A DNA stretch of 64,000 bases from positions 1 through 64,000 of the forward strand of contig JAHDOA010000003.1 in assembly GCA_018435055.1 (NCBI GenBank), given 5' to 3'. The stretch comes from Pelotomaculum sp. (GTDB lineage Bacteria; Bacillota; Desulfotomaculia; Desulfotomaculales; Pelotomaculaceae). The position numbers and the translations under genes are program-made. The notes below the pieces were generated by a model. The model did no database searches. It was not told where the DNA came from and worked only from the letters and a program-made list of their open reading frames with translations. Each line of letters starts with the position of its first letter. The stretch's first letter is position 1. Positions 1 through 64,000 of this stretch are shown one piece after another.

Positions 1-2200
1 CGGCGTCGCTGAAGGTCAGGGCAGTCTGGGAGTCCGGGGCAAGTCCTCCAGCTTTGGTAATGATTGTGGCAAATTCCGCCCTGCTGATTGTCCGGTCAGG
101 CCGGAAGGTGCTGTCTTCGTAGCCGCTGATGATCCCCATTCCCACCAGGCGATCGATGTACTTGTATCCCCAGTGCAGGCTGATGTCCGTAAGTTTGACT
201 TTTGCCGGATTGATCAGAACGGCAAATTGGGTGAAGTGATCCACCTGTACCGAGACTGTGCCGGCATCCGGGTCAACTGCGCCGCCCAGATAGATCCATT
301 GGCCCAGCTTTTCGTTATAGTAGTAGACGCCCAGTTTGCCGGGGTCGGCGACTTTGTCCGGGTCGTATTTAAGCACCACTGTCACCGCGCTGTTAAAGAC
401 CTCGCTGGAGGTAAACTCGTACACGTTGCTGGCAAAAGACATTTTCGGGTCGGGTATCGGATTTGTCACCAAAACAATTTTTATCGTGGCTTCCTGCGAT
501 AGCGCCCCCGCGGGAACGATTATCCCAGCCTGTCCGTCGGCTATGGTAAATGTGCCGCCGCTGACAGGCGCCGTTATATCCGCAGACGGAACCACAGGGG
601 GTTTAGTGCCGCCGCCGCCGGGGCCGCCAGGGCTTGATCCCTGCGGCGTGTAAGCGATAAATTTGGTAAAGTGTTTTGTCCAAATTGCCAGGTCGGGGCT
701 AACGTCAATCTTGCCATCCTCTCCAGCCCCTAGTTCAGCGTCAGCCACCGTCTGGGAGTCGGAGGTTATATTCCTGGTAATTATTACAGGTGCGCTGTTA
801 CCCCTTGTGTAGGCCGCAGATTTTCCGGCCATTCCCGGCAATAGCAGCCTTACTGCTTTACTAAAAGTCAATTCTTTATCGCCAAAGCCTACTTCCACCA
901 CTGCGTTTACGTTGCCGTTGCTTATACTGACAGTGTTATTCGCTATGACTGTCGGAAGCTGAATGGTGCCGTCCCAACCCGCAGGGCCGGTGACTGTCGT
1001 GTCGTCTGGGATCTGCACGTCAACTTCGCCGAGTGAAGTTTGGACCTGTACCTGCACCAGCGGCAAGGTAGCTGTATTATTAACAACAGCAGCCTTCATT
1101 TTCACGCCGCTCACACCTGCGGGCACAGAGATAGCCACCGGCTCGCTGCCAATTATAACCTCCTCGTTATCCTCGGGCTCAGTTGCCACCGGCATGACAA
1201 ACACGGTGGCCTTGTACAGCCATGCGTCAGGGTTGTCTGGTTTGTGAGCGATAAGTTTAGTCTTGCCAGCGTTTACCGCTTTTAGATTTCCATCTTCTAT
1301 TATTGCTATTACTGTGTTGTCTGTTTTCCAGCCCAACACATCCCCGGCCCAGTCATAACCAAGGACTGAAAGTTGCAATGAAAGATGGCCGTCCGCACCT
1401 AAAATTATGTCGTCTACAAATTTTTTCCCGTCTTTAATAAAATAAGTCTCCGAACGCACATAGGCTTTCAACAGGGCAATCTCCCCAGCGTTGCCGGGAT
1501 CAACCTCATCGCTTATCCTATCCTTGGCGGCGATTAGTTTATCAAAGTTCCATCCAATATCGCTTAGCTTAGTACGGAATTTACCATAATCACCTGTTGC
1601 GGCTTCTTTCAAAGCTTCTTTCAGCCACGCTTTTGCGCTATCGCGTATCTGCCCGTAATCCCCGCTGGCGATCGCAATCAAGGCGTCTACATCCTCGGTG
1701 ATTTGTTCAGGCACCAGATCCTTGGCCTTCATCAGGTAGCCATACAGATCATCGACAGTGAAATCGCTGCCAAAAAGGGCCCTGACTGTAGAGGCATGCT
1801 GCGTTTTGAAACCTTGCAAACTCTCTTTCAACGTTGACTTATCAGTTGAATACTGAATATCCGCCAGGTCGCAGAGGAAGCCTTTTAATTCTTGGGCTGC
1901 GTCATCACCCAGGCGAGACTTCACTTCATCTGTCAGTAGACCTTCAAGAATGCCATTCCACGGTCCCTCATCCACAGCTGTGTTCCTTAAATTTATTAAC
2001 CCATCCTTGGCATCTCTCACGGCATCCTTATCGGCTGGATCCAGCTTATCATACACAGCCTGCATCTGGACGACCACATCGCCCATGGTATCAGCCCCGG
2101 CCTGCGCCGGCGCCAGGGTTAAACAAACACCGATAGCAATAAACATAAACATCCACAACCATACGGGGGAACCTGCCCTCCGGGGATCCTTTGTAAACAA
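1..2200 (-). CDS. SLH-domain surface (S-layer-type) protein, C-terminus outside window
   Basis: Exported protein probably held on the cell wall through S-layer homology (SLH) domains. It reads leftward with 733 open codons and no stop before the window edge. I chose the TTG at 2198-2200 because an AGGAGGTG ribosome site (2209-2216) lies 8 nt upstream and the first ~33 residues form a signal peptide (KDPRR, hydrophobic core, APAQA). The middle contains a Big2-like stretch (KAVNAGKTKLIAHK) and a ZU5-like segment near residue 560 (GIIVPAGALSQEATIKI), preceded by a glycine/proline linker. The first SLH repeat starts near residue 667 (LTDISLHWGYKYIDRL) with the typical FRPDRTISRAEFA ending, and a second begins at the edge. 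Identity of the whole protein is unknown; wall anchoring is family knowledge, and further SLH repeats beyond the edge are inferred. Confidence 0.85.
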   Translation of the reverse strand, partial: MFTKDPRRAGSPVWLWMFMFIAIGVCLTLAPAQAGADTMGDVVVQMQAVYDKLDPADKDAVRDAKDGLINLRNTAVDEGPWNGILEGLLTDEVKSRLGDDAAQELKGFLCDLADIQYSTDKSTLKESLQGFKTQHASTVRALFGSDFTVDDLYGYLMKAKDLVPEQITEDVDALIAIASGDYGQIRDSAKAWLKEALKEAATGDYGKFRTKLSDIGWNFDKLIAAKDRISDEVDPGNAGEIALLKAYVRSETYFIKDGKKFVDDIILGADGHLSLQLSVLGYDWAGDVLGWKTDNTVIAIIEDGNLKAVNAGKTKLIAHKPDNPDAWLYKATVFVMPVATEPEDNEEVIIGSEPVAISVPAGVSGVKMKAAVVNNTATLPLVQVQVQTSLGEVDVQIPDDTTVTGPAGWDGTIQLPTVIANNTVSISNGNVNAVVEVGFGDKELTFSKAVRLLLPGMAGKSAAYTRGNSAPVIITRNITSDSQTVADAELGAGEDGKIDVSPDLAIWTKHFTKFIAYTPQGSSPGGPGGGGTKPPVVPSADITAPVSGGTFTIADGQAGIIVPAGALSQEATIKIVLVTNPIPDPKMSFASNVYEFTSSEVFNSAVTVVLKYDPDKVADPGKLGVYYYNEKLGQWIYLGGAVDPDAGTVSVQVDHFTQFAVLINPAKVKLTDISLHWGYKYIDRLVGMGIISGYEDSTFRPDRTISRAEFATIITKAGGLAPDSQTALTFSDA

Positions 2201-2774
2201 AGCGCTTACACCTCCTGTAAATTTTATAATATTCGACAAATGCTAATCACGCGCTATACAATATAACACCTCACCACCTCATACAGCATTGCCTACAGTA
2301 ATGTTGCATAGACTGACACAGCCAAGACCAATATAGAAAACTGGCAATTTTATTTATTATCCAATCCAAGGGTTGCGTGTTTGACTTCCCCTCCCTCCAT
2401 TGCTATTTCTGTAATATTAGCTATTTATATCCCCGGTTCTCGACTACCTTAAGCTTATATAAATCATTTGGGTTCTCCTTAATTCGGCAAAACAGGATAT
2501 TATTGCTCATTCCTTAATGAAATGGCAGTTCATAAAATAAAGGAGTGATTAGGAAATCTCGTTATATTTTACCACAAAATTTCGTTTTATTACAAATTGA
2601 TTATGGTTTATGGACCTAGAATTTTAAAAAACAGCCCGGATCCTAGTAAACAGATCGAAATATGTCGTTGGATTAAAGCAGGGTCTGTGGCGTCCGTTCG
2701 CCAAAAAAGACTGCTGCAGACACGGAGTTGCATACAGTCTCCACCAGCCTGTTTTTAATTTAACGCAATACGGT
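2201..2774. other. 574-nt intergenic region, no gene seen
   Basis: AT-rich spacer between capD and the SLH protein gene, both read leftward. It holds the ribosome site of the SLH gene (2209-2216) and presumably its promoter and a long 5' leader. The open frame at 2624-2848 overlaps the capD 3' end in another frame and shows no ribosome site or domain, so I do not call it. Confidence 0.5.
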
Positions 2775-4622
2775 TTACCCCGCCTGCTCCCTCCTGTAGC
2801 TCCTGAATCTCGGGACGATCGCTCCCAGTGCGTTGAAGATATCCTCAACCGTGCACTGCAACCCTTTACCGGATAGCTTGGTCAACTCGCTCTCCAGGGC
2901 CTCCACCTCGACGAGCGCAGGCCGGGCGGTAAAGATGCGCTTGTGGCTGGTGGCGCTGGAGCCTTCCTCGGCGGTCAAAAGCTCTTCAAAGAGCTTTTCG
3001 CCGGGCCGGATGCCGGTGAACTCCAGCTGGATATCCTTCCCGGGCTCCAGGCCCGACAGCTTGATCATATCGCGGGCCATGTCCACAATCTTCACCGGTT
3101 TTCCCATATCCAGCAAAAACACCTCCCCGCCTTTGGCCATGGATCCGGCCTGGATTACCAGGTGCACGGCTTCGGGTATGGTCATAAAGTAGCGTTTCAT
3201 TTCCGGGTGGGTGACCGTGACCGGGCCGCCTCTGGCGATCTGGCGCTGGAAGACAGGCACTACGCTGCCGTTGCTGCCCAGCACGTTACCGAAACGCACG
3301 GCGGTAAATATGGTATTGCTGACCCTGTTTTCCTGGGTGATGATCAGTTCGGCCAGCCGCTTGGTGGCGCCCATAGCGCTGGAAGGGTTCACCGCTTTGT
3401 CGGTGGAGATCATCACAAATACCCTGGCCCCTGAGCGGCTGGCAGCCAGGGCCGCATTGCGGGTACCGAAAACATTGGTCTTCACTGCTTCGGCGGGGTG
3501 CAGCTCCATCAGGGGCACATGCTTATGCGCTGCGGCGTGGAAGACTACCGCGGGGCGGTGCGTATGAAACAAGCTTTCCACCCTGGGCTTGTCCCGGACA
3601 TCGGCGATTTCCAGCGCCAGGGGAACGCCTGGAAATTTTTCCGTGAGCTCCAGCCAGATACTGTGGATGCTGTTTTCGCAATGATCCAGGAGTACCAGTT
3701 TTTTAGGGCCTACGGCGGCTACCTGGCGGCATAGTTCGGAACCGATGGAGCCGCCGGCGCCGGTAACAAGGACTGTCATTTCATTTAAATAGGCGGCAAT
3801 TTCTTCCAGGTCAACCCGCACCGGCTCCCGCCGCAGCAGGTCCTCCAGCTGTACCGGGCGCAGGTTGCTGACGGACACCTGGCCGTCGATAATCTGATAA
3901 ACGCCGGGTAGTATCTTCAGCTCAGCCTGGGTGCTGCGGCAGATATCCACGATATCCCGGATGACGGACGCCTCCACTGAGGGCATGGCGATAATTACCA
4001 GGTTGATCCTGTGGAGCGCTACCATTTCCGGTATTTGCTCCCGTGTACCCAGCACTGGCAGGCCCAGCACGGCGGCGTTTTTTTTCATGGGATCGTCGTC
4101 AATAAAACCGACGGGCACAAAGCTGCTTTTGTTGCCTTTCAGTTCCCTGGCCACCAACGCTCCGCCGTCACCGGCGCCGATGATCAGGGCCCGCCGGGTT
4201 GGTTTATGCCCGCTGGTTTTCATGCGTTCTACAATGTAACGCCACACCAGCCGGGAACCGCCCATCAACAGGATGGCAAGAGCCCAGTGCATCACTGCGA
4301 TGCTGCGCGGCAGCTGGGTATGAGAAAAGAAAGACATGGCGATGGTCGCCAGGCTGCCGAGAGTGACCGCCTGGATCACCGCGAACAGTTCACCTGTGCT
4401 GGCGTAGGCCCAGACCCGGTTATAGAGTTTAAAGACATAAAAGATAGCGATAAAGGTTATGGTCGCCCATGGGGCAATGCTGATATATGACGACAAGTAC
4501 CGGTCAATGCTGCCGTTTTCGTAAAAACGCAGCCCGAAGGGAATGATCATGGCCAGATTGATGATTACGGCGTCACATAGCATCAAGAGCAGTGTTTTTA
4601 TGCGGGCCTTTAATGTTTTCAA
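2775..4622 (-). CDS. capD: CapD/EpsC-family membrane NDP-sugar 4,6-dehydratase
   Basis: Membrane-anchored nucleoside-diphosphate-sugar epimerase/dehydratase making precursors for exopolysaccharide. Four hydrophobic segments fill the first ~120 residues, followed by a CoA-binding-like Rossmann unit (IIGAGDGGALVAREL, ~res 145) and then the catalytic SDR domain with TGAGGSIGSELCRQ near residue 290. The catalytic motif is SxMxxxK (SSAMGATKR), the Met-for-Tyr form normal for FlaA1/PglF/CapD enzymes. The TTG at 4620-4622 is preferred over the ATG at 4643 because AGGAGG lies only 6 nt before it and would otherwise be inside the coding region. 615 residues, usual for the family. Third gene after wzz and the tyrosine kinase, matching epsA-epsB-epsC of Bacillus subtilis, with a repeated RNA element between it and the kinase. 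Confidence 0.93.
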   Translation of the reverse strand: MKTLKARIKTLLLMLCDAVIINLAMIIPFGLRFYENGSIDRYLSSYISIAPWATITFIAIFYVFKLYNRVWAYASTGELFAVIQAVTLGSLATIAMSFFSHTQLPRSIAVMHWALAILLMGGSRLVWRYIVERMKTSGHKPTRRALIIGAGDGGALVARELKGNKSSFVPVGFIDDDPMKKNAAVLGLPVLGTREQIPEMVALHRINLVIIAMPSVEASVIRDIVDICRSTQAELKILPGVYQIIDGQVSVSNLRPVQLEDLLRREPVRVDLEEIAAYLNEMTVLVTGAGGSIGSELCRQVAAVGPKKLVLLDHCENSIHSIWLELTEKFPGVPLALEIADVRDKPRVESLFHTHRPAVVFHAAAHKHVPLMELHPAEAVKTNVFGTRNAALAASRSGARVFVMISTDKAVNPSSAMGATKRLAELIITQENRVSNTIFTAVRFGNVLGSNGSVVPVFQRQIARGGPVTVTHPEMKRYFMTIPEAVHLVIQAGSMAKGGEVFLLDMGKPVKIVDMARDMIKLSGLEPGKDIQLEFTGIRPGEKLFEELLTAEEGSSATSHKRIFTARPALVEVEALESELTKLSGKGLQCTVEDIFNALGAIVPRFRSYRREQAG

Positions 4623-4724
4623 AGCCGCTCCTCCTGGTGGCAACTGGTTAACAAAGTGCGTGGGTCTATGTGCAGGCGAATGTTTTTGCGCTTATTACAG
4701 GAAAAAAATAAACCCAGCAGGATA

Positions 4725-4810
4725 GCCGGTTGCGTCACTGGCTCAATCAGGTTTCAGACGCCCAAATACAAAACCTGCCTCATCGCCTCATGTGTGAATT
4801 AAATTGTTCG
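4725..4810 (-). promoter_or_regulatory. Repeated structured leader element, copy upstream of capD
   Basis: 86-nt block repeated with the same length at 6688-6773 upstream of wzz. Read on the minus strand it holds a hairpin with stem CAGGTTT/AAACCTG around a conserved TGTATTTGGGCGTCTG loop, and a second block GCCAGTGACGCAACCGGC. In the other copy the stem is CAGATTTT/AAAATCTG, so a G-C pair is replaced by A-T on both sides. That covariation, with the loop unchanged, argues for a functional RNA. It sits between the kinase and capD, the place where B. subtilis carries the EAR antitermination RNA between epsB and epsC. Homology to EAR is not shown. Confidence 0.6.
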
Positions 4811-4934
4811 TTGCCCTTTCTTTGCCAAGAATCCTATATAGATCCTGTGCTAGTATTCGATACCTTTTTTATCAATTCCTTCTTATTGGTGAAAAAAGAA
4901 AAATATTTTGGCGACGCAGCCCTATTTACAGTAA

Positions 4935-5660
4935 TCAGGTAAACCCTGTTTTTTCCTGTACGGACTGGTTTTTAGCGCCGTAGTAGGAGTAATAATTGTA
5001 ATAGCCGCCGCCATGCAACTTGATTATGTTCAGCACTACGCCGATGTTTTTGGCGCCGGCGTTTTGCAGTGTGTTTCTAGCTTCCTGGGCCATTTCAATT
5101 CGTGTTGATCCGGCTCTGAGCACCAGGAGCACACTGTCCACCCGCGGGGCCAGCAAGACCGCGTCGGTGACGGCGATGACCGGCGGCGCGTCTATAAGCG
5201 CCACGTCGTATTGTTCCCCCACCCGGGCCAGCACCTCGTCCATCCGGGCTGAAGCCAGTAGTTCCGAAGGGTTGGGCGGGATCGGGCCGCTGGTGATCAC
5301 GTGCATTCCGTCTACCCGGGTCGTTTGAATAACGTCTTCTACGGCCAGGTCCTGCACCAGCAGGTTGGTTAGCCCCCGGCGGTTGTCCAGTTCAAAATAC
5401 TGGTGCAGCACGGGTTTTCTCAAGTCGCATTCTATAAGCAGGACGCGGCTCCGGGCCTGCGCCATGACTACCGCCAGGTTGGCGCTGACTGTTGATTTGC
5501 CTTCATCGGGGGCAGGGCTGGTAGTAAGGATTATTTTGTTCGCGCCGCCATAGGAGGAAAAACCGATGTTGGTGCGCAGGGTCCTGAACGCTTCCGCAAT
5601 AGCGGATTTGGGCCGGATATGGGAGAAGAGAATCTTTTCTTTTCCGTTTTTTCTAGACAT
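4935..5660 (-). CDS. CpsD/CapB-family bacterial tyrosine kinase (BY-kinase)
   Basis: Cytoplasmic autokinase that works with a Wzz-type membrane activator to control exopolysaccharide assembly. Walker A is TTSPAPDEGKSTVSANLA (~res 45), Walker A' is VLLIECDLRKP (~res 75), and Walker B is VALIDAPP (~res 155). The C-terminus ends in a tyrosine cluster (GGGYYNYYSYYGAKN), the usual autophosphorylation tail. 241 residues is normal for the split Gram-positive form in which the activator is a separate gene. A GGAG ribosome site lies 6 nt before the ATG. It starts 17 nt after wzz ends, so the two are surely co-transcribed. Confidence 0.93.
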   Translation of the reverse strand: MSRKNGKEKILFSHIRPKSAIAEAFRTLRTNIGFSSYGGANKIILTTSPAPDEGKSTVSANLAVVMAQARSRVLLIECDLRKPVLHQYFELDNRRGLTNLLVQDLAVEDVIQTTRVDGMHVITSGPIPPNPSELLASARMDEVLARVGEQYDVALIDAPPVIAVTDAVLLAPRVDSVLLVLRAGSTRIEMAQEARNTLQNAGAKNIGVVLNIIKLHGGGYYNYYSYYGAKNQSVQEKTGFT

Positions 5661-5677
5661 GTTACACTCCGTTTGTT

Positions 5678-6610
5678 TTAATCGCTGCCGTAGTAATAGT
5701 TCCCGGCGCGGCCGTTGGCGTCGGGAATCATCCCCATCACAGGCAGTTCCAGATGTCTTGCTATATCGTCTGTTGTTTTGATTGTGTTGTCCAGGAATTC
5801 CAGCAATAGGGCCAGCGCTACTGAGGCCATCAGCCCCAGCAAAAAGGCTATTGCTATGTTCATTTTTGCGTCGGGCTTGACCCGGACTGCGCTCATGGCC
5901 GGTGATACGACGGCCAGGCTGGTGCTGCCCAGGTCAAAGGAACGGGCGATCTGTGTTCTGGTGATCCCTTCGGACAACAGATTCAGCGTCCCCTGCAGGC
6001 GCTCACGTTCGGCCTGTGACTCAGCGCTGGCCAGTTCCCGCCTCACTGCTTCCATCTGTTCTTCCAGGAATACTACGGAGCGGTTCATTACTTCCTGGTT
6101 CCTTTCTGTGATGGAGGCGATGAATTCCTGGCTCAGGGTATTGGCGATGTCTCTGGCCAGCTGGGGATCTTTGTTGTTGACGGCTATATCTAGCAGATAG
6201 GAGTCTTTGTCGTTGGTAACTTTGACTTGTCCGTTCAGGCCCCGTGGCGTATAGCCGTATTCAGCCAGGCCCATGTGTTCAATCACCCTCAGCATCAAGG
6301 CGTCGCTTTTAAGCTGTCCGATGTAGGTGTTCATGGTCGGCACGGGAATACGCGAGAGGTTGTTGATAATACTGTCGGGGCTGTTGCCCTGACTCGTGGT
6401 CTGCAGCTTCTCCGCCGCCTGGCTGACCAGCAGGACAGTCCTGGCCTCATATACAGGCTGCAATATAAAAAAGCTCACTATGGCGCTGGCCAGTACCGCC
6501 AGCAGGGTAATCGCGCCAATAAAGGCGCGGCGTTTTTTTAGTATTTGTATGTATACGCGCAGGTCAATTTCCTGCTCGTCAGGATCGACCGGGTTATTTT
6601 GGTTGGCCAA
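5678..6610 (-). CDS. Wzz/YveK-type chain-length determinant, kinase activator
   Basis: Membrane protein of the polysaccharide co-polymerase family; partner and activator of the downstream BY-kinase. Residues ~33-53 form the first membrane helix after a charged RVYIQILKKRRAF segment, and residues ~255-275 form the second (NIAIAFLLGLMASVALALLL), preceded by the KPDAK motif typical of Wzz proteins. The ~200 residues between are extracytoplasmic and rich in helix-forming sequence. The short cytoplasmic tail (DNTIKTTDDIARHLELPVMG) is the part that normally touches the kinase. Start is TTG at 6610 with AGGAGG 12 nt upstream. First gene of the operon, behind one copy of the repeated leader element. 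Confidence 0.9.
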   Translation of the reverse strand: MANQNNPVDPDEQEIDLRVYIQILKKRRAFIGAITLLAVLASAIVSFFILQPVYEARTVLLVSQAAEKLQTTSQGNSPDSIINNLSRIPVPTMNTYIGQLKSDALMLRVIEHMGLAEYGYTPRGLNGQVKVTNDKDSYLLDIAVNNKDPQLARDIANTLSQEFIASITERNQEVMNRSVVFLEEQMEAVRRELASAESQAERERLQGTLNLLSEGITRTQIARSFDLGSTSLAVVSPAMSAVRVKPDAKMNIAIAFLLGLMASVALALLLEFLDNTIKTTDDIARHLELPVMGMIPDANGRAGNYYYGSD

Positions 6611-6687
6611 ATGATACTATCCTCCTGCCGGCGCCATGCCAAGATATAAATACCGGATAAAATGAAAATGATAAATCCGGTAGGGTT

Positions 6688-6773
6688 GCCGGTTGCGTCA
6701 CTGGCTCAATCAGATTTTAGACGCCCAAATACAAAATCTGCTTCATTGCCTCAAATGTAGATTAGATTGTCCG
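6688..6773 (-). promoter_or_regulatory. Repeated structured leader element, copy upstream of wzz
   Basis: Same 86-nt block as at 4725-4810, in the same orientation relative to the next gene. The minus-strand hairpin stem is CAGATTTT/AAAATCTG with the same TTGGGCGTC loop. Immediately 3' on the transcript (6653-6682) a further hairpin ACCGGAT/ATCCGGT is possible, before the AGGAGG ribosome site of wzz. Being present both at the head of the operon and again before its third gene suggests a cis-acting transcript element such as an antiterminator; this is inference. Confidence 0.6.
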
Positions 6774-6847
6774 ATTACATAACCAGAATTCGACACTGGT
6801 TTTACTAGTTCCTTCTTTTAAGTGAAAATAATGTTTAAAAAAAAGGA

Positions 6848-6874
6848 GTGTCAGGGGGACGGGGTTGTTGACAC
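6848..6874. repeat. Dispersed palindrome, GTGTCA/TGACAC arms
   Basis: Inverted arms GTGTCA and TGACAC enclose a GGGGGACGGGGTTGT core. A near-identical copy is at 20337-20363. The core resembles that of the GAGACA/TGTCTC palindromes near the RAYT gene, but the arms differ. It lies between the divergent wzz and SLH/propeller genes. Confidence 0.6.
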
Positions 6875-7035
6875 CTTTTAGCATAGACTGGGCTAGTATC
6901 AATAACCCCTTCTATGTAAAATTTTTGGCGTAATGTCATGGATAATGGAGAACAATAGTTTAGCTGGTTGTGAACCATCCGGTCGCTTTTTGCCGTCAAA
7001 TATTAAAAATAACAAAATTAGAAAAGGGGAGAAAA

Positions 7036-8922
7036 ATGAAAAGAACTTTATGTAGTGTGATCCTGGCAGCGACCCTCCTAATCGCCCCGGCCGCAGGTTT
7101 TGCTCAGACACCTTTTGACGACATTCAGTCCAGCCAGGCTCTAACCGATATCGAAGCCGTCTACGAAAAAGGTATCATGCTTGGCACCGCAGACAACAAA
7201 TTCAGCCCGGATGATATTGTTAACCGGGCCCAACTGGCCGTATGCCTGGTGAGAACCTTTGATTTAAATAACCATGATTTACAGTTACCTGTCCCCTCTG
7301 ACCTGTATGATGATGTTGAAAATAATATGTGGTACAGTGCTGCTGCAACGATTGCAGGTTATAATAATATCTTTGACTTCACCGATAGGAAATTCAAACC
7401 CCGGGAAGCTGTTACCAGAGCCGAAGCAGCCAGCGCCATAGCTGACTCTTTTATAGCTAAAAAACTATCTGTTATTACCACAGAGATGTGGCCAAATTAT
7501 CTTGACATTACTAATTTAACCCAAAAACAACAATCTGACATCTGCTTTGTCTTTAACACCAGTATTATGAGATACCCCGGCAACGAGTTCAAACCAGAGC
7601 AAAATATAAGCCGGGCGGAGCTGGCGGCCATTTTAAACCGGACTTTACAAACCCTGGCTGTTGCCGTTCCCGCAGATCAGGAGGAACCTGGAAACCCGCC
7701 TGCCGGCAACCCGGCGCCGGATGTAAATGCAGCTGTCTTTGAGAATCAAGGGACCCTGGCCTTCGTGCGGCAGGGTTTACTCTACACGCTTGATGGCGAA
7801 ACGGGAGAGGTCAAGCAACTGACCGTATCCGGCCGGGCATTGCAGGCGGTCTGGTCAAATGACGGCCAGTGGCTGGCCTTTATCAGCGCCACTGACCAGG
7901 AGGCCGGTACGGGATCGCTCTGGCTGGTACGCCGGGACGGTTCACAGCTTCACCCGGTGCAAGGGCTGCCTGAGCCGGCCGGCCGCAATAGTTTTTACTG
8001 GTCGCCCACCAATAATATGCTGGCAGTAGCTATGCCAGACGGTGTCTGGCTGGTACCGGCGGAAGGTGAACAGGGCCGGCTGGTTCAGTCTGCAGGGACG
8101 TCTCATTTAGCCTGGTCCCCTGACGGTAAGCGCCTGGCTTACAATGCAGCACTGCCCTCGGATGAACCTTACAACCATAGTGATGCAATCTATACCATAG
8201 CTGTTGACGGCGGCCAGCCCGTTGAGCAGTTGGTAACCCCTCAGGCCGGGACGCAGGTTACCGCCTGGTGGCCTGACGGTAAGGGGTTGCTGTATTGGCT
8301 GGCCCCATTGCACTCCGCTTCCATAGCGGCTGACGGAATGGGTCTAATGAGCCTCCGCCTGGGTGAAAGCGAGTCTCAACTACTGGCAAGCGGCCTGGCC
8401 CACCGGGGCTGGCAGTCTCTGACGCCGCAGGGGAACCTGCTCATGGTTACGGGTAACGAGCGTATAGTCTGGGCCAATAAGAGCCTGTCCACTGTAGACC
8501 TGGCGTCCGGTCAGGTCCGGGAGTTTGATAATCCTGAAGGCAGTGTAGCCATCGATCCCTCATTCTCGCCGGACGGCAGCCGGTTTGCTTTTGTTGCCGC
8601 CAGAGACCTGGGGGACGACGTATGGGGCTTTAACAAGCCTGAGGAACTGGCTGACTGGGTGGCAACGCGCACACTCTGGGTCAGCAATGCCGACGGCTCC
8701 GGCGCCCATCCCCTGACGGAGGCCGGGACTGGCGTTTACCAGCCCACCTGGTCCCAAGATGGCGACCACATCCTGTACGTGCGGGACAACGCCCTCTGGA
8801 TAATCAAAACCGGTGGCGGGCAGCCGGAAAAGGTATTGGATTTGTTTTCCCAAGGGGAGGATCTCTTCGGTTTCTACGGTTTTACTTCCTACAGGGATAT
8901 ATTGGCCTGGCATCAGCATTAA
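7036..8922 (+). CDS. Secreted protein with three SLH domains and a TolB-like beta-propeller
   Basis: Exported cell-surface protein. The ATG at 7036 is chosen over an upstream in-frame ATG because AGGGGAG lies 4-5 nt before it and it begins a clear signal peptide (MKRTLCSVILAATLLIAP, cleavage after FA-Q). Three SLH repeats span residues ~26-205, each ending in the canonical acidic/RAE-type motif (NRAQLAVCL, TRAEAASAI, SRAELAAIL). A proline-rich linker follows, then ~390 residues with repeated WSxDG blades (WSNDGQWLAF, WSPDGKRLAY, FSPDGSRFAF, WSQDGDHILY), typical of TolB/WD40-like propellers. 628 residues. SLH domains normally bind pyruvylated wall polymers; the propeller's ligand is unknown. 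Monocistronic, with a terminator at 8970. Confidence 0.9.
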   Translation: MKRTLCSVILAATLLIAPAAGFAQTPFDDIQSSQALTDIEAVYEKGIMLGTADNKFSPDDIVNRAQLAVCLVRTFDLNNHDLQLPVPSDLYDDVENNMWYSAAATIAGYNNIFDFTDRKFKPREAVTRAEAASAIADSFIAKKLSVITTEMWPNYLDITNLTQKQQSDICFVFNTSIMRYPGNEFKPEQNISRAELAAILNRTLQTLAVAVPADQEEPGNPPAGNPAPDVNAAVFENQGTLAFVRQGLLYTLDGETGEVKQLTVSGRALQAVWSNDGQWLAFISATDQEAGTGSLWLVRRDGSQLHPVQGLPEPAGRNSFYWSPTNNMLAVAMPDGVWLVPAEGEQGRLVQSAGTSHLAWSPDGKRLAYNAALPSDEPYNHSDAIYTIAVDGGQPVEQLVTPQAGTQVTAWWPDGKGLLYWLAPLHSASIAADGMGLMSLRLGESESQLLASGLAHRGWQSLTPQGNLLMVTGNERIVWANKSLSTVDLASGQVREFDNPEGSVAIDPSFSPDGSRFAFVAARDLGDDVWGFNKPEELADWVATRTLWVSNADGSGAHPLTEAGTGVYQPTWSQDGDHILYVRDNALWIIKTGGGQPEKVLDLFSQGEDLFGFYGFTSYRDILAWHQH

Positions 8923-8969
8923 AGAAAGTGGCAGGACTGCTAAATAAATCTGATCATTAAACAACTAAC

Positions 8970-9000
8970 ACGGCAGCTTCCTTAAATGTGAAGCTGCCGT
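8970..9000 (+). terminator. Rho-independent terminator of the SLH/propeller gene
   Basis: ACGGCAGCTTC and GAAGCTGCCGT form an 11-bp stem with a short AT-rich loop, followed by GTTTATCTTT. It lies 48 nt after the stop codon. Confidence 0.85.
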
Positions 9001-9084
9001 GTTTATCTTTACTGTAAATCATCCGTCTTTCTAAATCCTGCATGCGCCCAGCAAGACACATCTACATGATATACTTTTTTAATA

Positions 9085-9408
9085 CTACATTTGTTTTTTC
9101 TTTATCATTAATATCCCATAATACGGCCATAGCCTCTCTGCTGCTGCACCAAAAGTTTTTAATCTGATCTCAGAGCCTGCACCGTCTCCCAAACAAAGAA
9201 CGCGTGCAATATGTTGATTCGTATCATATACAGCCTATGATGTAGGTGTTTTACCAACACTGTATAAGGCGTACCTTCCACGCGCCACAATTATATCTAA
9301 GGTTATCGCCTGATCCAGCGTTGCATCTTTTTCTCCGGTGACAGGCAAATCCTTTTTACCCACGGCACATCCGCTTATCATAATTATCAATGATAGGACA
9401 ATAATCAT
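9085..9408 (-). pseudogene. Small lipoprotein gene interrupted by an in-frame TAG
   Basis: Reading leftward from ATG 9408 there is a lipoprotein signal peptide (MIIVLSLIIMISGC, lipobox ISGC) and a 57-residue product ending TPTS at a TAG (9235-9237). The same frame stays open for another ~49 codons (AVYDTNQHIARVLCLGDG...LWPYYG) to a second TAG at 9085-9087. This suggests one ~107-residue lipoprotein broken by an amber codon. No family was recognised and no strong ribosome site is visible. Translation of the short form, or read-through, cannot be excluded. Confidence 0.5.
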
Positions 9409-9487
9409 ACGGGTAATTTTTATAGCGGACCCCCGATATTATTTCCCCTTCCCTATAGCAAGTTCACAAAATACCTATAAAGTTCTA

Positions 9488-10334
9488 CTAGTAAGATAGA
9501 GTTCTTAGATATTCCAAAGCCTCGGCGGCTGTCTCGAAACCGTCTTGCCGGGATAACAGCCTCGTTAGGAAACCAGCGAAAGGCGGTGAGAGGGACAATA
9601 CCTCATGCCAGGGCCTTTCAAATAAAGCCTCGTCCTCCACCCAACTGGTGAAAAGGTCCACGGCCACGACCCCGGCCCCGAAGAGATCGCTGCGCGGGGA
9701 GATTTCCGTGCGCAGCAACCGGTAAGTCTCAGCGCCCGGTATCCTTTTTTTCCTTGACGGCTGGTCGTTTAAACGCCTTAAAAGGCTCTTGCCGCCGGGG
9801 CTGCCGCTGTATTTTTGTTCCAGGGGATCAGGACAGGAGAGGTTCCTGGACGGGTCCAGATATCTCGCGAAACCAAAATCGATTAAAAACAATTGATCAT
9901 CTTTCAGCAACAGGTTGGAAAGCCTCAGGTCGCGGTGGACCACAGCTTCCTCCCGCCGCGGCGGAGAGTGCAGACTGTTTAAAATGGATAGCAACTGCGC
10001 CATAAGACTCTTGACCTCTCTCTCACTGAAACGGCGGCCGGCATCCAACAAGCTGCTTAAAGGCATTCCGTCCAAGAAATCCTGAACGATGCAGTTAATA
10101 TTACCGGCTGAGAAAGATTCCACAAAACCCGGCACCCGGGGGTGAGCAATCCCCTTGAGGATTTCTGATTCAAGATGAAAAAGCAGTTCACCCCTGGTTT
10201 GATCCTCTCTGTCGATCAACGCCTTAACCGCATAAGGCCGTCCCTCGCAACTGGCCTTTATGGCAACCCCGTAGCTACCCTCGCCCAGTAAAGCCTCAAC
10301 GGTATATTTCCCGAGCCGTGGGTGTTCCCTTCAT
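9488..10334 (-). CDS. Ser/Thr protein kinase (Hanks type), frameshift near the N-terminus
   Basis: Cytoplasmic protein kinase. The frame encodes all core motifs: glycine loop GEGSYGV, AVKA lysine, HRDLRLSNLLL catalytic loop and IDFGFARY (DFG). However this frame has no ATG, GTG or TTG before the glycine loop; it runs back into an in-frame TGA at 10331-10333, the stop of the zinc-ribbon gene. An ATG at 10332-10334 overlaps that stop (ATGA coupling) but is in the +1 frame and hits TGA after 12 codons. The simplest reading is that translation starts at this ATG and one base has been lost or misread within the first ~9 codons. No membrane segment or sensor domain follows, so it is a short free kinase domain. 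It forms an operon with the upstream zinc-ribbon gene. Confidence 0.75.
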
Positions 10335-10636
10335 GAAGAAAAAATGCGGCCCAGGAAACCCCGCTTACGATGCCTGCGGGAACTACTGCCGTAAGGATAT
10401 CCATGCTGGTACTGATCCTGCGGGTAATGATGCTGCGGCGGCGGAGGCGGGGGAGCATTTGCCGGAACCTGCTGGTTTGGCCGCCCCCTTAGCGATGCGC
10501 CGCAGTGGGGACAGGACACCCAGGCCGGATCAACCTTCTTCCCGCACGAGTTACAGCTACTGATTATCTGTGTGCCGCAGTGCGGGCAAAATTTAAAATC
10601 GTCCTGCAGAGCCTTATGACAACCTGGACATTTCAT
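10331..10636 (-). CDS. Double zinc-ribbon protein
   Basis: 101-residue protein with two zinc ribbons in the first ~50 residues: CPGC...CPHC and CNSC...CPHC. The remainder is low-complexity (PPPPPPQHHYPQDQYQHGYPYG) and ends in a basic tail (SRRHRKRGFLGRI). AAGGAGG lies 8 nt before the ATG. Its stop overlaps the ATG of the kinase gene by 4 nt, so the two are translationally coupled. Zinc ribbons next to Ser/Thr kinases are common in Firmicutes, and the protein may be a regulator or substrate of the kinase; this is inference. Confidence 0.8.
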   Translation of the reverse strand: MKCPGCHKALQDDFKFCPHCGTQIISSCNSCGKKVDPAWVSCPHCGASLRGRPNQQVPANAPPPPPPQHHYPQDQYQHGYPYGSSSRRHRKRGFLGRIFSS

Positions 10637-10840
10637 TCAAAAACCTCCTTTTTAAATTCAAATCTTCATTTATCAAGCTGCAATTGCTTTGCCTTTGCAG
10701 TTTCCATATTTAGTATACCACAACATAAATTTTTTTAAATACATTATCAGAACCACGTAAAACTCAATATCTGTTGCTGGGGGCTGTAGTTTGCAATTTA
10801 TATGTTTACCTGAGTGGCTTATTTGTGGTAATATAATTAT

Positions 10841-11047
10841 ATGAGAAACTTGGATTATTACTTGAGCCTGAAATATGAAGTAAAGCTGATTGGCGCCGGC
10901 GGGGCGTGGGCAGCCGCTATTCCCGTTCTGAATGACTGTGTGGCCGAGGGCAAATCTCCGCAGGAAGCTATGGCCAAATTGGAAGAGGTGAAAAAACTCT
11001 GGATTGAAAACCGCCTGAAGGCAGGCCGGCCGGTACCGGAACCTTAA
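10841..11047 (+). CDS. Orphan HicB/UPF0150-like small protein
   Basis: 68 residues resembling the partial RNase H-fold of HicB antitoxins: an N-terminal strand (YEVKLIGAGGAWAAAIPVL), the SPQEAMAKLEEVKKLW helix, and the PVPEP end seen in many HicB proteins. The usual GxY/Wxaxxpxlpgc pattern is recognisable although its cysteine region reads VLNDCVAEG. No hicA toxin gene is adjacent, so it is solitary. There is no Shine-Dalgarno site; a TATAAT hexamer lies 3 nt before the ATG, so the message may be leaderless or the start misassigned. A terminator follows at 11063. Confidence 0.65.
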   Translation: MRNLDYYLSLKYEVKLIGAGGAWAAAIPVLNDCVAEGKSPQEAMAKLEEVKKLWIENRLKAGRPVPEP

Positions 11048-11062
11048 AAAATGAAGACACTT

Positions 11063-11083
11063 AAAGACGCTTCTGGCGTCTTT
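11063..11083 (+). terminator. Rho-independent terminator after the HicB-like gene
   Basis: AAAGACGC and GCGTCTTT form an 8-bp stem with a TTCTG loop and a T-rich tail. Confidence 0.8.
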
Positions 11084-11107
11084 TATTATCAAAGGCAGTG
11101 AATATCA

Positions 11108-11647
11108 ATGAAAAATAATTTTGTAGAAGTTTTTTTTGAGTACGCCAAAATTATTGTTATAGCCCTCGTTATATCCCTTCTCGTGCGGACGTACGTAGCC
11201 GAAGCCAGATTTATTCCTTCTGAATCCATGCTCCCCACAATAAAAATTGGAGACCGGCTTATCATAGATAAAATTTTTTATGAAATCAAGGGAAACAAGG
11301 ATTTGCAAAGGGGCGATATCGTTGTCTTCGATCCGCCGCCGGCGGCCCAATCAAATGACGGCATACCTTTTATTAAAAGGGTAATTGCCCTGCCGGGCGA
11401 AACAGTATCCGTAATAAAAGGGACTGTATATATCAACGGGGAGCCTTTATACGAACCTTACATTTTAGAGAAACCGGCCAGTGATTTCAAGCCTTATACA
11501 GTCCCCGGCAATATGCTTTTCGTCATGGGCGATAACCGGAATCATAGCAATGACAGCAGGTACTGGGGACCGGTGCCGGTGCAAAACATTATCGGCAAAG
11601 CGGAATTTCGCTATTTTCCCTTTAATGATATAGGAGTCCTGCGCTAA
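11108..11647 (+). CDS. lepB: Signal peptidase I
   Basis: Membrane-bound serine protease that removes signal peptides from exported proteins. One N-terminal membrane helix (res ~13-28, AKIIVIALVISLL) is followed by the catalytic SESMLPT motif with Ser40. The general-base lysine is Lys90 in FIKRVIALPGE, and the conserved MGDNRNHSNDSRYWG box follows. 179 residues with a single membrane helix is the usual Gram-positive SipS/SipT form. The ATG at 11108 has only a weak AGTG-type site upstream. It stands alone between two terminators. Confidence 0.95.
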   Translation: MKNNFVEVFFEYAKIIVIALVISLLVRTYVAEARFIPSESMLPTIKIGDRLIIDKIFYEIKGNKDLQRGDIVVFDPPPAAQSNDGIPFIKRVIALPGETVSVIKGTVYINGEPLYEPYILEKPASDFKPYTVPGNMLFVMGDNRNHSNDSRYWGPVPVQNIIGKAEFRYFPFNDIGVLR

Positions 11648-11670
11648 AGCTGGTGTTAACACACCGGCTT
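11647..11670 (+). terminator. Rho-independent terminator of lepB
   Basis: AAGCTGGTGT and ACACCGGCTT pair with a TAAC loop, directly after the lepB stop, followed by CTTTAAATTT. Confidence 0.75.
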
Positions 11671-11837
11671 CTTTAAATTTAACCCTCCTTTGATATGACC
11701 TAAAACAATTATTATTTTGGCATTGATCATGTAAGTACAAAAAAATAAAATGGACTTTAAAGAATATTTGTTAAAATAAGGGTGAAAATGAAAAGAAATA
11801 TCTTGATATAAGTTGTTTGCAGGAAGGGGAACATGAA

Positions 11838-13229
11838 TTGGATGCGGTTACAGTAAAGGAACTTTACGCGGAGAAAGGAAAATACCTCAATCAAAATATA
11901 CTGGTAAACGGCTGGGTGAGGACGGTAAGATCATCCAAAACATTCGGCTTTATAGAAATTAACGACGGGACATTTTTTTTAAATCTCCAGATCGTCTATG
12001 ACGAAAACCTGGCCAACTTTCAGGAGCTGTCCCGGCTTGGCGCCGGCTCAGCCATAATAGCGGCGGGGATGCTGGTAAAATCGCCCGGCGCAAAACAGCC
12101 TTTTGAACTAAAGGCGGAGTCTATAGAAGTCCAAGGGCTTGCCGCGCCGGACTACCCCCTGCAGAAAAAAAGGCACACCTTCGAATTCCTGCGCACGATT
12201 GCCCACTTGCGCCCCCGCACAAACACATTTTCCGCCGTTTTTAGAATCAGGTCTGTCGCCGCCTACGCCATCCATAAATTTTTTCAGGAAAACGGCTTTG
12301 TCCACGTACACACCCCCATCATCACCGGCAGTGACGCGGAAGGCGCAGGAGATATGTTCCGGGTATCCACCCTGGATTTTGACCGGATCATGCGTAATGA
12401 AAAAGGCGTCGTTGACTTCACCAAAGATTTCTTCGGCAAAGAAACAAACTTGACGGTCAGCGGCCAGCTGGAAGCGGAAGCATACTGCATGGCGTTTAAC
12501 AAAGTCTATACCTTCGGCCCCACATTCCGCGCCGAGAATTCCAATACGCCCCGTCACGCGGCTGAGTTCTGGATGATCGAACCCGAGATCGCCTTTGCCG
12601 GCCTCACTGAGAACATGGACCTGGCTGAGGCGATGCTCAAGTACGTTGTAAGCTATGTGCTGGAAAACACAATTGAAGAAATGCGTTTTTTAAACAGCTT
12701 TGTCGACAAGTCGCTGCTGGCGCGCCTGGAAAATGTCATGCACTCTGATTTCGCCCATGTCACCTACACTGAGGCGGTAGAAATCCTGAAAAAATCAGGC
12801 CGGCAGTTCGAATACCCCGTAGAATGGGGCGTTGATCTGCAGACCGAGCACGAGCGGTATATCACCGAGAAACATTTCAGCAAGCCGGTTTTCATAACAG
12901 ATTACCCGAAAGAGATCAAGGCCTTTTACATGAGAATGAACGACGACGGCAGGACTGTCGCCGCCATGGACCTCCTGACGCCGGGCATCGGTGAGCTTAT
13001 CGGCGGCAGCCAGAGAGAAGAAAGGCTCGATTACCTGGAAAAAAGGATGGACGAAATGGGATTAAATAAGGAAGACTACTGGTGGTACCTGGATATCCGC
13101 AAATACGGGGGCGTCAGGCACGCGGGCTTTGGCCTGGGCTTCGAAAGGCTGCTGATGTACCTGACCGGGATGACCAACATCCGCGACGTTGTTTCCTTTC
13201 CGCGGACCCCTAAAAATGCTGAGTTCTGA
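11838..13229 (+). CDS. asnS: Asparaginyl-tRNA synthetase
   Basis: Charges tRNA-Asn. An N-terminal OB-fold anticodon domain ([20 protein letters not shown]) leads to the class II catalytic core. Motif 1 region is [15 protein letters not shown], motif 2 is [19 protein letters not shown], motif 3 is [16 protein letters not shown]. The [11 protein letters not shown] sequence fits the Asn rather than the Asp enzyme. I chose the TTG at 11838 (463 residues) because GGAAGGGG ends 8 nt upstream; the in-frame TTG at 11817 lies before that site. No T-box was recognised in the short upstream region. Palindromic REP elements follow the stop. Confidence 0.95.
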
Positions 13230-13236
13230 TACAATG

Positions 13237-13314
13237 GTGAGACAAGGGGACGTTCTTTTTGTCTCACTGACGAGACAAAGGGACCGAGACAAAGGGACGT
13301 TCTTTTTGTCTCAC
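13237..13314. repeat. REP-like palindrome cluster after asnS
   Basis: Two full palindromes (13237-13267 and 13286-13314) with arms GAGACA and TGTCTC around a GGGACGTTCTTTT core, plus a half copy (13272-13284). This is the same family and orientation as the pair left of the RAYT gene at 35268-35332. A stem-loop here could also act as a terminator for asnS. Confidence 0.85.
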
Positions 13315-13625
13315 TCAAAGTTAGATTAAACAGGCCGCAGGTTTGCCGGCAAAATGCCGTCCGGCGGGGGTAGACAAATTCAAAATATGCGTATGGCGGA
13401 CTCCGTCTCTGCACTCGGGTTAAATAGGTCCCAGTGGATACCATATAAAAAGCCCAACCGGATTCTACAAATTACCCTGTGGTTACTTATTTTAGCTGCC
13501 GTAACAACCCTGACCGGCATCTATCCTGGCCCCTCGCTAGAATCGCTCAAGTCAGTCGGGCATAACCGGACGTTCTTGAGGATTATTCGCACCTTTGCAA
13601 AAGCCCGTGGCAAAGCAAGCCGCGC
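13315..13625. other. Intergenic, no convincing gene
   Basis: A 94-codon plus-strand frame (13354-13638) contains one hydrophobic segment but has no recognisable domain and overlaps the 3' end of the convergent maturase gene. I see no supported gene here. Confidence 0.4.
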
Positions 13626-14978
13626 TTATGTCAATTGACTGCTTACTACAATCATAATAGCGCACTCAATACGCTTCTTTTGCATGGCGCAAATCAACTC
13701 TACCGGTTTTAAAATGTCTCCGTCCGCATAGTAAGAATTCGCATGGCAGCCGCCGGAACAGTAAAGTTTTGCCCAGCAATCACGGCAGTCCTCTTTATTC
13801 AGTATGTTGGCCTTCCGGAACCTTTCACCCAGGGCGCTATTTTTTATACCCGTGTCCAGGTTGCCCATTTTGAATTCCTGCTGCCCGACAAACTGGTGGC
13901 AGGGATAAAGGTCCCCCTCCGGTGTCACGGCAAAATATTCGGCGCCCGCGCCGCAAGCGGAGATTCTTTTATACAGACAGGGACCATTATAAATATTTAC
14001 GTTAAAGTGATAAAACCGAAAAGGCTTCCCTTCTTTAATTCTTTTTACATATGCGCAGGCAAGCCGTTCATATTCGGCAAGGATTGCCGGAATGTGCTCC
14101 GCGCGGATGTGGAAATCCTCCCCCTTGCCAACAACAGGTTCTATCGATATCTCATCAAATCCAAGGCTGGCGAGGCTCATAACATCCCTGGAAAAATCCA
14201 TATTCTTAGAAGTAAATGTGCCGCGGATAAAGTAACTTTTATTCTCTCTCGAACGAACCAACCGCAAGGCGTCACCGAGTATCATGTCATATGTGCCCTG
14301 ACCTGCGGCGTCATACCTGATCGCGTCATGGACTGTTTTTCGCCCGTCGATGCTGATCACAACATTGTCCATGTTAGCATTGATATATTCAATATTATCG
14401 TCGTCTAGAAGAGTGCCGTTAGTGGTAATAGTAAAATAAAATTTCTTGCCTGCCGGCGCTTCAATTTTTCTTCCATATTCCACAGTCTTCTTTACAACAT
14501 CAAAATTCAGCAGCGGCTCGCCGCCGAAAAAGTCTATCTCGATATTTTTTCTCTTGCCGGAATGGCTTACGAGGAAATCTAACGCTTTTATAGCGATTTC
14601 CTCCGGCATCAGTTTTTTTTCTACTTTGTAACTTCCTTTGGAAGCGAAACAATATTCGCACATGAGATTGCAATCATGGGCTACATGGAGGCACAGGGCT
14701 TTTAAGCCGTTATCCACACTTATACTGTCCCAATCAGAAGCCTGAATATCAGGGGAGAACAGCAGGCTTTTTTGCACAAGCGAGTTGATCTCCTCCCATA
14801 CTTCCCTGACGCTATCTGCCGGATATTTTCCTTGCAGTTTCCCGGCCGCCTGCTCAAAAGTAAACGGCTTTTTAAAATGAGAAAGCAAATCATATGCCGC
14901 ATCATCTATGACATGTATACTGCCACTGTTGCCGTCCACAGCAATGTTGAGTCCATTCATTGAATAAACATGAACCAT
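13626..14978 (-). CDS. Radical SAM/SPASM SCIFF-type thioether peptide maturase
   Basis: Iron-sulfur enzyme that installs thioether cross-links in the Cys-rich SCIFF peptide of Clostridia (family knowledge). An N-terminal RRE-like region (~res 1-85) precedes the radical SAM motif CNLMCEYC (CX3CX2C, ~res 110) in the family-typical context ALCLHVAHDCNLMCEYCFAS. FFGGEPLLNF follows. The C-terminal SPASM region carries CGAGAEYFAVTPEGDLYPC, CRDCWAKLYCSGGC and a final C near residue 430, enough for two auxiliary clusters. 450 residues is normal. The 45-residue SCIFF precursor, usually just upstream, is not present within the 100 nt before the start, so the substrate is encoded elsewhere or lost. Confidence 0.88.
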   Translation of the reverse strand: MVHVYSMNGLNIAVDGNSGSIHVIDDAAYDLLSHFKKPFTFEQAAGKLQGKYPADSVREVWEEINSLVQKSLLFSPDIQASDWDSISVDNGLKALCLHVAHDCNLMCEYCFASKGSYKVEKKLMPEEIAIKALDFLVSHSGKRKNIEIDFFGGEPLLNFDVVKKTVEYGRKIEAPAGKKFYFTITTNGTLLDDDNIEYINANMDNVVISIDGRKTVHDAIRYDAAGQGTYDMILGDALRLVRSRENKSYFIRGTFTSKNMDFSRDVMSLASLGFDEISIEPVVGKGEDFHIRAEHIPAILAEYERLACAYVKRIKEGKPFRFYHFNVNIYNGPCLYKRISACGAGAEYFAVTPEGDLYPCHQFVGQQEFKMGNLDTGIKNSALGERFRKANILNKEDCRDCWAKLYCSGGCHANSYYADGDILKPVELICAMQKKRIECAIMIVVSSQLT

Positions 14979-15077
14979 CTAAAACATCTCCATATCGTTC
15001 TTCATTATAATTCCAATCAAATAATTATAACATTATTTATAACCTGAGAAGCGATATTTTGATTTGCCGTTTTACCT

Positions 15078-16304
15078 TTATTCGTTTTTCTTATTATTTT
15101 CGTTATTAATCCCTAATTTGCGTGCCGCCTGGCGCGGGATCAGGGGAATAATCTCTTTGCTGAAATCCATCAACCTTTTTCTCATATCGGATAGTTTTAC
15201 GTTGTTAATCAACAGAAAGGCCAGAGCGCCAATAACAGTCATTCCCAGAATCCAGCCCACCGCCTTCCACGCACCCCCGGATGCGCCTGTGGATTTACCG
15301 GGAGCCGCCGGACTTTCCGGCGCCGGAGAAGCAACACTTATACCAAGCGCATTAGGCAGCGCTTCCGCAAACAGGTCAACACCCCGCTCAGCTTCCTCCC
15401 TGCTGTTGGTGTAGGTACCCGCCTCGATAAGCAAAGCGGTCGGCAGCAAGTCCTGGTTGTAGTCACCATTGCCCACAAAAATCTCTTTTACCACTTTGGG
15501 ATGGACATTATTTACCGCAGTCAGCATCTGTTTGGCAAAATCCAGATTAGCCGACATGCGCGGGTTCTGCCGGCCTATAACAAGGCGGAGACTGGCTACA
15601 TCCTTACCATAGATTTTCTCTCGATAAAAATTCGGATCAGGCACACCGTCACGGTGCACGTCAAACATCGCCACCGGGTTGGCGCTTAAAAGTTTTGCGG
15701 CTGTCCTGCGCGAACGCACATAAGCGTTATTGTCGTGCGGGTCGTGCGCGGTCTGGTCATGGTTTACCTCCATCCCGATTTTCTTTAAACGTTCGGCCAT
15801 AATCGTACCCACTTTGTAAATGCCGCCTTTAAATCTTATGGTATGGGTACCCTCGGAGGGTACATATGATTCGTCAGTATGTGTGTGGTAAATGGCAAAG
15901 TTCGCCGCAGGTTTTTTGCCGGTTTCCTCCCTGGATACCGGCACTTCCAGGGAAGAATAAAACTCATTCAAGGCTACTATTTGCTGATCCATACCTAAAA
16001 ACCGCGCTGAAGCAAGATCCCCCCGTACCTGTTCCAGCCGGTATATTTTCCCTTCAGATGTGTAAATTTCATCGCCTGCATATACTGCGCGGGACATCAT
16101 GGACAGGACGTTTTCCTGCTCATCAACAATCGTAGTACACCTGCCCGGCTGGTATTCGGGCGCTTCATTCTGTTTAACTTGAAAAAACCGGGAACCCGAC
16201 AGGGCGGTAATTGAGCTCCTATTTGCTAATGATATATAACCGAGAGCAGTAATAAAAAACAATACCGCGAAGATTATCAAATAAGATATTGTCTTATTTT
16301 TTAT
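15078..16304 (-). CDS. spoIIP: Stage II sporulation protein P
   Basis: Peptidoglycan amidase/endopeptidase that works with SpoIID and SpoIIM in forespore engulfment. One N-terminal membrane anchor (IIFAVLFFITALGY). The catalytic domain shows YHTHTDESY, FDVHRD and LLIEAGTYTN, the conserved zinc-ligand regions of SpoIIP. A second hydrophobic segment near the C-terminus (VGWILGMTVIGALAFLLI) ends in a basic tail. The start is uncertain: AGGAGGTGG (16311-16319) is ideally placed for an ATA codon at 16302-16304 (408 residues), while the first ordinary in-frame start, TTG at 16278-16280, is 33 nt from that site. I give the ATA start as most likely; the TTG gives 400 residues. Confidence 0.88.
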   Translation of the reverse strand: MKNKTISYLIIFAVLFFITALGYISLANRSSITALSGSRFFQVKQNEAPEYQPGRCTTIVDEQENVLSMMSRAVYAGDEIYTSEGKIYRLEQVRGDLASARFLGMDQQIVALNEFYSSLEVPVSREETGKKPAANFAIYHTHTDESYVPSEGTHTIRFKGGIYKVGTIMAERLKKIGMEVNHDQTAHDPHDNNAYVRSRRTAAKLLSANPVAMFDVHRDGVPDPNFYREKIYGKDVASLRLVIGRQNPRMSANLDFAKQMLTAVNNVHPKVVKEIFVGNGDYNQDLLPTALLIEAGTYTNSREEAERGVDLFAEALPNALGISVASPAPESPAAPGKSTGASGGAWKAVGWILGMTVIGALAFLLINNVKLSDMRKRLMDFSKEIIPLIPRQAARKLGINNENNKKNE

Positions 16305-16340
16305 TTATTGCCACCTCCTGCCAGTGTATTGAAAAAATAA

Positions 16341-16359
16341 AACCGGGTTTTCCCGGATT
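16341..16359 (-). terminator. Terminator of the 16490 methyltransferase gene
   Basis: On the minus strand AATCCGGG and CCCGGTT pair around AAAA and are followed by TTATTTTTTC. Confidence 0.75.
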
Positions 16360-16489
16360 ATTTCTATTAAAAATGTGACTCTATTAAAGTTGTGTCCACT
16401 ATATAGAGTTTATTTATATTGTTCATAGAGTTATTATCCTAACTCTGTAACAACTTTATTCAATTTTTTTGAAATAGGCATTGCCCCGC

Positions 16490-17209
16490 TCATACGGACC
16501 TGACACTGACGTAAGTCAGGCAGTGAAGAAAATCGGAGCTCTTCTGTTCTATCGTGAAACCCGCCCGCCCGATCATTCCCTCAATAACCCAGTCGAAGGT
16601 GCTGTATTCGTCACGGATATGGACAATGGTTTCCTCAGCCATCGACTGGCCGGCATTTTCGCGCATGCTGTTAACCCAGTTGTCAAATTTTTCACGGTAT
16701 GACTCAACCGGGAAAGAAAAGATCACGTCGAAAAGATACAGCTTCCCGCCTGGTTTGAGCATATCATACATACGCTTAAAAGCGACAGCCTTCCAGAAAT
16801 CGGGCAGGTGATGGAGCGCAACGCCGGAGACTATCGCGTCCACAGGCTCTTCACGGTGTTCGTAGGTCAGGAATCCCGCGCGGCATGTCACAATATTGCT
16901 CAGGCCGGCGGCAGTGGCTTTCTCCGCGCACCTGTCCAGCATAGCCTGCGATATATCCACGGCATAGACCTTCCGGCACTTCCCGGCCGCCGGGATCGCA
17001 AAGGCGCCGGTGCCGCATCCCAGGTCGATGACCGTGTGCTCCGGTTTCAAGTCAATCCTCTGCATAATCAGCCGGGCGTCCTTTTCAAAATCACGGAATC
17101 TAGCATGCTGTTTATCGTAATCTGCCGCAATCGACGCATCGCTGTAATCCACACCGGCTTTTGACCGCTCGTCATACTGCCAGGAAGGCGCCGCCTTTTT
17201 GGAAACCAT
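16490..17209 (-). CDS. Class I SAM-dependent methyltransferase
   Basis: Cytoplasmic methyltransferase of unknown substrate. Motif I is VIDLGCGTGAFAIPAAG, motif II region is VYAVDIS, and the post-motif GVALHHLPDFWK and LKPGGKLYLFDV are typical of the Methyltransf_11/25 group. The start at ATG 17209 (239 residues) follows a GAGGTG site by 8 nt; the longer frame back to 17296 begins in the remains of the neighbouring pseudogene. The nearest known proteins are small-molecule methyltransferases; I cannot assign one. Confidence 0.8.
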   Translation of the reverse strand: MVSKKAAPSWQYDERSKAGVDYSDASIAADYDKQHARFRDFEKDARLIMQRIDLKPEHTVIDLGCGTGAFAIPAAGKCRKVYAVDISQAMLDRCAEKATAAGLSNIVTCRAGFLTYEHREEPVDAIVSGVALHHLPDFWKAVAFKRMYDMLKPGGKLYLFDVIFSFPVESYREKFDNWVNSMRENAGQSMAEETIVHIRDEYSTFDWVIEGMIGRAGFTIEQKSSDFLHCLTYVSVRSV

Positions 17210-17273
17210 AATTCTTACACCTCGCCCCGAGAATATTATTCTTATAAATTCGTAAAACACCTTCAAGATCCCT

Positions 17274-18714
17274 TTACGGTTCACCAAATTTAGCAATTTT
17301 TGCAGGTAGGAGACAAAATGAACGTCCCCCTGTCTCTCCCCCAGGTGGGAGACAAAATGAACGTCCCCCTGTCTCGAAATAACCGGCCAGTTTCTGCAGC
17401 AGCATCATCAGCGGCAGGGTGGCGATACCACCTAAAAAAGTGAATTTCTCACAATAGGCCTTAATAATTTGGCCAAGCTGATCATATTTTTCAATAAAAT
17501 CATTGTACGGCAATTGATCATACCCGGTTCCAACCAGGGACGCGACGGAAGCTTTCAATTCGGCAAAGGTACCGGTAGCTCCGGCAGCCGCCTCCATGAT
17601 CAGGGCCCCGCCTTTCATCGCCCGGCGCTGTCTTTCCTGGCCGGCCTCACCAATGAACGGGTCGGCGTCTCCCACATCAATATCGGGCTGGTGCCCGCCC
17701 CAGAACGGGTTGAATTGACTGGGCAGCGCCCCCGTGGAATCATAATAAGCCCACAGCAGGGCGCCAATGTCGCAGTACAACCGGCCGTTTACCAGGCGTG
17801 AGAACTGAAAACCCTCCGGTATAGGGTAGCCAGGCCTGGAAAAGGAAGCGAACTGGATGGTATCGATGGCATTTTTCATAACCCTCCGGTGCAGGGGGCT
17901 GATTACCATAGGTATGGCTTCCCGGTAATTACCGTTGGACCAGACCTGGGTCTTGTTCTTTATAGCTTCGAAAGTATAAACAGGCAGGGCTGTCACAGGC
18001 CGCGCCTGGAGCAAAAAGAAATCCTGCCCGTCAAAGGCCCATTCCACGTCCTGGTGCTCTTCGCATTCTCCCAGGGATTCGAAGACCCGCTCCAGCAGCA
18101 AGCCCAGTTTTACAATCTTTTCATCCGGCAGCGCGGGCCTCCACCATTTTCATAATAACCACGGCCTGGCTCATTTCTTCATCACTGACGTTCATTTTTC
18201 GCCTGTAAGCCACGGCACGGGGCGTCCACAGGGAGGCGTAGCACTCTTTGACTGCCGAACAAATATTATTGATACCTCTCACATTTAAAAAAGAATCGTG
18301 AATACCGGCAAAAGACGCCCCGCCGGAGTCCTCGGCAGAGGCGGAAGAACGGACCGCCACAGGCTTATCCAGAATGCCCGCGGTTTTGAGGCGGCTATCG
18401 AGTTCCTCTCTAATATTTAGAGGGATATACCCGGCCATTATTTTTTCTCTGAGCAGGGCAAGGGTTTCCTCAACCTTCTTCTCTCCGATGTTGTCGGCGG
18501 ATACACTTTCAGATATACCGCTTATTTCTTCAAGCAGGCCGTTTTCTTCTATGAAACTCTGGTATGCCCCGGCGCCGAGGACACCCCCGGCGGGGACCCT
18601 GAAGCCGTAGCGGTCGAGCCTGCCCAGGTTCCATCCTTTGCCCCCGGCAGTCCCGGCTCCGGCTTGAAAAGCTTCGGGCCAGCTTAAGAACAACCCTCCG
18701 TCACTCTTTTTCAT
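17274..18714 (-). pseudogene. Broken PEP-synthase/PPDK-like gene (ATP-grasp), REP-interrupted
   Basis: The first part (18714 to about 18134) encodes a typical PEP/pyruvate-binding ATP-grasp domain (GGKGWNLGRLDRYGFRVPAG, AVRSSASAEDSGGASFAGI). After VEARAAG the frame meets TGA, and a different frame resumes with PDEKIVKLG...DVEWAFDGQDFFLLQARPVT, so roughly the expected GVxFxxDPxTG middle section is missing. The second part runs to LLQKLAGYF at ~17378, where two tandem REP palindromes (17310-17375) are inserted and end the match; the frame stops at 17274. The C-terminal swivelling histidine domain is absent. Original function was probably PEP synthase or a phosphotransferase relative; it is not functional as it stands. 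Confidence 0.85.
17310..17375. repeat. Tandem REP palindromes inside the PEP-synthase-like pseudogene
   Basis: Two identical 27-nt palindromes (17310-17336, 17349-17375) repeat with a 39-nt period. The arms are GAGACA/TGTCTC with core AAATGAACGTCCCCC, the reverse orientation of the asnS copies. In the surrounding frame they are read as repeated GGRSFCLPPGGE. Confidence 0.85.
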
Positions 18715-18805
18715 GCGCGCTCTCCCCTTTTATATTCGTTTACACGCCCTGTTTAAAACTTTTTACATTGCCCCAGCTGTTTCGGCGCAAACAGGACTTC
18801 ACGGT

Positions 18806-19438
18806 CTATGTCCTGCTTCCGTCCCTTTCCATCGCCCCATTTATAAACAGGTCTACTATCTTGGCCATCTCCTTGCGCAGTTCGAACCTCGATTTGTCGC
18901 TCAGCCAGTCCATGACTACCGCGCCGCGCAGGATATCCAGCTGCATTACCAGCGTTTTTATCGATATATCCCGCCTGATCTCCCCCGCCTCCTGGCCCAG
19001 CCTGATGATCTCGGCCATTATGCTCTGCGTTCCTGTTTTCCCTTCGTTATAACCGGCCCCCCGGCACATGTTTTTATGGCGGTAGCCCAGGCATACGCCT
19101 ACGATCTCCGGGTTAAACTCCACCCACTCGTAGGTTTTATCGAGCGTTGCCAACAAACGTGTTTTCGTGTCGGGCAGTGTGTGCAGGTTGGCCATGGTCT
19201 CCCGGGCCAGTCCCTTTGAAGCCCCCCTGACATATTCATCAACAATAGCCTCTTTTACGGGAAAGTGGTTATAAAGGGTTTTCCTGGCGATATCCGCTTC
19301 TGCGGCTATTTGCTCCATGGTCGTGCTGTCAAATCCCTGGCGCTGAATCAAATCCATGGCCACTTTAACGATTTTTTGCCGGGTCTCCCTTTTCTTCCTC
19401 TCCATCCGGCCTTCGCCCTGTGTTTCTCCTGGTCCCAT
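18806..19438 (-). CDS. TetR/AcrR-family transcriptional regulator
   Basis: DNA-binding repressor type protein. The N-terminal helix-turn-helix spans residues ~20-65 (KIVKVAMDLIQRQGFDSTTM, IAAEADIARKTLYNHFPVKE). The C-terminal ligand domain is 140 residues and not diagnostic. The ATG at 19438 has AGGAGG 7 nt upstream. 210 residues. It is adjacent to the PEP-synthase-like pseudogene, which may have been its target operon. A ~40-nt piece of the same gene type (KTLVMQLDILRGAVV region) is repeated at 25843-25880. Confidence 0.88.
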   Translation of the reverse strand: MGPGETQGEGRMERKKRETRQKIVKVAMDLIQRQGFDSTTMEQIAAEADIARKTLYNHFPVKEAIVDEYVRGASKGLARETMANLHTLPDTKTRLLATLDKTYEWVEFNPEIVGVCLGYRHKNMCRGAGYNEGKTGTQSIMAEIIRLGQEAGEIRRDISIKTLVMQLDILRGAVVMDWLSDKSRFELRKEMAKIVDLFINGAMERDGSRT

Positions 19439-19614
19439 TGTTTCGCCTCCTGAATGTACCGTAATGTAGCATTAAACTATTATACATATTGAAATGTTAT
19501 ACAGTGTGTATTTTATTTTCTCTTTTTATTACCTGTGTGTCAATACCTTAAGCTATTTTTTCAATCTCTTTGAATGAAACAAAAAGAACTTCAGCCTGTT
19601 CCCCCCTGTTGACA

Positions 19615-19860
19615 ACATTTTTATTAAGGAGCGGAAGATATCCCCGGCGGAGATGGACAGCCTTAAAAAGCTGCTGGAGGAGGAAGCATGATTATGAGGG
19701 AGGTTTTCCATTTCATAATCTAGTCTTCTCTATATGCCGGCATAGTGGGGCTGGTTATTATACTCATAAAATTATTATTGAAAAACAAGTTAAGCGCCAG
19801 GTATATCTATGAGACCTCCCAGGGCAGAACCGGTGACGGGTACGGCCTGATAGTTTTTTA
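19615..19860 (+). pseudogene. Remnants of a BlaI/MecI repressor and BlaR1-type sensor
   Basis: The frame ending at 19691 encodes IFIKERKISPAEMDSLKKLL, matching the C-terminus of BlaI/MecI/CopY repressors. An ATG overlapping that stop (19688) opens a second frame that reads MIMREVFHFII, a TAG, then SLYAGIVGLVIILIKLLLKN and KLSARYIY, the first membrane helix of M56/BlaR1 proteins, and then stops. The gene order and ATGA overlap are those of a blaI-blaR1 pair. Both genes are truncated and non-functional. Confidence 0.65.
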
Positions 19861-19899
19861 GGAAGGCGAAAGAAGACGGTTCTGTCGTGGATGAGCGCA

Positions 19900-20336
19900 G
19901 ATATAAAATTGTGGGAGACGAGCCGCAGCTCACGGGGGACCAGCCATAGAAACGTTTTTAAGACTAATATTTGAGTCGTGGTAAGTGGGTCGTGTATATC
20001 GAAGGTATTTCGCTGTAGGGCGGGATTTATCCCCCAATCCAATCGGGGACATAAATTGAGTCGTTGGTCGTGAGACGTTGGACGTGGGATTTGAGTTGTG
20101 AGTCGTGTGTATTGAAGGTATTCCTCCTGAGTCTTCTTAAACCCTTGAGCCTTTCCCTTATTCTCACGTCTCACATCTCATTTCTTACGTCTCAAACGGT
20201 GTGTCCCCATTCCGCTAACCGGCTGAAGCCACACCTGCAATTCTCACGTCTTAACAGAGCAGCTGGTTTCAACACCATGCACTTTGTAAAAGTATTTATC
20301 GGCACTCTGGCTCCCGGAATTTCCGGGGGCTTTGTT
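19900..20336. other. Non-coding decayed region with degenerate GTCGTGAGACGT-type repeats
   Basis: Between ~19970 and ~20120 variants of GTCGTGAGACGT, GACGTGGGATTTGA and GAGTCGTG recur, and ~20160-20250 holds the opposite strand versions (TCTCACGTCTCACATCTC, TTCTTACGTCTC). The two halves could pair into a long imperfect stem. Open frames here are repetitive and not gene-like. Confidence 0.55.
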
Positions 20337-20363
20337 ATGTCAGGGGGACAGGGTTGTTGACAC
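20337..20363. repeat. Dispersed palindrome, second copy of the 6848 type
   Basis: Arms TGTCA/TGACA with a GGGGGACAGGGTTGT core; matches 6848-6874 except for single changes. It is just upstream of the gntR promoter. Confidence 0.6.
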
Positions 20364-20383
20364 GTTTTTATCCCGAAAATATA

Positions 20384-20424
20384 TTGACAAACTGTTCATT
20401 GGTGTATATATTGTATATATACAC
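20384..20424 (+). promoter_or_regulatory. gntR-ABC operon promoter with overlapping palindromic operator
   Basis: TTGACA (20384-20389) and TATATT (20407-20412) are separated by exactly 17 nt. Perfect inverted arms GTGTATATA (20402-20410) and TATATACAC (20416-20424) span the -10. This is the layout expected for autoregulation by the downstream YtrA-type GntR protein; binding is inferred. Confidence 0.8.
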
Positions 20425-20476
20425 TATAACACTATATGCACAGTTGCTTATTCTAAATTGCATTAAGAGGTGTGCT

Positions 20477-20854
20477 ATGGACATTGTTATTTCCAATTCG
20501 TCACCTGACCCTTTATACGAGCAAATAGCAAAGCAGCTTAAAAACAGCATCTTAAAAGGTGAACTAACGCCAGGCGACCTGCTCCCATCTATCCGGACAC
20601 TGGCTAAAGAGCTGCAGATCAGCGTTATTACAACCAAGCGGGCTTACGAAGAACTGGAAAAAGAGGGTTTTATCGAATCGGTTACTGGAAAGGGTTCCTA
20701 CGTGGCCGGCCAGAGCAGCGCGATTATAAAGGAAAAGCGGCTGAAGATCGTCGAGGATAAACTGGCGGAGGCGGTATCCCAAAGCAAAGCCCTGGGCATT
20801 GAACTGGAAGAGCTGCGGGAAATGTTAACACTGCTTTACGAGGAGGGAGTGTAG
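20477..20854 (+). CDS. YtrA-type GntR-family transcriptional regulator
   Basis: Short GntR regulator. Residues ~10-75 are the winged helix (PLYEQIAKQLKNSILKGE, LLPSIRTLAKELQISVITTK, YEELEKEGFIESVTGKGSYV), followed by a ~45-residue helical tail, with no ligand-binding domain; this is the YtrA subfamily that controls adjacent ABC transporters. Start ATG 20477 follows AAGAGGTG by 5 nt. Its stop overlaps the start of the ABC ATPase gene by one base. Probably represses its own operon through the palindrome at 20402-20424. Confidence 0.9.
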   Translation: MDIVISNSSPDPLYEQIAKQLKNSILKGELTPGDLLPSIRTLAKELQISVITTKRAYEELEKEGFIESVTGKGSYVAGQSSAIIKEKRLKIVEDKLAEAVSQSKALGIELEELREMLTLLYEEGV

Positions 20855-21723
20855 TGGAAATGGGAAAAATCCTGGAAGTGACCAACCTGCGAAAAGAATA
20901 CACTGACTTTATCCTGAAAGACATCTCGTTTTCCCTGCCCAGGGGTTTTATCATGGGTTTCATAGGACCTAACGGAGCCGGAAAGAGCACGACGATCAAG
21001 CTGATCATGAACCTGGTCCGTAAAGACAGTGGGGAAATTAAGGTTTTCGGGCTTGACAACGCCACCCACGACCGGGAAATCAAGCAAAATATCGGCTTTG
21101 TCTACGATGAAAACCATTACTACGAGGAGCTGACACCGGATGAAATACGCAGCATCATCGCCCCCTTTTACTCCCGCTGGGATGATGAGGCCTATTATGG
21201 CTTCCTGCGTTACTTCGAACTGCCGCAGAAAAAGAAGCTGAAAAAATTTTCAAAAGGAATGAAAACTAAATTTTCCCTGGCAGTCGCCCTCTCCCATGGT
21301 GCGGAACTGGTAATCATGGACGAACCGACATCCGGCCTGGACCCCGTTTTCAGAAGGGAGATCTTAGATATTTTACTGGAACTGATCCAGGATGAACGAA
21401 AAAGTGTCCTCTTTTCCACACATATTACCAGCGACCTGGACCGCGTCGCCGACTATATAACCTTTATCAACAAGGGGGAAATCGTCTTCAGCACGCAACG
21501 GGACGATATTCTGGAAAACTACGGCCTGGTCAGGGGAAACAAGGAACTCCTTGAGGGGACCACCCGGCCGTTTTTCGTCGGCATCCGCGAAACCTCATTT
21601 GGTTTCGAGGCGTTAACCCGGGATATCCAAAAAGTGAGGAACCTGCTAAAGGAACGGGCCGTTGTGGAGAAAGCGACCCTGGAGGAGATTATGCTTTACA
21701 CGGTTAAGGGGGTAGTAAAATGA
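20854..21723 (+). CDS. ABC transporter ATP-binding protein
   Basis: ATPase subunit of an ABC exporter. Walker A is GPNGAGKSTT (~res 35), the signature is FSKGMKTKFSLAVALSHG, Walker B is LVIMDEPTSGLDP, and the switch His is in FSTHITSDLDR. 289 residues with the C-terminal extension of the YtrB/drug-ABC group. GTG 20854 has AGGAGGGA 5 nt upstream; the ATG two codons later is an alternative. It sits between its GntR regulator and a membrane permease, overlapping both, so the three form one operon. Substrate unknown. Confidence 0.9.
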   Translation: MEMGKILEVTNLRKEYTDFILKDISFSLPRGFIMGFIGPNGAGKSTTIKLIMNLVRKDSGEIKVFGLDNATHDREIKQNIGFVYDENHYYEELTPDEIRSIIAPFYSRWDDEAYYGFLRYFELPQKKKLKKFSKGMKTKFSLAVALSHGAELVIMDEPTSGLDPVFRREILDILLELIQDERKSVLFSTHITSDLDRVADYITFINKGEIVFSTQRDDILENYGLVRGNKELLEGTTRPFFVGIRETSFGFEALTRDIQKVRNLLKERAVVEKATLEEIMLYTVKGVVK

Positions 21724-22388
21724 TGATATCATTACTTAAAAAAGACCTGCTCATCCAGAAAAAAAGTTTTCTTTTCTTATTTCTTTATGGCATCTTCATG
21801 TTCATCGTTTTTAACAACCCTGTTTTTGAGGACATGATCTATATAATGGGGATGATCATTGCAGTTTATTTTTTCCTTGTTACAGCCAGCATGGAAGACG
21901 ATAAAAATAAAAGTGAAATCATCCTGAACAGCCTGCCTCTGAGCAAAAGCCAGATTGTGCTGGCCAAGTACCTCTCCGTTTTCGCCTACATCCTCATCGG
22001 AGCTGTCCTTCTGGGCGTTGTGGGCCTGCTGTTTCAACTGGCGGCGTTTTCCTTAACGCCCAGGTTGATCAACGCGGTGGACCTGCTGGCTGCCGGTATG
22101 CTGGTAAGCATTTGCGTCTCCGTTTACTTTCCCCTGTATTTCAGGTTCGGAGCATCTGCCTTGCGCCTTTTTAGCGTGGTCTTTTTCCTGATCTTTTTCT
22201 TTATGCCGCGTTACTTGCTGGACCTATACCGGACCTACGAGGGAACGGAGGCAGTCCGCTTATTGAATAAATTCTTTATCGAACAATCACCGTTTGTTCC
22301 GGCGGCAGCTGTTATTTTTATTATCTTAATGCTGATGACCGGCTCATTCCTGATTTCCCGGTATATATACTTGAGAAAAGAGTTTTAA
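21720..22388 (+). CDS. ABC-2-type transporter permease
   Basis: Membrane partner of the preceding ATPase. About six hydrophobic segments, starting with FLFLFLYGIFMFIVFNNPVF and ending LILMLMTGSFLISRYIYL. The region EIILNSLPLSKSQIVLAKYL between helices is typical of ABC2_membrane_5 permeases. 222 residues. Its ATG overlaps the ATPase stop by 4 nt. A terminator follows at 22441. Confidence 0.85.
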   Translation: MMISLLKKDLLIQKKSFLFLFLYGIFMFIVFNNPVFEDMIYIMGMIIAVYFFLVTASMEDDKNKSEIILNSLPLSKSQIVLAKYLSVFAYILIGAVLLGVVGLLFQLAAFSLTPRLINAVDLLAAGMLVSICVSVYFPLYFRFGASALRLFSVVFFLIFFFMPRYLLDLYRTYEGTEAVRLLNKFFIEQSPFVPAAAVIFIILMLMTGSFLISRYIYLRKEF

Positions 22389-22440
22389 TAATTACCTGCC
22401 CTAGAAAAGGCAATCTGATGTTCATATTTGAGGCGCAATT

Positions 22441-22469
22441 AAAAGCCCCCGGAAGTATCCGGAGGCTTT
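22441..22469 (+). terminator. Terminator of the gntR-ABC operon
   Basis: AAAGCC-CCGGA and TCCGG-GGCTTT arms around AGTA, followed by ATTATTGTTGT. Confidence 0.8.
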
Positions 22470-22493
22470 ATTATTGTTGTCGAACAGATGCAG

Positions 22494-23102
22494 TTATCTG
22501 GGATCCGAAACTGAGCCCATGAAGAGAACGGCCCCTGTCTCACTGTCATGGATGACATAGAAGAACGGCCGGTCCACTTTCATGTTGAAATCGTACAGCG
22601 GCATACTCGTGACGCGCATTTCCACAGAAGTGACCGCGGCGGCTTCGGTGCCCGATTCATCTACCTCAATGAAACTCTTGTGCCTGACATCGTTGATATA
22701 GACATCGTCCCTGCTATCCGCCGGGACCATCCTGGAAAAGTCAGCAGCGGGGTCAAAGGCAATTTTCATGCCCAGTTCTGAAAGGGCGTCTTTTAATGAT
22801 TTCTCGTATTCCAGTGAAAAGCGGGGAAGCATGATGGAACCCGACTTGGTCTCAAAACGGGAAAGCCAGTTTTCCCAATTGGCATAGTTCAGCTCTTTAT
22901 GGAAATCCGCCAGGCTTGAATTCTCATTCGGTAAAAAAACATACATCGCCATCCTTTTTTCCTTGCCGTAGGGAAGGCGTATGGCCTGGAAGTTCGGCGC
23001 CTCATAGTAGTCATAAGTGCCCGACTGGTTCATCATGGGCACCTTTGCCTGGTCGCCGGAGGCTAAATAAAAAGTGTCTTCGAAAGTGGCCTGCTTATCG
23101 AG
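22494..23102 (-). pseudogene. Serpin gene, 5' part missing
   Basis: Encodes the C-terminal ~200 residues of a serpin (serine protease inhibitor): DKQATFEDTFYLASGDQAKV, IRLPYGKEKRMAMYVFLPNE, LPRFSLEYEKSLKDALSELG, VDESGTEAAAVTSVEM (hinge region) and VDRPFFYVIHDSETGAVLFMG. The hinge and reactive-loop region through the conserved C-terminal strand are present. The N-terminal half is missing and the frame runs back into a SWIM-protein fragment at ~23103, so no proper start exists. The open frame from ATG 23138 would add junk residues from the other gene. Confidence 0.85.
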
Positions 23103-23966
23103 TGACGCACATAAGGCGGTATATATAAATCCAGGCAAACAGCTGCTCCTTCTCCCGCAGGAAGTTTTCGCGGACCAGTTCTACGGCTATTTTAAGAAAC
23201 GGCCGGTATTTCTCTCGCCGTTTGACAGACATTACGGAATCCAGGGCCTCCATAAAGTCCACTTCAATTTTATTGATTTGAAAACTGCCCACAAATGATA
23301 AACTTTCTTTTTTCATACTTTTTTCCAGCCTGGTCATAAAAAAGAGTATGCCGTGCAAACGGTATAAGTTTCTGTTGAAAGAAGGCCAGTTGTTGCTGTG
23401 GACATACACTGTGCTGATAAAATTACTAAACTGCCTGGCCGGGTAGCACATCTCATCAAATTGATACTCCACATATTGCCGGTAATCTTTTTCATCTTTT
23501 TCCGGGATCACTACCAGCCGGCCGTACTCGCGCTCAAAATACTAATGCCAGCGTTCAACCGGCCCTTCTTCCGTAACTGGAATTTTCAATACCTGATTAT
23601 TTAACTGGAGAGGAGCTTTGGATTAGATGTTTTTTTTGGCGTGGCTAATTTTATATTAGGCAGGATCTCATTTTCCATCAGCTATGGTTCGTAGTAATGG
23701 AGAAAAACCGCGGCTATGTGTTTGTAATAATGTTTTTTCACACAGGCACAGGTACTTTTGGAAAAGTTGTCGATGTGGATGATCACGGTATTTTTCTTGC
23801 CGTCATCAACAACAGAGTAAATCCTTGGGCCGAACAACTTGGTTCATTCAACCCGGCCACAATCGTAATATTCTTTTCCTTTCTCATACAATTCCGGGTC
23901 CATGGATTCGGCTACCCCGGCAGCCATATTGATCATATTCTCGTCAGAGATATATTCCTTAAACAA
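23103..23966 (-). pseudogene. Decayed paralogue of the SWIM zinc-finger protein at 33583
   Basis: From TTG 23964-23966 the frame reads FKEYISDENMINMAAGVAES, matching the intact SWIM protein residue by residue, but has TGA where that protein has W (EWTKLFG), a TAG at PWKL, and further stops. The zinc motif CxCx5CxH has become CACVKKHYYKH, losing a cysteine. Another segment (HSNNWPSFNRNLYRLHGILF, DSVMSVKRREKYRPFLK) extends to IYRLMC, where it joins serpin sequence at ~23103. Roughly the first half of the original gene is left. It lies 31 nt downstream of the RQC-minor-1 gene. Confidence 0.85.
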
Positions 23967-23996
23967 GTTTGAACACCCTTACTTTTATAGATATCT

Positions 23997-24629
23997 TCAT
24001 TTTTGGTTTCTCAGCCTGTATTCGCGGAGGGAAATCACCTTATCAAGTAAGTCGCAGCCTCTTTCAAGATGATTTATAACTTTGGCTATTTCCTCCCTTA
24101 CTTTCCTGTAATCTATCTCAATCCAGGCCTGTAAAAGCGGAATAAACCCCTTTTCCCCGGAAATTTTAATCTTTTCCAGCAGCAGCAGGATCATGCCCCT
24201 GTTTCTGTCCTTCAGCTCATTCACAAAGCTGTAATCCCCGCCCGGTATCAGTGACCGGAGTTTTTCCAGCAATTCATCGGAGTAAGTGTCCCGCTCAATT
24301 TCCCAGCCCTTATCAGTAAAAATGATCACAGGCAGCCTGCCGCTGTACTCTATATCCAGGTAACCTTTCTTTATAAGCCAGTCAATCCTGGCTGTTATGT
24401 CTTCAACCTTCAATTCCCTGTAATAACCGTAGGCGGGACTTTGGTCCAGGCCGTATTGAAGCAGTTTTTTGTCTCTTGAGCCCTTCAGTATTTTGGCGAG
24501 CAGGCTCCTGCCTCCAGTGGCGATAAGCTCGTCGGCGCCGCGCAAAACCGCTTTTATTTCATCGAACGGCAAGTCCTTTATCCCTTTTGAATCAAGAGTA
24601 TAGGCAACTCTTCGTCTCTTTCTGCTCAA
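23997..24629 (-). CDS. RQC-minor-1-type winged-helix DNA-binding protein
   Basis: 210-residue protein matching the free-standing RecQ C-terminal (RQC) winged-helix family called RQC-minor-1. It begins basic (MSRKRRRVAYTLD), has the motif ATGGRSLLAKILKGSRDKKL and GLDQSPAYGYYRELKVEDIT, then the winged helix ITARIDWLIKKGYLDIEYSG...FTDKGWE. The C-terminal ~70 residues are helical and charged. No helicase or nuclease motif is present. It is followed by the SWIM pseudogene, and its promoter resembles that of the intact SWIM-SNF2 operon. A role in DNA repair or conflict is inferred from these partners. Confidence 0.8.
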   Translation of the reverse strand: MSRKRRRVAYTLDSKGIKDLPFDEIKAVLRGADELIATGGRSLLAKILKGSRDKKLLQYGLDQSPAYGYYRELKVEDITARIDWLIKKGYLDIEYSGRLPVIIFTDKGWEIERDTYSDELLEKLRSLIPGGDYSFVNELKDRNRGMILLLLEKIKISGEKGFIPLLQAWIEIDYRKVREEIAKVINHLERGCDLLDKVISLREYRLRNQK

Positions 24630-24782
24630 TTTAATACACCTCTATAAAACCGCTGCCGGTGTTAACTTTTGCAACACCACACCGCTCAAGTTTATGTCCC
24701 TACAGAGCGCCCTGCTGTAAGCCATAAAACAATATGAAGTGCATAAATATAGCGGCTGAAGTTCCAAATGCGCAGTATTATA

Positions 24783-24820
24783 AACCCATCTATTACTTTT
24801 ACAATATTCTACAATATTTA
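24783..24820 (-). promoter_or_regulatory. Promoter of the RQC-minor-1 gene, shared with the SWIM-SNF2 operon
   Basis: On the minus strand, TTGTAA and TATAAT are separated by ~16 nt over GTAATAGATGGGTT, preceded by the direct repeat AATATTGT-AGAATATTGT. The same arrangement (AATATTGTAGAATATT, GTAATCGATGGGTT) is found at 35212-35247 before the SWIM gene. About 150 nt of untranslated leader follows. Confidence 0.6.
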
Positions 24821-24985
24821 AACAACATCCTTCATACATAAAAAAATGTGGAACTATCCGGCTTAAGAATCATTTATAATGAGAATAACGGACAGCGGCA
24901 AAATAACAGAGGATTATAATATGGTACAAGTACAATTAAGTTTTATAAAGTAACCGGATATTTTCAATAGGAGACTATAGAGGGA

Positions 24986-25831
24986 ATGAACACCAAGTTG
25001 GTGCTGAGCGCCTCGCGCATGACCGACATGCCCAGGTTCTACCCGGCCAAATTGATAGAAGAGGTAAATAAAAGGCTTGAACGCGGTTTGGAAATACACA
25101 CCCTGGTTTTATGGACAAAGCATCCCGGAAGTTTATTGATCGACCCTTTGCGTCCATATCTTGAAGAACTAAAAAATAAAAGCATACAGCTATATGTCCA
25201 ACTTACTATGACCGGGTTGGGAGGTATGCGTGTAGGGATAAAATCAAATGAAAAGCCGTTGGTGATGGAGCCAAAAGCTCCATCACTGCAAGATTCCCTG
25301 CAATTATTGCCTGAGGTTATTAACCTTGTCGGCAGCCCTGAAAGAATACGATTGAGAGTTGATCCGATTGTCAGAATCCGGGATTGCAAAGGAAATGCTT
25401 TTTCCAGCCTAAAATTCCTGCCGGTCATTATCAAGTCATCTGCTCAATATGGTGTGAAATATTTTAGCTTCAGTTTTCTTGAAAAGAATATGCATCACAA
25501 GGTGGATAAAAGATTTAGGGAGATGGGCTGCCAAATTCTTCCCCCTGATGAGGAGGAAAGGCACAGAACTTTTAATTGGTTAAAGCAATTGGAATCCAAA
25601 TACGGTGTTTTTATCAGCGCCTGCTGTGTACCCGGATTTCCTGAAAGTAAATGTATTGATGGTGAATTATTACAGAGACTTCATGACCATAGAGAACCGG
25701 CTGATTTGAGACAACCCAGAAAAAGGCCGCTATGCGGGTGCACATTTTCAATAGATATCGGTGGATGGCCGCCAAAATTATGTTATACCGGCTGCGACTA
25801 CTGCTATGCCCATGCAAATTATGTAGATTAA
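24986..25831 (+). CDS. DUF1848 iron-sulfur protein
   Basis: 281-residue protein of the DUF1848 family, thought to be related to radical SAM enzymes but with its cysteines at the C-terminus. It shows the N-terminal SASRMTDMPRFYPAKLIEEV motif, LVLWTKHPG, LRVDPIVRI, and the C-terminal CGCTFSIDIGG followed by CYTGCDYCYAH. The Cys pattern CxxGCxYCYA probably binds an iron-sulfur cluster. Start ATG 24986 follows an AGGAG site by ~13 nt with AGAGGG closer. Stands alone. Function unknown. Confidence 0.85.
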   Translation: MNTKLVLSASRMTDMPRFYPAKLIEEVNKRLERGLEIHTLVLWTKHPGSLLIDPLRPYLEELKNKSIQLYVQLTMTGLGGMRVGIKSNEKPLVMEPKAPSLQDSLQLLPEVINLVGSPERIRLRVDPIVRIRDCKGNAFSSLKFLPVIIKSSAQYGVKYFSFSFLEKNMHHKVDKRFREMGCQILPPDEEERHRTFNWLKQLESKYGVFISACCVPGFPESKCIDGELLQRLHDHREPADLRQPRKRPLCGCTFSIDIGGWPPKLCYTGCDYCYAHANYVD

Positions 25832-25842
25832 ACACATGCCTA

Positions 25843-25880
25843 CCGCGCGCAGGATATCCAGCTGCATTACCAGTGTTTTT
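25843..25880 (-). pseudogene. Short tetR-like fragment
   Basis: This stretch matches 18917-18960 within the tetR gene almost base for base (CGCAGGATATCCAGCTGCAT, then TACCAG). It covers the TetR segment KTLVMQLDILRG only. It looks like the scar of a second tetR copy. Confidence 0.55.
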
Positions 25881-25900
25881 ATTCTATAATTGCAATCAAT

Positions 25901-26209
25901 TCATGGTGTAACAGTAGAAAACTTCTTGCCATCCCGCTCACAGAGATTTTGCACGAGAGTTCGGCCAGAGGATAACGCTGACGGGATGCCGCCGCCGGTT
26001 TGAACCCACTGGCCGGCCATATAGAAGTTGGCTAATCCCGGCAGAGTGTTAGAGATCTTGACGCTGACCGCTTCCGGTGTCAGCAGCCATCCTTCATACG
26101 CGCCCCGGTAATTGCGGGTATACCGCCAAAGGGTATACGGCGTGGCTATATCAGTCATTTCCACCTGGGAGGAAATGCCGGGGTAGATCATCTCCATCCG
26201 GGGAGGCAA
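25901..26209 (-). pseudogene. C-terminal fragment of a phytoene-desaturase-like FAD oxidoreductase
   Basis: About 100 residues match the end of CrtI/retinol-desaturase-like FAD oxidoreductases: YPGISSQVEMTDIATPYTLW, TRNYRGAYEGWLLTP and the terminal dinucleotide-domain motif GLANFYMAGQWVQTGGGIPS, ALSSGRTLVQ. The FAD-binding N-terminus and most of the protein are missing, and no ribosome site precedes the frame. A 5'-deleted gene; upstream sequence (26210-26330) shows only faint continuing similarity. Confidence 0.8.
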
Positions 26210-26331
26210 CCGGCATAGGTTACCGGCAACTGCTTGAACGGCTAATCGGCCTTGCCATAGAAAGGCGCCTGGATAAAAACCGTACTGATTTTAGCGCGGT
26301 TAATCTACAGTAAACATGGCTGTCCGTCTTG

Positions 26332-27249
26332 CTATTCAACCACGGCCCACGCAAAGTGCTGGTGCTCACATGCGTAATATCCGTCCGTGCGTCCCTGGAA
26401 GTAGCGTTCTTGGATGTCGGTTGGGCTCAAGTTCTCATGGAGACGCAAACTAAAACTTGCGAGTTCAGTAGTTATAATGGACGGATTAAAACCCGTTTTC
26501 ATCGGTTCGCCCAGAAACTGCGCTTCCCCCAGCATCCGTTGCACGCGTTTAGCCGCCTTCCCGGGAATAAACGCGTCGGTATCCAGGTAATCGAAAATTA
26601 CCGCGCTGCCAGCAGGGGCGATTTCGGCCATGGCACGCAGCGTGTCGAAGACAGCTTCACGAGTCAAGTAATAGGTGACACCCAGCCAGCTGAAGAGACT
26701 TAAGGACTGTGGGTCGTATGATGACCGTGTTAGTGCCGCCGCCAGGCTCTCCTGCTCGAAATCCACCGGAACAAAGTGCAGATTTGCCGGCTGCTCCCAG
26801 CCCGCTTCAGCGATGCGTTGGCGTTTAAAGGCCTGCGTGGTGGGATGGTCGACCTCGAACACCTGAAGCTTCTCCAACATCTCCGGGCGACGAAACGCGA
26901 AAGTATCAAACCCCGCCCCGAGGATAACGTATTGCCGTACTCCCTGCCCGGCAGCCTGCTCAAGGCTGTCTTCCGTGTACTGTGCGCGGCTGAAGACCAT
27001 GGATGGAGCCGCCAGGGCCCGCATCATCCGCGCTATGGCGGTCGCCTGGTCGGGGAACGAAGCGGCGCGTTCAGGGTCATATAGCTTTAGAGCCTCCGCC
27101 ATATGGTATTCGATAATCGAGCGTGCTTCCTCCGGAACCAGATGATGGGCCAGAAAGTCATTGAAAATCCTGGGTGTATCATGCATTGCATGGTGGGCGC
27201 GATGGTAGGCCATTATCACTGCGGATCGGCTGAACTGTTTTTCTTCCAT
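26332..27249 (-). CDS. Leucine-carboxyl-methyltransferase-type SAM methyltransferase (copy 1)
   Basis: 305-residue class I methyltransferase of the LCM/TIGR00027-like group. SAM-binding motif I is YVILGAGFDTFAFRRPE, followed by VFEVDHPTTQAFKRQRI and the SWLGVTYYLTREAV box; FDYLDTDAF is the acidic motif. ATG 27249 has GGGAGG 7 nt upstream. Substrate unknown. It is one of four tandem copies (26332-30188), of which only this and the next are intact; the DNA around motif I is nearly identical between copies, showing recent duplication. Confidence 0.85.
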   Translation of the reverse strand: MEEKQFSRSAVIMAYHRAHHAMHDTPRIFNDFLAHHLVPEEARSIIEYHMAEALKLYDPERAASFPDQATAIARMMRALAAPSMVFSRAQYTEDSLEQAAGQGVRQYVILGAGFDTFAFRRPEMLEKLQVFEVDHPTTQAFKRQRIAEAGWEQPANLHFVPVDFEQESLAAALTRSSYDPQSLSLFSWLGVTYYLTREAVFDTLRAMAEIAPAGSAVIFDYLDTDAFIPGKAAKRVQRMLGEAQFLGEPMKTGFNPSIITTELASFSLRLHENLSPTDIQERYFQGRTDGYYACEHQHFAWAVVE

Positions 27250-27374
27250 TTGATATCCTCCCGGAATTACTTTATCTCACGCTATTCGACCACTGCCAAC
27301 GTATAGTGAGCATGCTCGCAAGCACCCTTCTTTCCTTATATTAGTTTCTCAAAATAGAGTATATTGACCAGGAG

Positions 27375-28280
27375 CTATTCGACCATCACCCAGGCAAAGT
27401 GCAGATGCTCGCATGCGTGATAACCGTCTTTCCGTTCCCGGAAGTAAAGTTCCTGGATGTCGGTCGGGCTCAAGTCCTCCTGGAGACGTAATCCCAAGCG
27501 GGCCAGGTCGGCGGCGAGGGATGACGGGTCAAAACCCGTTATCATCGGCTCACCCGCGTTCTGCCGCGCGTCCCTTATCGTAATCTTCACGCGTTCAGCC
27601 GCTTTTTCGGGAACAAACGCGTCTGTATCAAGGTAATCGAAAATGATTGCGCTGCCCGCGGGGACAATATTGGCGATATCATGCAGTGTGGTAAAAATAG
27701 CATCGCGGGTTAAGTAATAGGTGACACCCAGCCAGCTAAAGAAGCTAAGTGCCTGCGGGTTATACGATGAGCGTGTTAGTACCTCTGCCAGGCTCTCCTG
27801 CTCAAAATCCACGGGCACAAAGTGAAGCTGTGCCGGCAGTTTCCAGCCAGCATCAGCGATGCGTTGGCGTTTAAAGGCCTGCGTGACGGGATGGTCGACC
27901 TCGAACACCTGAAGCTTCTCCAACATCTCCGGTCGGCGAAACGCAAAGGTATCAAAACCCGCCCCAAGGATCACGTACTGCCGCACTCCCTGCCCAACAG
28001 CCTTGTCGAGAATTTCTTCCGAGTACCGCGAACGGCTAAGGGTCATGGATGGGCCTGGTGTTATGGTTTGCATATGCCGCGCTATCGCAGCCGCCCGGTC
28101 AGGGAGCGACACGGCGCTGAGAATTTGCGACCAGGCGTTTTCAAAGAATAAGCGTTCATCCTCCGTAAACAAATGACAGGCCAGAGAGTCGTCAAATATC
28201 TTGGGGTTATCGTGCATGGCATGGTACGCGCGATAGTAAGCCATTAACGTTGCAGTGAAGCTGGCTCTCTTCTCATCCAT
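27375..28280 (-). CDS. Leucine-carboxyl-methyltransferase-type SAM methyltransferase (copy 2)
   Basis: Paralogue of the neighbouring copy 1 with the same motifs (YVILGAGFDTFAFRRPE, VFEVDHPVTQAFKRQRI, SWLGVTYYLTRDAI, DYLDTDAFVPEKA). The ATG at 28280 is preferred: GAGGTG lies 6 nt before it, whereas the GTG at 28289 is part of that site. 301 residues. The N-terminal half differs more from copy 1 than the motif I region does, as expected if conversion or selection has acted on the core. Probably its own transcription unit. Confidence 0.85.
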   Translation of the reverse strand: MDEKRASFTATLMAYYRAYHAMHDNPKIFDDSLACHLFTEDERLFFENAWSQILSAVSLPDRAAAIARHMQTITPGPSMTLSRSRYSEEILDKAVGQGVRQYVILGAGFDTFAFRRPEMLEKLQVFEVDHPVTQAFKRQRIADAGWKLPAQLHFVPVDFEQESLAEVLTRSSYNPQALSFFSWLGVTYYLTRDAIFTTLHDIANIVPAGSAIIFDYLDTDAFVPEKAAERVKITIRDARQNAGEPMITGFDPSSLAADLARLGLRLQEDLSPTDIQELYFRERKDGYHACEHLHFAWVMVE

Positions 28281-28337
28281 ATTAGGCACCTCTTCTTTTC
28301 TTTTATTTGTTTGATTAACTAGTATATAGGCTAATAG

Positions 28338-28711
28338 CTATTCGACCACGGCCCTGGCAAAGTGCAAATGCTCGCATGCGTGATAGCCGTCCGTGCGCCC
28401 CTTGAAATAGCGTTCTTCGATTTCGGTCGGGCTTAAATTCTCTTGGAGATAAAAGCCCAGACCCGCCAAGTCGGCAGCGATGGTTGGCGGTTAAAAACCC
28501 GTTATCATCGGCTCACCCGCTATCTGCCGCGCGTCCCTTATCATTATTTTCACGCGTTTAGCCGCTTTTTCGGGAACAAACGCGTCGTTATCCAGGTAAT
28601 CGAAGATAACCGTGCTTCCAGATGGAGTAATTTCGGCGATAGAACGCAGCGTGGCGAATACAGCTTCGCTAGTCAAGTAATAGGTGACACCCAGCCAGCT
28701 AAAGTAGCTTG
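28338..28711 (-). pseudogene. Methyltransferase copy 3, C-terminal half only
   Basis: Begins in mid-protein at YFSWLGVTYYLTSEAVFATL, continues DYLDNDAFVPEKAAKRVKIM, meets an in-frame TAA where the other copies have Asp (ITGF*), and then continues in the same frame to the family's normal ending CEHLHFARAVVE. It is fused at its 5' side to an alpha/beta-hydrolase fragment. It is complementary to the N-terminal half at 29690-30188; the two together would make one methyltransferase lacking only ~22 residues. Confidence 0.85.
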
Positions 28712-28882
28712 GAACTGATCGTAACATATCGTTTTAAACCTGCCGGCAAAGGTGTCTGCCTGGTAGTCCCAGATGCGAAGGTCGGTGAAGCCGCCGTGAA
28801 GTAAAACCAGTGGCTCCCCTTCTCCTTTTATGGAATAAAATAAACTGGTGTCATTTACCTGGAGATAATTCTTAATATCCAA
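28712..28882 (-). pseudogene. Alpha/beta-hydrolase N-terminal fragment
   Basis: ATG 28882 opens MDIKNYLQVNDTSLFYSIKG, EGEPLVLLHGGFTDLRIWDY and ends FKTICYD, the first ~55 residues of an alpha/beta hydrolase up to the oxyanion HGG region and before the nucleophile. It is then abruptly joined to methyltransferase copy 3 in a different frame. The catalytic Ser, Asp and His are all missing. Confidence 0.85.
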
Positions 28883-28959
28883 ATTTCCTTTACTCCGTAC
28901 TTAACCAACTGAAAACCTGCCCTAAAAAATTCACACCTGTCTATCCAGTCGAAAAAACA

Positions 28960-28985
28960 ACGACCACCCCGACTTGGGCGGCCGT
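28960..28985 (-). terminator. Terminator after the toxin-antitoxin pair
   Basis: 26-nt element with GGCCGCCC/GGGGTGG-type arms around AAGT on the minus strand, followed by TTGTTTTTTC. A nearly identical 26-nt copy is at 30314-30339. Confidence 0.65.
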
Positions 28986-29063
28986 CTCTAAAATACTATC
29001 TAAAGAATATTTCAATTAATTTGGCATATTACTCTTTTGGAATAAACCCGGCGGTAAAACATT

Positions 29064-29336
29064 TTATGCTTTTCGTAAAATATCATGGTGTCCGATAGCG
29101 TGAAGTATTAGCGTGTCACTGTTTTGCTCAAAAATAATCCTAATATCTTTGTTAACATAAGCCTCCCAAAACCCTGTGCCTTTGATCCGGTGAATCTTTA
29201 GTGAATTATGTTTTGGATTGACAGCAATAAAACTTAGGGCTTTCCTGGCCTGTTTTCGTTCGGCGGGTGATAATTTCCGATAATCATTATTAAAAGGGTC
29301 AGTTAGAATTATCGCCGGCATTGTTTTCTTCCCCAA
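29064..29336 (-). CDS. RelE/ParE-superfamily toxin
   Basis: 90-residue predicted toxin, probably a ribosome-dependent mRNA interferase. The sequence has the compact RelE/ParE layout: FNNDYRKLSPAERKQARKAL, the FIAVNPKHNSLKIHRIKGT strand region, FWEAYVNKDIRIIFEQ, and the terminal LILHAIGHHDIL. It overlaps the end of the antitoxin gene by 38 nt, so the pair is translationally coupled. It lies within the ~1-kb block that splits a methyltransferase gene. Target and activity are inferred. Confidence 0.8.
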   Translation of the reverse strand: MGKKTMPAIILTDPFNNDYRKLSPAERKQARKALSFIAVNPKHNSLKIHRIKGTGFWEAYVNKDIRIIFEQNSDTLILHAIGHHDILRKA

Positions 29337-29601
29337 GAAACTCTAATAATTCGTCGGCATTGGAAAATGTTTTATATTGGCCTTCTTTTAAGGCGTCAGC
29401 GCTTTGCTTCATTTTTTCCTGCCAAACCTCAGACCAAAAATACTCCTGGCTTTTATCGTGCCATGCAACAGGTTTGATGAAAATTCCCCCATCCCGTTCC
29501 TCCAAGGCGATATAATCTCCTTCCCGTATATTCAGTTTTTTAGCAATCTGAGACAGACTGATAAGCATACGTTTTTGTACCTGCTGAATAATCTCCGGCA
29601 T
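29299..29601 (-). CDS. AbrB/MazE-family antitoxin
   Basis: 100-residue protein. Residues ~8-45 form a swapped-hairpin AbrB domain (RMLISLSQIAKKLNIREGDY, IALEERDGGIFIKP), and the C-terminal half is acidic and helical (YKTFSNADELLEFLGEE), the usual toxin-neutralising segment. It precedes and overlaps the RelE-like toxin gene. Antitoxins of this type normally repress their own promoter. Ribosome site GGGAGCG lies ~6 nt before ATG 29601. Confidence 0.82.
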   Translation of the reverse strand: MPEIIQQVQKRMLISLSQIAKKLNIREGDYIALEERDGGIFIKPVAWHDKSQEYFWSEVWQEKMKQSADALKEGQYKTFSNADELLEFLGEENNAGDNSN

Positions 29602-29689
29602 CTATGTCGCTCCCTTAACTGATAAGCTGTAATTACAGTTTATCTGCATTTTAAGATGTTGTCAATGATACCACCTGTTAAATCCACCG

Positions 29690-30188
29690 GAACGAAGTGT
29701 AATTGCGCCGCCTGCTCCCAGCTCACATCAGCGAGGCGTTGATGTTTTATGTTTTGCGTGGCGGGATGGTCGACCTCAAATACCCGGAGCTTCTCCAACA
29801 TCTCCGGGCGGCGAAACGCGAAAGTATCCATCCCCGCCCCGAGGATCACGTACTGCCGCACGCCCAGCCCGACAGCTTTTTCAAGACTGTCTTCCGAGTA
29901 CCTTGAACGGGCAAGAATGAGAGATGGCGCCGCCAATGCCTCCCGCATCATCCACTTTATGGCTGTCGCCTGGTCAGGGCAAGACGCGGCGCGTGCGGAG
30001 TCGAATAACTTGAGGCTTTCCGCTATCTGATATTCGATGCTTGCCCGCTCCTCCTCCGTTACCAAACGATGGGCCAGAAAGTCATCAAATATTTTTGGAG
30101 TTTCATGCATAACATGGTACGCACGATAGTAAGCCATTAACGTCCTTAATCCTGGTTGGACCCGGTCTGAACGGGTGCCCCTATCCAC
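29690..30188 (-). pseudogene. Methyltransferase copy 4, N-terminal half only
   Basis: From GTG 30188 the frame encodes the LCM-type methyltransferase start (LMAYYRAYHVMHETPKIFDD) through motif I (YVILGAGMDTFAFRRPEMLE) to LHFVPVD, where similarity stops and a short unrelated tail (LTGGIIDNILKCR) ends the frame at 29640. Its upstream side joins an SDR fragment. Together with copy 3 it looks like one gene split by an insertion of about 970 bp. Confidence 0.85.
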
Positions 30189-30194
30189 CTGATC

Positions 30195-30269
30195 TTATGC
30201 GGGCAGCGCCCGGCCGATACCGGAGCCGCCGCCGGTTACAATAGCCACCTTGTTTTTAAAAAGGCTCAT
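30195..30269 (-). pseudogene. Short-chain dehydrogenase N-terminal fragment
   Basis: ATG 30269 opens MSLFKNKVAIVTGGGSGIGR, then ALPA and a stop. TGxxxGIG is the cofactor motif at the start of SDR enzymes. Only 24 codons remain before the methyltransferase half-gene begins, so this is a deletion scar. Confidence 0.85.
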
Positions 30270-30313
30270 ACCATCTACCCCACCCAATTAAAATTTTACC
30301 TCACAAAATCATA

Positions 30314-30339
30314 ACGGCCACCCCGACTTGGGCGGCCGT
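30314..30339 (-). terminator. Terminator-like hairpin downstream of the SNF2 operon
   Basis: ACGGCC/GGCCGT and CCC/GGG arms; 26-nt copy of the element at 28960-28985. It is ~170 nt after the last gene of the SWIM-SNF2 operon. The T-tract on the minus strand (TATGATTTTG) is modest. Confidence 0.55.
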
Positions 30340-30510
30340 CACATACTAATTCATTAATATTCAGGTTGTTTCGGTCTAAAATACTTTTTGTATTATAATT
30401 ACCGCTAACTACCTATCGGCAGGTAGTTTAAATTTACCATCATTTTCTATGAAAGTCAAAGGCGGACGTGCCGGTTGTTGCATATTAAAAAGAACAAACT
30501 TAGTTGTTCA

Positions 30511-30690
30511 TTAACGCAAACTTAGCCGGTCAATTACCAGCCTGTAAAATTCCCGCCATTCGCCGGACAGGTGGCTAAAATCCCGCTGTTCGGGTTGGGT
30601 GGCTTCTCCAGGGGTGTTTTCCGACGCGGTGCTGATGGGTTCCTCAACCCGGCGCTTTTTCTTTTTTTTATCTCTTTTTTTTCGTCCCAT
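30511..30690 (-). CDS. Small basic protein downstream of SNF2
   Basis: 59 residues starting MGRKKRDKKKKKRRVEEP, an extremely basic N-terminus, followed by an acidic/polar linker and a C-terminal helix (HLSGEWREFYRLVIDRLSLR). AAGGAGG lies 6 nt before ATG 30690, so translation is likely; the longer frame to 30804 starts inside the SNF2 gene. It starts 34 nt after the SNF2 stop, in the same operon. Similar short lysine-rich proteins occur near Firmicute SNF2 genes, but I cannot assign a function; nucleic-acid binding is a guess. Confidence 0.65.
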   Translation of the reverse strand: MGRKKRDKKKKKRRVEEPISTASENTPGEATQPEQRDFSHLSGEWREFYRLVIDRLSLR

Positions 30691-30724
30691 TTCAGGCCTC
30701 CTTACGAATGACACCTGCCTTTGA

Positions 30725-33583
30725 TTATAGACCAACCCATTCCTTGCGGAGGGCGAAAAGCTCCCGCAGCTCAGTAGTGGATATCTCCGTAATCCAGGCT
30801 TCACTGCCGCCTACAATTTGCTCGCTCAAGCCTGACTTGCGCTCCAGTACTTCGTCGATACGTTCCTCCATCGTGCCCAGGCTGATGAACTTGTGGACCA
30901 TAACATGACGGGTCTGCCCGATCCGGTGGGAGCGGTCGGTGGCCTGATTCTCAACAGCCGGGTTCCACCAGCGGTCGTAATGAAAGACATGGTTAGCGGC
31001 GGTAAGGTTCAGCCCCAGGCCGCCGGCTTTTAGGGAAAGGATGAAGATATTACAATTATCCACGGCATTCAGATCCTGAAACCGGTCAATCATCTCATCC
31101 CGGACCTTCTTTGGAGTGCCGCCGTGCAAAAAATAACACTGCTCTCCCAGTTCCCTCATCAACACCTCCTGAAGCAGCTTGCCCATCCTGATAAACTGCG
31201 TGAAAATCAGGCAGCTGTCCCCTTGCTGACGCAGTTCGGCTATCATCTCTAAAAGGCGCTCGATTTTTTTGGAACGCCCGCTGATGTTATCGGGCCGGTC
31301 GTCTTTCAGCAAAAGCGCCGGGTGGCCGCAGACCTGTTTCAGTCTGCTCAAGGTTGACAGGATCAGCCCGCGGCGGGCCATGCCATCTGAGTTTTCCAGC
31401 TTTTCAAACAGGTCGTGCAACACGCCTTCATAGAGGGACGCCTGTTCTACTGTCAGGGGGACGTATTCTTTCTGTTCCTGCTTTTCCGGCAGGTCCAGCT
31501 CGATGGCCGGGTCGCTTTTAACCCGCCTGAGGAGAAAAGGCCGGATTAGCTTTTGCACCCGCCCGATATCTTCCGCATCTCCCTTTTTCTCAATCACATT
31601 GACGAATTTGCGGCTAAATTCCCCGCTACTCCCGAGATAGCCGGGGTTGATAAAATCAAAAAGCGACCATAACTCGGTGAGGCGGTTTTCCATGGGGGTT
31701 CCCGTCATGGCGACTCGGTGGCCGCTTTTAAACCTCCGTACCGCAGCAGCCTGTTTAGTGTAAGCGTTCTTGATATTCTGGGCTTCGTCCAGGCAGAGGC
31801 AGTCCCATTCCACCATGGATAATTCTTCTTCGTCTATGTGGGCCAGGTTGTATGATGTAATCACCAGGTCAATTCCCTCGATGGACGGGATAAAATCAGA
31901 GCCTTTCGCCCGCTGCGGGCCGTAGTGAAGCCGCACCTTAAGATCGGGGGCAAAACGGGCCAGTTCCTTTTGCCAGTTGCCCAGTACTGACGTCGGACAA
32001 ATCAGAAGCGATGGAATAGCTGGATTTTCGCTTTCTTTGATTTTTAAAAGGTAGGCGATCCACTGTATCGTTTTCCCGAGGCCCATGTCGTCAGCCAGGC
32101 AGCCGCCCAGGCCGAAACGGCGCAAGAACAACAGCCAGGAGGTCCCCGCCTGCTGGTATTTTCTCAGCGTGCCCTGGAATGAAGCCGCGGTTTCAAGGAG
32201 GGGAATCCGGGAAAGGTTGTGCAGCTGTTCTAGCATCTTTGCCAGCTGTCCGCCAAGTTCCACCTCTATCTGCAGCGCTTCTGCCGCGCCTGCTTCCTGT
32301 TTGGCTGAAAGTGAGACATCCGGGGTAAGAAGGCTCAAATGCAGGATTTCCCCCAGTGAAACACCGTCTTTTTTCCGGATGAATTGCTGGGCTTTTTTTA
32401 AAAAAGCCGGGTCGAGTTGAATCCATTTGCCCCGGACCCGGATTAGGCGCCGTTTTTTTTCAACAACCTGCCTGAACTCTTCTTCCGACAGTTCCAGGCC
32501 GCCAACAGCCAGGTTCCAGTCAAACTGAATGATCTGGCTGAGTCCCAGCCTGCTCTCCTTCCAGGAGCCGACAGAGGAGCGGGTCCTGATTTTAAGCGCC
32601 GGCACGAGCATTTTTATTTCTTCCCACCACCTGGGCAGAAAAACGGTATGTCCGGCCTGCGCCAGCTGGATGGCGCCGGTATTGAGAAAATCCCAGGCCT
32701 CTTCCTCATTGAGTTCCCGGCGCAGACCGGCCATGCCCTCCGGCCGTTCCCCTTTGGTGTCTTCCAGCCACGGCAGGACACTTGTCCATCTTTTTATCTC
32801 ACGTTCGATCCGGCCACCGTAATGCCGCCATTCCGGCGGCGTTTCATCTGACCAGCCCGGTTCTCCGGAATCCCAGGCAGCCACGATATTATGGTCCTGC
32901 TTGTCCTGTAAAATAATATTGAGACGCCAGAAAGGGCTGTTTCCTTCTGGTTCCGCCAGTTCCAGGCAGATCGTGAATGGTGTAAGGTCCTGCTTCCAGC
33001 CGGTGTCTTCCAGCCAGGTTTCTTCATCGCAGGTAAAGGGCTGGAGACTGCCCCTGCCGGGAGCGAGCACAGGATGGGCCAACAGGATTTTCTCCCAAGC
33101 CTGGCCGATTTCCGGGTGTTGTTCAATCAGTTCATCGATAATCAGACTGGCCCATTCACAAATAAAGGGCACTTTAGCCTGTATATCGTTGCAATCCGGG
33201 TTGCTGTCCCACTCTACAAGCCACCCTCTCCGGCCTTCCCGCCACTTGTGAAAATCCGGTTTCCAGAACCCGCCGGCCAGGGCCGTCTTGAGATATGGGG
33301 CTGTTTCCATTAGCGTTGTGATCTCGTTGCTCCACCGCCAGTCCGTCTCCCCGGACCAGGTCCGCGTGGTTAAGAAGTCCAGGGAAGTCAGGGGTGAAAG
33401 AAAAATTACCTGCCGCCCTTGGTGGCTGCCGGTGTCGATGAATGTCCCATAATAAGAAGGCTTGTGCCTGGCAAAAAGCAGGTACTTCAAATCGCCGCTG
33501 TTGGTTCCCCTGCCGTCGCCCCGGAGTACGAAGCCTTGGCCGGAAACCCATTCCAAAAAAACGTTGATGCTGCCATCCGCCAT
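30725..33583 (-). CDS. SNF2-family DEAD/DEAH helicase-like ATPase
   Basis: 952-residue double-stranded DNA translocase. The ~460-residue N-terminal region is the bacterial SNF2-associated region. The ATPase core follows: GGCLADDMGLGKTIQWIAYL (Walker A, motif I), LICPTSVLGNWQKEL (Ia), CLCLDEAQNIKN (DEAQ), MTGTPMENRLTELWSLFDF (III), IFTQFIRMGKLL (IV), and SLKAGGLGLNLTAANHV plus DRSHRIGQTRHVMVHKFI (V and VI). The ATG at 33583 overlaps the TAA of the SWIM gene (TAATG), so the two are coupled. Such pairs probably act together on DNA in repair, restriction or recombination; the exact role is not known. Confidence 0.93.
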   Translation of the reverse strand: MADGSINVFLEWVSGQGFVLRGDGRGTNSGDLKYLLFARHKPSYYGTFIDTGSHQGRQVIFLSPLTSLDFLTTRTWSGETDWRWSNEITTLMETAPYLKTALAGGFWKPDFHKWREGRRGWLVEWDSNPDCNDIQAKVPFICEWASLIIDELIEQHPEIGQAWEKILLAHPVLAPGRGSLQPFTCDEETWLEDTGWKQDLTPFTICLELAEPEGNSPFWRLNIILQDKQDHNIVAAWDSGEPGWSDETPPEWRHYGGRIEREIKRWTSVLPWLEDTKGERPEGMAGLRRELNEEEAWDFLNTGAIQLAQAGHTVFLPRWWEEIKMLVPALKIRTRSSVGSWKESRLGLSQIIQFDWNLAVGGLELSEEEFRQVVEKKRRLIRVRGKWIQLDPAFLKKAQQFIRKKDGVSLGEILHLSLLTPDVSLSAKQEAGAAEALQIEVELGGQLAKMLEQLHNLSRIPLLETAASFQGTLRKYQQAGTSWLLFLRRFGLGGCLADDMGLGKTIQWIAYLLKIKESENPAIPSLLICPTSVLGNWQKELARFAPDLKVRLHYGPQRAKGSDFIPSIEGIDLVITSYNLAHIDEEELSMVEWDCLCLDEAQNIKNAYTKQAAAVRRFKSGHRVAMTGTPMENRLTELWSLFDFINPGYLGSSGEFSRKFVNVIEKKGDAEDIGRVQKLIRPFLLRRVKSDPAIELDLPEKQEQKEYVPLTVEQASLYEGVLHDLFEKLENSDGMARRGLILSTLSRLKQVCGHPALLLKDDRPDNISGRSKKIERLLEMIAELRQQGDSCLIFTQFIRMGKLLQEVLMRELGEQCYFLHGGTPKKVRDEMIDRFQDLNAVDNCNIFILSLKAGGLGLNLTAANHVFHYDRWWNPAVENQATDRSHRIGQTRHVMVHKFISLGTMEERIDEVLERKSGLSEQIVGGSEAWITEISTTELRELFALRKEWVGL

Positions 33584-35184
33584 TATGAAATCAGCTTTCC
33601 TTTCCGTAGTTCTTCCTGAAACGCCCTCATGCGCGGATAGCGCGAAGCCAGGCGGGAAATAAACGCATTCCATTCCTTCCCCATCTTTTGTCTGTTGTAG
33701 AGAGAGCGCAGTTTTTTCAGCAGCCTTACTGCTTCACTATAAGATTTCCGGTTTTTCTCCTCAATAAGCCTCGCCGCCCACTGATGGTATAGCGGCATGA
33801 GGACTGCCGGATCGCGTGACTCTAGATGCCGCAAAGCGCCTTTGTCGACGTTCCGCCAATCGTAAGTCCAGTAGCTTATATGCAGCTCAACCCATTCCCT
33901 GAACAGGCCTGCCGTCATCAGGTAATCGGCATAGGAATCGAAGCTGCGGGGAAGCCAGGACTTGACGAGCTTGATGAACTCCTCACTCGCCTGGCTGTTT
34001 TTAGCCGCCAGAATACAGTAATCGCAAACACCTTCTAGAAAAACAGGACCTGCCGCTTTTATCTCGTCATCCAGCCAGTGGAGCCAGACCAGGAGGTCCC
34101 CCCATTCTTTTCCCCCGGCAAGGTTCTGCAGGTAAAAGAACATATCTTCAATATTTTTTTTCTTTATTTTTTGCAGAATGGCCAGGGCATCGTCGTTCCT
34201 TTGTAGCAACATTTTTAGGCCGGCCAGCCCCAGAGCCGCAAAATAATACCCCTGCCGGCTTTTCTTAAGCTTTTTCATTATTTCTTCCAGGCAAGACGTC
34301 TCACTTTCCACCCCCTGGCTGTCCAAAAGGGTGGCACACATCAGGCGGTATATATTAATCCAGTCAAACATCTGCTTTTTCTCCCGCAGGAGGTTTTCGC
34401 GGACCAACTCTACAGCTTTCCGAAAAAATGGCCGGCATTTCTCCCGCCGTTTGACAGACATTACTGAATCCAGGGTCTCCATAAAGTTATCTTCAATATT
34501 TTCAATTTGATAAATGCATAGATATGATAAATCCACATCTCCTACACTCTTTTCCAATCTGGCCATAAAAAAGAGGATGCTGTGTAAAAGGTATAGTTTT
34601 CTGTTGAAAGAAGACCAGTTGTCACTGTGGGCGAACACATTGCCGATAAAGTCATTAAATTGCAAGGTTGAGTAGCTCAACTCGTCTAATTGATAGTTCG
34701 TATATCGCAGGCTATGTTTTGTGGTCTCTTGCAGTTGGACGTATTCACGCTCAAAATACTCGTGCCAGCATTCAACCGGCCCTCCTTCTGTGACCGGAAT
34801 ATCCAAAACCTGATTCTTTATCTGGGGAGGGGGATTTTCTTTGGATCTTTTTTTACCCGGGGCCAAATTCTTATTAGCCAGGCTCCCGTTTGACAGCTTC
34901 CATGGTTCATAGTAATGAAGAAAAACCGCAGCTATATGTTCGCAAAAATGTTTTTTCACACAAGCGCAGGTGCTTTTGGAAAAGTCATCAATGTGGAGGA
35001 TAACGGTATTTTTTTTACCGTCATCAACAACGGAGTAAATCCTTGGCCCGAATAACTTGGTCCATTCAACCCGGCCACAATAGTAATGGTTTTTTCCTAA
35101 TTCATACAATTCAGGGTCCATGGACCGGGCTACCTCAGCAGCCATATCGATCATATTTTCGTCAGAAATGTATTCCTTAAACAT
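33583..35184 (-). CDS. SWIM zinc-finger protein
   Basis: 533-residue protein with an N-terminal SWIM zinc finger CACVKKHFCEH (CxCx5CxH, ~res 75-85) preceded by the usual beta-hairpin region (GRVEWTKLFGPRIYSVVDDG). SWIM domains bind DNA or protein and commonly occur upstream of SNF2 genes in Firmicutes. The long C-terminal part is helical and repeat-rich (SVMSVKRREKCRPFF, KKKNIEDMFFYLQNL) without a recognised domain. ATG 35184 has a GAGGGT site ~10 nt upstream. A decayed paralogue lies at 23103-23966. It starts the SWIM-SNF2-small basic protein operon. Confidence 0.9.
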   Translation of the reverse strand: MFKEYISDENMIDMAAEVARSMDPELYELGKNHYYCGRVEWTKLFGPRIYSVVDDGKKNTVILHIDDFSKSTCACVKKHFCEHIAAVFLHYYEPWKLSNGSLANKNLAPGKKRSKENPPPQIKNQVLDIPVTEGGPVECWHEYFEREYVQLQETTKHSLRYTNYQLDELSYSTLQFNDFIGNVFAHSDNWSSFNRKLYLLHSILFFMARLEKSVGDVDLSYLCIYQIENIEDNFMETLDSVMSVKRREKCRPFFRKAVELVRENLLREKKQMFDWINIYRLMCATLLDSQGVESETSCLEEIMKKLKKSRQGYYFAALGLAGLKMLLQRNDDALAILQKIKKKNIEDMFFYLQNLAGGKEWGDLLVWLHWLDDEIKAAGPVFLEGVCDYCILAAKNSQASEEFIKLVKSWLPRSFDSYADYLMTAGLFREWVELHISYWTYDWRNVDKGALRHLESRDPAVLMPLYHQWAARLIEEKNRKSYSEAVRLLKKLRSLYNRQKMGKEWNAFISRLASRYPRMRAFQEELRKGKLIS

Positions 35185-35211
35185 AATTCGGACACCCTCA
35201 ACCTTTATATG

Positions 35212-35247
35212 AACCCATCGATTACTTAAAAATATTCTACAATATTA
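35212..35247 (-). promoter_or_regulatory. SWIM-SNF2 operon promoter, shared motif
   Basis: Minus-strand AATATTGTAGAATATT, then TTTTTA-17-TATAAA over GTAATCGATGGGTT. The same motif precedes the RQC-minor-1 gene at 24783-24820, suggesting a common regulator or a duplicated promoter. Confidence 0.55.
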
Positions 35248-35267
35248 ATACATGACAAAACAAGGGG

Positions 35268-35332
35268 GAGACAAGGGGACGGTCCTTTTGTCTCAGAGAC
35301 AAGGGGAGACAAGGGGACAGTCCTTTTGTCTC
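35268..35332. repeat. REP palindrome pair left of the RAYT gene
   Basis: Two palindromes (35268-35294, 35306-35332) with arms GAGACA/TGTCTC and cores AGGGGACGGTCCTTT and AGGGGACAGTCCTTT, plus an extra half arm at 35296-35304. They lie 125 nt upstream of the transposase and are in inverted orientation to the pair on its right. Confidence 0.9.
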
Positions 35333-35457
35333 ACAAGGGGAAAACCGGGGTAATTTATAGTTTTACAAGGATAAATAAGGTAGCAGATTCTTTTACATAA
35401 TGTTCTTTTTGTTTCATTATTGTTATAATGTGGTATAATCGATGAAAGTTTTTATGG

Positions 35458-36237
35458 GTGATGATAATGGTAAGATATGCGCGCGAAAGAAGCGAAAGTG
35501 GAATTTACCATGTCGTGATGAGGGGAATCAATCAACAGGATATTTTTTGCGATGGGGAAGACTACCAACAGTTTTTAGCAACCATTAAGCGAGTAAAAGC
35601 TGACAGGTTTGAATTATATGGTTATTGCCTGATGAGTAATCATATACACCTGCTCATTCATGAGAAAAGTGAAGAAATACATCAGGTTATGAAACGTGTC
35701 GGCACCAGTTATGCCTTGTGTTATAACCAGAAATATTTTAGGACCGGCCACTTGTTCCAGGGACGATACAAAAGTGAATGCGTAGAAAATGAAAAATATC
35801 TGTTGACCGTTATCAGATATATACACAATAATCCTGTAAAAGCAAGGGTAGCAAACAAACCTGAAGACTATCGCTGGAGCAGCATCCATGCGTATTATGG
35901 GGAGAATGAATATTTAAACGGCCTTACCAATGCAGGCTACATATTGGGCATCTTCTCTGAGGTACGAACTGAAGCCATCCGAAGGTTCCAAGAGTATATG
36001 GGAAAGGAAGCGAATGATACCTGCCTTGACGATGAAAGAAAGCTCAGGAAGACTGATGAAGAGATGCGAACGGAGATCGAAGCAAATATGAACGGCATGC
36101 CGGTGACAGCACTGCAAAATATGGAAAGGCCAGGGCGAAATGAAATATTGAGGCGGATAAAAGCCATTGAAGGAGCAACTATACGGCAGATTGCCCGTGT
36201 AACTGGACTAAATTATAATATTATCTTCAGAGCATAA
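35458..36237 (+). CDS. REP-associated tyrosine transposase (RAYT, Y1/HUH family)
   Basis: 259-residue single-strand DNA transposase-like enzyme. The HUH motif is NHIHLLIH (~res 60), in the RAYT-typical context YGYCLMSNHIHLLIH; YNQKYFRTGHLFQGRYKS and IRYIHNNPVKARVANKPEDY (catalytic Tyr region) and YRWSS follow. The C-terminal ~60 residues form a helix-turn-helix (GATIRQIARVTGLNYNIIF). GTG 35458 is followed by ATG codons that could also serve. RAYTs are domesticated single-copy relatives of IS200 that act on REP palindromes. Here both flanks carry such palindromes, as expected for its substrate. Confidence 0.92.
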   Translation: MMIMVRYARERSESGIYHVVMRGINQQDIFCDGEDYQQFLATIKRVKADRFELYGYCLMSNHIHLLIHEKSEEIHQVMKRVGTSYALCYNQKYFRTGHLFQGRYKSECVENEKYLLTVIRYIHNNPVKARVANKPEDYRWSSIHAYYGENEYLNGLTNAGYILGIFSEVRTEAIRRFQEYMGKEANDTCLDDERKLRKTDEEMRTEIEANMNGMPVTALQNMERPGRNEILRRIKAIEGATIRQIARVTGLNYNIIFRA

Positions 36238-36242
36238 ATCGT

Positions 36243-36310
36243 GAGACAAAAGGAACGTCCCCTTGTCTCGTGAGACAAAAGGAACGTCCCCTTGTCTCAC
36301 CCTTGTCTCA
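36243..36310. repeat. REP palindrome pair right of the RAYT gene
   Basis: Two identical 27-nt palindromes (36243-36269, 36272-36298) with arms GAGACA/TGTCTC and core AAAGGAACGTCCCCT, and a trailing half copy (36302-36310). These are the reverse complements of the left pair. They end just before the ribosome site of the efflux adaptor gene. Confidence 0.9.
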
Positions 36311-36327
36311 TTGGGAGGTGATGGGTA

Positions 36328-37503
36328 GTGCGGAGAATAATATTTTATGGGGTATTGGTAATTGTCGTATTTGGGTTGGCAGTCTTTTACGTCGTGGAAA
36401 AGAATAAACAGACCGCTCAGATGCCAGGCCCCAGGGCTGTGGAAACATCTATGATCCAGCCCCGAACTACGGACCCGGGCAGCGGGCTGGCGGGCGTCGT
36501 CTTACCAGCGCGGCAGGCCAGGCTGGGATTCCAGGTGGGTGGCCGGATCCAGGGGCCTCTCCTGGATGAAGGGACTGAGGTGGATGAAGGGACAACCCTG
36601 GCCACCCTTGACCCCGCTGATTACCAGGCCCAGGCCGACGCAGCCGCTGCCGGCGCACAGGCCGCCCGGGCGGGTATCGACCAGGCGGCGGCGCTGCTGG
36701 ATCAGGCTGACGCGGCCTACCAGAAGGCCCGGCTGGATTACGAACGGGCCGAGAGCCTTTACGGGGCAAACGCGATTTCCCGGGCCCAGTTCGATGACGC
36801 CTGTACCCAGCTGTCGCTGGCTGCGGCCAGGTATCGCCAGGCCCAGTCGTCGTATTTTAATGGCCAGGGCGCCAGCGTGGCCGACTACCAGCGGGCCGTG
36901 GCCCAGGCCGGCCTATCCATGCTTCAGCTCAGCCATACCGCTTTAAAAGCCCCCTTTAAAGGCACCATACTCAAAAAATACGGGGAAAGCGGGGAAATGG
37001 CCAGCCCTGGCGCCCCAGTCTACGTTATCGGCAACCTGGATCAGGTCAAGGTAGAGGTTACGCTTGCGGCGGCGGCGCTAAAGGAATGGCGGGTGGGTGA
37101 CCCCGTGGACGTGACCAGCAACGACCTGCCCGGACAAAGCTGGACGGGTGAAGTCAACCAGATCAATCCTGCGGTTGACACCCAGACCGGCTCCTTTTTG
37201 ATGGAAATAAAATTGGACAACCCGGGTCATGTCTTAAAGCCGGGTATGGTGGCCCGCGTGGTTAGCCGGCGCCAGACAGAGGCAACGCTCTGGATCCCTG
37301 TAGGAGCGCTGGTCAAGCGGGGTTCGTCAGTGACAGTTTTTGTTGTCCGGGATGATCGAAGCTATGCCAGAGACATTAAAACCGGCGCTATCAACGGCAA
37401 TTTGATCGAGGTTGTAGAAGGGCTAACCCCAGGCGAGGAACTGGTCGTCCGGGGCGCTCTGTACCTGCACGACGGCGACCCGGTGCTCAGACAAAACTCC
37501 TGA
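36328..37503 (+). CDS. RND efflux membrane-fusion (adaptor) protein
   Basis: 391-residue HlyD/AcrA-family periplasmic-adaptor protein. One N-terminal membrane anchor (IIFYGVLVIVVFGLAVFYVV), a lipoyl-like half (GFQVGGRIQGPLLDEGTEVD), an alpha-hairpin of alanine/glutamine-rich coiled coil (~res 105-190), the second lipoyl half (LKAPFKGTILKKYGESGEMA) and a beta-barrel. GTG 36328 has GGGAGGTG ~7 nt upstream. It precedes the RND pump gene by 207 nt. No outer-membrane channel gene is present. Confidence 0.92.
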   Translation: MRRIIFYGVLVIVVFGLAVFYVVEKNKQTAQMPGPRAVETSMIQPRTTDPGSGLAGVVLPARQARLGFQVGGRIQGPLLDEGTEVDEGTTLATLDPADYQAQADAAAAGAQAARAGIDQAAALLDQADAAYQKARLDYERAESLYGANAISRAQFDDACTQLSLAAARYRQAQSSYFNGQGASVADYQRAVAQAGLSMLQLSHTALKAPFKGTILKKYGESGEMASPGAPVYVIGNLDQVKVEVTLAAAALKEWRVGDPVDVTSNDLPGQSWTGEVNQINPAVDTQTGSFLMEIKLDNPGHVLKPGMVARVVSRRQTEATLWIPVGALVKRGSSVTVFVVRDDRSYARDIKTGAINGNLIEVVEGLTPGEELVVRGALYLHDGDPVLRQNS

Positions 37504-37710
37504 GCCCCGGACATCCACGCTGCCAACCCCATCGCCGGTGGAGCTTTGAACTTTACGACGCGGGTTCGATTATCAATAAAACAAGGCCGGTAACACCTGG
37601 CTTGATTAGAACCTTGTAATAGCTGTGTAATTAATTCGCGCCTACAATTCTGCAGGCATTTCTGTCAACAAGGTTGTTTTCGTTAATTGACTAACCCGGG
37701 GGGCGTGCCG

Positions 37711-40700
37711 ATGCTGCGCGGGATACTCGAATACAAGAAAATTATCCTGGTCTTATTTGCCGCAATGTCCCTGTGGGGGCTGATGAACTTTTACACCATC
37801 CCCCGGCAGCAGGATCCCGACATCACCCTGCACGTCGCCAGGGTGGTAACGACTTACCCCGGCGCCAACCCCGAAAAAGTCGAAAAACTGGTTACCAAAC
37901 CCCTGGAAGAGGGCTTTGAAACAATCAGAGGCGTCAAAAAAATCTCTTCCTCCTCTTCCGAAAGCCTCTCTGTAATATTTATCGAGGTCTATCCCGGCAC
38001 GGACACCAAAAAAGCCTGGGACGACATCCGCTATAAAATGGAAGAGGTCCGCCAGGATTTGCCCGCCGAAGCCCTGGAGCCAAAGCTTGCAACCGAACTA
38101 ATCCGCACCTGTATGATGGTCCTGCACCTGGAGGCGCCGGGACTGGACTACCTGGAACTGGAGGCTGTCAGCCGCAAAATCAAGGATGAGCTGAAAGGGC
38201 TGCCTGGTGTAGCGGAGATCCAGCGTGAAGGATTACCCGACCGGGAGATCCAGATCGTCCTGGACATGGACCGGATGGCCCGCTACAACCTCACCTGGCG
38301 CCAGGTCGCGGACGCGGTTAAAGCCCGCAACGTCATGATCCCGGGCGGCAAACTGATAGACCAGCCTTACGGCATAGCTATCCAGACCACTGGCGAATAC
38401 CTCGACCTGGAGGTTATCGGCGGAACGATTTTAAAAGTCAGCACGGAGGGGAATCCCGTTTACCTGCGTGATATAGCCACAGTAAGTCTTACCACGGCGG
38501 CTCCCTCCGTCCTGGTCCGCTCCAACGGGACACCTGCCGTTTCTCTGGTGCTCTATCCAAAAGAAAATATTGACAGGGTTAAGGTTGTTTCCGGCATCCA
38601 GACCTATATCGAACAAAACCTTGGGCAGTCTCTTCCAGCTGGAGTCACGCCCAATATTGTCTTTAACCAGGCCGTCAGCACCAGTGAGCAGTTTAACCAC
38701 CTTTACAAAGAGCTCTTTATCGGCATGAGTATCGTCTTTCTGGTATGCCTGCTCGCCCTGCCTCCCTTTGGGGCCATGCTGGTGGCCGTGGCCATACCGC
38801 TCTCCGTGCTGCTCGGCATGGGTCCCCTGGGAATGATGGGCCTCAAACTGCACCAGATTTCTGTTGCCGCCCTGGTAATAGTGCTCGGTATCCTGGTGGA
38901 TGATTCTATCGTTACCAACGACAATATCCAGCGCCACCTGGAGCTGGGCGCCGGACCGCTTGAGTCAGCCACTCGCGGCATCCGGGAGGTGGCCTACTCG
39001 ATTACTAACGCCACTGTGGCTACCATAGCCGCCTTCGCCCCGCTTTTCCTGCTTGAGGGGGACATCGGCCAATTTATTTTTTCCCTTCCGCAGGTCGTTA
39101 CCGTTACGTTGCTGGCTTCCCTGGTGGTTTCACTCTTTCTTACGCCAATCGTCAGGTTTCAACTGGCTTCCCGCCCGTCCCACCAGGCGCATGGCGCACT
39201 AGCGTCCTTTTTCCAGAGGGACGGCGGGCTGGCGGAGGGCGCCTACCGGCGCCTGCTGGCCTTTTACCGGAAAACCATAGCCCAGGCGCTCGACCGTCCC
39301 CAGCGGACCATTGCCATGGCCACCATCTTCATGGTGGTCTGCCTGGCTCTTGTGCCCTTTATCGGCAAGACCTTTTTTCCTTCCGCCGACCGCAGTGAAT
39401 TTTTGGTCGACATCTCCACCCCTGCCACATCAACCCTGGAGGAAACACTAGGGCAAGTTATGAGAGTGGAGGCAATCCTGGCCGAACAGCCTGAAATAGA
39501 AGTTATAGCCAGCTACGTGGGGAAATTATTTCCTCAGTTTTATTATAATGAAACTAGATATGTCAGTGGGGATAACAAAGCGGGTATTTACATAAATACT
39601 CGGAAAGGCTGGGGCATAAGGAAACCTGAAACGCTGGTTAACATCCTGCGCGAACGACTCAGGAAAGAAATCCCCGGCGCCAACATCCTGGTTCGCACAC
39701 TGGAACAGGGAGTACCCGTGGGCGCGCCGGTGGCCATCCGGATCAAGGGTGAAAACCTGGATACCTTGCGGGCCATTGCCGCTGATGTCAGCGCCAGGCT
39801 GCGGGACGTGCCCGGCGCCATCAATGTGGATGACACCCTGGGCCCGGACATTTACCAGTACAAGGTCATGGTTGACGAAGAGCGGGCCAACCGCCTCGGT
39901 GTAACAAACCTGTCCATAGCCTCAACCGTGCGTTTAATGACTGACGGCATGGCTGTCTCCACCTACCAGCTACCGGATGAGCAGATCAAAGTGGTGCTCA
40001 AGGCCGCAAAAAGCCAATCGGCGCCGCTGGAGCAGTTAAAGAACCTGCCCGTCCCCTCCAGTGTCAACGGGGCCGGCATACCGCTCAGCCAACTGGCCGA
40101 GGTAGTCCCGGACTGGGCGGTAAGCCAGATTAATCGCGACCAGCTGGCGCGGACAGTCACTGTATCGAGCTACACACAGGGCCGCCTCCCTTCCGAGGTA
40201 TTGAAGGACCTGCACAACAGCCTGCAGTCCTACCAGCTGCCGCAAGGCTATAAAATTGAGTACGGCGGCGAACAGGAGGAGGGTGACAAGTCTTTCGCCG
40301 ACCTGGCCCGCCTGTCTTTGATGATGATGGTCGTGATATACTTGCTGCTGGCCACACAGTTCAATTCCCTGCTCAAGCCGCTGATTATTATGGTCACAGT
40401 TTTTCTCGGCATATGCGGGGCGCTGATCGGCCTGTTTGTTACTCGTAATCCGATTGGCTTTATGGCCTCGCTGGGTGTTTTCAGCCTGGCGGGGGTAGTC
40501 GTGCGTAACGGTATTGTCCTGGTTGAATTTATTGAACTGGCCGTCAAAGAAGGCAAGCCGCTGCGGGAAGCGCTGGCCCAGGCCGGCCAGGCGCGCCTGC
40601 GCCCAATCCTGCTGACCATGCTGTCCGCCGTAGGCGGCCTTTCCCCGATGGCTCTGGCCGGCGGCTCGCTGTGGCAGCCGATGGCTATCGCCATTATTTC

Positions 40701-40806
40701 GGGGCTAATTGTCTCTACTGCCCTCACCCTCTATGTGATCCCGACCCTCTACCTGCTGCTGGACAATTTCCAGATACGGCGACTGGCTGGGCGTAAACGG
40801 GCCTGA
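37711..40806 (+). CDS. RND-family efflux transporter (AcrB/HAE1-like)
   Basis: 1031-residue inner-membrane proton-driven exporter. Twelve membrane segments in two repeats: helix 1 at KIILVLFAAMSLWGLMNF, helices 2-6 around residues 335-480 with the conserved VLGILVDDSIVTNDNIQRHL (intramembrane aspartates), and helices 8-12 near the C-terminus (VVRNGIVLVEFIELAV). ATG 37711 follows a GGGGGG site by 7 nt; the TTG at 37687 has none. The C-terminus is intact. Substrate unknown. In a spore-former with SLH proteins, an RND pump without outer-membrane channel is unusual but not rare in Peptococcaceae. Confidence 0.92.
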   Translation: MLRGILEYKKIILVLFAAMSLWGLMNFYTIPRQQDPDITLHVARVVTTYPGANPEKVEKLVTKPLEEGFETIRGVKKISSSSSESLSVIFIEVYPGTDTKKAWDDIRYKMEEVRQDLPAEALEPKLATELIRTCMMVLHLEAPGLDYLELEAVSRKIKDELKGLPGVAEIQREGLPDREIQIVLDMDRMARYNLTWRQVADAVKARNVMIPGGKLIDQPYGIAIQTTGEYLDLEVIGGTILKVSTEGNPVYLRDIATVSLTTAAPSVLVRSNGTPAVSLVLYPKENIDRVKVVSGIQTYIEQNLGQSLPAGVTPNIVFNQAVSTSEQFNHLYKELFIGMSIVFLVCLLALPPFGAMLVAVAIPLSVLLGMGPLGMMGLKLHQISVAALVIVLGILVDDSIVTNDNIQRHLELGAGPLESATRGIREVAYSITNATVATIAAFAPLFLLEGDIGQFIFSLPQVVTVTLLASLVVSLFLTPIVRFQLASRPSHQAHGALASFFQRDGGLAEGAYRRLLAFYRKTIAQALDRPQRTIAMATIFMVVCLALVPFIGKTFFPSADRSEFLVDISTPATSTLEETLGQVMRVEAILAEQPEIEVIASYVGKLFPQFYYNETRYVSGDNKAGIYINTRKGWGIRKPETLVNILRERLRKEIPGANILVRTLEQGVPVGAPVAIRIKGENLDTLRAIAADVSARLRDVPGAINVDDTLGPDIYQYKVMVDEERANRLGVTNLSIASTVRLMTDGMAVSTYQLPDEQIKVVLKAAKSQSAPLEQLKNLPVPSSVNGAGIPLSQLAEVVPDWAVSQINRDQLARTVTVSSYTQGRLPSEVLKDLHNSLQSYQLPQGYKIEYGGEQEEGDKSFADLARLSLMMMVVIYLLLATQFNSLLKPLIIMVTVFLGICGALIGLFVTRNPIGFMASLGVFSLAGVVVRNGIVLVEFIELAVKEGKPLREALAQAGQARLRPILLTMLSAVGGLSPMALAGGSLWQPMAIAIISGLIVSTALTLYVIPTLYLLLDNFQIRRLAGRKRA

Positions 40807-40920
40807 TGGTGTCAAAGATGTTTTTTTCACCACCCTGGACACCGCAGGAAAGCCGGGAGAAACATGGGGCAATATGGAATCGAATAGCGCGAAGCAAGGG
40901 GCCGTCACCTACCTCTCAGC

Positions 40921-41016
40921 GCTTATGTGCTGGAAACAGGGGAAATAGCGCTTTCCGGCCCGGCTGCGGAAATGGTCAATAACGCTGCAGTCAGGAAGGC
41001 CTATTTAGGCGAGTAA
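40921..41016 (+). pseudogene. livF C-terminal remnant
   Basis: The frame reads AYVLETGEIALSGPAAEMVN and NAAVRKAYLGE then TAA, which is the conserved end of LivF, the ATPase of branched-chain amino acid ABC transporters. Only 31 codons remain; no start or ATPase motif is present. Confidence 0.8.
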
Positions 41017-41066
41017 GGAGACTGAGCGGACTTTCCCCTGGTCAAACAAACGTCCACCCGGACAAA

Positions 41067-41792
41067 CTACAATGGTTTTCTGCCTTTCACTATCGCTACT
41101 ACGCCGCCGCACAGGTTTAGGAAACGGGTTTCAGTCAATCCCGCCCGGGCAAATAAATCCGCCAGCTCTTGCTGGCGCATAAACCCCCTGGAAGAACTGT
41201 AAAAATATTTATAGGCCTTTTTATTGCCTGCCAGCAAGTTTCCCACAGCAGGAATTACCCTGTCGAAACACAGCCAGTAAAACTCCCTGAAAACAGGCGC
41301 TGTTGGCTGGGCCATATCAAGGGATATTACCATCCCGCCAGGTTTTACTACACGCGCCATTTCCTGCACAGCTTTAAAAACATCAGGAACATTGCGCAAT
41401 CCCCACCCCACGGTGGCGCAGTCAAACACATCGTTTTCAAACGGCAGGTCCATGGCGTCACCCTGAATAAACCGGATGTTATCCTTTAACGAAAAATCCC
41501 TTGTGTTTTGCCGGGCGATTCCGATCATGTTTTCTGAAAAATCCAGCCCGGTTATTATCCCCGCCGGGCCTGCCGCCCGGGCCTGCTCAATAGTCAACAT
41601 CCCGGTGCCGCAGCAGACATCAAGGCCCGTGCCGCCTTCTTTCAGCTCAGAGAGTTTTACCGCCAACCTGCGCCAGGATTTGTCCAAACCAAAGGTCATC
41701 AGTGTGTTGATCAAATCGTAGCTCTTTGCTATGGAATTAAACGTTTCCCGCACGTACTTCGATTTACCCTCACTACCCGGTAAATTAGACAA
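41067..41792 (-). CDS. menG: Demethylmenaquinone methyltransferase (MenG/UbiE)
   Basis: Catalyses the last step of menaquinone synthesis, C-methylation of demethylmenaquinone with SAM. 241 residues. Family motifs are RETFNSIAKSYDLINTLMTF, LDVCCGTGMLTIEQA (motif I), GDAMDLPFENDVFDCATVGWG and LRNVPDVFKAVQEMARVVKP, GGMVISLDMAQP. The UbiE/COQ5 signature region YDLINTLMTFGLDKSWRR is intact. Single gene. It implies that the organism makes menaquinone. Confidence 0.93.
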   Translation of the reverse strand: MSNLPGSEGKSKYVRETFNSIAKSYDLINTLMTFGLDKSWRRLAVKLSELKEGGTGLDVCCGTGMLTIEQARAAGPAGIITGLDFSENMIGIARQNTRDFSLKDNIRFIQGDAMDLPFENDVFDCATVGWGLRNVPDVFKAVQEMARVVKPGGMVISLDMAQPTAPVFREFYWLCFDRVIPAVGNLLAGNKKAYKYFYSSSRGFMRQQELADLFARAGLTETRFLNLCGGVVAIVKGRKPL

Positions 41793-41940
41793 ACAACTAT
41801 CCCCCAGTTAACATATTTTAACTCAACAATAGTCTGTCATTATCCGTTCATCCTGTCGTCATCACCTGCGGCCCGCGAATGATTCGTCATTACCTTTGAA
41901 TTGCTCCCTGTTTCAGGCAACTTCCCTAAGGCAAGCAAAA

Positions 41941-41973
41941 GGGGGCAACCGGTCAGGTCAGCCAGATGCCCCC
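41941..41973 (-). terminator. Terminator of the CC/Se-motif gene
   Basis: GGGGGCA and TGCCCCC arms form a stem around ~19 nt; on the minus strand it is followed by TTTTGC. It lies 23 nt after the stop codon at 41996. Confidence 0.8.
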
Positions 41974-41995
41974 AATAAGTACCATATTTATATCA

Positions 41996-42325
41996 TTATA
42001 TGGGGAATCCCGGGTGGACATTGTCAAAACAATCCCTGTATCTCAACCCTTCGGTGATCAAAGTTTTATATGGTGAGTTATTATCTGCCAGGCATATCCT
42101 GGCTCCACCCGGAGCAATAACAACTCCATCCTTAAAAACGTAGACTTTAACCCCATCAACTATAATTTCTTCATAATTCCCGGGCGTGGGGGGTTTATAT
42201 TCAAACACAAGCGGCTCGTTACTATAGCCGCAGCAACTGGCCATAGATACCGATTCCACAGTAATGGCATCATTCTTACTTAAAATATAGTCCCTGGCTT
42301 CTTTGGAAATCTCTAATTTGATCAT
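41996..42325 (-). CDS. CC/Se-motif family (seleno)protein, cysteine form
   Basis: 109-residue protein of the CC/Se-motif family, in which a Cys-Cys or Cys-Sec pair sits in a conserved N-terminal context. Here the pair is SMASCCGYSNEPLVFEY (~res 30), so this is the Cys form. The remainder (VDGVKVYVFKDGVVIAPGGA, ICLADNNSPYKTLITEGL) matches the family plan. AAGGGGGC lies ~8 nt before ATG 42325. Function unknown; the family is common in selenium-using bacteria. Its promoter carries the same operator as the adjacent marR gene. Confidence 0.8.
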   Translation of the reverse strand: MIKLEISKEARDYILSKNDAITVESVSMASCCGYSNEPLVFEYKPPTPGNYEEIIVDGVKVYVFKDGVVIAPGGARICLADNNSPYKTLITEGLRYRDCFDNVHPGFPI

Positions 42326-42366
42326 TTTTTTGCCCCCTTGAAATTATGTATGAGCTATTTCCATAT

Positions 42367-42395
42367 ATTATAGTTAGATATCGAACCATTGTCAA
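42367..42395 (-). promoter_or_regulatory. CC/Se gene promoter with MarR-type operator in the spacer
   Basis: Minus-strand TTGACA (42390-42395) and TATAAT (42367-42372), 17 nt apart. The spacer holds the near-palindrome GTTAGATATCGAAC (42373-42386), found again in the marR promoter. A repressor bound here would block the polymerase directly. Confidence 0.8.
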
Positions 42396-42433
42396 GCCCT
42401 TTTTATGGAAGGCCAAGTACATACAATACCTTA

Positions 42434-42880
42434 TTACAAGGCAGGATTCATTTTTTTATCTATGTTTGCCATGACCTTACTCAATATTTCCTCGAAAATT
42501 TCTATTTCCCTGCCCGTCAAGTCACCATAGAGCAACGCATCAAGCTTTTTTGAAATATCATCAAAACCTGGTTTCAGTGCAATTCCTTTATCGGTCAATT
42601 TTATGTAGGTTACCCTGCTGTCTGTGCTGCTTTTTTCCTTTTCCACAAAGCCATACTCAATAAGTTTCTCTACTAATACAGTAACTGTTGATTTTGTCCT
42701 GTAGATACGGGTTGCCAACTCTTTCATAGTGCATTCCCCTCCCCGAAAAAGAACCATTAGAATATCCCCATGGGAAGGAACAATCCCTTTAATTCCATAA
42801 TTTGCGAGTTCATCGACAATAAATCTATTTGCTTTTTCTCTTATTCTGCTAATTAGAGCCAGCGCATTTCCATTTTTCAT
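42434..42880 (-). CDS. MarR-family transcriptional regulator
   Basis: 148-residue winged-helix regulator. The helix-turn-helix is ECTMKELATRIYRTKSTVTV, LVEKLIEYGFVEK and the wing SSTDSRVTYIKLTDKG. ATG 42880 is favoured because it begins the family's N-terminal helix and lies 6 nt after the TATAAT of its own promoter, so the message is probably leaderless; there is no Shine-Dalgarno site. The adjacent CC/Se gene is downstream and shares its operator, so MarR probably controls both. Ligand unknown. Confidence 0.88.
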   Translation of the reverse strand: MKNGNALALISRIREKANRFIVDELANYGIKGIVPSHGDILMVLFRGGECTMKELATRIYRTKSTVTVLVEKLIEYGFVEKEKSSTDSRVTYIKLTDKGIALKPGFDDISKKLDALLYGDLTGREIEIFEEILSKVMANIDKKMNPAL

Positions 42881-42886
42881 ACCTAT

Positions 42887-42915
42887 ATTATAGTTAGACA
42901 TCGAACCATCGTCAA
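42887..42915 (-). promoter_or_regulatory. marR promoter with the same operator
   Basis: Minus-strand TTGACG (42910-42915), 17-nt spacer, TATAAT (42887-42892). The spacer carries GTTAGACATCGAAC (42893-42906), one base different from the CC/Se copy. Predicted transcription start is at or next to the ATG. Confidence 0.8.
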
Positions 42916-43169
42916 TAAATTTTACAACCGTAGTAAAAAACAAATTAAAGGAAAATACTAATAATATATTAATAGGATATGACTATCAATCCAATCGTTT
43001 AATTATATTTTACAATAAACACCGGCGAATGCTAAGATTAAGTAAAAAGGAAGTGAAGCCATACAAGTAATTGTAGGGACGTGTCTTGGTGTTTAATTAC
43101 AGTAAATAGCACTCAGGCACCGTTATGTCATTTAAGTAAAAAATTAAATTTGGAGGTTGAGATTTCAAA

Positions 43170-43526
43170 ATGGCAATTGATGCGAAGTCATATAAAAGGG
43201 GCGTTTATGATTCATTGTATGAACCGGGCAAAGATTATGATGGGGCGTTTTTACCATTCGATCTGCCCCATAATGACCTTGCGGTAAACTCATACAAAAG
43301 TGGGCGCAAAGAAGGAGACGAATTGAAAAAGGATATTGCGGCCAGAGGCCTTGGCCAGGGAACCAGAAGAGGCATTGCAGATTCAGTAATAGATCCGGAC
43401 AACAGGGATTACAATGGTAAATACAAGCCATTCGATCTGCCCGGTAGCGATAAAAAGGAATACAAAAACGCTCGTTTAGAAGGAGATAAGCTGCGGAAAG
43501 ATATTGAGGGCAGAACGGACTATTAG
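43170..43526 (+). CDS. Small internally duplicated hypothetical protein
   Basis: 118-residue charged soluble protein with two copies of a ~50-residue unit: RGVYDSLYEPGKDYDGAFLP-FDLP...GRKEGDELKKDI, and RGIADSVIDPDNRDYNGKYK-PFDLP...ARLEGDKLRKDI. Shared positions are RG.. DS....D..DY.G...PFDLP and EGD.L.KDI. GGAGG lies 12 nt before the ATG. No family recognised. No membrane segment or signal peptide. Neighbours give no hint of function. Confidence 0.65.
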   Translation: MAIDAKSYKRGVYDSLYEPGKDYDGAFLPFDLPHNDLAVNSYKSGRKEGDELKKDIAARGLGQGTRRGIADSVIDPDNRDYNGKYKPFDLPGSDKKEYKNARLEGDKLRKDIEGRTDY

Positions 43527-43561
43527 AAAGTTATGGGATAGCCCCTCATCCTGGTAAGACA

Positions 43562-43892
43562 CTAAAGTATATTTTTGAGGGTCGGGAGAAAAAGTTTGCT
43601 AAGAGGGTGTTCCCTTAACAAAATATTTGACAATAGTATGGCAGAATTACCTGGAAACGTCCCTAATGCAAAAATCTGAGGACATAGCCGTGCCGGGAAG
43701 AAAATTGGCGCCCCTAATGGGGCCCTACCTGGGATAGGGGGGTATCTTTTAGATAACCCTCTTTTTCTTTTTGGAAATGACGGCAATAATTTCAATTCCC
43801 TTATTTTAAAACATTAGTTTTAGGGGGAAAGACAAATTTTATGGCGAATAAAGAAAGGGCTTGCGAACAACATTGCATAATTGGAGATGTAT
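43562..43892 (+). promoter_or_regulatory. azlCD leader with overlapping hairpins and a terminator
   Basis: The 330 nt before azlC contain no gene. Between 43707 and 43770 there are GGCGCCCC/GGGGCC (43707-43724), then CCCTA/TAGGG (43723-43739), whose 3' arm overlaps the 5' arm of a terminator GGGGTATC/GATAACCC (43738-43758) followed by TCTTTTTCTTTTT. Overlapping alternative stems next to a terminator are typical of attenuation or a riboswitch. I could not match a known class. Confidence 0.5.
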
Positions 43893-44585
43893 ATGCAAAA
43901 GCAGGAAATGAGACAGGGAATAAATGATTCAATACCAATAATTTTAGGGTATTTACCTTTGGGATTTGCCTTCGGAGTGCTGGCAAATGAGGCAGGCATG
44001 TCCATCATTCAGGCTACAATGATGTCGGCCCTGTGTTTTACAGGAGCGGGACAATATATCGCTCTTGGTATTATGCAGGCGGGCGGCGCTGTGTTTACCA
44101 TTATCCTGGCCAATGTTTTAGTGAATTTAAGATACTTATTATTTTCCACATCACTGGTGCCCTACTTCAAGGGGCAAGTGCCAACTGCTGCCGGCAGCCT
44201 TTTATCTTATGGATTAACAGATGAAACCTATGCGGTATCGATGAACCGCTATCAAAGTCATCCACCTACCGTCTCTTATATTGCCGGACTTTATCTAAGC
44301 TCACATACCGGCTGGATCACCAGCACGCTGCTGGGCGCTACACTGGGGGCCTATATCACTAATCCAGACCGCCTGGGCCTGAATTTTACTTTGCCTGCTA
44401 TGTTTATTTGTTTATTGGTCTTCATGACGAGACGCAAATCGGACGTTTTTGTTGCCCTATCCTCAGCATTTCTGTGTTTGCTAATTGGTTATCTGGCGCC
44501 GTCTACTATGGGAAATTTGTTTAATATTATAATTGCCACAATTATTGCAGCCAGTTTGGGGATGTTAATTAATGAACAGCACTAG
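43893..44585 (+). CDS. azlC: AzlC, branched-chain amino acid exporter large subunit
   Basis: 230-residue membrane protein with about six hydrophobic segments. The AzlC signature is IPIILGYLPLGFAFGVLANE, followed by ALCFTGAGQYIALGIMQAGG and NLRYLLFSTSLVPYF. With AzlD it forms an exporter for branched-chain amino acids such as azaleucine. ATG 43893 is preferred over 43881 because TTGGAG lies ~6-7 nt before it. AzlD begins 14 nt before the azlC stop. Confidence 0.9.
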   Translation: MQKQEMRQGINDSIPIILGYLPLGFAFGVLANEAGMSIIQATMMSALCFTGAGQYIALGIMQAGGAVFTIILANVLVNLRYLLFSTSLVPYFKGQVPTAAGSLLSYGLTDETYAVSMNRYQSHPPTVSYIAGLYLSSHTGWITSTLLGATLGAYITNPDRLGLNFTLPAMFICLLVFMTRRKSDVFVALSSAFLCLLIGYLAPSTMGNLFNIIIATIIAASLGMLINEQH

Positions 44586-44898
44586 TATCTGGATTATGAT
44601 CATCGGCGTTTCAATAGTATCCATCCTGCCGCGCATCCTGCCGGTAGCGCTGTTATCCCGCTATGAATTTCCGGCGCCGCTAAAAAAGTGGCTGTCCTTT
44701 GTCGCACCGGCTGTTTTAAGCAGTTTAACTGCCTTGAGTGTATTAGCGCCGGGCGGCAATATTGACATCAGCATTAATAACAGTTATATCTGGGCTTTCA
44801 TACCCACCCTGCTGATCTCCGTTAAGACGAGAAGCCTTTTCTATGGTTTGTTAGCAGGCATAATAACCATGGCCGTTTTGTATAATTTTATTTTTTAA
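44572..44898 (+). CDS. azlD: AzlD, branched-chain amino acid exporter small subunit
   Basis: 108-residue membrane protein with four hydrophobic segments; the AzlD motif is ILPRILPVALLSRYEFPAPL and KKWLSFVAPAVLSSLTALSV. It overlaps azlC by 14 nt. It works only with AzlC. It is the last gene of the operon; long hairpins follow. Confidence 0.9.
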   Translation: MNSTSIWIMIIGVSIVSILPRILPVALLSRYEFPAPLKKWLSFVAPAVLSSLTALSVLAPGGNIDISINNSYIWAFIPTLLISVKTRSLFYGLLAGIITMAVLYNFIF

Positions 44899-44907
44899 GC
44901 AAAAAAA

Positions 44908-45175
44908 AATCCCTCGACATGGACATTGCTTAATTGCAGCCAGGCATCCTGAAGCATATTACCTGTTTATTAAGCGGGGGTGTTCATATCAAAGGGTAGA
45001 GAGGTAGAGTGCATTTAAAGTCTAAACTATATAAATTAAATTTTTTCTTAACATCTTATATCACAAATGCTTGTCGCATTGGTTTTAAAAAGTAATCCTT
45101 GACATGGATAGCTTTCATTTGCCGGGTAGTGGCATATTTTTTAACAGGAGTGTTTTATCCATGTCAAAGGATCTG
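44908..45175. repeat. Tandem pair of ~100-nt paralogous hairpin elements
   Basis: Copy 1 (~44908-45000) and copy 2 (~45094-45175) each form a long outer stem. Copy 2 pairs ATCCTTGACATGGATA with TATCCATGTCAAAGGAT (15 bp, one bulged A). Copy 1 pairs CCCTCGACATGGACA with TGTTCATATCAAAGGG, keeping the bulge and changing T-A to C-G at one pair. A conserved purine-rich tail GRGAGRTAGAGT-like follows each. They lie between the convergent azlD and mocA-like genes, so the sense strand is uncertain. No Rfam class is recognised. Confidence 0.55.
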
Positions 45176-45217
45176 GAGAGAGAGTACACGTAGTAGGGGG
45201 GTTTAATATTTTTAAAA

Positions 45218-45829
45218 TCAAATTTTTAATTCAGCTTGTTCACAAAAATCTTTAAAATCCTTTGGGGTGTCAATATCAAAAATTACCGCTTCATCTGGAG
45301 CTTCAATATATTCTACCCTGTCAGCAAGCTTTTTCAGCACTTGCCGGGCGCCCTCATCGCCCCTCAGGTTTATCAGCTCTTCCTTTAAAGAGCTGCTGAA
45401 TATTACGGGATGTCCGGGGATACTGTTATAGACCGGCCTCAAGGCCACGCAGTCCCTCTTTTGAAACTCACCTATGAGCATATTAATCAATGAAGCGGAA
45501 ATCATCGGCTGGTCCACCATGAATACCATGAAAGCAGATGCGCATTCGCTAATCGACTTTACTCCCAGAGCCAGTGATGTGCCCTGGCCGTCTTTATATC
45601 CCTGATTAAAAACTACGTTTACAGGCAAGTCGTTAATTGCGGCGCTCACTTTCTTTTGTTGATAGCCCGTCACAACCAGCAATTCATCAACATTTGACAG
45701 TAGTACGTTTTCTGTTACAATCCGTATCAACGTGCTGCTGCCCACTTTGAGCAGTTGCTTGGGCCTGCCCATTCTGGTAGACATACCTGCGGCCAGAATA
45801 ATTGCTGAAATCATATTTTTACCAGACAT
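45218..45829 (-). CDS. MocA-type molybdenum cofactor nucleotidyltransferase
   Basis: 203-residue nucleotidyltransferase, probably CTP:molybdopterin cytidylyltransferase for the hydroxylase cofactor. Motifs are AIILAAGMSTRMGRPKQLLK, VTGYQQ, FNQGYKDGQGTSLALG, FMVDQP and GHPVIFSS with GDEGARQ. ATG 45829 is used, with AGGTAA 7-8 nt upstream; the longer frame to 45925 overlaps yqeB. It sits 14 nt after yqeB as its operon partner. MocA-like proteins accompany yqeB in selenium-dependent molybdenum hydroxylase sets. Confidence 0.88.
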   Translation of the reverse strand: MSGKNMISAIILAAGMSTRMGRPKQLLKVGSSTLIRIVTENVLLSNVDELLVVTGYQQKKVSAAINDLPVNVVFNQGYKDGQGTSLALGVKSISECASAFMVFMVDQPMISASLINMLIGEFQKRDCVALRPVYNSIPGHPVIFSSSLKEELINLRGDEGARQVLKKLADRVEYIEAPDEAVIFDIDTPKDFKDFCEQAELKI

Positions 45830-45843
45830 ATACTTACCTATTG

Positions 45844-46656
45844 TTAATAATTTGCCATGAAGGTGAATACAGCTTCCAGTACACCGCCGGCTACGGACAG
45901 CGCTCTGTCGGATATGATATCGCATTCAATATCCTTGCGCGGATCTATGTTTGCAATTCTTGTTCCTTTGGGCACATTGACGCCTTCCCTGACCATTCCC
46001 CTGACGATTCCTGTTATCCTGGAGCGCACCGGGGTATTTCCCACAGTAGCCACTATATCTCCCTTTTTTACCGCTTCCCCAATAGACCGGGCATTAATCA
46101 CAACCCCTTCCACCGGGGCCTTGATCATCCTTTCCACAGTGCAGCCTTCAATATCTCCAGGGACACCGGTGTTGGGAATAGCGCCGCCCCTATAGATAAC
46201 GCGTCCCAGGCGGCTCCCCCGGCAGGTTTCAATAACAGCGTGAACATCAACGCCTGCCTCAAAGCCCGGTCCCAGCCCGATCACCAGGGGGGCGTCCTCT
46301 ATTGCCGTACCCAGGTTGCGCTTGGCCATCCTGGCGTCTACTACTATCTGCGGATAGAGCTCTTCCACAACTCTGGCTTCCGGGTCTATTACTACAGGGA
46401 TGATCCCCTCATCAAACATTGCCAGGGCATTTTCCATTGAACCGGCCAGTCTGGCATTAATTCCTTCAACGGTTACTGTACCGTCCTGAACCGCCTCAGC
46501 AAAAGCTACTTTTCTTTTGACCACTAGCGGGCTTCCGGTTTCAGTCATAATTACATCCAGCCCGCATTTGTGAAGGCGGTAGGCCACTCCCGTAGCCAGC
46601 TCGTCAGCTCCTTTTATAACTGTGATCATTCCAAGTCGGCCCATTTTTTTCACCAT
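45844..46656 (-). CDS. yqeB: YqeB, selenium-dependent molybdenum hydroxylase maturation protein
   Basis: 270-residue protein of the EF2563/YqeB family, a marker of selenium-dependent molybdenum hydroxylases. Family motifs are VIKGADELATGVAYRLHKCG, MTETGSPLVVKRKVAFAEAV, GTVTVEG and the biotin/lipoyl-like C-terminal half (KAPVEGVVINARSIGEAVKK, GDIVATVGN). ATG 46656 or a nearby in-frame start is possible. Its exact reaction is unknown; genetic co-occurrence with selD and molybdenum hydroxylases is established knowledge. Promoter box P1 lies ~150 nt upstream. Confidence 0.92.
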   Translation of the reverse strand: MVKKMGRLGMITVIKGADELATGVAYRLHKCGLDVIMTETGSPLVVKRKVAFAEAVQDGTVTVEGINARLAGSMENALAMFDEGIIPVVIDPEARVVEELYPQIVVDARMAKRNLGTAIEDAPLVIGLGPGFEAGVDVHAVIETCRGSRLGRVIYRGGAIPNTGVPGDIEGCTVERMIKAPVEGVVINARSIGEAVKKGDIVATVGNTPVRSRITGIVRGMVREGVNVPKGTRIANIDPRKDIECDIISDRALSVAGGVLEAVFTFMANY

Positions 46657-46802
46657 CGCGGAGATATTTGTATAAATAACATTAACATCACTCTGTCATG
46701 CAGCCACTTATTTATACTTATCTTTTCAATTATGCAAATTTCTATGCATATTTCGTCTTAACCATAAGGCAATAACAGGTAATCTTAATTCTTCTTGTGT
46801 TT

Positions 46803-46858
46803 ATCTTAACATTGGTAAATCTATAAAGTAAAATATGCTTTTGCGATAGGATTAATTA
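46803..46858 (-). promoter_or_regulatory. Regulon promoter P1 (yqeB-mocA operon)
   Basis: Minus-strand box TAATCCTATCGC-AAAAGCATATTTTACTTT (46825-46858) ends in a weak -35 TTACTT, then 17 nt to TAAGAT (46803-46808). The same box and spacing are at P2, P3 and P4. Confidence 0.8.
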
Positions 46859-47043
46859 CTACCGCTTATTAATTTGTCAATTAGTTTGGAAATCTGATAA
46901 TGAAAGTTAATAACACACAATTTTATTTAAGGATAAATTGCCCCTCTATCCATATTACAATCCTAAGAATTCAACATAAATATTAAAGCAATATAAGTTA
47001 AGCTCTAAAGGAGACATCATAATTTTGTGAAAACCATTTCTAA

Positions 47044-48192
47044 TCAAGATACATTTTTCCGCAGTCGTTCAATTATCTGAGGCATTAGCTCTAAAAATCT
47101 TTCCACATCCTCATCCGTGTTGCTTCTGCCCAGAGTCAGGCGCAGCGAACCGTAGGCAATTTGATGCGGGATACCCATGGCCAGCAGCACATGTGAGGCG
47201 CTCACGGTACCGGCCGTACAGGCAGATCCACTGGACGCGGCCACACCGTGCATATCAAGGTTCAAGAGCATGGCCCCGCCGTCGATAAACTCAAAGACAA
47301 AATTTGCGTTGTTGGGCAGGCGCGTAGTCGGGTGTCCGGCAAGTCTAACATCGCTAATATTTTCAGTAACCCCTTTTATCAGCTTATCCCGCAATATAGT
47401 TAAACGCGCATTTTCCTTCTCCATGTCACTTGCGGCAAGCTCTACCGCTTTTCCCATGGCTACTATACCCGGCACATTTTCAGTGCCCGGCCGGTGTTTA
47501 CGCTCCTGCCCGCCGCCATAATTATAAGGACGCCAATTGACACCCTGTCTGATATAAAGAGCGCCAACCCCTTTCGGCGCGTAAATTTTATGGCCGGAGA
47601 CAGTAAGGAGGTCTACTTTCAGATCGTTCACGTCAACCGGTATTTTACCCAGGCTCTGCACTGCGTCAGTATGAAAAAGAATATTTCTTTCTCTGGCGAT
47701 ACCGCCTATTTCAGAAATGGGCTGAATCGTCCCCACTTCATTGTTGGCATGCATTATAGTTATGAAAATAGTGTTATCTTTTATTGCCTTTGCTACCTCC
47801 TGCGGGCTGACCATACCATAGCCGTCTACAGGCAGGACAGTTACCTCGTAGCCTTCCTTTTCCAGTGATTTACAAGTGTCAAGCACCGCATGGTGTTCCA
47901 CAGCGGAAGTAATAATATGATTGCCTTTTTTGCGGTTGGCATATACCGCTCCTTTGATAGCCAGATGATCAGCCTCTGTGCCGCCGCTGGTAAAAACCAC
48001 TTCTTCATTTCTTGCCCCAATATTTTCCGCAACTTTCTCCCTGGCTTCTTCCATAGCCTTTTTTGCCTCCCGGCCAAAGGAGTGAAGGCTTGAAGGGTTG
48101 CCGAATTTGCCGGTAAGATAGCGCAGCATTTCTTCAGCAACATCCGGGTGGACAGGCGTTGTGGCGCTGTGATCAAAGTAAATTTTGCCCAT
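47044..48192 (-). CDS. Cysteine desulfurase (NifS/IscS-like)
   Basis: 382-residue pyridoxal-phosphate enzyme that takes sulfur (or selenium) from cysteine (selenocysteine). The PLP lysine is in LLTVSGHKIYAPKGVGALYI, the active-site cysteine is in SSGSACTAGTVSASHVLL, and HSATTPVHPDV starts the protein. A NifS-like gene belongs to the standard gene set of selenium-dependent molybdenum hydroxylases, where it may deliver the labile selenium ligand. It is the last gene of the hydroxylase operon. Whether it acts on selenocysteine is inferred. Confidence 0.92.
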   Translation of the reverse strand: MGKIYFDHSATTPVHPDVAEEMLRYLTGKFGNPSSLHSFGREAKKAMEEAREKVAENIGARNEEVVFTSGGTEADHLAIKGAVYANRKKGNHIITSAVEHHAVLDTCKSLEKEGYEVTVLPVDGYGMVSPQEVAKAIKDNTIFITIMHANNEVGTIQPISEIGGIARERNILFHTDAVQSLGKIPVDVNDLKVDLLTVSGHKIYAPKGVGALYIRQGVNWRPYNYGGGQERKHRPGTENVPGIVAMGKAVELAASDMEKENARLTILRDKLIKGVTENISDVRLAGHPTTRLPNNANFVFEFIDGGAMLLNLDMHGVAASSGSACTAGTVSASHVLLAMGIPHQIAYGSLRLTLGRSNTDEDVERFLELMPQIIERLRKNVS

Positions 48193-48305
48193 CTTAAAAC
48201 CTCCTAAATTTTCTGCGTAATTTTATCCCCAGCATCCGGCCGGATATATTGGGGATTATACTAGCATGCCCTTTTGAGAAAGTCAACGCCGTCTTAGATA
48301 AACCA

Positions 48306-48335
48306 AGACCACCCGCGCTTTAGCGGGTGGCTTTC
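48306..48335 (-). terminator. Hairpin between xdhC-like and nifS-like genes
   Basis: CCACCCGC/GCGGGTGG arms around a short loop, followed on the minus strand by TCTTGGTTT. It lies ~50 nt after the xdhC-like stop, so it may partly terminate before nifS, or be a repeated element of this genome type. Confidence 0.5.
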
Positions 48336-48384
48336 CATAGCCTGTATATTCAATAATATCGGTACGAATACCGACAAACAGTCA

Positions 48385-49545
48385 TTATTGAGATTTGGCG
48401 CCTTTAAAAGCTTCTGCAAACGTTGTAACCGGTTCAATGAACACTTCCAGTGTTCCCCCGCAGGACATACCCTCGGCTGCCGCCACATCCGCTGTCATTG
48501 ATATCCTGTGTATGCGGGGCGTTTCTTCATCTATTACGCTTAGCGCCTGCACGCGCACCTCCGATTCGCCGCAACATCCGCCGCCAATTGTGCCTACAGT
48601 ACGTCCGTCCCTGTATACAAGCATCCTTGCGCCTGCTTTGCGCGGAGTCGAACCCTTTGTCCGAAAAATAGTCGCCAGCGCAGCCGGGGTGTTGCCGGCA
48701 GCTGCCCTGATCGCTTCCTGCAGCGCATCTTTATCAGCAGCGACCGGAATTTCGCAATTGTTCACGTCTTCCTTATTTGTACAGCTTTCTTCCACTGACA
48801 CTAACGGCGCCGCGCTGCCGCCGCGGCGTTCCTTGACCATTTCCGCGGCTATGCACACCGCGATCTCCGCTGGTGTCTGCGCGCCAAGGTCAAGACCTAT
48901 GGGCATGTGCACCTGTTCAATCCTTTTCATCTCTATACCGTCTTCCAGCAGCTGCTCCCTGATTGCTTTTACTTTGCGCCTGCTGCCGATCATGCCCAAA
49001 TAAGCTACAGGGTACCTAATCACCTTGCGCAGACAATCCATGTCGTTGACATGTCCTCTGGTTGCAATCACAACACTGCTGGCTGGCCCCAGTTTAAGGT
49101 AATTTTCTATTTCATCAAAACCGCAGCAGATACTTTTATAAATCCCCGCAAAGCGTTCAGGAGATGAAAAATCAGGCCGGTCATCGACAACTGTAACACG
49201 GTAGCCAAGCAGGCGCCCGATGTTCGCCAGCGGCTGGGCAATATGCCCGCCACCAAAAATAACAAGCTCCGGCGTCTCCAAGTAAGGGTCAATCATTACA
49301 GTCGCTTTTTGCTCCGGTACATCCGGGTTTACTAAATTGGCGACCACAAACATACCGCCGGTCTGGTTTTCCTGCACCAACCGTACCGCTTGCTCTTCCA
49401 ACCAGGACAAACGCAAGCTCCCTTTTATTTCCGCGCTGTCGTCGGTCAACAGTATTTTTGCCCCCAGCAGTTTTTTATCCAAGTTTTCTTGTCCGATAAT
49501 TGTTACGATAGTTTTTCCCTGTTGCATATTTATTTCCACATTCAT
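48385..49545 (-). CDS. XdhC/CoxI-family molybdenum hydroxylase maturation protein, reordered domains
   Basis: 386-residue protein. XdhC proteins insert the sulfurated cofactor into molybdenum hydroxylases. Here the Rossmann (XdhC_C) domain (LVIFGGGHIAQPLANIGRLL, GYRVTVVDDRP, MIGSRRKVKAIREQLL) is in the middle, preceded by ~95 weakly XdhC-like residues and followed by a full CoxI domain with FRTKGSTPRKAGARML, GTIGGGCCGESEV and GMSCGGTLEVFIEPV. The common order is CoxI first, Rossmann last. ATG 49545 has AGGAGG ~6 nt upstream. It lies in the hydroxylase operon. Confidence 0.85.
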   Translation of the reverse strand: MNVEINMQQGKTIVTIIGQENLDKKLLGAKILLTDDSAEIKGSLRLSWLEEQAVRLVQENQTGGMFVVANLVNPDVPEQKATVMIDPYLETPELVIFGGGHIAQPLANIGRLLGYRVTVVDDRPDFSSPERFAGIYKSICCGFDEIENYLKLGPASSVVIATRGHVNDMDCLRKVIRYPVAYLGMIGSRRKVKAIREQLLEDGIEMKRIEQVHMPIGLDLGAQTPAEIAVCIAAEMVKERRGGSAAPLVSVEESCTNKEDVNNCEIPVAADKDALQEAIRAAAGNTPAALATIFRTKGSTPRKAGARMLVYRDGRTVGTIGGGCCGESEVRVQALSVIDEETPRIHRISMTADVAAAEGMSCGGTLEVFIEPVTTFAEAFKGAKSQ

Positions 49546-49581
49546 TACCCCCCTCCTGGATAACGTCATACATATTCTTCT

Positions 49582-50616
49582 TTAATTTGTTCCCTTACCG
49601 AAAGTACAGTTAGGATACCTGCATTCCGGACAAGCCTTGCACAGTCCGCCGTTAGCCAGAGCAATAATATCCCTGCGGGTTACCTTTTCACCCGCCAGCA
49701 AGCGCGGTAACAAGAGGTCGACAATAGTTGTTTTGAAAAACATACCGCACGCCGGTACACCCATAATGGGAATATCCCCCAGGTAGGCCAGCATAAACAT
49801 TGCGCCGGGCAATGCGGGTGCGCCGTATTTTTCCACCCTGGCCCCCGTAAGCTGGATGGCCTTGGGTGTAACATCATCCGGATCTACTGACATTCCGCCC
49901 GTGACAATTATTATGTCGGCGCCGTCTTCCGCCATTTTCTCGATCTTGCCGCCAATAATATTAACGTTGTCAGGCGCAAAATCCACTCTCATGACGCTTG
50001 AACCATATGCTTTTACTTTTTCCTTAATCACTGGTCCGAAACCGTCACGGATGCGCTTCTTGTATACTTCATTCCCTGTAATCACCACACCAATTTGGCA
50101 GCTCAGAAACGGCAGTACTTTTACCACCCAGCCCGCCTGCCGGCAGATGTTTTCCGCCGCCAGGACTGTTTGTTCAGGCACAACCAGAGGGATCACCTTG
50201 GTGCCGGCCAGCATGTCGCCTTTTTTTACGACCGTGTTGTTGGGCAGGGTAGACAGTATTACCTCCGGCAATTCGTTAATTTCCTCCAGGGCAGGTATAT
50301 TCACTTTATGCAAACCATCATGTTGCGCAAATATATTTACACGGCTTTCTTTAGGTTCGCTCCAGGTCGTGCCTTCGCCAGAAACGGCCTTTCCCAATCT
50401 TATCCCGGCGGCATCCTCATGTATGTCAGTCTGATCCAGCTCTAATATATATATATTTTCTTTGCCCAGCTTCAAAAGCTCGGGGATATCTTCTAATTTA
50501 ATAACATGTCCTTTTTTAAAAGACGCTCCCTTGGTCTCACCCTTAACAACCTTTGTAATATCGTGACTGAGTATTTTCCCAACCGCTTCTTCCACTCTGA
50601 TTGTTTGTAGTTTCAT
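49582..50616 (-). CDS. MoeA/CinA-like molybdopterin-binding protein
   Basis: 344-residue protein with a MoCF-type molybdopterin-binding domain: VVITGNEVYKKRIRDGFGPV, ADIIIVTGGMSVDPDDVTPK, LPGAMFMLAYLGDIPIMGVP. The N-terminal region (GKILSHDITKVVKGETKGAS) is MoeA-like domain material. The C-terminal CKACPECRYPNCTFG is an unusual Cys cluster that could bind a metal. This form is typical of the clostridial hydroxylase clusters. It follows the zinc-ribbon-like gene and precedes xdhC-like in the operon. Role: final molybdenum insertion or storage of the cofactor, inferred. Confidence 0.85.
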   Translation of the reverse strand: MKLQTIRVEEAVGKILSHDITKVVKGETKGASFKKGHVIKLEDIPELLKLGKENIYILELDQTDIHEDAAGIRLGKAVSGEGTTWSEPKESRVNIFAQHDGLHKVNIPALEEINELPEVILSTLPNNTVVKKGDMLAGTKVIPLVVPEQTVLAAENICRQAGWVVKVLPFLSCQIGVVITGNEVYKKRIRDGFGPVIKEKVKAYGSSVMRVDFAPDNVNIIGGKIEKMAEDGADIIIVTGGMSVDPDDVTPKAIQLTGARVEKYGAPALPGAMFMLAYLGDIPIMGVPACGMFFKTTIVDLLLPRLLAGEKVTRRDIIALANGGLCKACPECRYPNCTFGKGTN

Positions 50617-50725
50617 AATTTATACCCCCTGGGGGAAATTTGCACATTTATCACACATAGAATAAAAACACAAGGTGGTTTCCAATAAATTGCCCGTAAA
50701 TTACTCTGATGATTCAAGATCAAAC

Positions 50726-51019
50726 CTATTGTGCTTTTGATTTTCTAAAACCGCAATCGTCATTACACGCATATCCATATTGCAGTCTTATTATCCCCTT
50801 GCCCGACCTGGCGCATTTAACATAAGAATCCTTGTGGTAAGGACATTTGACCCAACCGGGCGCTTCCAGGTTGTAACCCAGGCATTTATTGCAGCGAATA
50901 CCTTTCTCTGTTGCCGTCAGTTCAGCGCTATACCTGATTTCCCGGCAATCCGCACAGTAACAATAATCCCAATCTTTGATTACATTTTGGTAATGTCCTA
51001 TATCATGTCCAACTTGCAC
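50726..51019 (-). CDS. Small Cys-rich zinc-binding-like protein in the hydroxylase operon
   Basis: 97 residues with 10 or more cysteines in the pattern CYCADC, CNKC, CPYH, CxxxxKC, CNDDCGF. The alternating pairs suggest two zinc or Fe-S sites. No known family recognised. It is the gene directly after the large hydroxylase subunit (with a 33-bp palindrome in between) and before the MoeA-like gene. Its place suggests a specific maturation or electron-transfer job, but nothing in the sequence proves it. Confidence 0.7.
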   Translation of the reverse strand: MQVGHDIGHYQNVIKDWDYCYCADCREIRYSAELTATEKGIRCNKCLGYNLEAPGWVKCPYHKDSYVKCARSGKGIIRLQYGYACNDDCGFRKSKAQ

Positions 51020-51057
51020 TATAATCCCCCATTATATTTTAATTATATGACGATTAA

Positions 51058-51090
51058 GATATGAGAGACGATAATATCGTCTCTCATATC
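51058..51090. repeat. Perfect 33-bp palindrome between hydroxylase and Cys-rich gene
   Basis: Arms of 16 bp (GATATGAGAGACGATA and its reverse complement) with a single-base centre. Mid-operon position suggests a transcript hairpin that trims expression of downstream genes or stabilises the upstream message. Confidence 0.75.
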
Positions 51091-51130
51091 TATAATCTTT
51101 GACTGACTTTAGGATTTTTTTAATCCCGGC

Positions 51131-53491
51131 TTATTTGCCGCTTGCCTTTTTATCTCTCAGTGCCCGCCATACCTTTTCATAGGTAATCGGCAGTTCTGTC
51201 ATGCTGACTCCCATGGCGTCGTAAATAGCGTTGGCCACAGCGCCCATGGTCGGGGTGGTAGCGCCTTCCCCAACTTCCTTCAGACCATAAGGTCCGTTGG
51301 GCTCGTAGCTGTCATCCAGTGTCAGTGATTCAACCGGCGGCATGTCGAGAGCTGTCGGCAGCCGGTATTCAGCAAAGTTCCCGTTCAACAATTTACCTGT
51401 TTTCTTGTCAAACTTAACTTCTTCCCAGATGGTCTCACCTACACCCATGTAGAAGGCGCCGTGGACCTGGCCGTGGAACAGTTTCGGGTTAATGATCGTG
51501 CCGCTGTCGTGCACGTCCCATGTATCGACACATTCAATCTGTCCGGTTTCCATGTCAACTTGCACTTCAGCAACCTGGGTCGCGCTGCTGTACGCCGGTG
51601 ATGTTCCGACCGCTGCGCCTTTGTGGTTGCCGCCCAGTTTGCCGGGGTGGTACCAGCCGCGCCCTAAGAGTACGCCATGGTCAACGAAGTACTTACGGGC
51701 AACTTCTTCAAATGTTAGCTTAACAGCCGGCTCTTGCTTAACAAAAACGATTCCTTCTACGCAATCCAGGTCTTCAGGTGTTAAGGGGCCATCGAGATAG
51801 CCAAAGCCTTCCTTAATCCTGCCGGACGCTTTCAGCATTTCACACGCCTTGGCAAGAACTTTCTTCTTAACTTCCGCGCCTGCCCTCTTAACAGCCCAGC
51901 CGGCCATCAGAGTCTGCCTGCTGGCGTATGCGCCAAAGTCCAGAGTGGAAAGGTCTGTGTCTCCTGTAACCATCTGACATCTTTCGTAGGGGTAACCCAT
52001 TGCTTCAGCTGCCATCTGCATCAGCACGGTGTCGCTGCCCTGGCCGATGTCAACAGCGTTGGAGTATACATACGCCCTGGTGCCGTCGTCGAATATTTTC
52101 ACCATACCAACTGAGTGCGGATAGTCGGTCCGGTACTGGCAGAAACCAGCGCCTGTAACAAATCCGCCGTTGCCCACGCCGATGCCTCTGCCGACGCCCA
52201 TTTTGCCTCTCTTCTCAGTCCAACCGGAAGCGTCGCGCGCCATTTTATTAGCGCCAACTAAGTTGTAGGACTTAACTTCGTAGCCCGCTGTGGTGATGCT
52301 GTTGCCTTTACGGGCATTGATCAGGCGCATGTCAATCGGGTCAACGCCGATTGCTTCGCCGACGAGGTCAATGTGGTGTTCAAAAGCAAACCTTGGCTGC
52401 GGCTGTCCGTGACCCCTTTGTGCGCCGCAGGGAGGCAGGTTAGTTACATAACGGCGGCAGTCGAACTTGTAGTTGTCAATTAAATACAGCACGCCCAGCA
52501 GGGAGCCGGCATAGTAGGAGGAGGCAATGCCGAGACCGGTGTAAGCGCCGCCCTCGAGGACACAGTCGAACTTGTGAGCTAAAATCTTACCGTTCTTGTC
52601 AACACCGGTGGTCAGTTCCATAGTCATGGGGTGACGGCCACGGCCATTTAAGAAGGTTTCTGCATGGTCATACCACATTTTAACTGGCTGTCCAGTTATT
52701 TTGGAGAGGATCACTGCGGCGAAGTCCAGGCCGGTGGGGTCGAGTTTACCGCCAAAACCTGCTCCTACATTGGTCTGCCGCACGGTCAGGTTCCCCATCT
52801 TCATGCCCAGCACCCGGCACAGGTGGTACTGCACATAGTGCACTGACTGGCAGGAGCTGTATAGGAATGCTCTATCTCCATCCCAGTATGCGGCGGAGGC
52901 ATGGTTTTCAATAAAAGCATGGTATGTGCGCTGACCCTGGAACTTGTCGGTGCGCACATAATACGCGTCTTTTAAAGCTGCGTCCACGTCACCAAAATGG
53001 TGGTGGATCTCAGTATTAAGGTTGCCAGGATACTCTTCAAAGATTTGCGGTGCGCCTTCTTTGGCAGCATCCTGCCAGGTAAAGACGGCCGGTAGTTCTT
53101 CATATTCCACCTTGATCAACTTGAGTGCTTTATAAACAGTTTCTTCGTCAACCGCGCACACTGCGCCGATTTTATCGCCATGATACCGTACTTTATCAAT
53201 ACAGAAGATGTTTTCATCAAAGCGGGCCGGGCTCAGGCCCCATTTCATCGAGGGAACGTCTTTGGCTGTAATAATAGCTTTTACGCCGTTTAGTTTTTCT
53301 GCTTCAGAAGTGTCTATACTTTTAATGCGACCGTGGGCTATTGTGCTGCGGATTAGCTTTCCATACAGCATGCCCGGGAATTTCAGGTCCGCTGTGTATT
53401 GCGCGTGCCCGGTTGTTTTTCCATATGAGTCGTTTCTGTCAACGCTTTTTCCGACATATGAATAATCTTGTTTCACTACGCTCACCCTCAT
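51131..53491 (-). CDS. Molybdenum hydroxylase large subunit (xanthine dehydrogenase family)
   Basis: 786-residue catalytic subunit binding the molybdopterin cofactor. Landmarks are VGKSVDRNDSYGKTTGHAQY, GHxxIENHASAAYW, NVGAGFGGKLDPTG (cofactor loop), PPCGAQRGHGQPQPRFAFEH and GVGNGGFVTGAG, IGQGSDTVLMQMAAEAMG, FGAYASRQTLMAGW, and the catalytic glutamate in GLKEVGEGATTP. Sequence features such as GAYASRQTLMAGW resemble 4-hydroxybenzoyl-CoA reductase-type members, though the FAD subunit lacks their 4Fe-4S insert. The accessory genes around it are those of selenium-dependent hydroxylases. Substrate is not determined. Confidence 0.93.
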   Translation of the reverse strand: MRVSVVKQDYSYVGKSVDRNDSYGKTTGHAQYTADLKFPGMLYGKLIRSTIAHGRIKSIDTSEAEKLNGVKAIITAKDVPSMKWGLSPARFDENIFCIDKVRYHGDKIGAVCAVDEETVYKALKLIKVEYEELPAVFTWQDAAKEGAPQIFEEYPGNLNTEIHHHFGDVDAALKDAYYVRTDKFQGQRTYHAFIENHASAAYWDGDRAFLYSSCQSVHYVQYHLCRVLGMKMGNLTVRQTNVGAGFGGKLDPTGLDFAAVILSKITGQPVKMWYDHAETFLNGRGRHPMTMELTTGVDKNGKILAHKFDCVLEGGAYTGLGIASSYYAGSLLGVLYLIDNYKFDCRRYVTNLPPCGAQRGHGQPQPRFAFEHHIDLVGEAIGVDPIDMRLINARKGNSITTAGYEVKSYNLVGANKMARDASGWTEKRGKMGVGRGIGVGNGGFVTGAGFCQYRTDYPHSVGMVKIFDDGTRAYVYSNAVDIGQGSDTVLMQMAAEAMGYPYERCQMVTGDTDLSTLDFGAYASRQTLMAGWAVKRAGAEVKKKVLAKACEMLKASGRIKEGFGYLDGPLTPEDLDCVEGIVFVKQEPAVKLTFEEVARKYFVDHGVLLGRGWYHPGKLGGNHKGAAVGTSPAYSSATQVAEVQVDMETGQIECVDTWDVHDSGTIINPKLFHGQVHGAFYMGVGETIWEEVKFDKKTGKLLNGNFAEYRLPTALDMPPVESLTLDDSYEPNGPYGLKEVGEGATTPTMGAVANAIYDAMGVSMTELPITYEKVWRALRDKKASGK

Positions 53492-53498
53492 CCTTTCC

Positions 53499-54002
53499 TT
53501 AGAGATTTTCAGCCGCGTCTAATACGGCCGCAACAATATTTACATAGCCTGTGCAGCGGCACAGGTTGCCGGCTATGGCTTCACGTACCTCGTATTCAGT
53601 CGGGCTGGGGTTTTCATTAAGCAGCGCCCTGGAAGAAACAATCATACCAGGTGTGCAAAAACCGCATTGAAATCCCGCGTGTTCGATGAATTTTTCCTGT
53701 ACTATATCCAGATCTTCTCCATCCTGAATACCCTCAATGGTTGTGATCTCCCGTCCGTCGCAGTCGATTGCCAGCACTAAACAAGCGTTGACCGGATTGC
53801 CGTCCAGCATTACGGTGCAGCAGCCGCAGTCACCAAGTTCGCAACCTCTTTTAGTGCCGGTCAGGTCGAGGTCATCACGCAATAAATTTACCAGCAGGGT
53901 GTTTGCTTTAATTACCTTTGTATAATCAGATCCGTTAACATTGACTGTAACCGCGTAACGTTTGATTCCATCTTTATCGACAACAAAGCTCGACATTTTC
54001 AC
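53499..54002 (-). CDS. Molybdenum hydroxylase [2Fe-2S] subunit
   Basis: 167-residue small subunit carrying two [2Fe-2S] clusters that move electrons from the molybdenum site to FAD. The plant-type ferredoxin motif is [20 protein letters not shown] with a later C (NAC), and the second motif is [16 protein letters not shown]...[12 protein letters not shown]. Standard length. It lies 7 nt before the large subunit gene and 14 nt after the FAD subunit. Confidence 0.95.
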
Positions 54003-54016
54003 CTCTCCTTTCTTTT

Positions 54017-54886
54017 CTATACATGTCCCTCGTCGACAGCTTTACGCAGTGCGCGTTTTGTGAAAATACGTACCAGGTCAGTGCGGTATTCGGCGGACGC
54101 CCTGATGTCAGATATCGGCTTGCATTCTCCTGATGCTATTACACCGGCTTCGGCCAAAACATCGTCAGTTGCATTTTTCCCTTTCAGGAATTCTTCAGTT
54201 TTCTTTGCCCGTACAGGTGTGGCGGCAACCGCGCCCAAAGCTACGCGCGCGTCTTTAATAACACCGTTTTCCACCTGGACTGCAACAGCTACGCCAACCA
54301 CGGCCAAAGCGCCGGACTTGCGCAGCCCGAATTTAATGTAGTTGCTTCCTGTCATTTTCTGGTCGGGAATGAATACTTCAGCGATCAGCTCGTCTTGCGC
54401 CATGACAGTCTTGCCGGGGCCTGTAAACAGATCTTCCATAGCCACGGTACGCTCGCCTTTAGTGCCAACAAGCTTGGCAGTTGCGTTAAGGGCGATAAAA
54501 ATCGGCGGCAGGTCAGCGGATGGCACAGCATTGCTGATATTACCACCGACAGTGCCTCTATTGCGCACCTGGTTGTTAGCCATTTGCCTGGCGGCATTTG
54601 CTACGGAAGGATATCTTTCCTTTAATACATCAGACTTAACCAAATCGTTGTGTGTGCACAATGCTCCCACACAAACTCCTTTACCTGCTACGTACTCAAT
54701 CTTTTTCAGTTGTTCCAAATTCTTAACCGAAACAACAACTTCCGGCGCCAGTAATTCATTTTTCATCTTGACTACCATGTCTGTTCCGCCGGCAAGCACC
54801 TTGGCTTTTGCCCCAAATTGTGACAATAGCTGGCATGCCTCTGCGATGCTATCTGGTGCATAATACTCGAAATCTGGTAGATACAC
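54017..54886 (-). CDS. Molybdenum hydroxylase FAD-binding subunit
   Basis: 289-residue CoxM/XdhB-type FAD subunit that passes electrons to an acceptor. FAD-binding motifs are AKVLAGGTDMVVKMKNELL and RNRGTVGGNISNAVPSADLP. The C-terminal CO dehydrogenase flavoprotein domain follows (IRASAEYRTDLVRIFTKRAL). The GTG at 54886 with AGGAGGAG 5 nt upstream is chosen over an ATG at 54928. First gene of the hydroxylase operon, behind promoter P2. Confidence 0.93.
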   Translation of the reverse strand: MYLPDFEYYAPDSIAEACQLLSQFGAKAKVLAGGTDMVVKMKNELLAPEVVVSVKNLEQLKKIEYVAGKGVCVGALCTHNDLVKSDVLKERYPSVANAARQMANNQVRNRGTVGGNISNAVPSADLPPIFIALNATAKLVGTKGERTVAMEDLFTGPGKTVMAQDELIAEVFIPDQKMTGSNYIKFGLRKSGALAVVGVAVAVQVENGVIKDARVALGAVAATPVRAKKTEEFLKGKNATDDVLAEAGVIASGECKPISDIRASAEYRTDLVRIFTKRALRKAVDEGHV

Positions 54887-54928
54887 GTTTTCTCCTCCTC
54901 TTTTTTTGTAATAATCTTCTGCTACCAA

Positions 54929-55757
54929 ACAAAACCTGTCTTTAGCTATTTAATTTTCTGCATCACCCTCCTCTTAAAATTTGCAGATCCTTATTTTTTG
55001 TTAATAACGTTCTGCATCTTGTTATAACCCTGTGTTAAAACCTTAACTAATATTTAACTTTCGCTTAATGAAAACTTAATTTTTTCATGCCAAAATCGCA
55101 CAAACGAATCTTTTGCCGGCTTTATCTTACCACCCACTAATAAACAAAGTGAAATATGTGTTTGCGATTGGATTAATTACTTTTGGCTATAAATTTGCCG
55201 GTGCGATAATATTTTCTAATATAATAAAAAACGCAATGCCATGGCCTTCCTTGTTTCATGGGATGAGATGCCTGCAATGCCTTTAAATAAGCGAGCCTTT
55301 ACACAAGGCTGCAAAAATATTTTTACAGAGGGCGCAGAAACACAAAAGAGAATATCTGGGGATACCGTTTAAAATTGCTGTATCACGGGGTTGAATTAAT
55401 AGGATAAAACAATCAATGCTATAGTCATCTGATATTTATTCTTAACCCGGTTAGGTGGTAAAATAAAACTTAAAAGCAATGTGTTATGCTAATTATATAT
55501 ATAATGTCACTATTTACCTGTGGTCGAATGGCTAAATCTTCAAGTCTAAATCCATTTACTAATAAATTTCCTACATATATAATAGTAACAACGTTATTTG
55601 CTTTATAACGATTAATAGTTTACAAAAGCTCAATAACGAGTTGATTAAGAAAGGCTGTTCAATCGCAGAGAGATTTTTCATAGAATTAATCTTTAGATGA
55701 TGCAAGGTACCCTTGTTTTTATATTAAAGAATTGATCAGCAAAGAGGAGTGGTATTC
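54929..55757. other. 829-nt divergent intergenic region
   Basis: Between the hydroxylase operon (leftward) and lysR (rightward). It contains promoter P2 (55124-55179) and ~230 nt of leader on the left, and an AT-rich lysR upstream region. No gene is supported. Confidence 0.6.
55124..55179 (-). promoter_or_regulatory. Regulon promoter P2 (hydroxylase operon)
   Basis: Minus-strand box TAATCCAATCGC-AAACACATATTTCACTTT (55146-55179), weak -35 TCACTT (55147-55152), 17-nt spacer, -10 TAAGAT (55124-55129). The first transcribed bases GCCGGCAAAAGATTCG also resemble P3. Confidence 0.85.
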
Positions 55758-56720
55758 ATGGAAATGCACCAGCTGGAATATGTACTGGCCGTGGCAAAAT
55801 ACCATAATTTCACACGCGCCGCGGAAGAAATTAAAATATCTCAGTCCTCGCTTTCCCAGCAAATCAGCAAGCTGGAAAACGAATTAGGGACCAATTTATT
55901 TGTGAGGACAACCCGGTCAGTACATCTGACACCAGCCGGGGCGGAATTTATTAGACATGCCCAGCGCATAATGTCAGAAGTAAAAGAAGCGCGCCGCAGC
56001 ATACAGGATTACGTGTCTATGGTAAAAGGCGAGCTTGCATTTGGAACCATTGCGATAATAGGAAGTTATAACCTGCCTAACCTGATAAAATCTTTTCAGG
56101 ACAACTATCCCGGCATTAAAATGCGCATCGTGGAAGAACAATGTGAAGAACTGCTATCCATGCTGCATGACGCAAAAATTGACGTCGCCCTGACGCAGGT
56201 TAACAGACCGGATCCTAATTTTAAGTTTTATCACCTTGTGTCCGATAAGATGGTACTTGTGACAAGTAACCGGCATCATCTGGCTAACAGAGTATCAGTA
56301 GATATAAATGAATTAAGAAACGAAAAGCTGATTCTCACACCTCCCACTTCCGGACATTATCATGATTTTTGTAGTGCATGTGACGCCGCAGGTTTTAAGC
56401 CAAATGTTGTAATGAACTGCGCGATTGTTAAAACAATGCTGAGTTTTGTGCGCGAAGAAATTGGCATTACCGTGCTCTCTTCCAGAGTGGCTGCGGCGGA
56501 GAAGGACCCCGGCATGAGGATTATAGAAATTACACCGGCCATACAAAGAAGGCTTTCCCTAGCCACGCGCAGCGCCTCCGACACACCGCCGACACTGAAG
56601 ATGTTTTTAAAGTTCACCAGTCAATGGATGAAAACACAGAAGTCTTTTGACCGGGCAAAATTGCCTTTGGCAAAAGCATCTCTCACATCCCGCGACATAA
56701 GACTGATATACAGCAGGTAA
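55758..56720 (+). CDS. LysR-family transcriptional regulator
   Basis: 320-residue LysR-type regulator, probably the activator of the surrounding operons. The N-terminal winged helix is MHQLEYVLAVAKYHNFTRAA, EEIKISQSSLSQQISKLENE, LGTNLFVRTTRSVHLTPAG. The C-terminal effector domain runs from ~res 90 (GELAFGTIAIIGSYNLPNLI) to the end. ATG 55758 has GAGGAG 8 nt upstream. It is divergent from the hydroxylase operon and convergent with the transporter gene. Effector unknown, but the island suggests an organic acid or its CoA ester. Confidence 0.9.
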   Translation: MEMHQLEYVLAVAKYHNFTRAAEEIKISQSSLSQQISKLENELGTNLFVRTTRSVHLTPAGAEFIRHAQRIMSEVKEARRSIQDYVSMVKGELAFGTIAIIGSYNLPNLIKSFQDNYPGIKMRIVEEQCEELLSMLHDAKIDVALTQVNRPDPNFKFYHLVSDKMVLVTSNRHHLANRVSVDINELRNEKLILTPPTSGHYHDFCSACDAAGFKPNVVMNCAIVKTMLSFVREEIGITVLSSRVAAAEKDPGMRIIEITPAIQRRLSLATRSASDTPPTLKMFLKFTSQWMKTQKSFDRAKLPLAKASLTSRDIRLIYSR

Positions 56721-56760
56721 TTTCAAGCAGGCTAATAAGTTAAATAAAGTAACTTTGCTG

Positions 56761-56849
56761 ACAAGCAAGGCAAACAATTAAAAGCCTTGCTTGTTTTATT
56801 TAGATCAAAGAAAAACCGCTTTTATACCTTCCGGCATAAAAGCGGTTTT
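56761..56849. terminator. Two hairpins between lysR and the transporter
   Basis: ACAAGCAAGGC/GCCTTGCTTGT (56761-56795) followed by TTTATTT ends lysR. AAAACCGCTTTTAT/ATAAAAGCGGTTTT (56811-56849) with T-runs on both strands is a bidirectional terminator for lysR and the convergent transporter gene. Confidence 0.88.
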
Positions 56850-56888
56850 CTTCTTTCTTATAAGGTTAGGGTTTTTTTACCTCAATTT

Positions 56889-58322
56889 TTAATGGAACAT
56901 ACCTATCGAAGTCCAGTAGGGAACCGCGATCGCCAGGGTGATCAGACAAGCCACGCCGTATACCAAGCCATACTTGCTTATCTGTCCCGACGTCCAGGAT
57001 CTTTCCTTGGCTAACGCCTCGGATACCATGGCAAACATATTGGTATAGCTCAGGAAGAAGCTGTTGGCGCCCATGATGAAGAGGCCGAGCCATACCAGGG
57101 GGTTGATGCCGAAGCTTGCCGATATCTGGGGCAGGAGCGGCACAAAGATAGCAAACGTGGGAACAAACACAGCAACGTCAAAGAACCTTATTATGAAGAA
57201 TAGTATTATTATTGAATAACAGAACAGCCAGGGACTTGTTGTAAGAGGCGCTATTACCGGAACTAACACAGTTACTAACCACTTTGACAGGCCGCTGGCG
57301 GCAAAAACAGCGCCAAAGCTCATGGCTGAGCCGATAAAGAGCACCAGGTCCCAGCTGATGCCGGAGCCAACATCCGTGCCTTTAACAATACCAAGCAGGG
57401 TCAGAAGGAACAGCCCGCCAAGCACGGTCGCACCGTCCGGAATACCGTGGATCTTGTTGGTGAAGAACATCAAGAAACAGATTGTCAGGATTATCGCGCT
57501 GAAAATTTGATCCTTGCTCCAGGGCCCCAGATTTTTGTACTCTTCTTGGAAATATTCTTTTTTCAAAGTTATCGGCTGATCAGGCTTCAGGACCATAAAC
57601 GCGCCGCCAATAAGCAGCACAGTCAGCACCAAAGCAGGGATAAGCATAACTTCCATATAAGAGCCGAAGTTCATTAGTCCCTTCAACTCAGCAACTCCAT
57701 CATACATACCCAACAGGATCGGACCGTGCAGGGAACCGGTGAGCCAGCCAGTACCAGGTACCAGCGCCATTGTCCAGGCTGATAACAGAATCAGGGCGCT
57801 GCCCTTGGACTTCAGTTCCAGCTGGCAGGCTTCAATTACGCTGACCGCGATGGGCACAATGATAACGCAGCGCACTGTAATAGAAGGCGTAAGGGCCGAC
57901 AGGGCCAGTCCGATAATCACAAACGCCAGTACAATCGTGGGGTAGGACGGGTTGAACATCTTCATCGCCAGGAAGCCAATCCTTTTCCCCAATCCGGTTT
58001 TAAGCAGCACAAACCCGAAGAAAAGCGCCGGGATCAAGGTCCACAGAGCATTGCTTACGAATCCCGAAAATACGGTAGCCGCGGGGATTTTTAATGATAG
58101 GGAGAACAGTAAAAAAAACATACCTGAAATCGATCTAGGCATATTCAAAGGCTGAAATATCCATAGCCCAATGGTAACTATCAGCGCAAATAGAACCAAG
58201 TGACCCTGTGCGGTCAATTCCGGCATCCAGGGTTTAGCTAGCGCCACATATAAGGCGATAGCAACCATCAACAAAACTAACATATCAGTGACTTTAAATT
58301 TAGATCCTGTTGCTGTCGTCAA
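56889..58322 (-). CDS. SLC13/DASS-family anion transporter
   Basis: 477-residue membrane protein with about 12 hydrophobic segments. It resembles DASS (divalent anion:Na+ symporter, CitT) carriers that import dicarboxylates and related anions; NPSYPTIVLAFVIIGLALSA and ALTPSITVRCVIIVP carry the first hairpin region, and TNMFAMVSEALAKERSW the second. TTG 58322 is used, with AGGAGG 8 nt upstream. It follows the 522-residue CoA-transferase gene by 200 nt and is probably co-transcribed. The imported substrate is presumably an acid used by the CoA enzymes and hydroxylase of this island. Confidence 0.88.
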   Translation of the reverse strand: MTTATGSKFKVTDMLVLLMVAIALYVALAKPWMPELTAQGHLVLFALIVTIGLWIFQPLNMPRSISGMFFLLFSLSLKIPAATVFSGFVSNALWTLIPALFFGFVLLKTGLGKRIGFLAMKMFNPSYPTIVLAFVIIGLALSALTPSITVRCVIIVPIAVSVIEACQLELKSKGSALILLSAWTMALVPGTGWLTGSLHGPILLGMYDGVAELKGLMNFGSYMEVMLIPALVLTVLLIGGAFMVLKPDQPITLKKEYFQEEYKNLGPWSKDQIFSAIILTICFLMFFTNKIHGIPDGATVLGGLFLLTLLGIVKGTDVGSGISWDLVLFIGSAMSFGAVFAASGLSKWLVTVLVPVIAPLTTSPWLFCYSIIILFFIIRFFDVAVFVPTFAIFVPLLPQISASFGINPLVWLGLFIMGANSFFLSYTNMFAMVSEALAKERSWTSGQISKYGLVYGVACLITLAIAVPYWTSIGMFH

Positions 58323-58450
58323 AATATTTTCCTCCTCTCAGGTTTTGGAAAATTTACCGACTTAAATATTTCTCTCTTATGAAATTAAGATAAATCCTGC
58401 TAACCCTTATTCCCTCTAGGACCACCTCGCCCGCTGCCTGCGTACGGCAC

Positions 58451-58468
58451 GGGGCGTTTACACGCCCC
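58451..58468 (-). terminator. GC-rich hairpin between CoA-transferase and transporter genes
   Basis: GGGGCGT/ACGCCCC around TTAC. No T-tract on the minus strand, so it more likely modulates than terminates expression of the transporter gene. Confidence 0.45.
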
Positions 58469-58523
58469 ATGCGTCACGTCTTACATCAGCAGCCTCATTT
58501 ACTGCAGGCAAGCAGTCAAGTGT

Positions 58524-60092
58524 TTAGCCCTTGGCAGCCAGTATGTCTTTGAGCTTGCCCCATTCCGGCTGGAATATTTCCCTGGGCATTTCTTTCAAAT
58601 CGGGGGAAATCTCCGGCCTGAAGCCCATATGGGCAATAACATCTTTTTCCACGTCCATACCCGGCGCTATTTCAACCATCGTTACCTTGCCGTCGATCAG
58701 TTTGAATACGGCGCGCTCGGTGACATAGACCACTTCTTGTCCTCTCAGGGCGGAGTATTTTCCGCTGAAGGTGACATGTTCATTGGCCTGGACAAATTTC
58801 TGGACCCGGCCCTCTTTCAGGATTTTGATGGTGCCGTCTTTGACTTCATATTCCGCTCCGCCCGCGGTTAAGGTGCCGCAGAAAACGGCCTTCTTGGAAG
58901 ATGATGAAATATTGACGAATCCGCCCGGTCCCACAACCTTGGGCCCGAACTTGCTGACGTTGATGTTGCCCTCGACATCGCACTGGGCCATGCCCAGGAA
59001 GCAGATGTCCAGCCCGCCGCCGTCATAAAAGTCAAACATATAGCCGTGATCAACAATAGCGTCAGGGTTGCAGGCAGCCGGGAAATCCATACCTTTGGCA
59101 GGCACGCCGCCAAAGGCGCCCAACTCGATGGTCATTAACAGGTCGTCGCTTACGCCTTCTTCCGCGGCGACAGCGGCAACCCCGTCAGCCATTCCGATAC
59201 CCATGTTGACGCAGGCGCCGTTCCTCAGTTCCATTGCCGCCCTGCGGCCAACAATCTTGCGCTCGTCAAGCGCCATGGGTTCAATCGCGGCTAAAGGTTT
59301 TCTGATGCGGCCGTCATACGCCGGCTCATTCAGGGTCACTCTTGTCTGCAGGTGGTTTTCCGGTTTGGCGACAACGATGTAGTCAACTAAAACACCCGGC
59401 ACTTTTACAGCCTTGGGATTAAGTGTTTTGGCCTTGGCCACGTACTTAACCTGGGCGAAGACAATGCCGCCGTTTCTTTTCGCAGCCATGGCCTGGTGCA
59501 GCGCTTCCAGGAACAGAGGCTCTTCATCCATGGTCATATTGCCGTCTTCGTCGCAAACGGTGCCGCGGATCATTGCCACATCCAGTTTCAGTGGCTTAAA
59601 GTAAAGATACTCTTCTCCCTGGAAATTAACCAGTTCTACCAGGTCATCCGGGGTGATGTCATTAACTTTGCCGCCCTCCCGGCGGGGGTCCGCATAGGTG
59701 CCCAATCCAACCTTGGTAAGCACGCCCGGCTTGCCGCCTGCCATTTGCCGGTATAAATGGACCAGGACGCCCTGTGGAAACAGGTGGCACTGAACTTTAT
59801 TTTCCAGAACCAGTTTGCCCAGCAGGGGGGCTTCACCGATATGTCCGGCAGTGTGCCTTCTGACCATGCCTTCATGGCCTACGTGTCCCATGCCCCTCGT
59901 CTTCCAATCGCCGCAACCGCAGCTGTGCGTGTTCCAGAGATCCCGGGGATGGCCGGTTTCCAGAAAACTTTTTTCAAGCGCTATGGCCAGCTCTTCGGGA
60001 AAACCGCACAAACCCGCTGTAGTCCATGATATACATGAACCGTCTTTCACCAGCGCGCCGACCTGTTCCGGTGTAATAATTTTGGACATCAT
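58524..60092 (-). CDS. Propionate/acyl-CoA:acetate CoA-transferase (family I)
   Basis: 522-residue fused alpha-beta CoA-transferase like propionate CoA-transferase (Pct) and YdiF. It moves CoA between acyl-CoA and a free acid. The N-terminal glycine motif region is LCGFPEELAIALEKSFLETG, and the catalytic glutamate is in LLMTIELGAFGGVPA followed by GGLDICFLGMAQCDVEGNIN. ATG 60092 follows AGGGAG by 5 nt; the frame runs back to a TTG at 60107. First gene of the P3 operon with the transporter behind it. It could activate the imported acid by CoA exchange. Confidence 0.9.
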   Translation of the reverse strand: MMSKIITPEQVGALVKDGSCISWTTAGLCGFPEELAIALEKSFLETGHPRDLWNTHSCGCGDWKTRGMGHVGHEGMVRRHTAGHIGEAPLLGKLVLENKVQCHLFPQGVLVHLYRQMAGGKPGVLTKVGLGTYADPRREGGKVNDITPDDLVELVNFQGEEYLYFKPLKLDVAMIRGTVCDEDGNMTMDEEPLFLEALHQAMAAKRNGGIVFAQVKYVAKAKTLNPKAVKVPGVLVDYIVVAKPENHLQTRVTLNEPAYDGRIRKPLAAIEPMALDERKIVGRRAAMELRNGACVNMGIGMADGVAAVAAEEGVSDDLLMTIELGAFGGVPAKGMDFPAACNPDAIVDHGYMFDFYDGGGLDICFLGMAQCDVEGNINVSKFGPKVVGPGGFVNISSSSKKAVFCGTLTAGGAEYEVKDGTIKILKEGRVQKFVQANEHVTFSGKYSALRGQEVVYVTERAVFKLIDGKVTMVEIAPGMDVEKDVIAHMGFRPEISPDLKEMPREIFQPEWGKLKDILAAKG

Positions 60093-60274
60093 CTCTTCTC
60101 CCTTCAAATTCTAATCTTCATTAAACATCCTTCGATAAGACCCAAACTACGACAAAAACAAGATAACTCACAGTTATCCCGTAGTTTGTAAAAAAAAATT
60201 TCACCTCGCTTCCGAATGCATTAATATAAAGCAATCACTGCTATATGCAGTATCCCGCATCTTTTTTCGGTTTT

Positions 60275-60330
60275 ATCTTACCACCGGCAAATGAGTAAAG
60301 AGAAATATGCGTTTACGATGGCATTTATAA
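60275..60330 (-). promoter_or_regulatory. Regulon promoter P3 (CoA-transferase-transporter operon)
   Basis: Minus-strand box ATCGTAAACGCATATTTCTC (within 60297-60330), weak -35 TCTCTT (60298-60303), 17-nt spacer, -10 TAAGAT (60275-60280). The sequence after the -10 matches that of P2 (ACCGAAAAAAGATGCG). Confidence 0.82.
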
Positions 60331-60373
60331 GTTGCGCCTATAAATATTGAGATTTTAATGATCACTGTAATAA

Positions 60374-61708
60374 TTACGGGCGCTTATTGCTCTTGCGCCA
60401 GACGCCCATTTCCCCGGCGCTCCTAATCAACCCTTCCCGAAAATCCGGGTGAGCGATAGAAATCAGCGCCTCCGCTCTTTGCCATAGAGCTTTGCCTTTT
60501 AAAGAAGCAATTCCGTATTCGGTTACCACGCTGGGAGCCGTGCCCCGATGGATGGACACTACCGAGCCGGGCGCGAGAGAAGGCCGGATCCGGGAAAACA
60601 CCTTGCCGCCATGACTGAAGGTGGAAGACATGCAGACAAAGCCCTTTCCTCCTTTTGACCTGAAGGCGCCCCGGGCAAAGCAGATCGCGCCTCCAGTACC
60701 GCTGATTTGCCGGAAGCCTGAAGACTCTGAGTTTATTTGGCCGAAAAGGTCCACGTCTATACAGCTGTTAATTGATATAAAATCATCCAGTTGACCGATT
60801 ACATAAGGATCGTTGGTATAATTCACGGGCATAAAAGCGCACATCGGGTTTCCATTGATAAAGTCGTAAGTCCTTTGGGTACCGAGGGCTATAGTGGCAA
60901 CTATTTTATGTCTGTCTATTTTTTTTCTTGCTCCCGTCACCCGGCCTTTTTCCACCATGTCCACCATAGAGTCAACAAACATCTCGGTGTGTATGCCCAG
61001 ATCTTTCAAATCAGAATTTGCAATCATGCCTCCCACCGCATTGGGCATGCCGCCGATACCAAGCTGGAGGCAGCATCCATCTGCCAGCTGGTCTATGATT
61101 AATGACGCGATCTTTTTGTCAATGGCGCCTGGAATGGCTGGAGTTAATTCAGGGATAGGGTAGTCGGCCTCGACAATATAGTCGACCCGGGAAATATGGA
61201 TTGCTTCCTCCAGGCCGAGGCAGCGCGGCATATTGGGGTTAACCTCAAGTATGATTGTTTTGGCTGCTTCACACATGGCCATGGTGTGCGAGACTTGCGG
61301 GCCAAAATTAAAACAGCCGTATCTGTCCATAGGCGCAACCGGAATCATTACCACATCAACGTCAATATAATTGCGATAATAATCGGGCAGCTCACTGTAG
61401 ACCATCGGAATATAAGAACAAAGCCCCTGATCACTGAGCCTGCGGTCCCAGGCGCTGAAATGCCAGTTATTATACAGAAAATGTTCCCCGGCCGGATCGG
61501 CTTTCACCACCTCCGGTATACCGGCGATACGTGTGGCGCAGCGTATTTTTACATCCCGGAGTCCATCCTTTCTGGCGGCCAGGGCTTTATCCAGTACAAC
61601 CACACATCCGGAAAAAGAGCCGAATTCAACCCAGTCTCCTGATTTTACTACCTTAACCGCCTCTGACGGCGCAACAAGCTTTTGTTTATATATTTTCCTA
61701 TAATCCAT
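60374..61708 (-). CDS. Acetyl-CoA hydrolase/transferase-family CoA-transferase (Cat2/AbfT-like)
   Basis: 444-residue CoA-transferase of the family that includes butyryl-CoA:acetate and 4-hydroxybutyrate CoA-transferases. The catalytic glutamate is in LGIHTEMFVDSMVDMVEKG. Other motifs are LQLGIGGMPNAVGGMI, FISINSCIDVDLFGQINSES and GTAPSVVTEYGIASLKG. Full length for the family. ATG 61708 follows the ligase gene by 79 nt, in the same operon. It differs from the enzyme at 58524, so the island has two independent CoA-transfer routes. Confidence 0.92.
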   Translation of the reverse strand: MDYRKIYKQKLVAPSEAVKVVKSGDWVEFGSFSGCVVVLDKALAARKDGLRDVKIRCATRIAGIPEVVKADPAGEHFLYNNWHFSAWDRRLSDQGLCSYIPMVYSELPDYYRNYIDVDVVMIPVAPMDRYGCFNFGPQVSHTMAMCEAAKTIILEVNPNMPRCLGLEEAIHISRVDYIVEADYPIPELTPAIPGAIDKKIASLIIDQLADGCCLQLGIGGMPNAVGGMIANSDLKDLGIHTEMFVDSMVDMVEKGRVTGARKKIDRHKIVATIALGTQRTYDFINGNPMCAFMPVNYTNDPYVIGQLDDFISINSCIDVDLFGQINSESSGFRQISGTGGAICFARGAFRSKGGKGFVCMSSTFSHGGKVFSRIRPSLAPGSVVSIHRGTAPSVVTEYGIASLKGKALWQRAEALISIAHPDFREGLIRSAGEMGVWRKSNKRP

Positions 61709-61787
61709 AATTTTTTTAATACCGCTTTAATCCAATGAAATATGGTTAATAAAAGCCGGTATCAATTAAGATAACGGCTTTTATTCT

Positions 61788-63218
61788 TTATACCTTGGCT
61801 GTGAGCTTTTTGGCTGACTGGCGAGATACGTTACTTACACCAGCAATCGAAGGCCTGTTGTCACGAAAGCGTTTTGCTTTCAATTCAAAAACCGGTAGCG
61901 TGCCGGGAGGCAATAGTTCAACATCCATGTTGATCATAAAGGACAGCTGCAATTTCTGAGCCACCTTTTTACGCATATTATCCCATAGCCCGGGATCAAG
62001 ATCACTTTTCGGCTCCACCCGGACAGTTATCTTATCCATCCCGTTTTCGGTTTTTGACGCAATATATTCATAACTATCCGAGCATTCCGGTATTCCCCGG
62101 ATCACATTCTCGATCCCCGCGACGGATACACATACACCGCGTATCTTGATCACATCCCCGACCCGTCCCATAAATCCTTTCAGGACACTCAGCGTCCTGC
62201 CGCAAGCGCAGGTGGCGCCCGCTTCTATACCTCTGACCAGATCTCCTGTTTCATACCTGATACAGGGATGGGTTTTACTTACTAAATCAGTAACCACCAG
62301 TTTCCCGGATTCACCCGGGGGAACCGGTTCGTCAGTCTCGGGGTTCAACACCTCGCAATAAGCAAGGTCTTCGTTCATATGTCCCACATTTTCATCACAC
62401 AACCAGGCCAGATAGTGTGTTTCCTGAGTGCCGCAATAATCAAATATTTTGGCTCCCCACGCTTCTTCCAAACGTATACCGGTGTTTGGTATGGACATTT
62501 TGCCAGGCTCGCCGGCGGTTAATATTGTCCTTATTCCCAGAGTCCGCGCATCAACGCCGTTTTCTTCGGCAACCTTGGCCAGGTGCAAAAGATATGTCGG
62601 CGTGCCCATTAATACCGTTATACCTAATTTTTTGATCATCGTCAGCCGCATCAGGCTATTCCAGATACCGCCCGGGATCACCAGGGAGCCTATTAAATGC
62701 TCGCAGCAGTCATAAGCGGCGGCCAGTCCCAGGAAAGGCGTAAAACCAAAAGCGGCGTGGACAACATCTTCTTTTCTTATGCCGGCCGCCCATACAGCGC
62801 GAGCTGCGCCGGCGCAATAAACCCCAAAATAATCTTCTTCATTAAATGGTATGATCACAGGTTCACCGGTGGTCCCTGAAGTCATACCGATGCGAATAAA
62901 AGGCCCCCGTCCGGGGATACTCATCATCCCATAGGGAGGTTCTTTTTCCTGGCTTAACCTTATTTCTTCTTTATGAAGAATGGGTATGCGCCTGATATCA
63001 TCAAGGGTCCTTAATAATGCCGGACAAAAATTACTTTGCTCCCATTTCTGGCGATAAAATGGGCTTTTCTCCCAAAGGTAATTTACTTGTTCACGCAATC
63101 TGGCCAGCTGAAGTTTTTTCATCTCCTTATGCGGCATCGTCTCCGCCGGAGACCAGTACTTGTAGCCTGATGCAGTACTTTGCTGAATCCCGTTCATATA
63201 CATAATAATTAATAACAT
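61788..63218 (-). CDS. Phenylacetate-CoA-ligase-like AMP-binding enzyme
   Basis: 476-residue adenylate-forming enzyme of the PaaK group, which makes aryl- or acyl-CoA with ATP. The P-loop motif is IGMTSGTTGEPVIIPF, with AWGAKIFDYCGTQETH and IRYETGDLV (adenylate-binding motifs) and CACGRTLSVLKGFMGRVGDV. The C-terminal domain ends FELKAKRFRDNRPS; the catalytic lysine region is ELKAKRF. CoA activation of an aromatic or heteroaromatic acid is the common role, but the substrate is not fixed by sequence. ATG 63218 has only a weak AAAGAGAG site. First gene of the P4 operon. Confidence 0.88.
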   Translation of the reverse strand: MLLIIMYMNGIQQSTASGYKYWSPAETMPHKEMKKLQLARLREQVNYLWEKSPFYRQKWEQSNFCPALLRTLDDIRRIPILHKEEIRLSQEKEPPYGMMSIPGRGPFIRIGMTSGTTGEPVIIPFNEEDYFGVYCAGAARAVWAAGIRKEDVVHAAFGFTPFLGLAAAYDCCEHLIGSLVIPGGIWNSLMRLTMIKKLGITVLMGTPTYLLHLAKVAEENGVDARTLGIRTILTAGEPGKMSIPNTGIRLEEAWGAKIFDYCGTQETHYLAWLCDENVGHMNEDLAYCEVLNPETDEPVPPGESGKLVVTDLVSKTHPCIRYETGDLVRGIEAGATCACGRTLSVLKGFMGRVGDVIKIRGVCVSVAGIENVIRGIPECSDSYEYIASKTENGMDKITVRVEPKSDLDPGLWDNMRKKVAQKLQLSFMINMDVELLPPGTLPVFELKAKRFRDNRPSIAGVSNVSRQSAKKLTAKV

Positions 63219-63475
63219 CTCTCTTTCTCTTACCAGACTATTTTGCCAGGAGTTATACCAGCATAACTGGTGTTATTACAGCGCCATACTCTGCATACCT
63301 GTTCATCCATGGCTTGCTTAGTAGTAGAATAGAGCATTTCAACAATATGCGGTGTTTGTTACTGTACTTGCGTCTACACATATGTAATTGGCTATACCTA
63401 GTTGTCCTTATCCACCACCACCATAATTGTCTACGAGATGCAGAAATTGTAATTCGTAAATTTACCCTTTTTTTT

Positions 63476-63530
63476 ATTATCATTCACAAAGTGAGTAAAG
63501 TGAAATATCCGTTCTTAATTGGATTAATAG
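63476..63530 (-). promoter_or_regulatory. Regulon promoter P4 (ligase-CoA-transferase operon)
   Basis: Minus-strand box TAATCCAATTAAGAACGGAT followed by ATTTCACTTT (63497-63530), weak -35 TCACTT (63498-63503), 16-nt spacer, -10 GATAAT (63476-63481). About 250 nt of leader follows. Confidence 0.78.
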
Positions 63531-63697
63531 GCATGGCTAATAAATGCAGTTATTAATGTGTCTAAAAATTTCAACTATTAATGTCTAAATATTTCAACGT
63601 TTCTGCTTGTGTGCCAGTAAACGCTATATTGACAGGAGCTGGCACAGTGTGTCATGTGCATTATTCTCAAATACCAGGTAATCAATGGTAGAAATAA

Positions 63698-63735
63698 AAA
63701 AAAAGCTGAAGCCCTGGAGTTTCAACTTTTTTTAC
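63698..63735 (-). terminator. Bidirectional terminator at the right end
   Basis: AAAAGTTGAA/TTCAGCTTTT arms around ACTCCAGGGC with T-runs on both strands. It ends the partial gene to the right (63793). Confidence 0.75.
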
Positions 63736-63792
63736 ATCCTACCAATACCCCGCCACTGGTTATAAAGGACAATTCCACACAACCAGGTTTAT

Positions 63793-64000
63793 TTAGCAAG
63801 ATGAATAATAAAGACGGATTAAATTAAAATCTTTCCTTTCCCCGCTTTTGCTTTCAAGTGTTTTTATGGTATGTTTAAGGTTATCTAAAAATTTTGTTAC
63901 ATTGATCCAACCACCAAATTTTTCATCATATACATAGATAACCTTTGCATTATTTGTTATTTGTCCGGATGTTAGTGAACTACCCACCATTTTTCGCCCC
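63793..64000 (-). CDS. C-terminal part of an unrecognised protein, 5' end outside window or at 63990
   Basis: About 65 residues ending YSSC, with GQITNNAKVIYVYDEKFGGW and INVTKFLDNLKHTIKTLESK. The frame continues past ATG 63990 to the window edge without a stop (GRKMVGSSL), so the true start is unknown. No family recognised. The terminator at 63698 supports a real transcribed gene. Confidence 0.5.
   Translation of the reverse strand, partial: GRKMVGSSLTSGQITNNAKVIYVYDEKFGGWINVTKFLDNLKHTIKTLESKSGERKDFNLIRLYYSSC

Follow-up and report, generated by a model that had tools for sequence, protein, structure and literature searches.

An element repeated ahead of two exopolysaccharide (EPS) genes in a 64,000-nucleotide stretch of a Pelotomaculum sp. 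genome, referred to here as the window, raises the question of which RNA it encodes and how it could act twice on one locus. The EPS locus in the window comprises three genes only, in the order wzz, tyrosine kinase and dehydratase, and all functional features described below lie on the same strand:

5678–6610, minus strand: wzz, an epsA-type chain-length determinant (PF02706, 4.2e-13) with a TTG start
4935–5660, minus strand: BY-type tyrosine kinase, epsB-type (P-loop families AAA_31/CbiA, Walker motifs, tyrosine-rich tail)
2775–4622, minus strand: pglF/capD/epsC-type nucleotide-sugar 4,6-dehydratase (PF02719, 3.4e-117; CoA_binding_3) with a TTG start at 4622

An AGGAGG sequence (6626–6621) precedes the TTG start of wzz, and the kinase gene adjoins wzz, as it does in relatives. 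The trio is flanked by two S-layer-homology open reading frames, at 2–2239 (minus strand) and 6970–8922 (plus strand), the latter assigned by a Pfam match and the former read by eye.

A repeat search recovers both copies of the element far above chance at the positions given in the preliminary description. The repeat is, however, larger than the 86 nt described there, extending over 117 nt at 82% identity (4694–4810 and 6657–6773). A second repeat block of 75% identity is located upstream (4852–4895 and 6785–6828) and holds a promoter-like box.

Judged from sequence and pairing, both copies are c-di-GMP-II riboswitch aptamers (RF01786), with c-di-GMP as the predicted ligand. This bears out what the preliminary description had offered as an alternative, namely that the locus carries two copies of a second-messenger riboswitch:

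6678–6762, minus strand: copy 2, c-di-GMP-II aptamer upstream of wzz (RF01786, 54.0 bits, E 1.4e-10)
4725–4789, minus strand: copy 1, c-di-GMP-II aptamer core between the kinase gene and pglF (RF01786, 49.3 bits, E 3e-9)

With the family cut-off at 53.5 bits, copy 2 lies just over and copy 1 under the threshold; copy 1, whose match spans model positions 11–74, is counted as RF01786 by its 82% identity to copy 2 and its E of 3e-9. No other RNA family is matched by cmscan at E up to 1 between 4600 and 6900, and a whole-genome search yields no third convincing RF01786 match. A weak hit on contig C23 (17.5 bits, E 1) is discounted as a chance match, since hits at that threshold turn up in three control genomes as well.

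To compare the copies with further homologues, we aligned them with 25 relatives using MAFFT. Over these 27 aptamers the columns U36, G37, G38, C40, A69, A70, C71 and G73 are invariant and present in both window copies. In the crystal structure of the class II aptamer, the AACCG motif and the UGG loop provide the ligand contacts. The P2 helices and the loop-to-3′ pseudoknot pair in both copies, and the overall structure of the alignment stands above slid controls.

The preliminary description had read stem covariation from the change of CAGGTTT/AAACCTG to CAGATTTT/AAAATCTG with a fixed loop. Of this, a single exchange (G-C to A-U) is truly compensatory and the rest is a U-A/U-G wobble, which makes the evidence of covariation from just two copies weak; the loop does not vary because it pairs in the pseudoknot. 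The relatives do supply the covariation: the pseudoknot is 98.5% paired over the 27 aptamers, with two-sided changes at four of its five pairs, and the window lineage has GCGUC/GACGC in place of the GCAC/GUGC of the consensus, a covariation invisible from two copies alone. Since the alignment misregisters stem P2 (51% paired), the pseudoknot and a short GGC/GCC helix are the sole covariation evidence used here. The P1 helix has about 3 bp in copy 2 (UUG/CAA) and is poorly formed in copy 1, with at most about 1 bp in the standard register. The near absence of P1, together with the score under the Rfam cut-off, suggests that the affinity of copy 1 may be reduced.

The window genome (G000) encodes ten GGDEF domains, five c-di-GMP-I riboswitches and one sigH gene. 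Two c-di-GMP-I riboswitches on the same strand, with about 135 nt between them (G000:C6:122359-122446 and 122582-122669), form a probable tandem c-di-GMP-I leader.

The sequences at the 3′ ends of the two aptamers define different candidate expression platforms:

4701–4729, minus strand: intrinsic terminator of copy 1, CCGGC-UAUCCU-GCUGG followed by the U tract GUUUAUUUUUUUC (terminator-like, -8.5 kcal/mol)
6652–6681, minus strand: diverged platform of copy 2, hairpin ACCGGAU...AUCCGGU with a poor U tract (-8.8 kcal/mol)
6692–6677, minus strand: weaker CCGG/CCGG hairpin overlapping the copy 2 aptamer (-5.7 kcal/mol)

In copy 1, the 5′ arm of the terminator is the aptamer's own conserved CCGGC, and in the ligand-free fold CCGG pairs downstream with a probability of about 0.93. 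The terminator arm likewise starts inside the aptamer's AACCGG in the leaders of most relatives. In C. difficile, class II c-di-GMP riboswitches work as ON switches (PMC11477304, PMC6366702). On these three grounds, copy 1 most likely switches transcription ON. In the absence of ligand, CCGGC would pair with the downstream GCUGG and terminate transcription before pglF; with c-di-GMP bound, CCGGC would be kept in the aptamer and RNA polymerase would read through to pglF.

For copy 2, fold prediction gives no clear ON terminator. Its CCGG pairs upstream in the ligand-free fold, and the ACCGGAU/AUCCGGU hairpin, which does not overlap the aptamer, forms in either state. Given this weakened ON-type terminator and the additional hairpin, the direction or strength of control by copy 2 is uncertain. 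Copy 2 would control entry into wzz and the kinase gene, and transcripts, which we infer to read through both genes as single molecules, would still face copy 1. Any transcript that starts upstream of wzz has to cross copy 1, which would place pglF behind two gates. The pair thus probably controls two consecutive stages in the expression of the sugar-coat genes. Taken as a whole, we consider it likely that the locus carries a pair of c-di-GMP-II riboswitches, both preceded by a sigma-H-type promoter-like box of their own, with copy 1 acting as an ON switch, copy 2 governing entry into wzz, and pglF under double control.

A serious competitor, with somewhat less than an even chance in our estimate, is that copy 2 has decayed or switched its logic, being constitutive, leaky or an OFF switch through the ACCGGAU/AUCCGGU hairpin, and that only copy 1 works as an ON switch. 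The weak first hairpin and the poor U tract of copy 2 are compatible with this, as are two relatives from the window's own genus. G004 (Desulfotomaculaceae bacterium STF2_125, whose contig provides locus L040) has the same hairpin as copy 2, there followed by U7, and retains only the 3′ half of the aptamer behind the box; G005 has the box and wzz with no aptamer between them:

L040, about 5780–5905: half-replaced aptamer of G004
L054, about 1425–1500: site without aptamer behind the same box in G005

Control by c-di-GMP-II is therefore dispensable. On the other hand, of the two aptamers copy 2 scores higher (54.0) and has lost none of the invariant residues, which speaks for selection.

The positions of both aptamers recur in relatives. 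An aptamer precedes wzz in the window (copy 2), in G024 and at both wzz copies of G010, the last two genomes representing two other genera of the window's family. It lies between the kinase gene and the next gene in the window (copy 1, before pglF) and in four genomes of two other families (G027, G099, G102 and G103), in which a sugar transferase gene follows (PF02397, checked in G027 and G103). In 17 further loci around wzz relatives, cmscan detects no c-di-GMP-II within a flank of about 1.5 kb; the aptamers of those four genomes sit just past that flank, so the absence in the remaining wzz relatives holds for the flank searched. Within the genus or family, the switch is present, duplicated, half-lost or absent behind one conserved box, providing natural material on riboswitch gain and loss.

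Each copy is preceded by a box that resembles a sigma-H-type promoter and is here treated as a putative one:

6788–6815, minus strand: sigma-H-type promoter-like box GAAGGAACT-N12-GTCGAAT upstream of copy 2
4855–4882, minus strand: sigma-H-type promoter-like box GAAGGAATT-N12-ATCGAAT upstream of copy 1

The published sigma-H consensus is (A/G)(A/C)AGG(A/G)(A/T)3-N11-12-(A/G)(A/G)(A/C)GAA(A/T) (PMC4754846). The boxes deviate from it at one or two positions, with a C in the -35 triplet of copy 2 and a T at -10 position 2 in both; this T also occurs in some Listeria sigma-H promoters. A consensus-like box is found within 200 nt upstream in 7 of 30 aptamer loci, two of the seven being the window copies that prompted the pattern, versus one match in 172 kb elsewhere. 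The same pattern applied to 25 later loci gives 3, versus 4 in 230 kb (p 2e-4, kinship of loci ignored). With a slightly different pattern, fitted post hoc once all loci were known and again ignoring kinship, a box stands ahead of 13 aptamers out of 55, versus 3 matches in about 400 kb elsewhere, and the 13 include eight of the nine aptamers adjoining wzz–kinase pairs.

The motif GAAGGA-N14-TNTCGAAT has exactly three matches in the window genome, all in an EPS context. Two are the boxes before the window aptamers, and the third (G000:C18:19707-19734; loci L066 and L095) comes right after a cpsB-type phosphatase gene, in the place that wzz occupies in relatives. Downstream of it lies a sugar-gene cluster without wzz. 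With cpsB, the promoter-like box and the sugar genes that follow remaining on contig C18, the genome's EPS locus appears to have become divided. The wzz–kinase–pglF block seems, in this reconstructed history, to have departed the main EPS cluster for its present site between the S-layer-homology genes. The promoter–aptamer cassette may have been duplicated directly, or through a stage like that of G010 with two wzz–kinase pairs, one of which was then lost.

In B. subtilis, the EAR element lies between epsB and epsC (PMC10653937), and copy 1, between an epsB-type kinase gene and an epsC/PglF-type dehydratase gene, does occupy this place, as the preliminary description had pointed out. A clostridial counterpart of EAR, the first option given there, is nevertheless very improbable if taken as one by descent, a ligand-free RNA making RNA polymerase resist termination across a long eps operon. 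The Rfam scan suggested there for EAR and c-di-GMP classes matches c-di-GMP-II, a ligand-binding family, strongly, and EAR not at all down to E 1 within 4600–6900; in addition, copy 2 before wzz is outside the EAR slot and the locus is just three genes long. The likeness to the EAR of Bacillales is one of position, for copy 1 only, and probably of outcome, in allowing transcription to continue into sugar genes. Sequence and structure are unrelated, and the window elements are predicted to couple the sensing of a small molecule to a terminator close by, instead of acting by long-range antitermination. That a mobile repeat landed by chance ahead of two genes, as two similar copies in one locus might suggest, is hardly credible, since the genome has just two copies, both before EPS genes, relatives bear the aptamer at the same genes, and no transposase or terminal repeats are seen at the copies.

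The closest known counterparts of the two predicted riboswitches are c-di-GMP-II switches such as Cdi-2-4 of C. difficile pilA1, with which they share the aptamer architecture, the invariant residues, the pseudoknot and, by prediction, the control of surface and biofilm genes; the ON-type terminator over the aptamer 3′ end is shared by copy 1. Unlike Cdi-2-4, the window copies would act on the EPS genes wzz and pglF, lie two genes apart and have their own promoter-like boxes; copy 1 appears to lack a proper P1 and copy 2 has a diverged platform. Tandem c-di-GMP-II riboswitches, of which 59 doublets and 9 triplets are reported (PMC9481103), also place two same-class aptamers on the same genes, but within one leader, whereas the window copies are 1.96 kb apart and would gate successive segments. 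Adjacent c-di-GMP-II doublets also occur among the relatives (loci L020 and L029, G007:C85:6883-7191, and G003:C116:3238-3401).

The sensor class is known and the window copies are new members of it; the layout is new in its predicted serial gating, conserved box and recurrent use of the EAR slot. The open-access literature that we searched holds no report of c-di-GMP-II in such a layout with exopolysaccharide, wzz or sigma-H. If correct, our reading provides a direct, RNA-based link from c-di-GMP to the assembly of exopolysaccharide in uncultured Desulfotomaculum relatives, and suggests that the junction from chain-length and kinase genes to sugar genes is a decision point controlled by different RNAs. 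A broader and more tentative generalization, which may well prove wrong, is that, across this class of bacteria, the sigma-H-type box and the c-di-GMP-II aptamer together form a recurrent AND gate for a developmental sigma factor and c-di-GMP, and that the post-kinase slot is a recurrent eps checkpoint filled by unrelated RNAs, EAR in Bacillales and c-di-GMP-II here.

Elsewhere in the window, three related methyltransferase-like open reading frames, read by eye, stand in tandem at 26332–30188; the third (29640–30188) is shorter and perhaps truncated.
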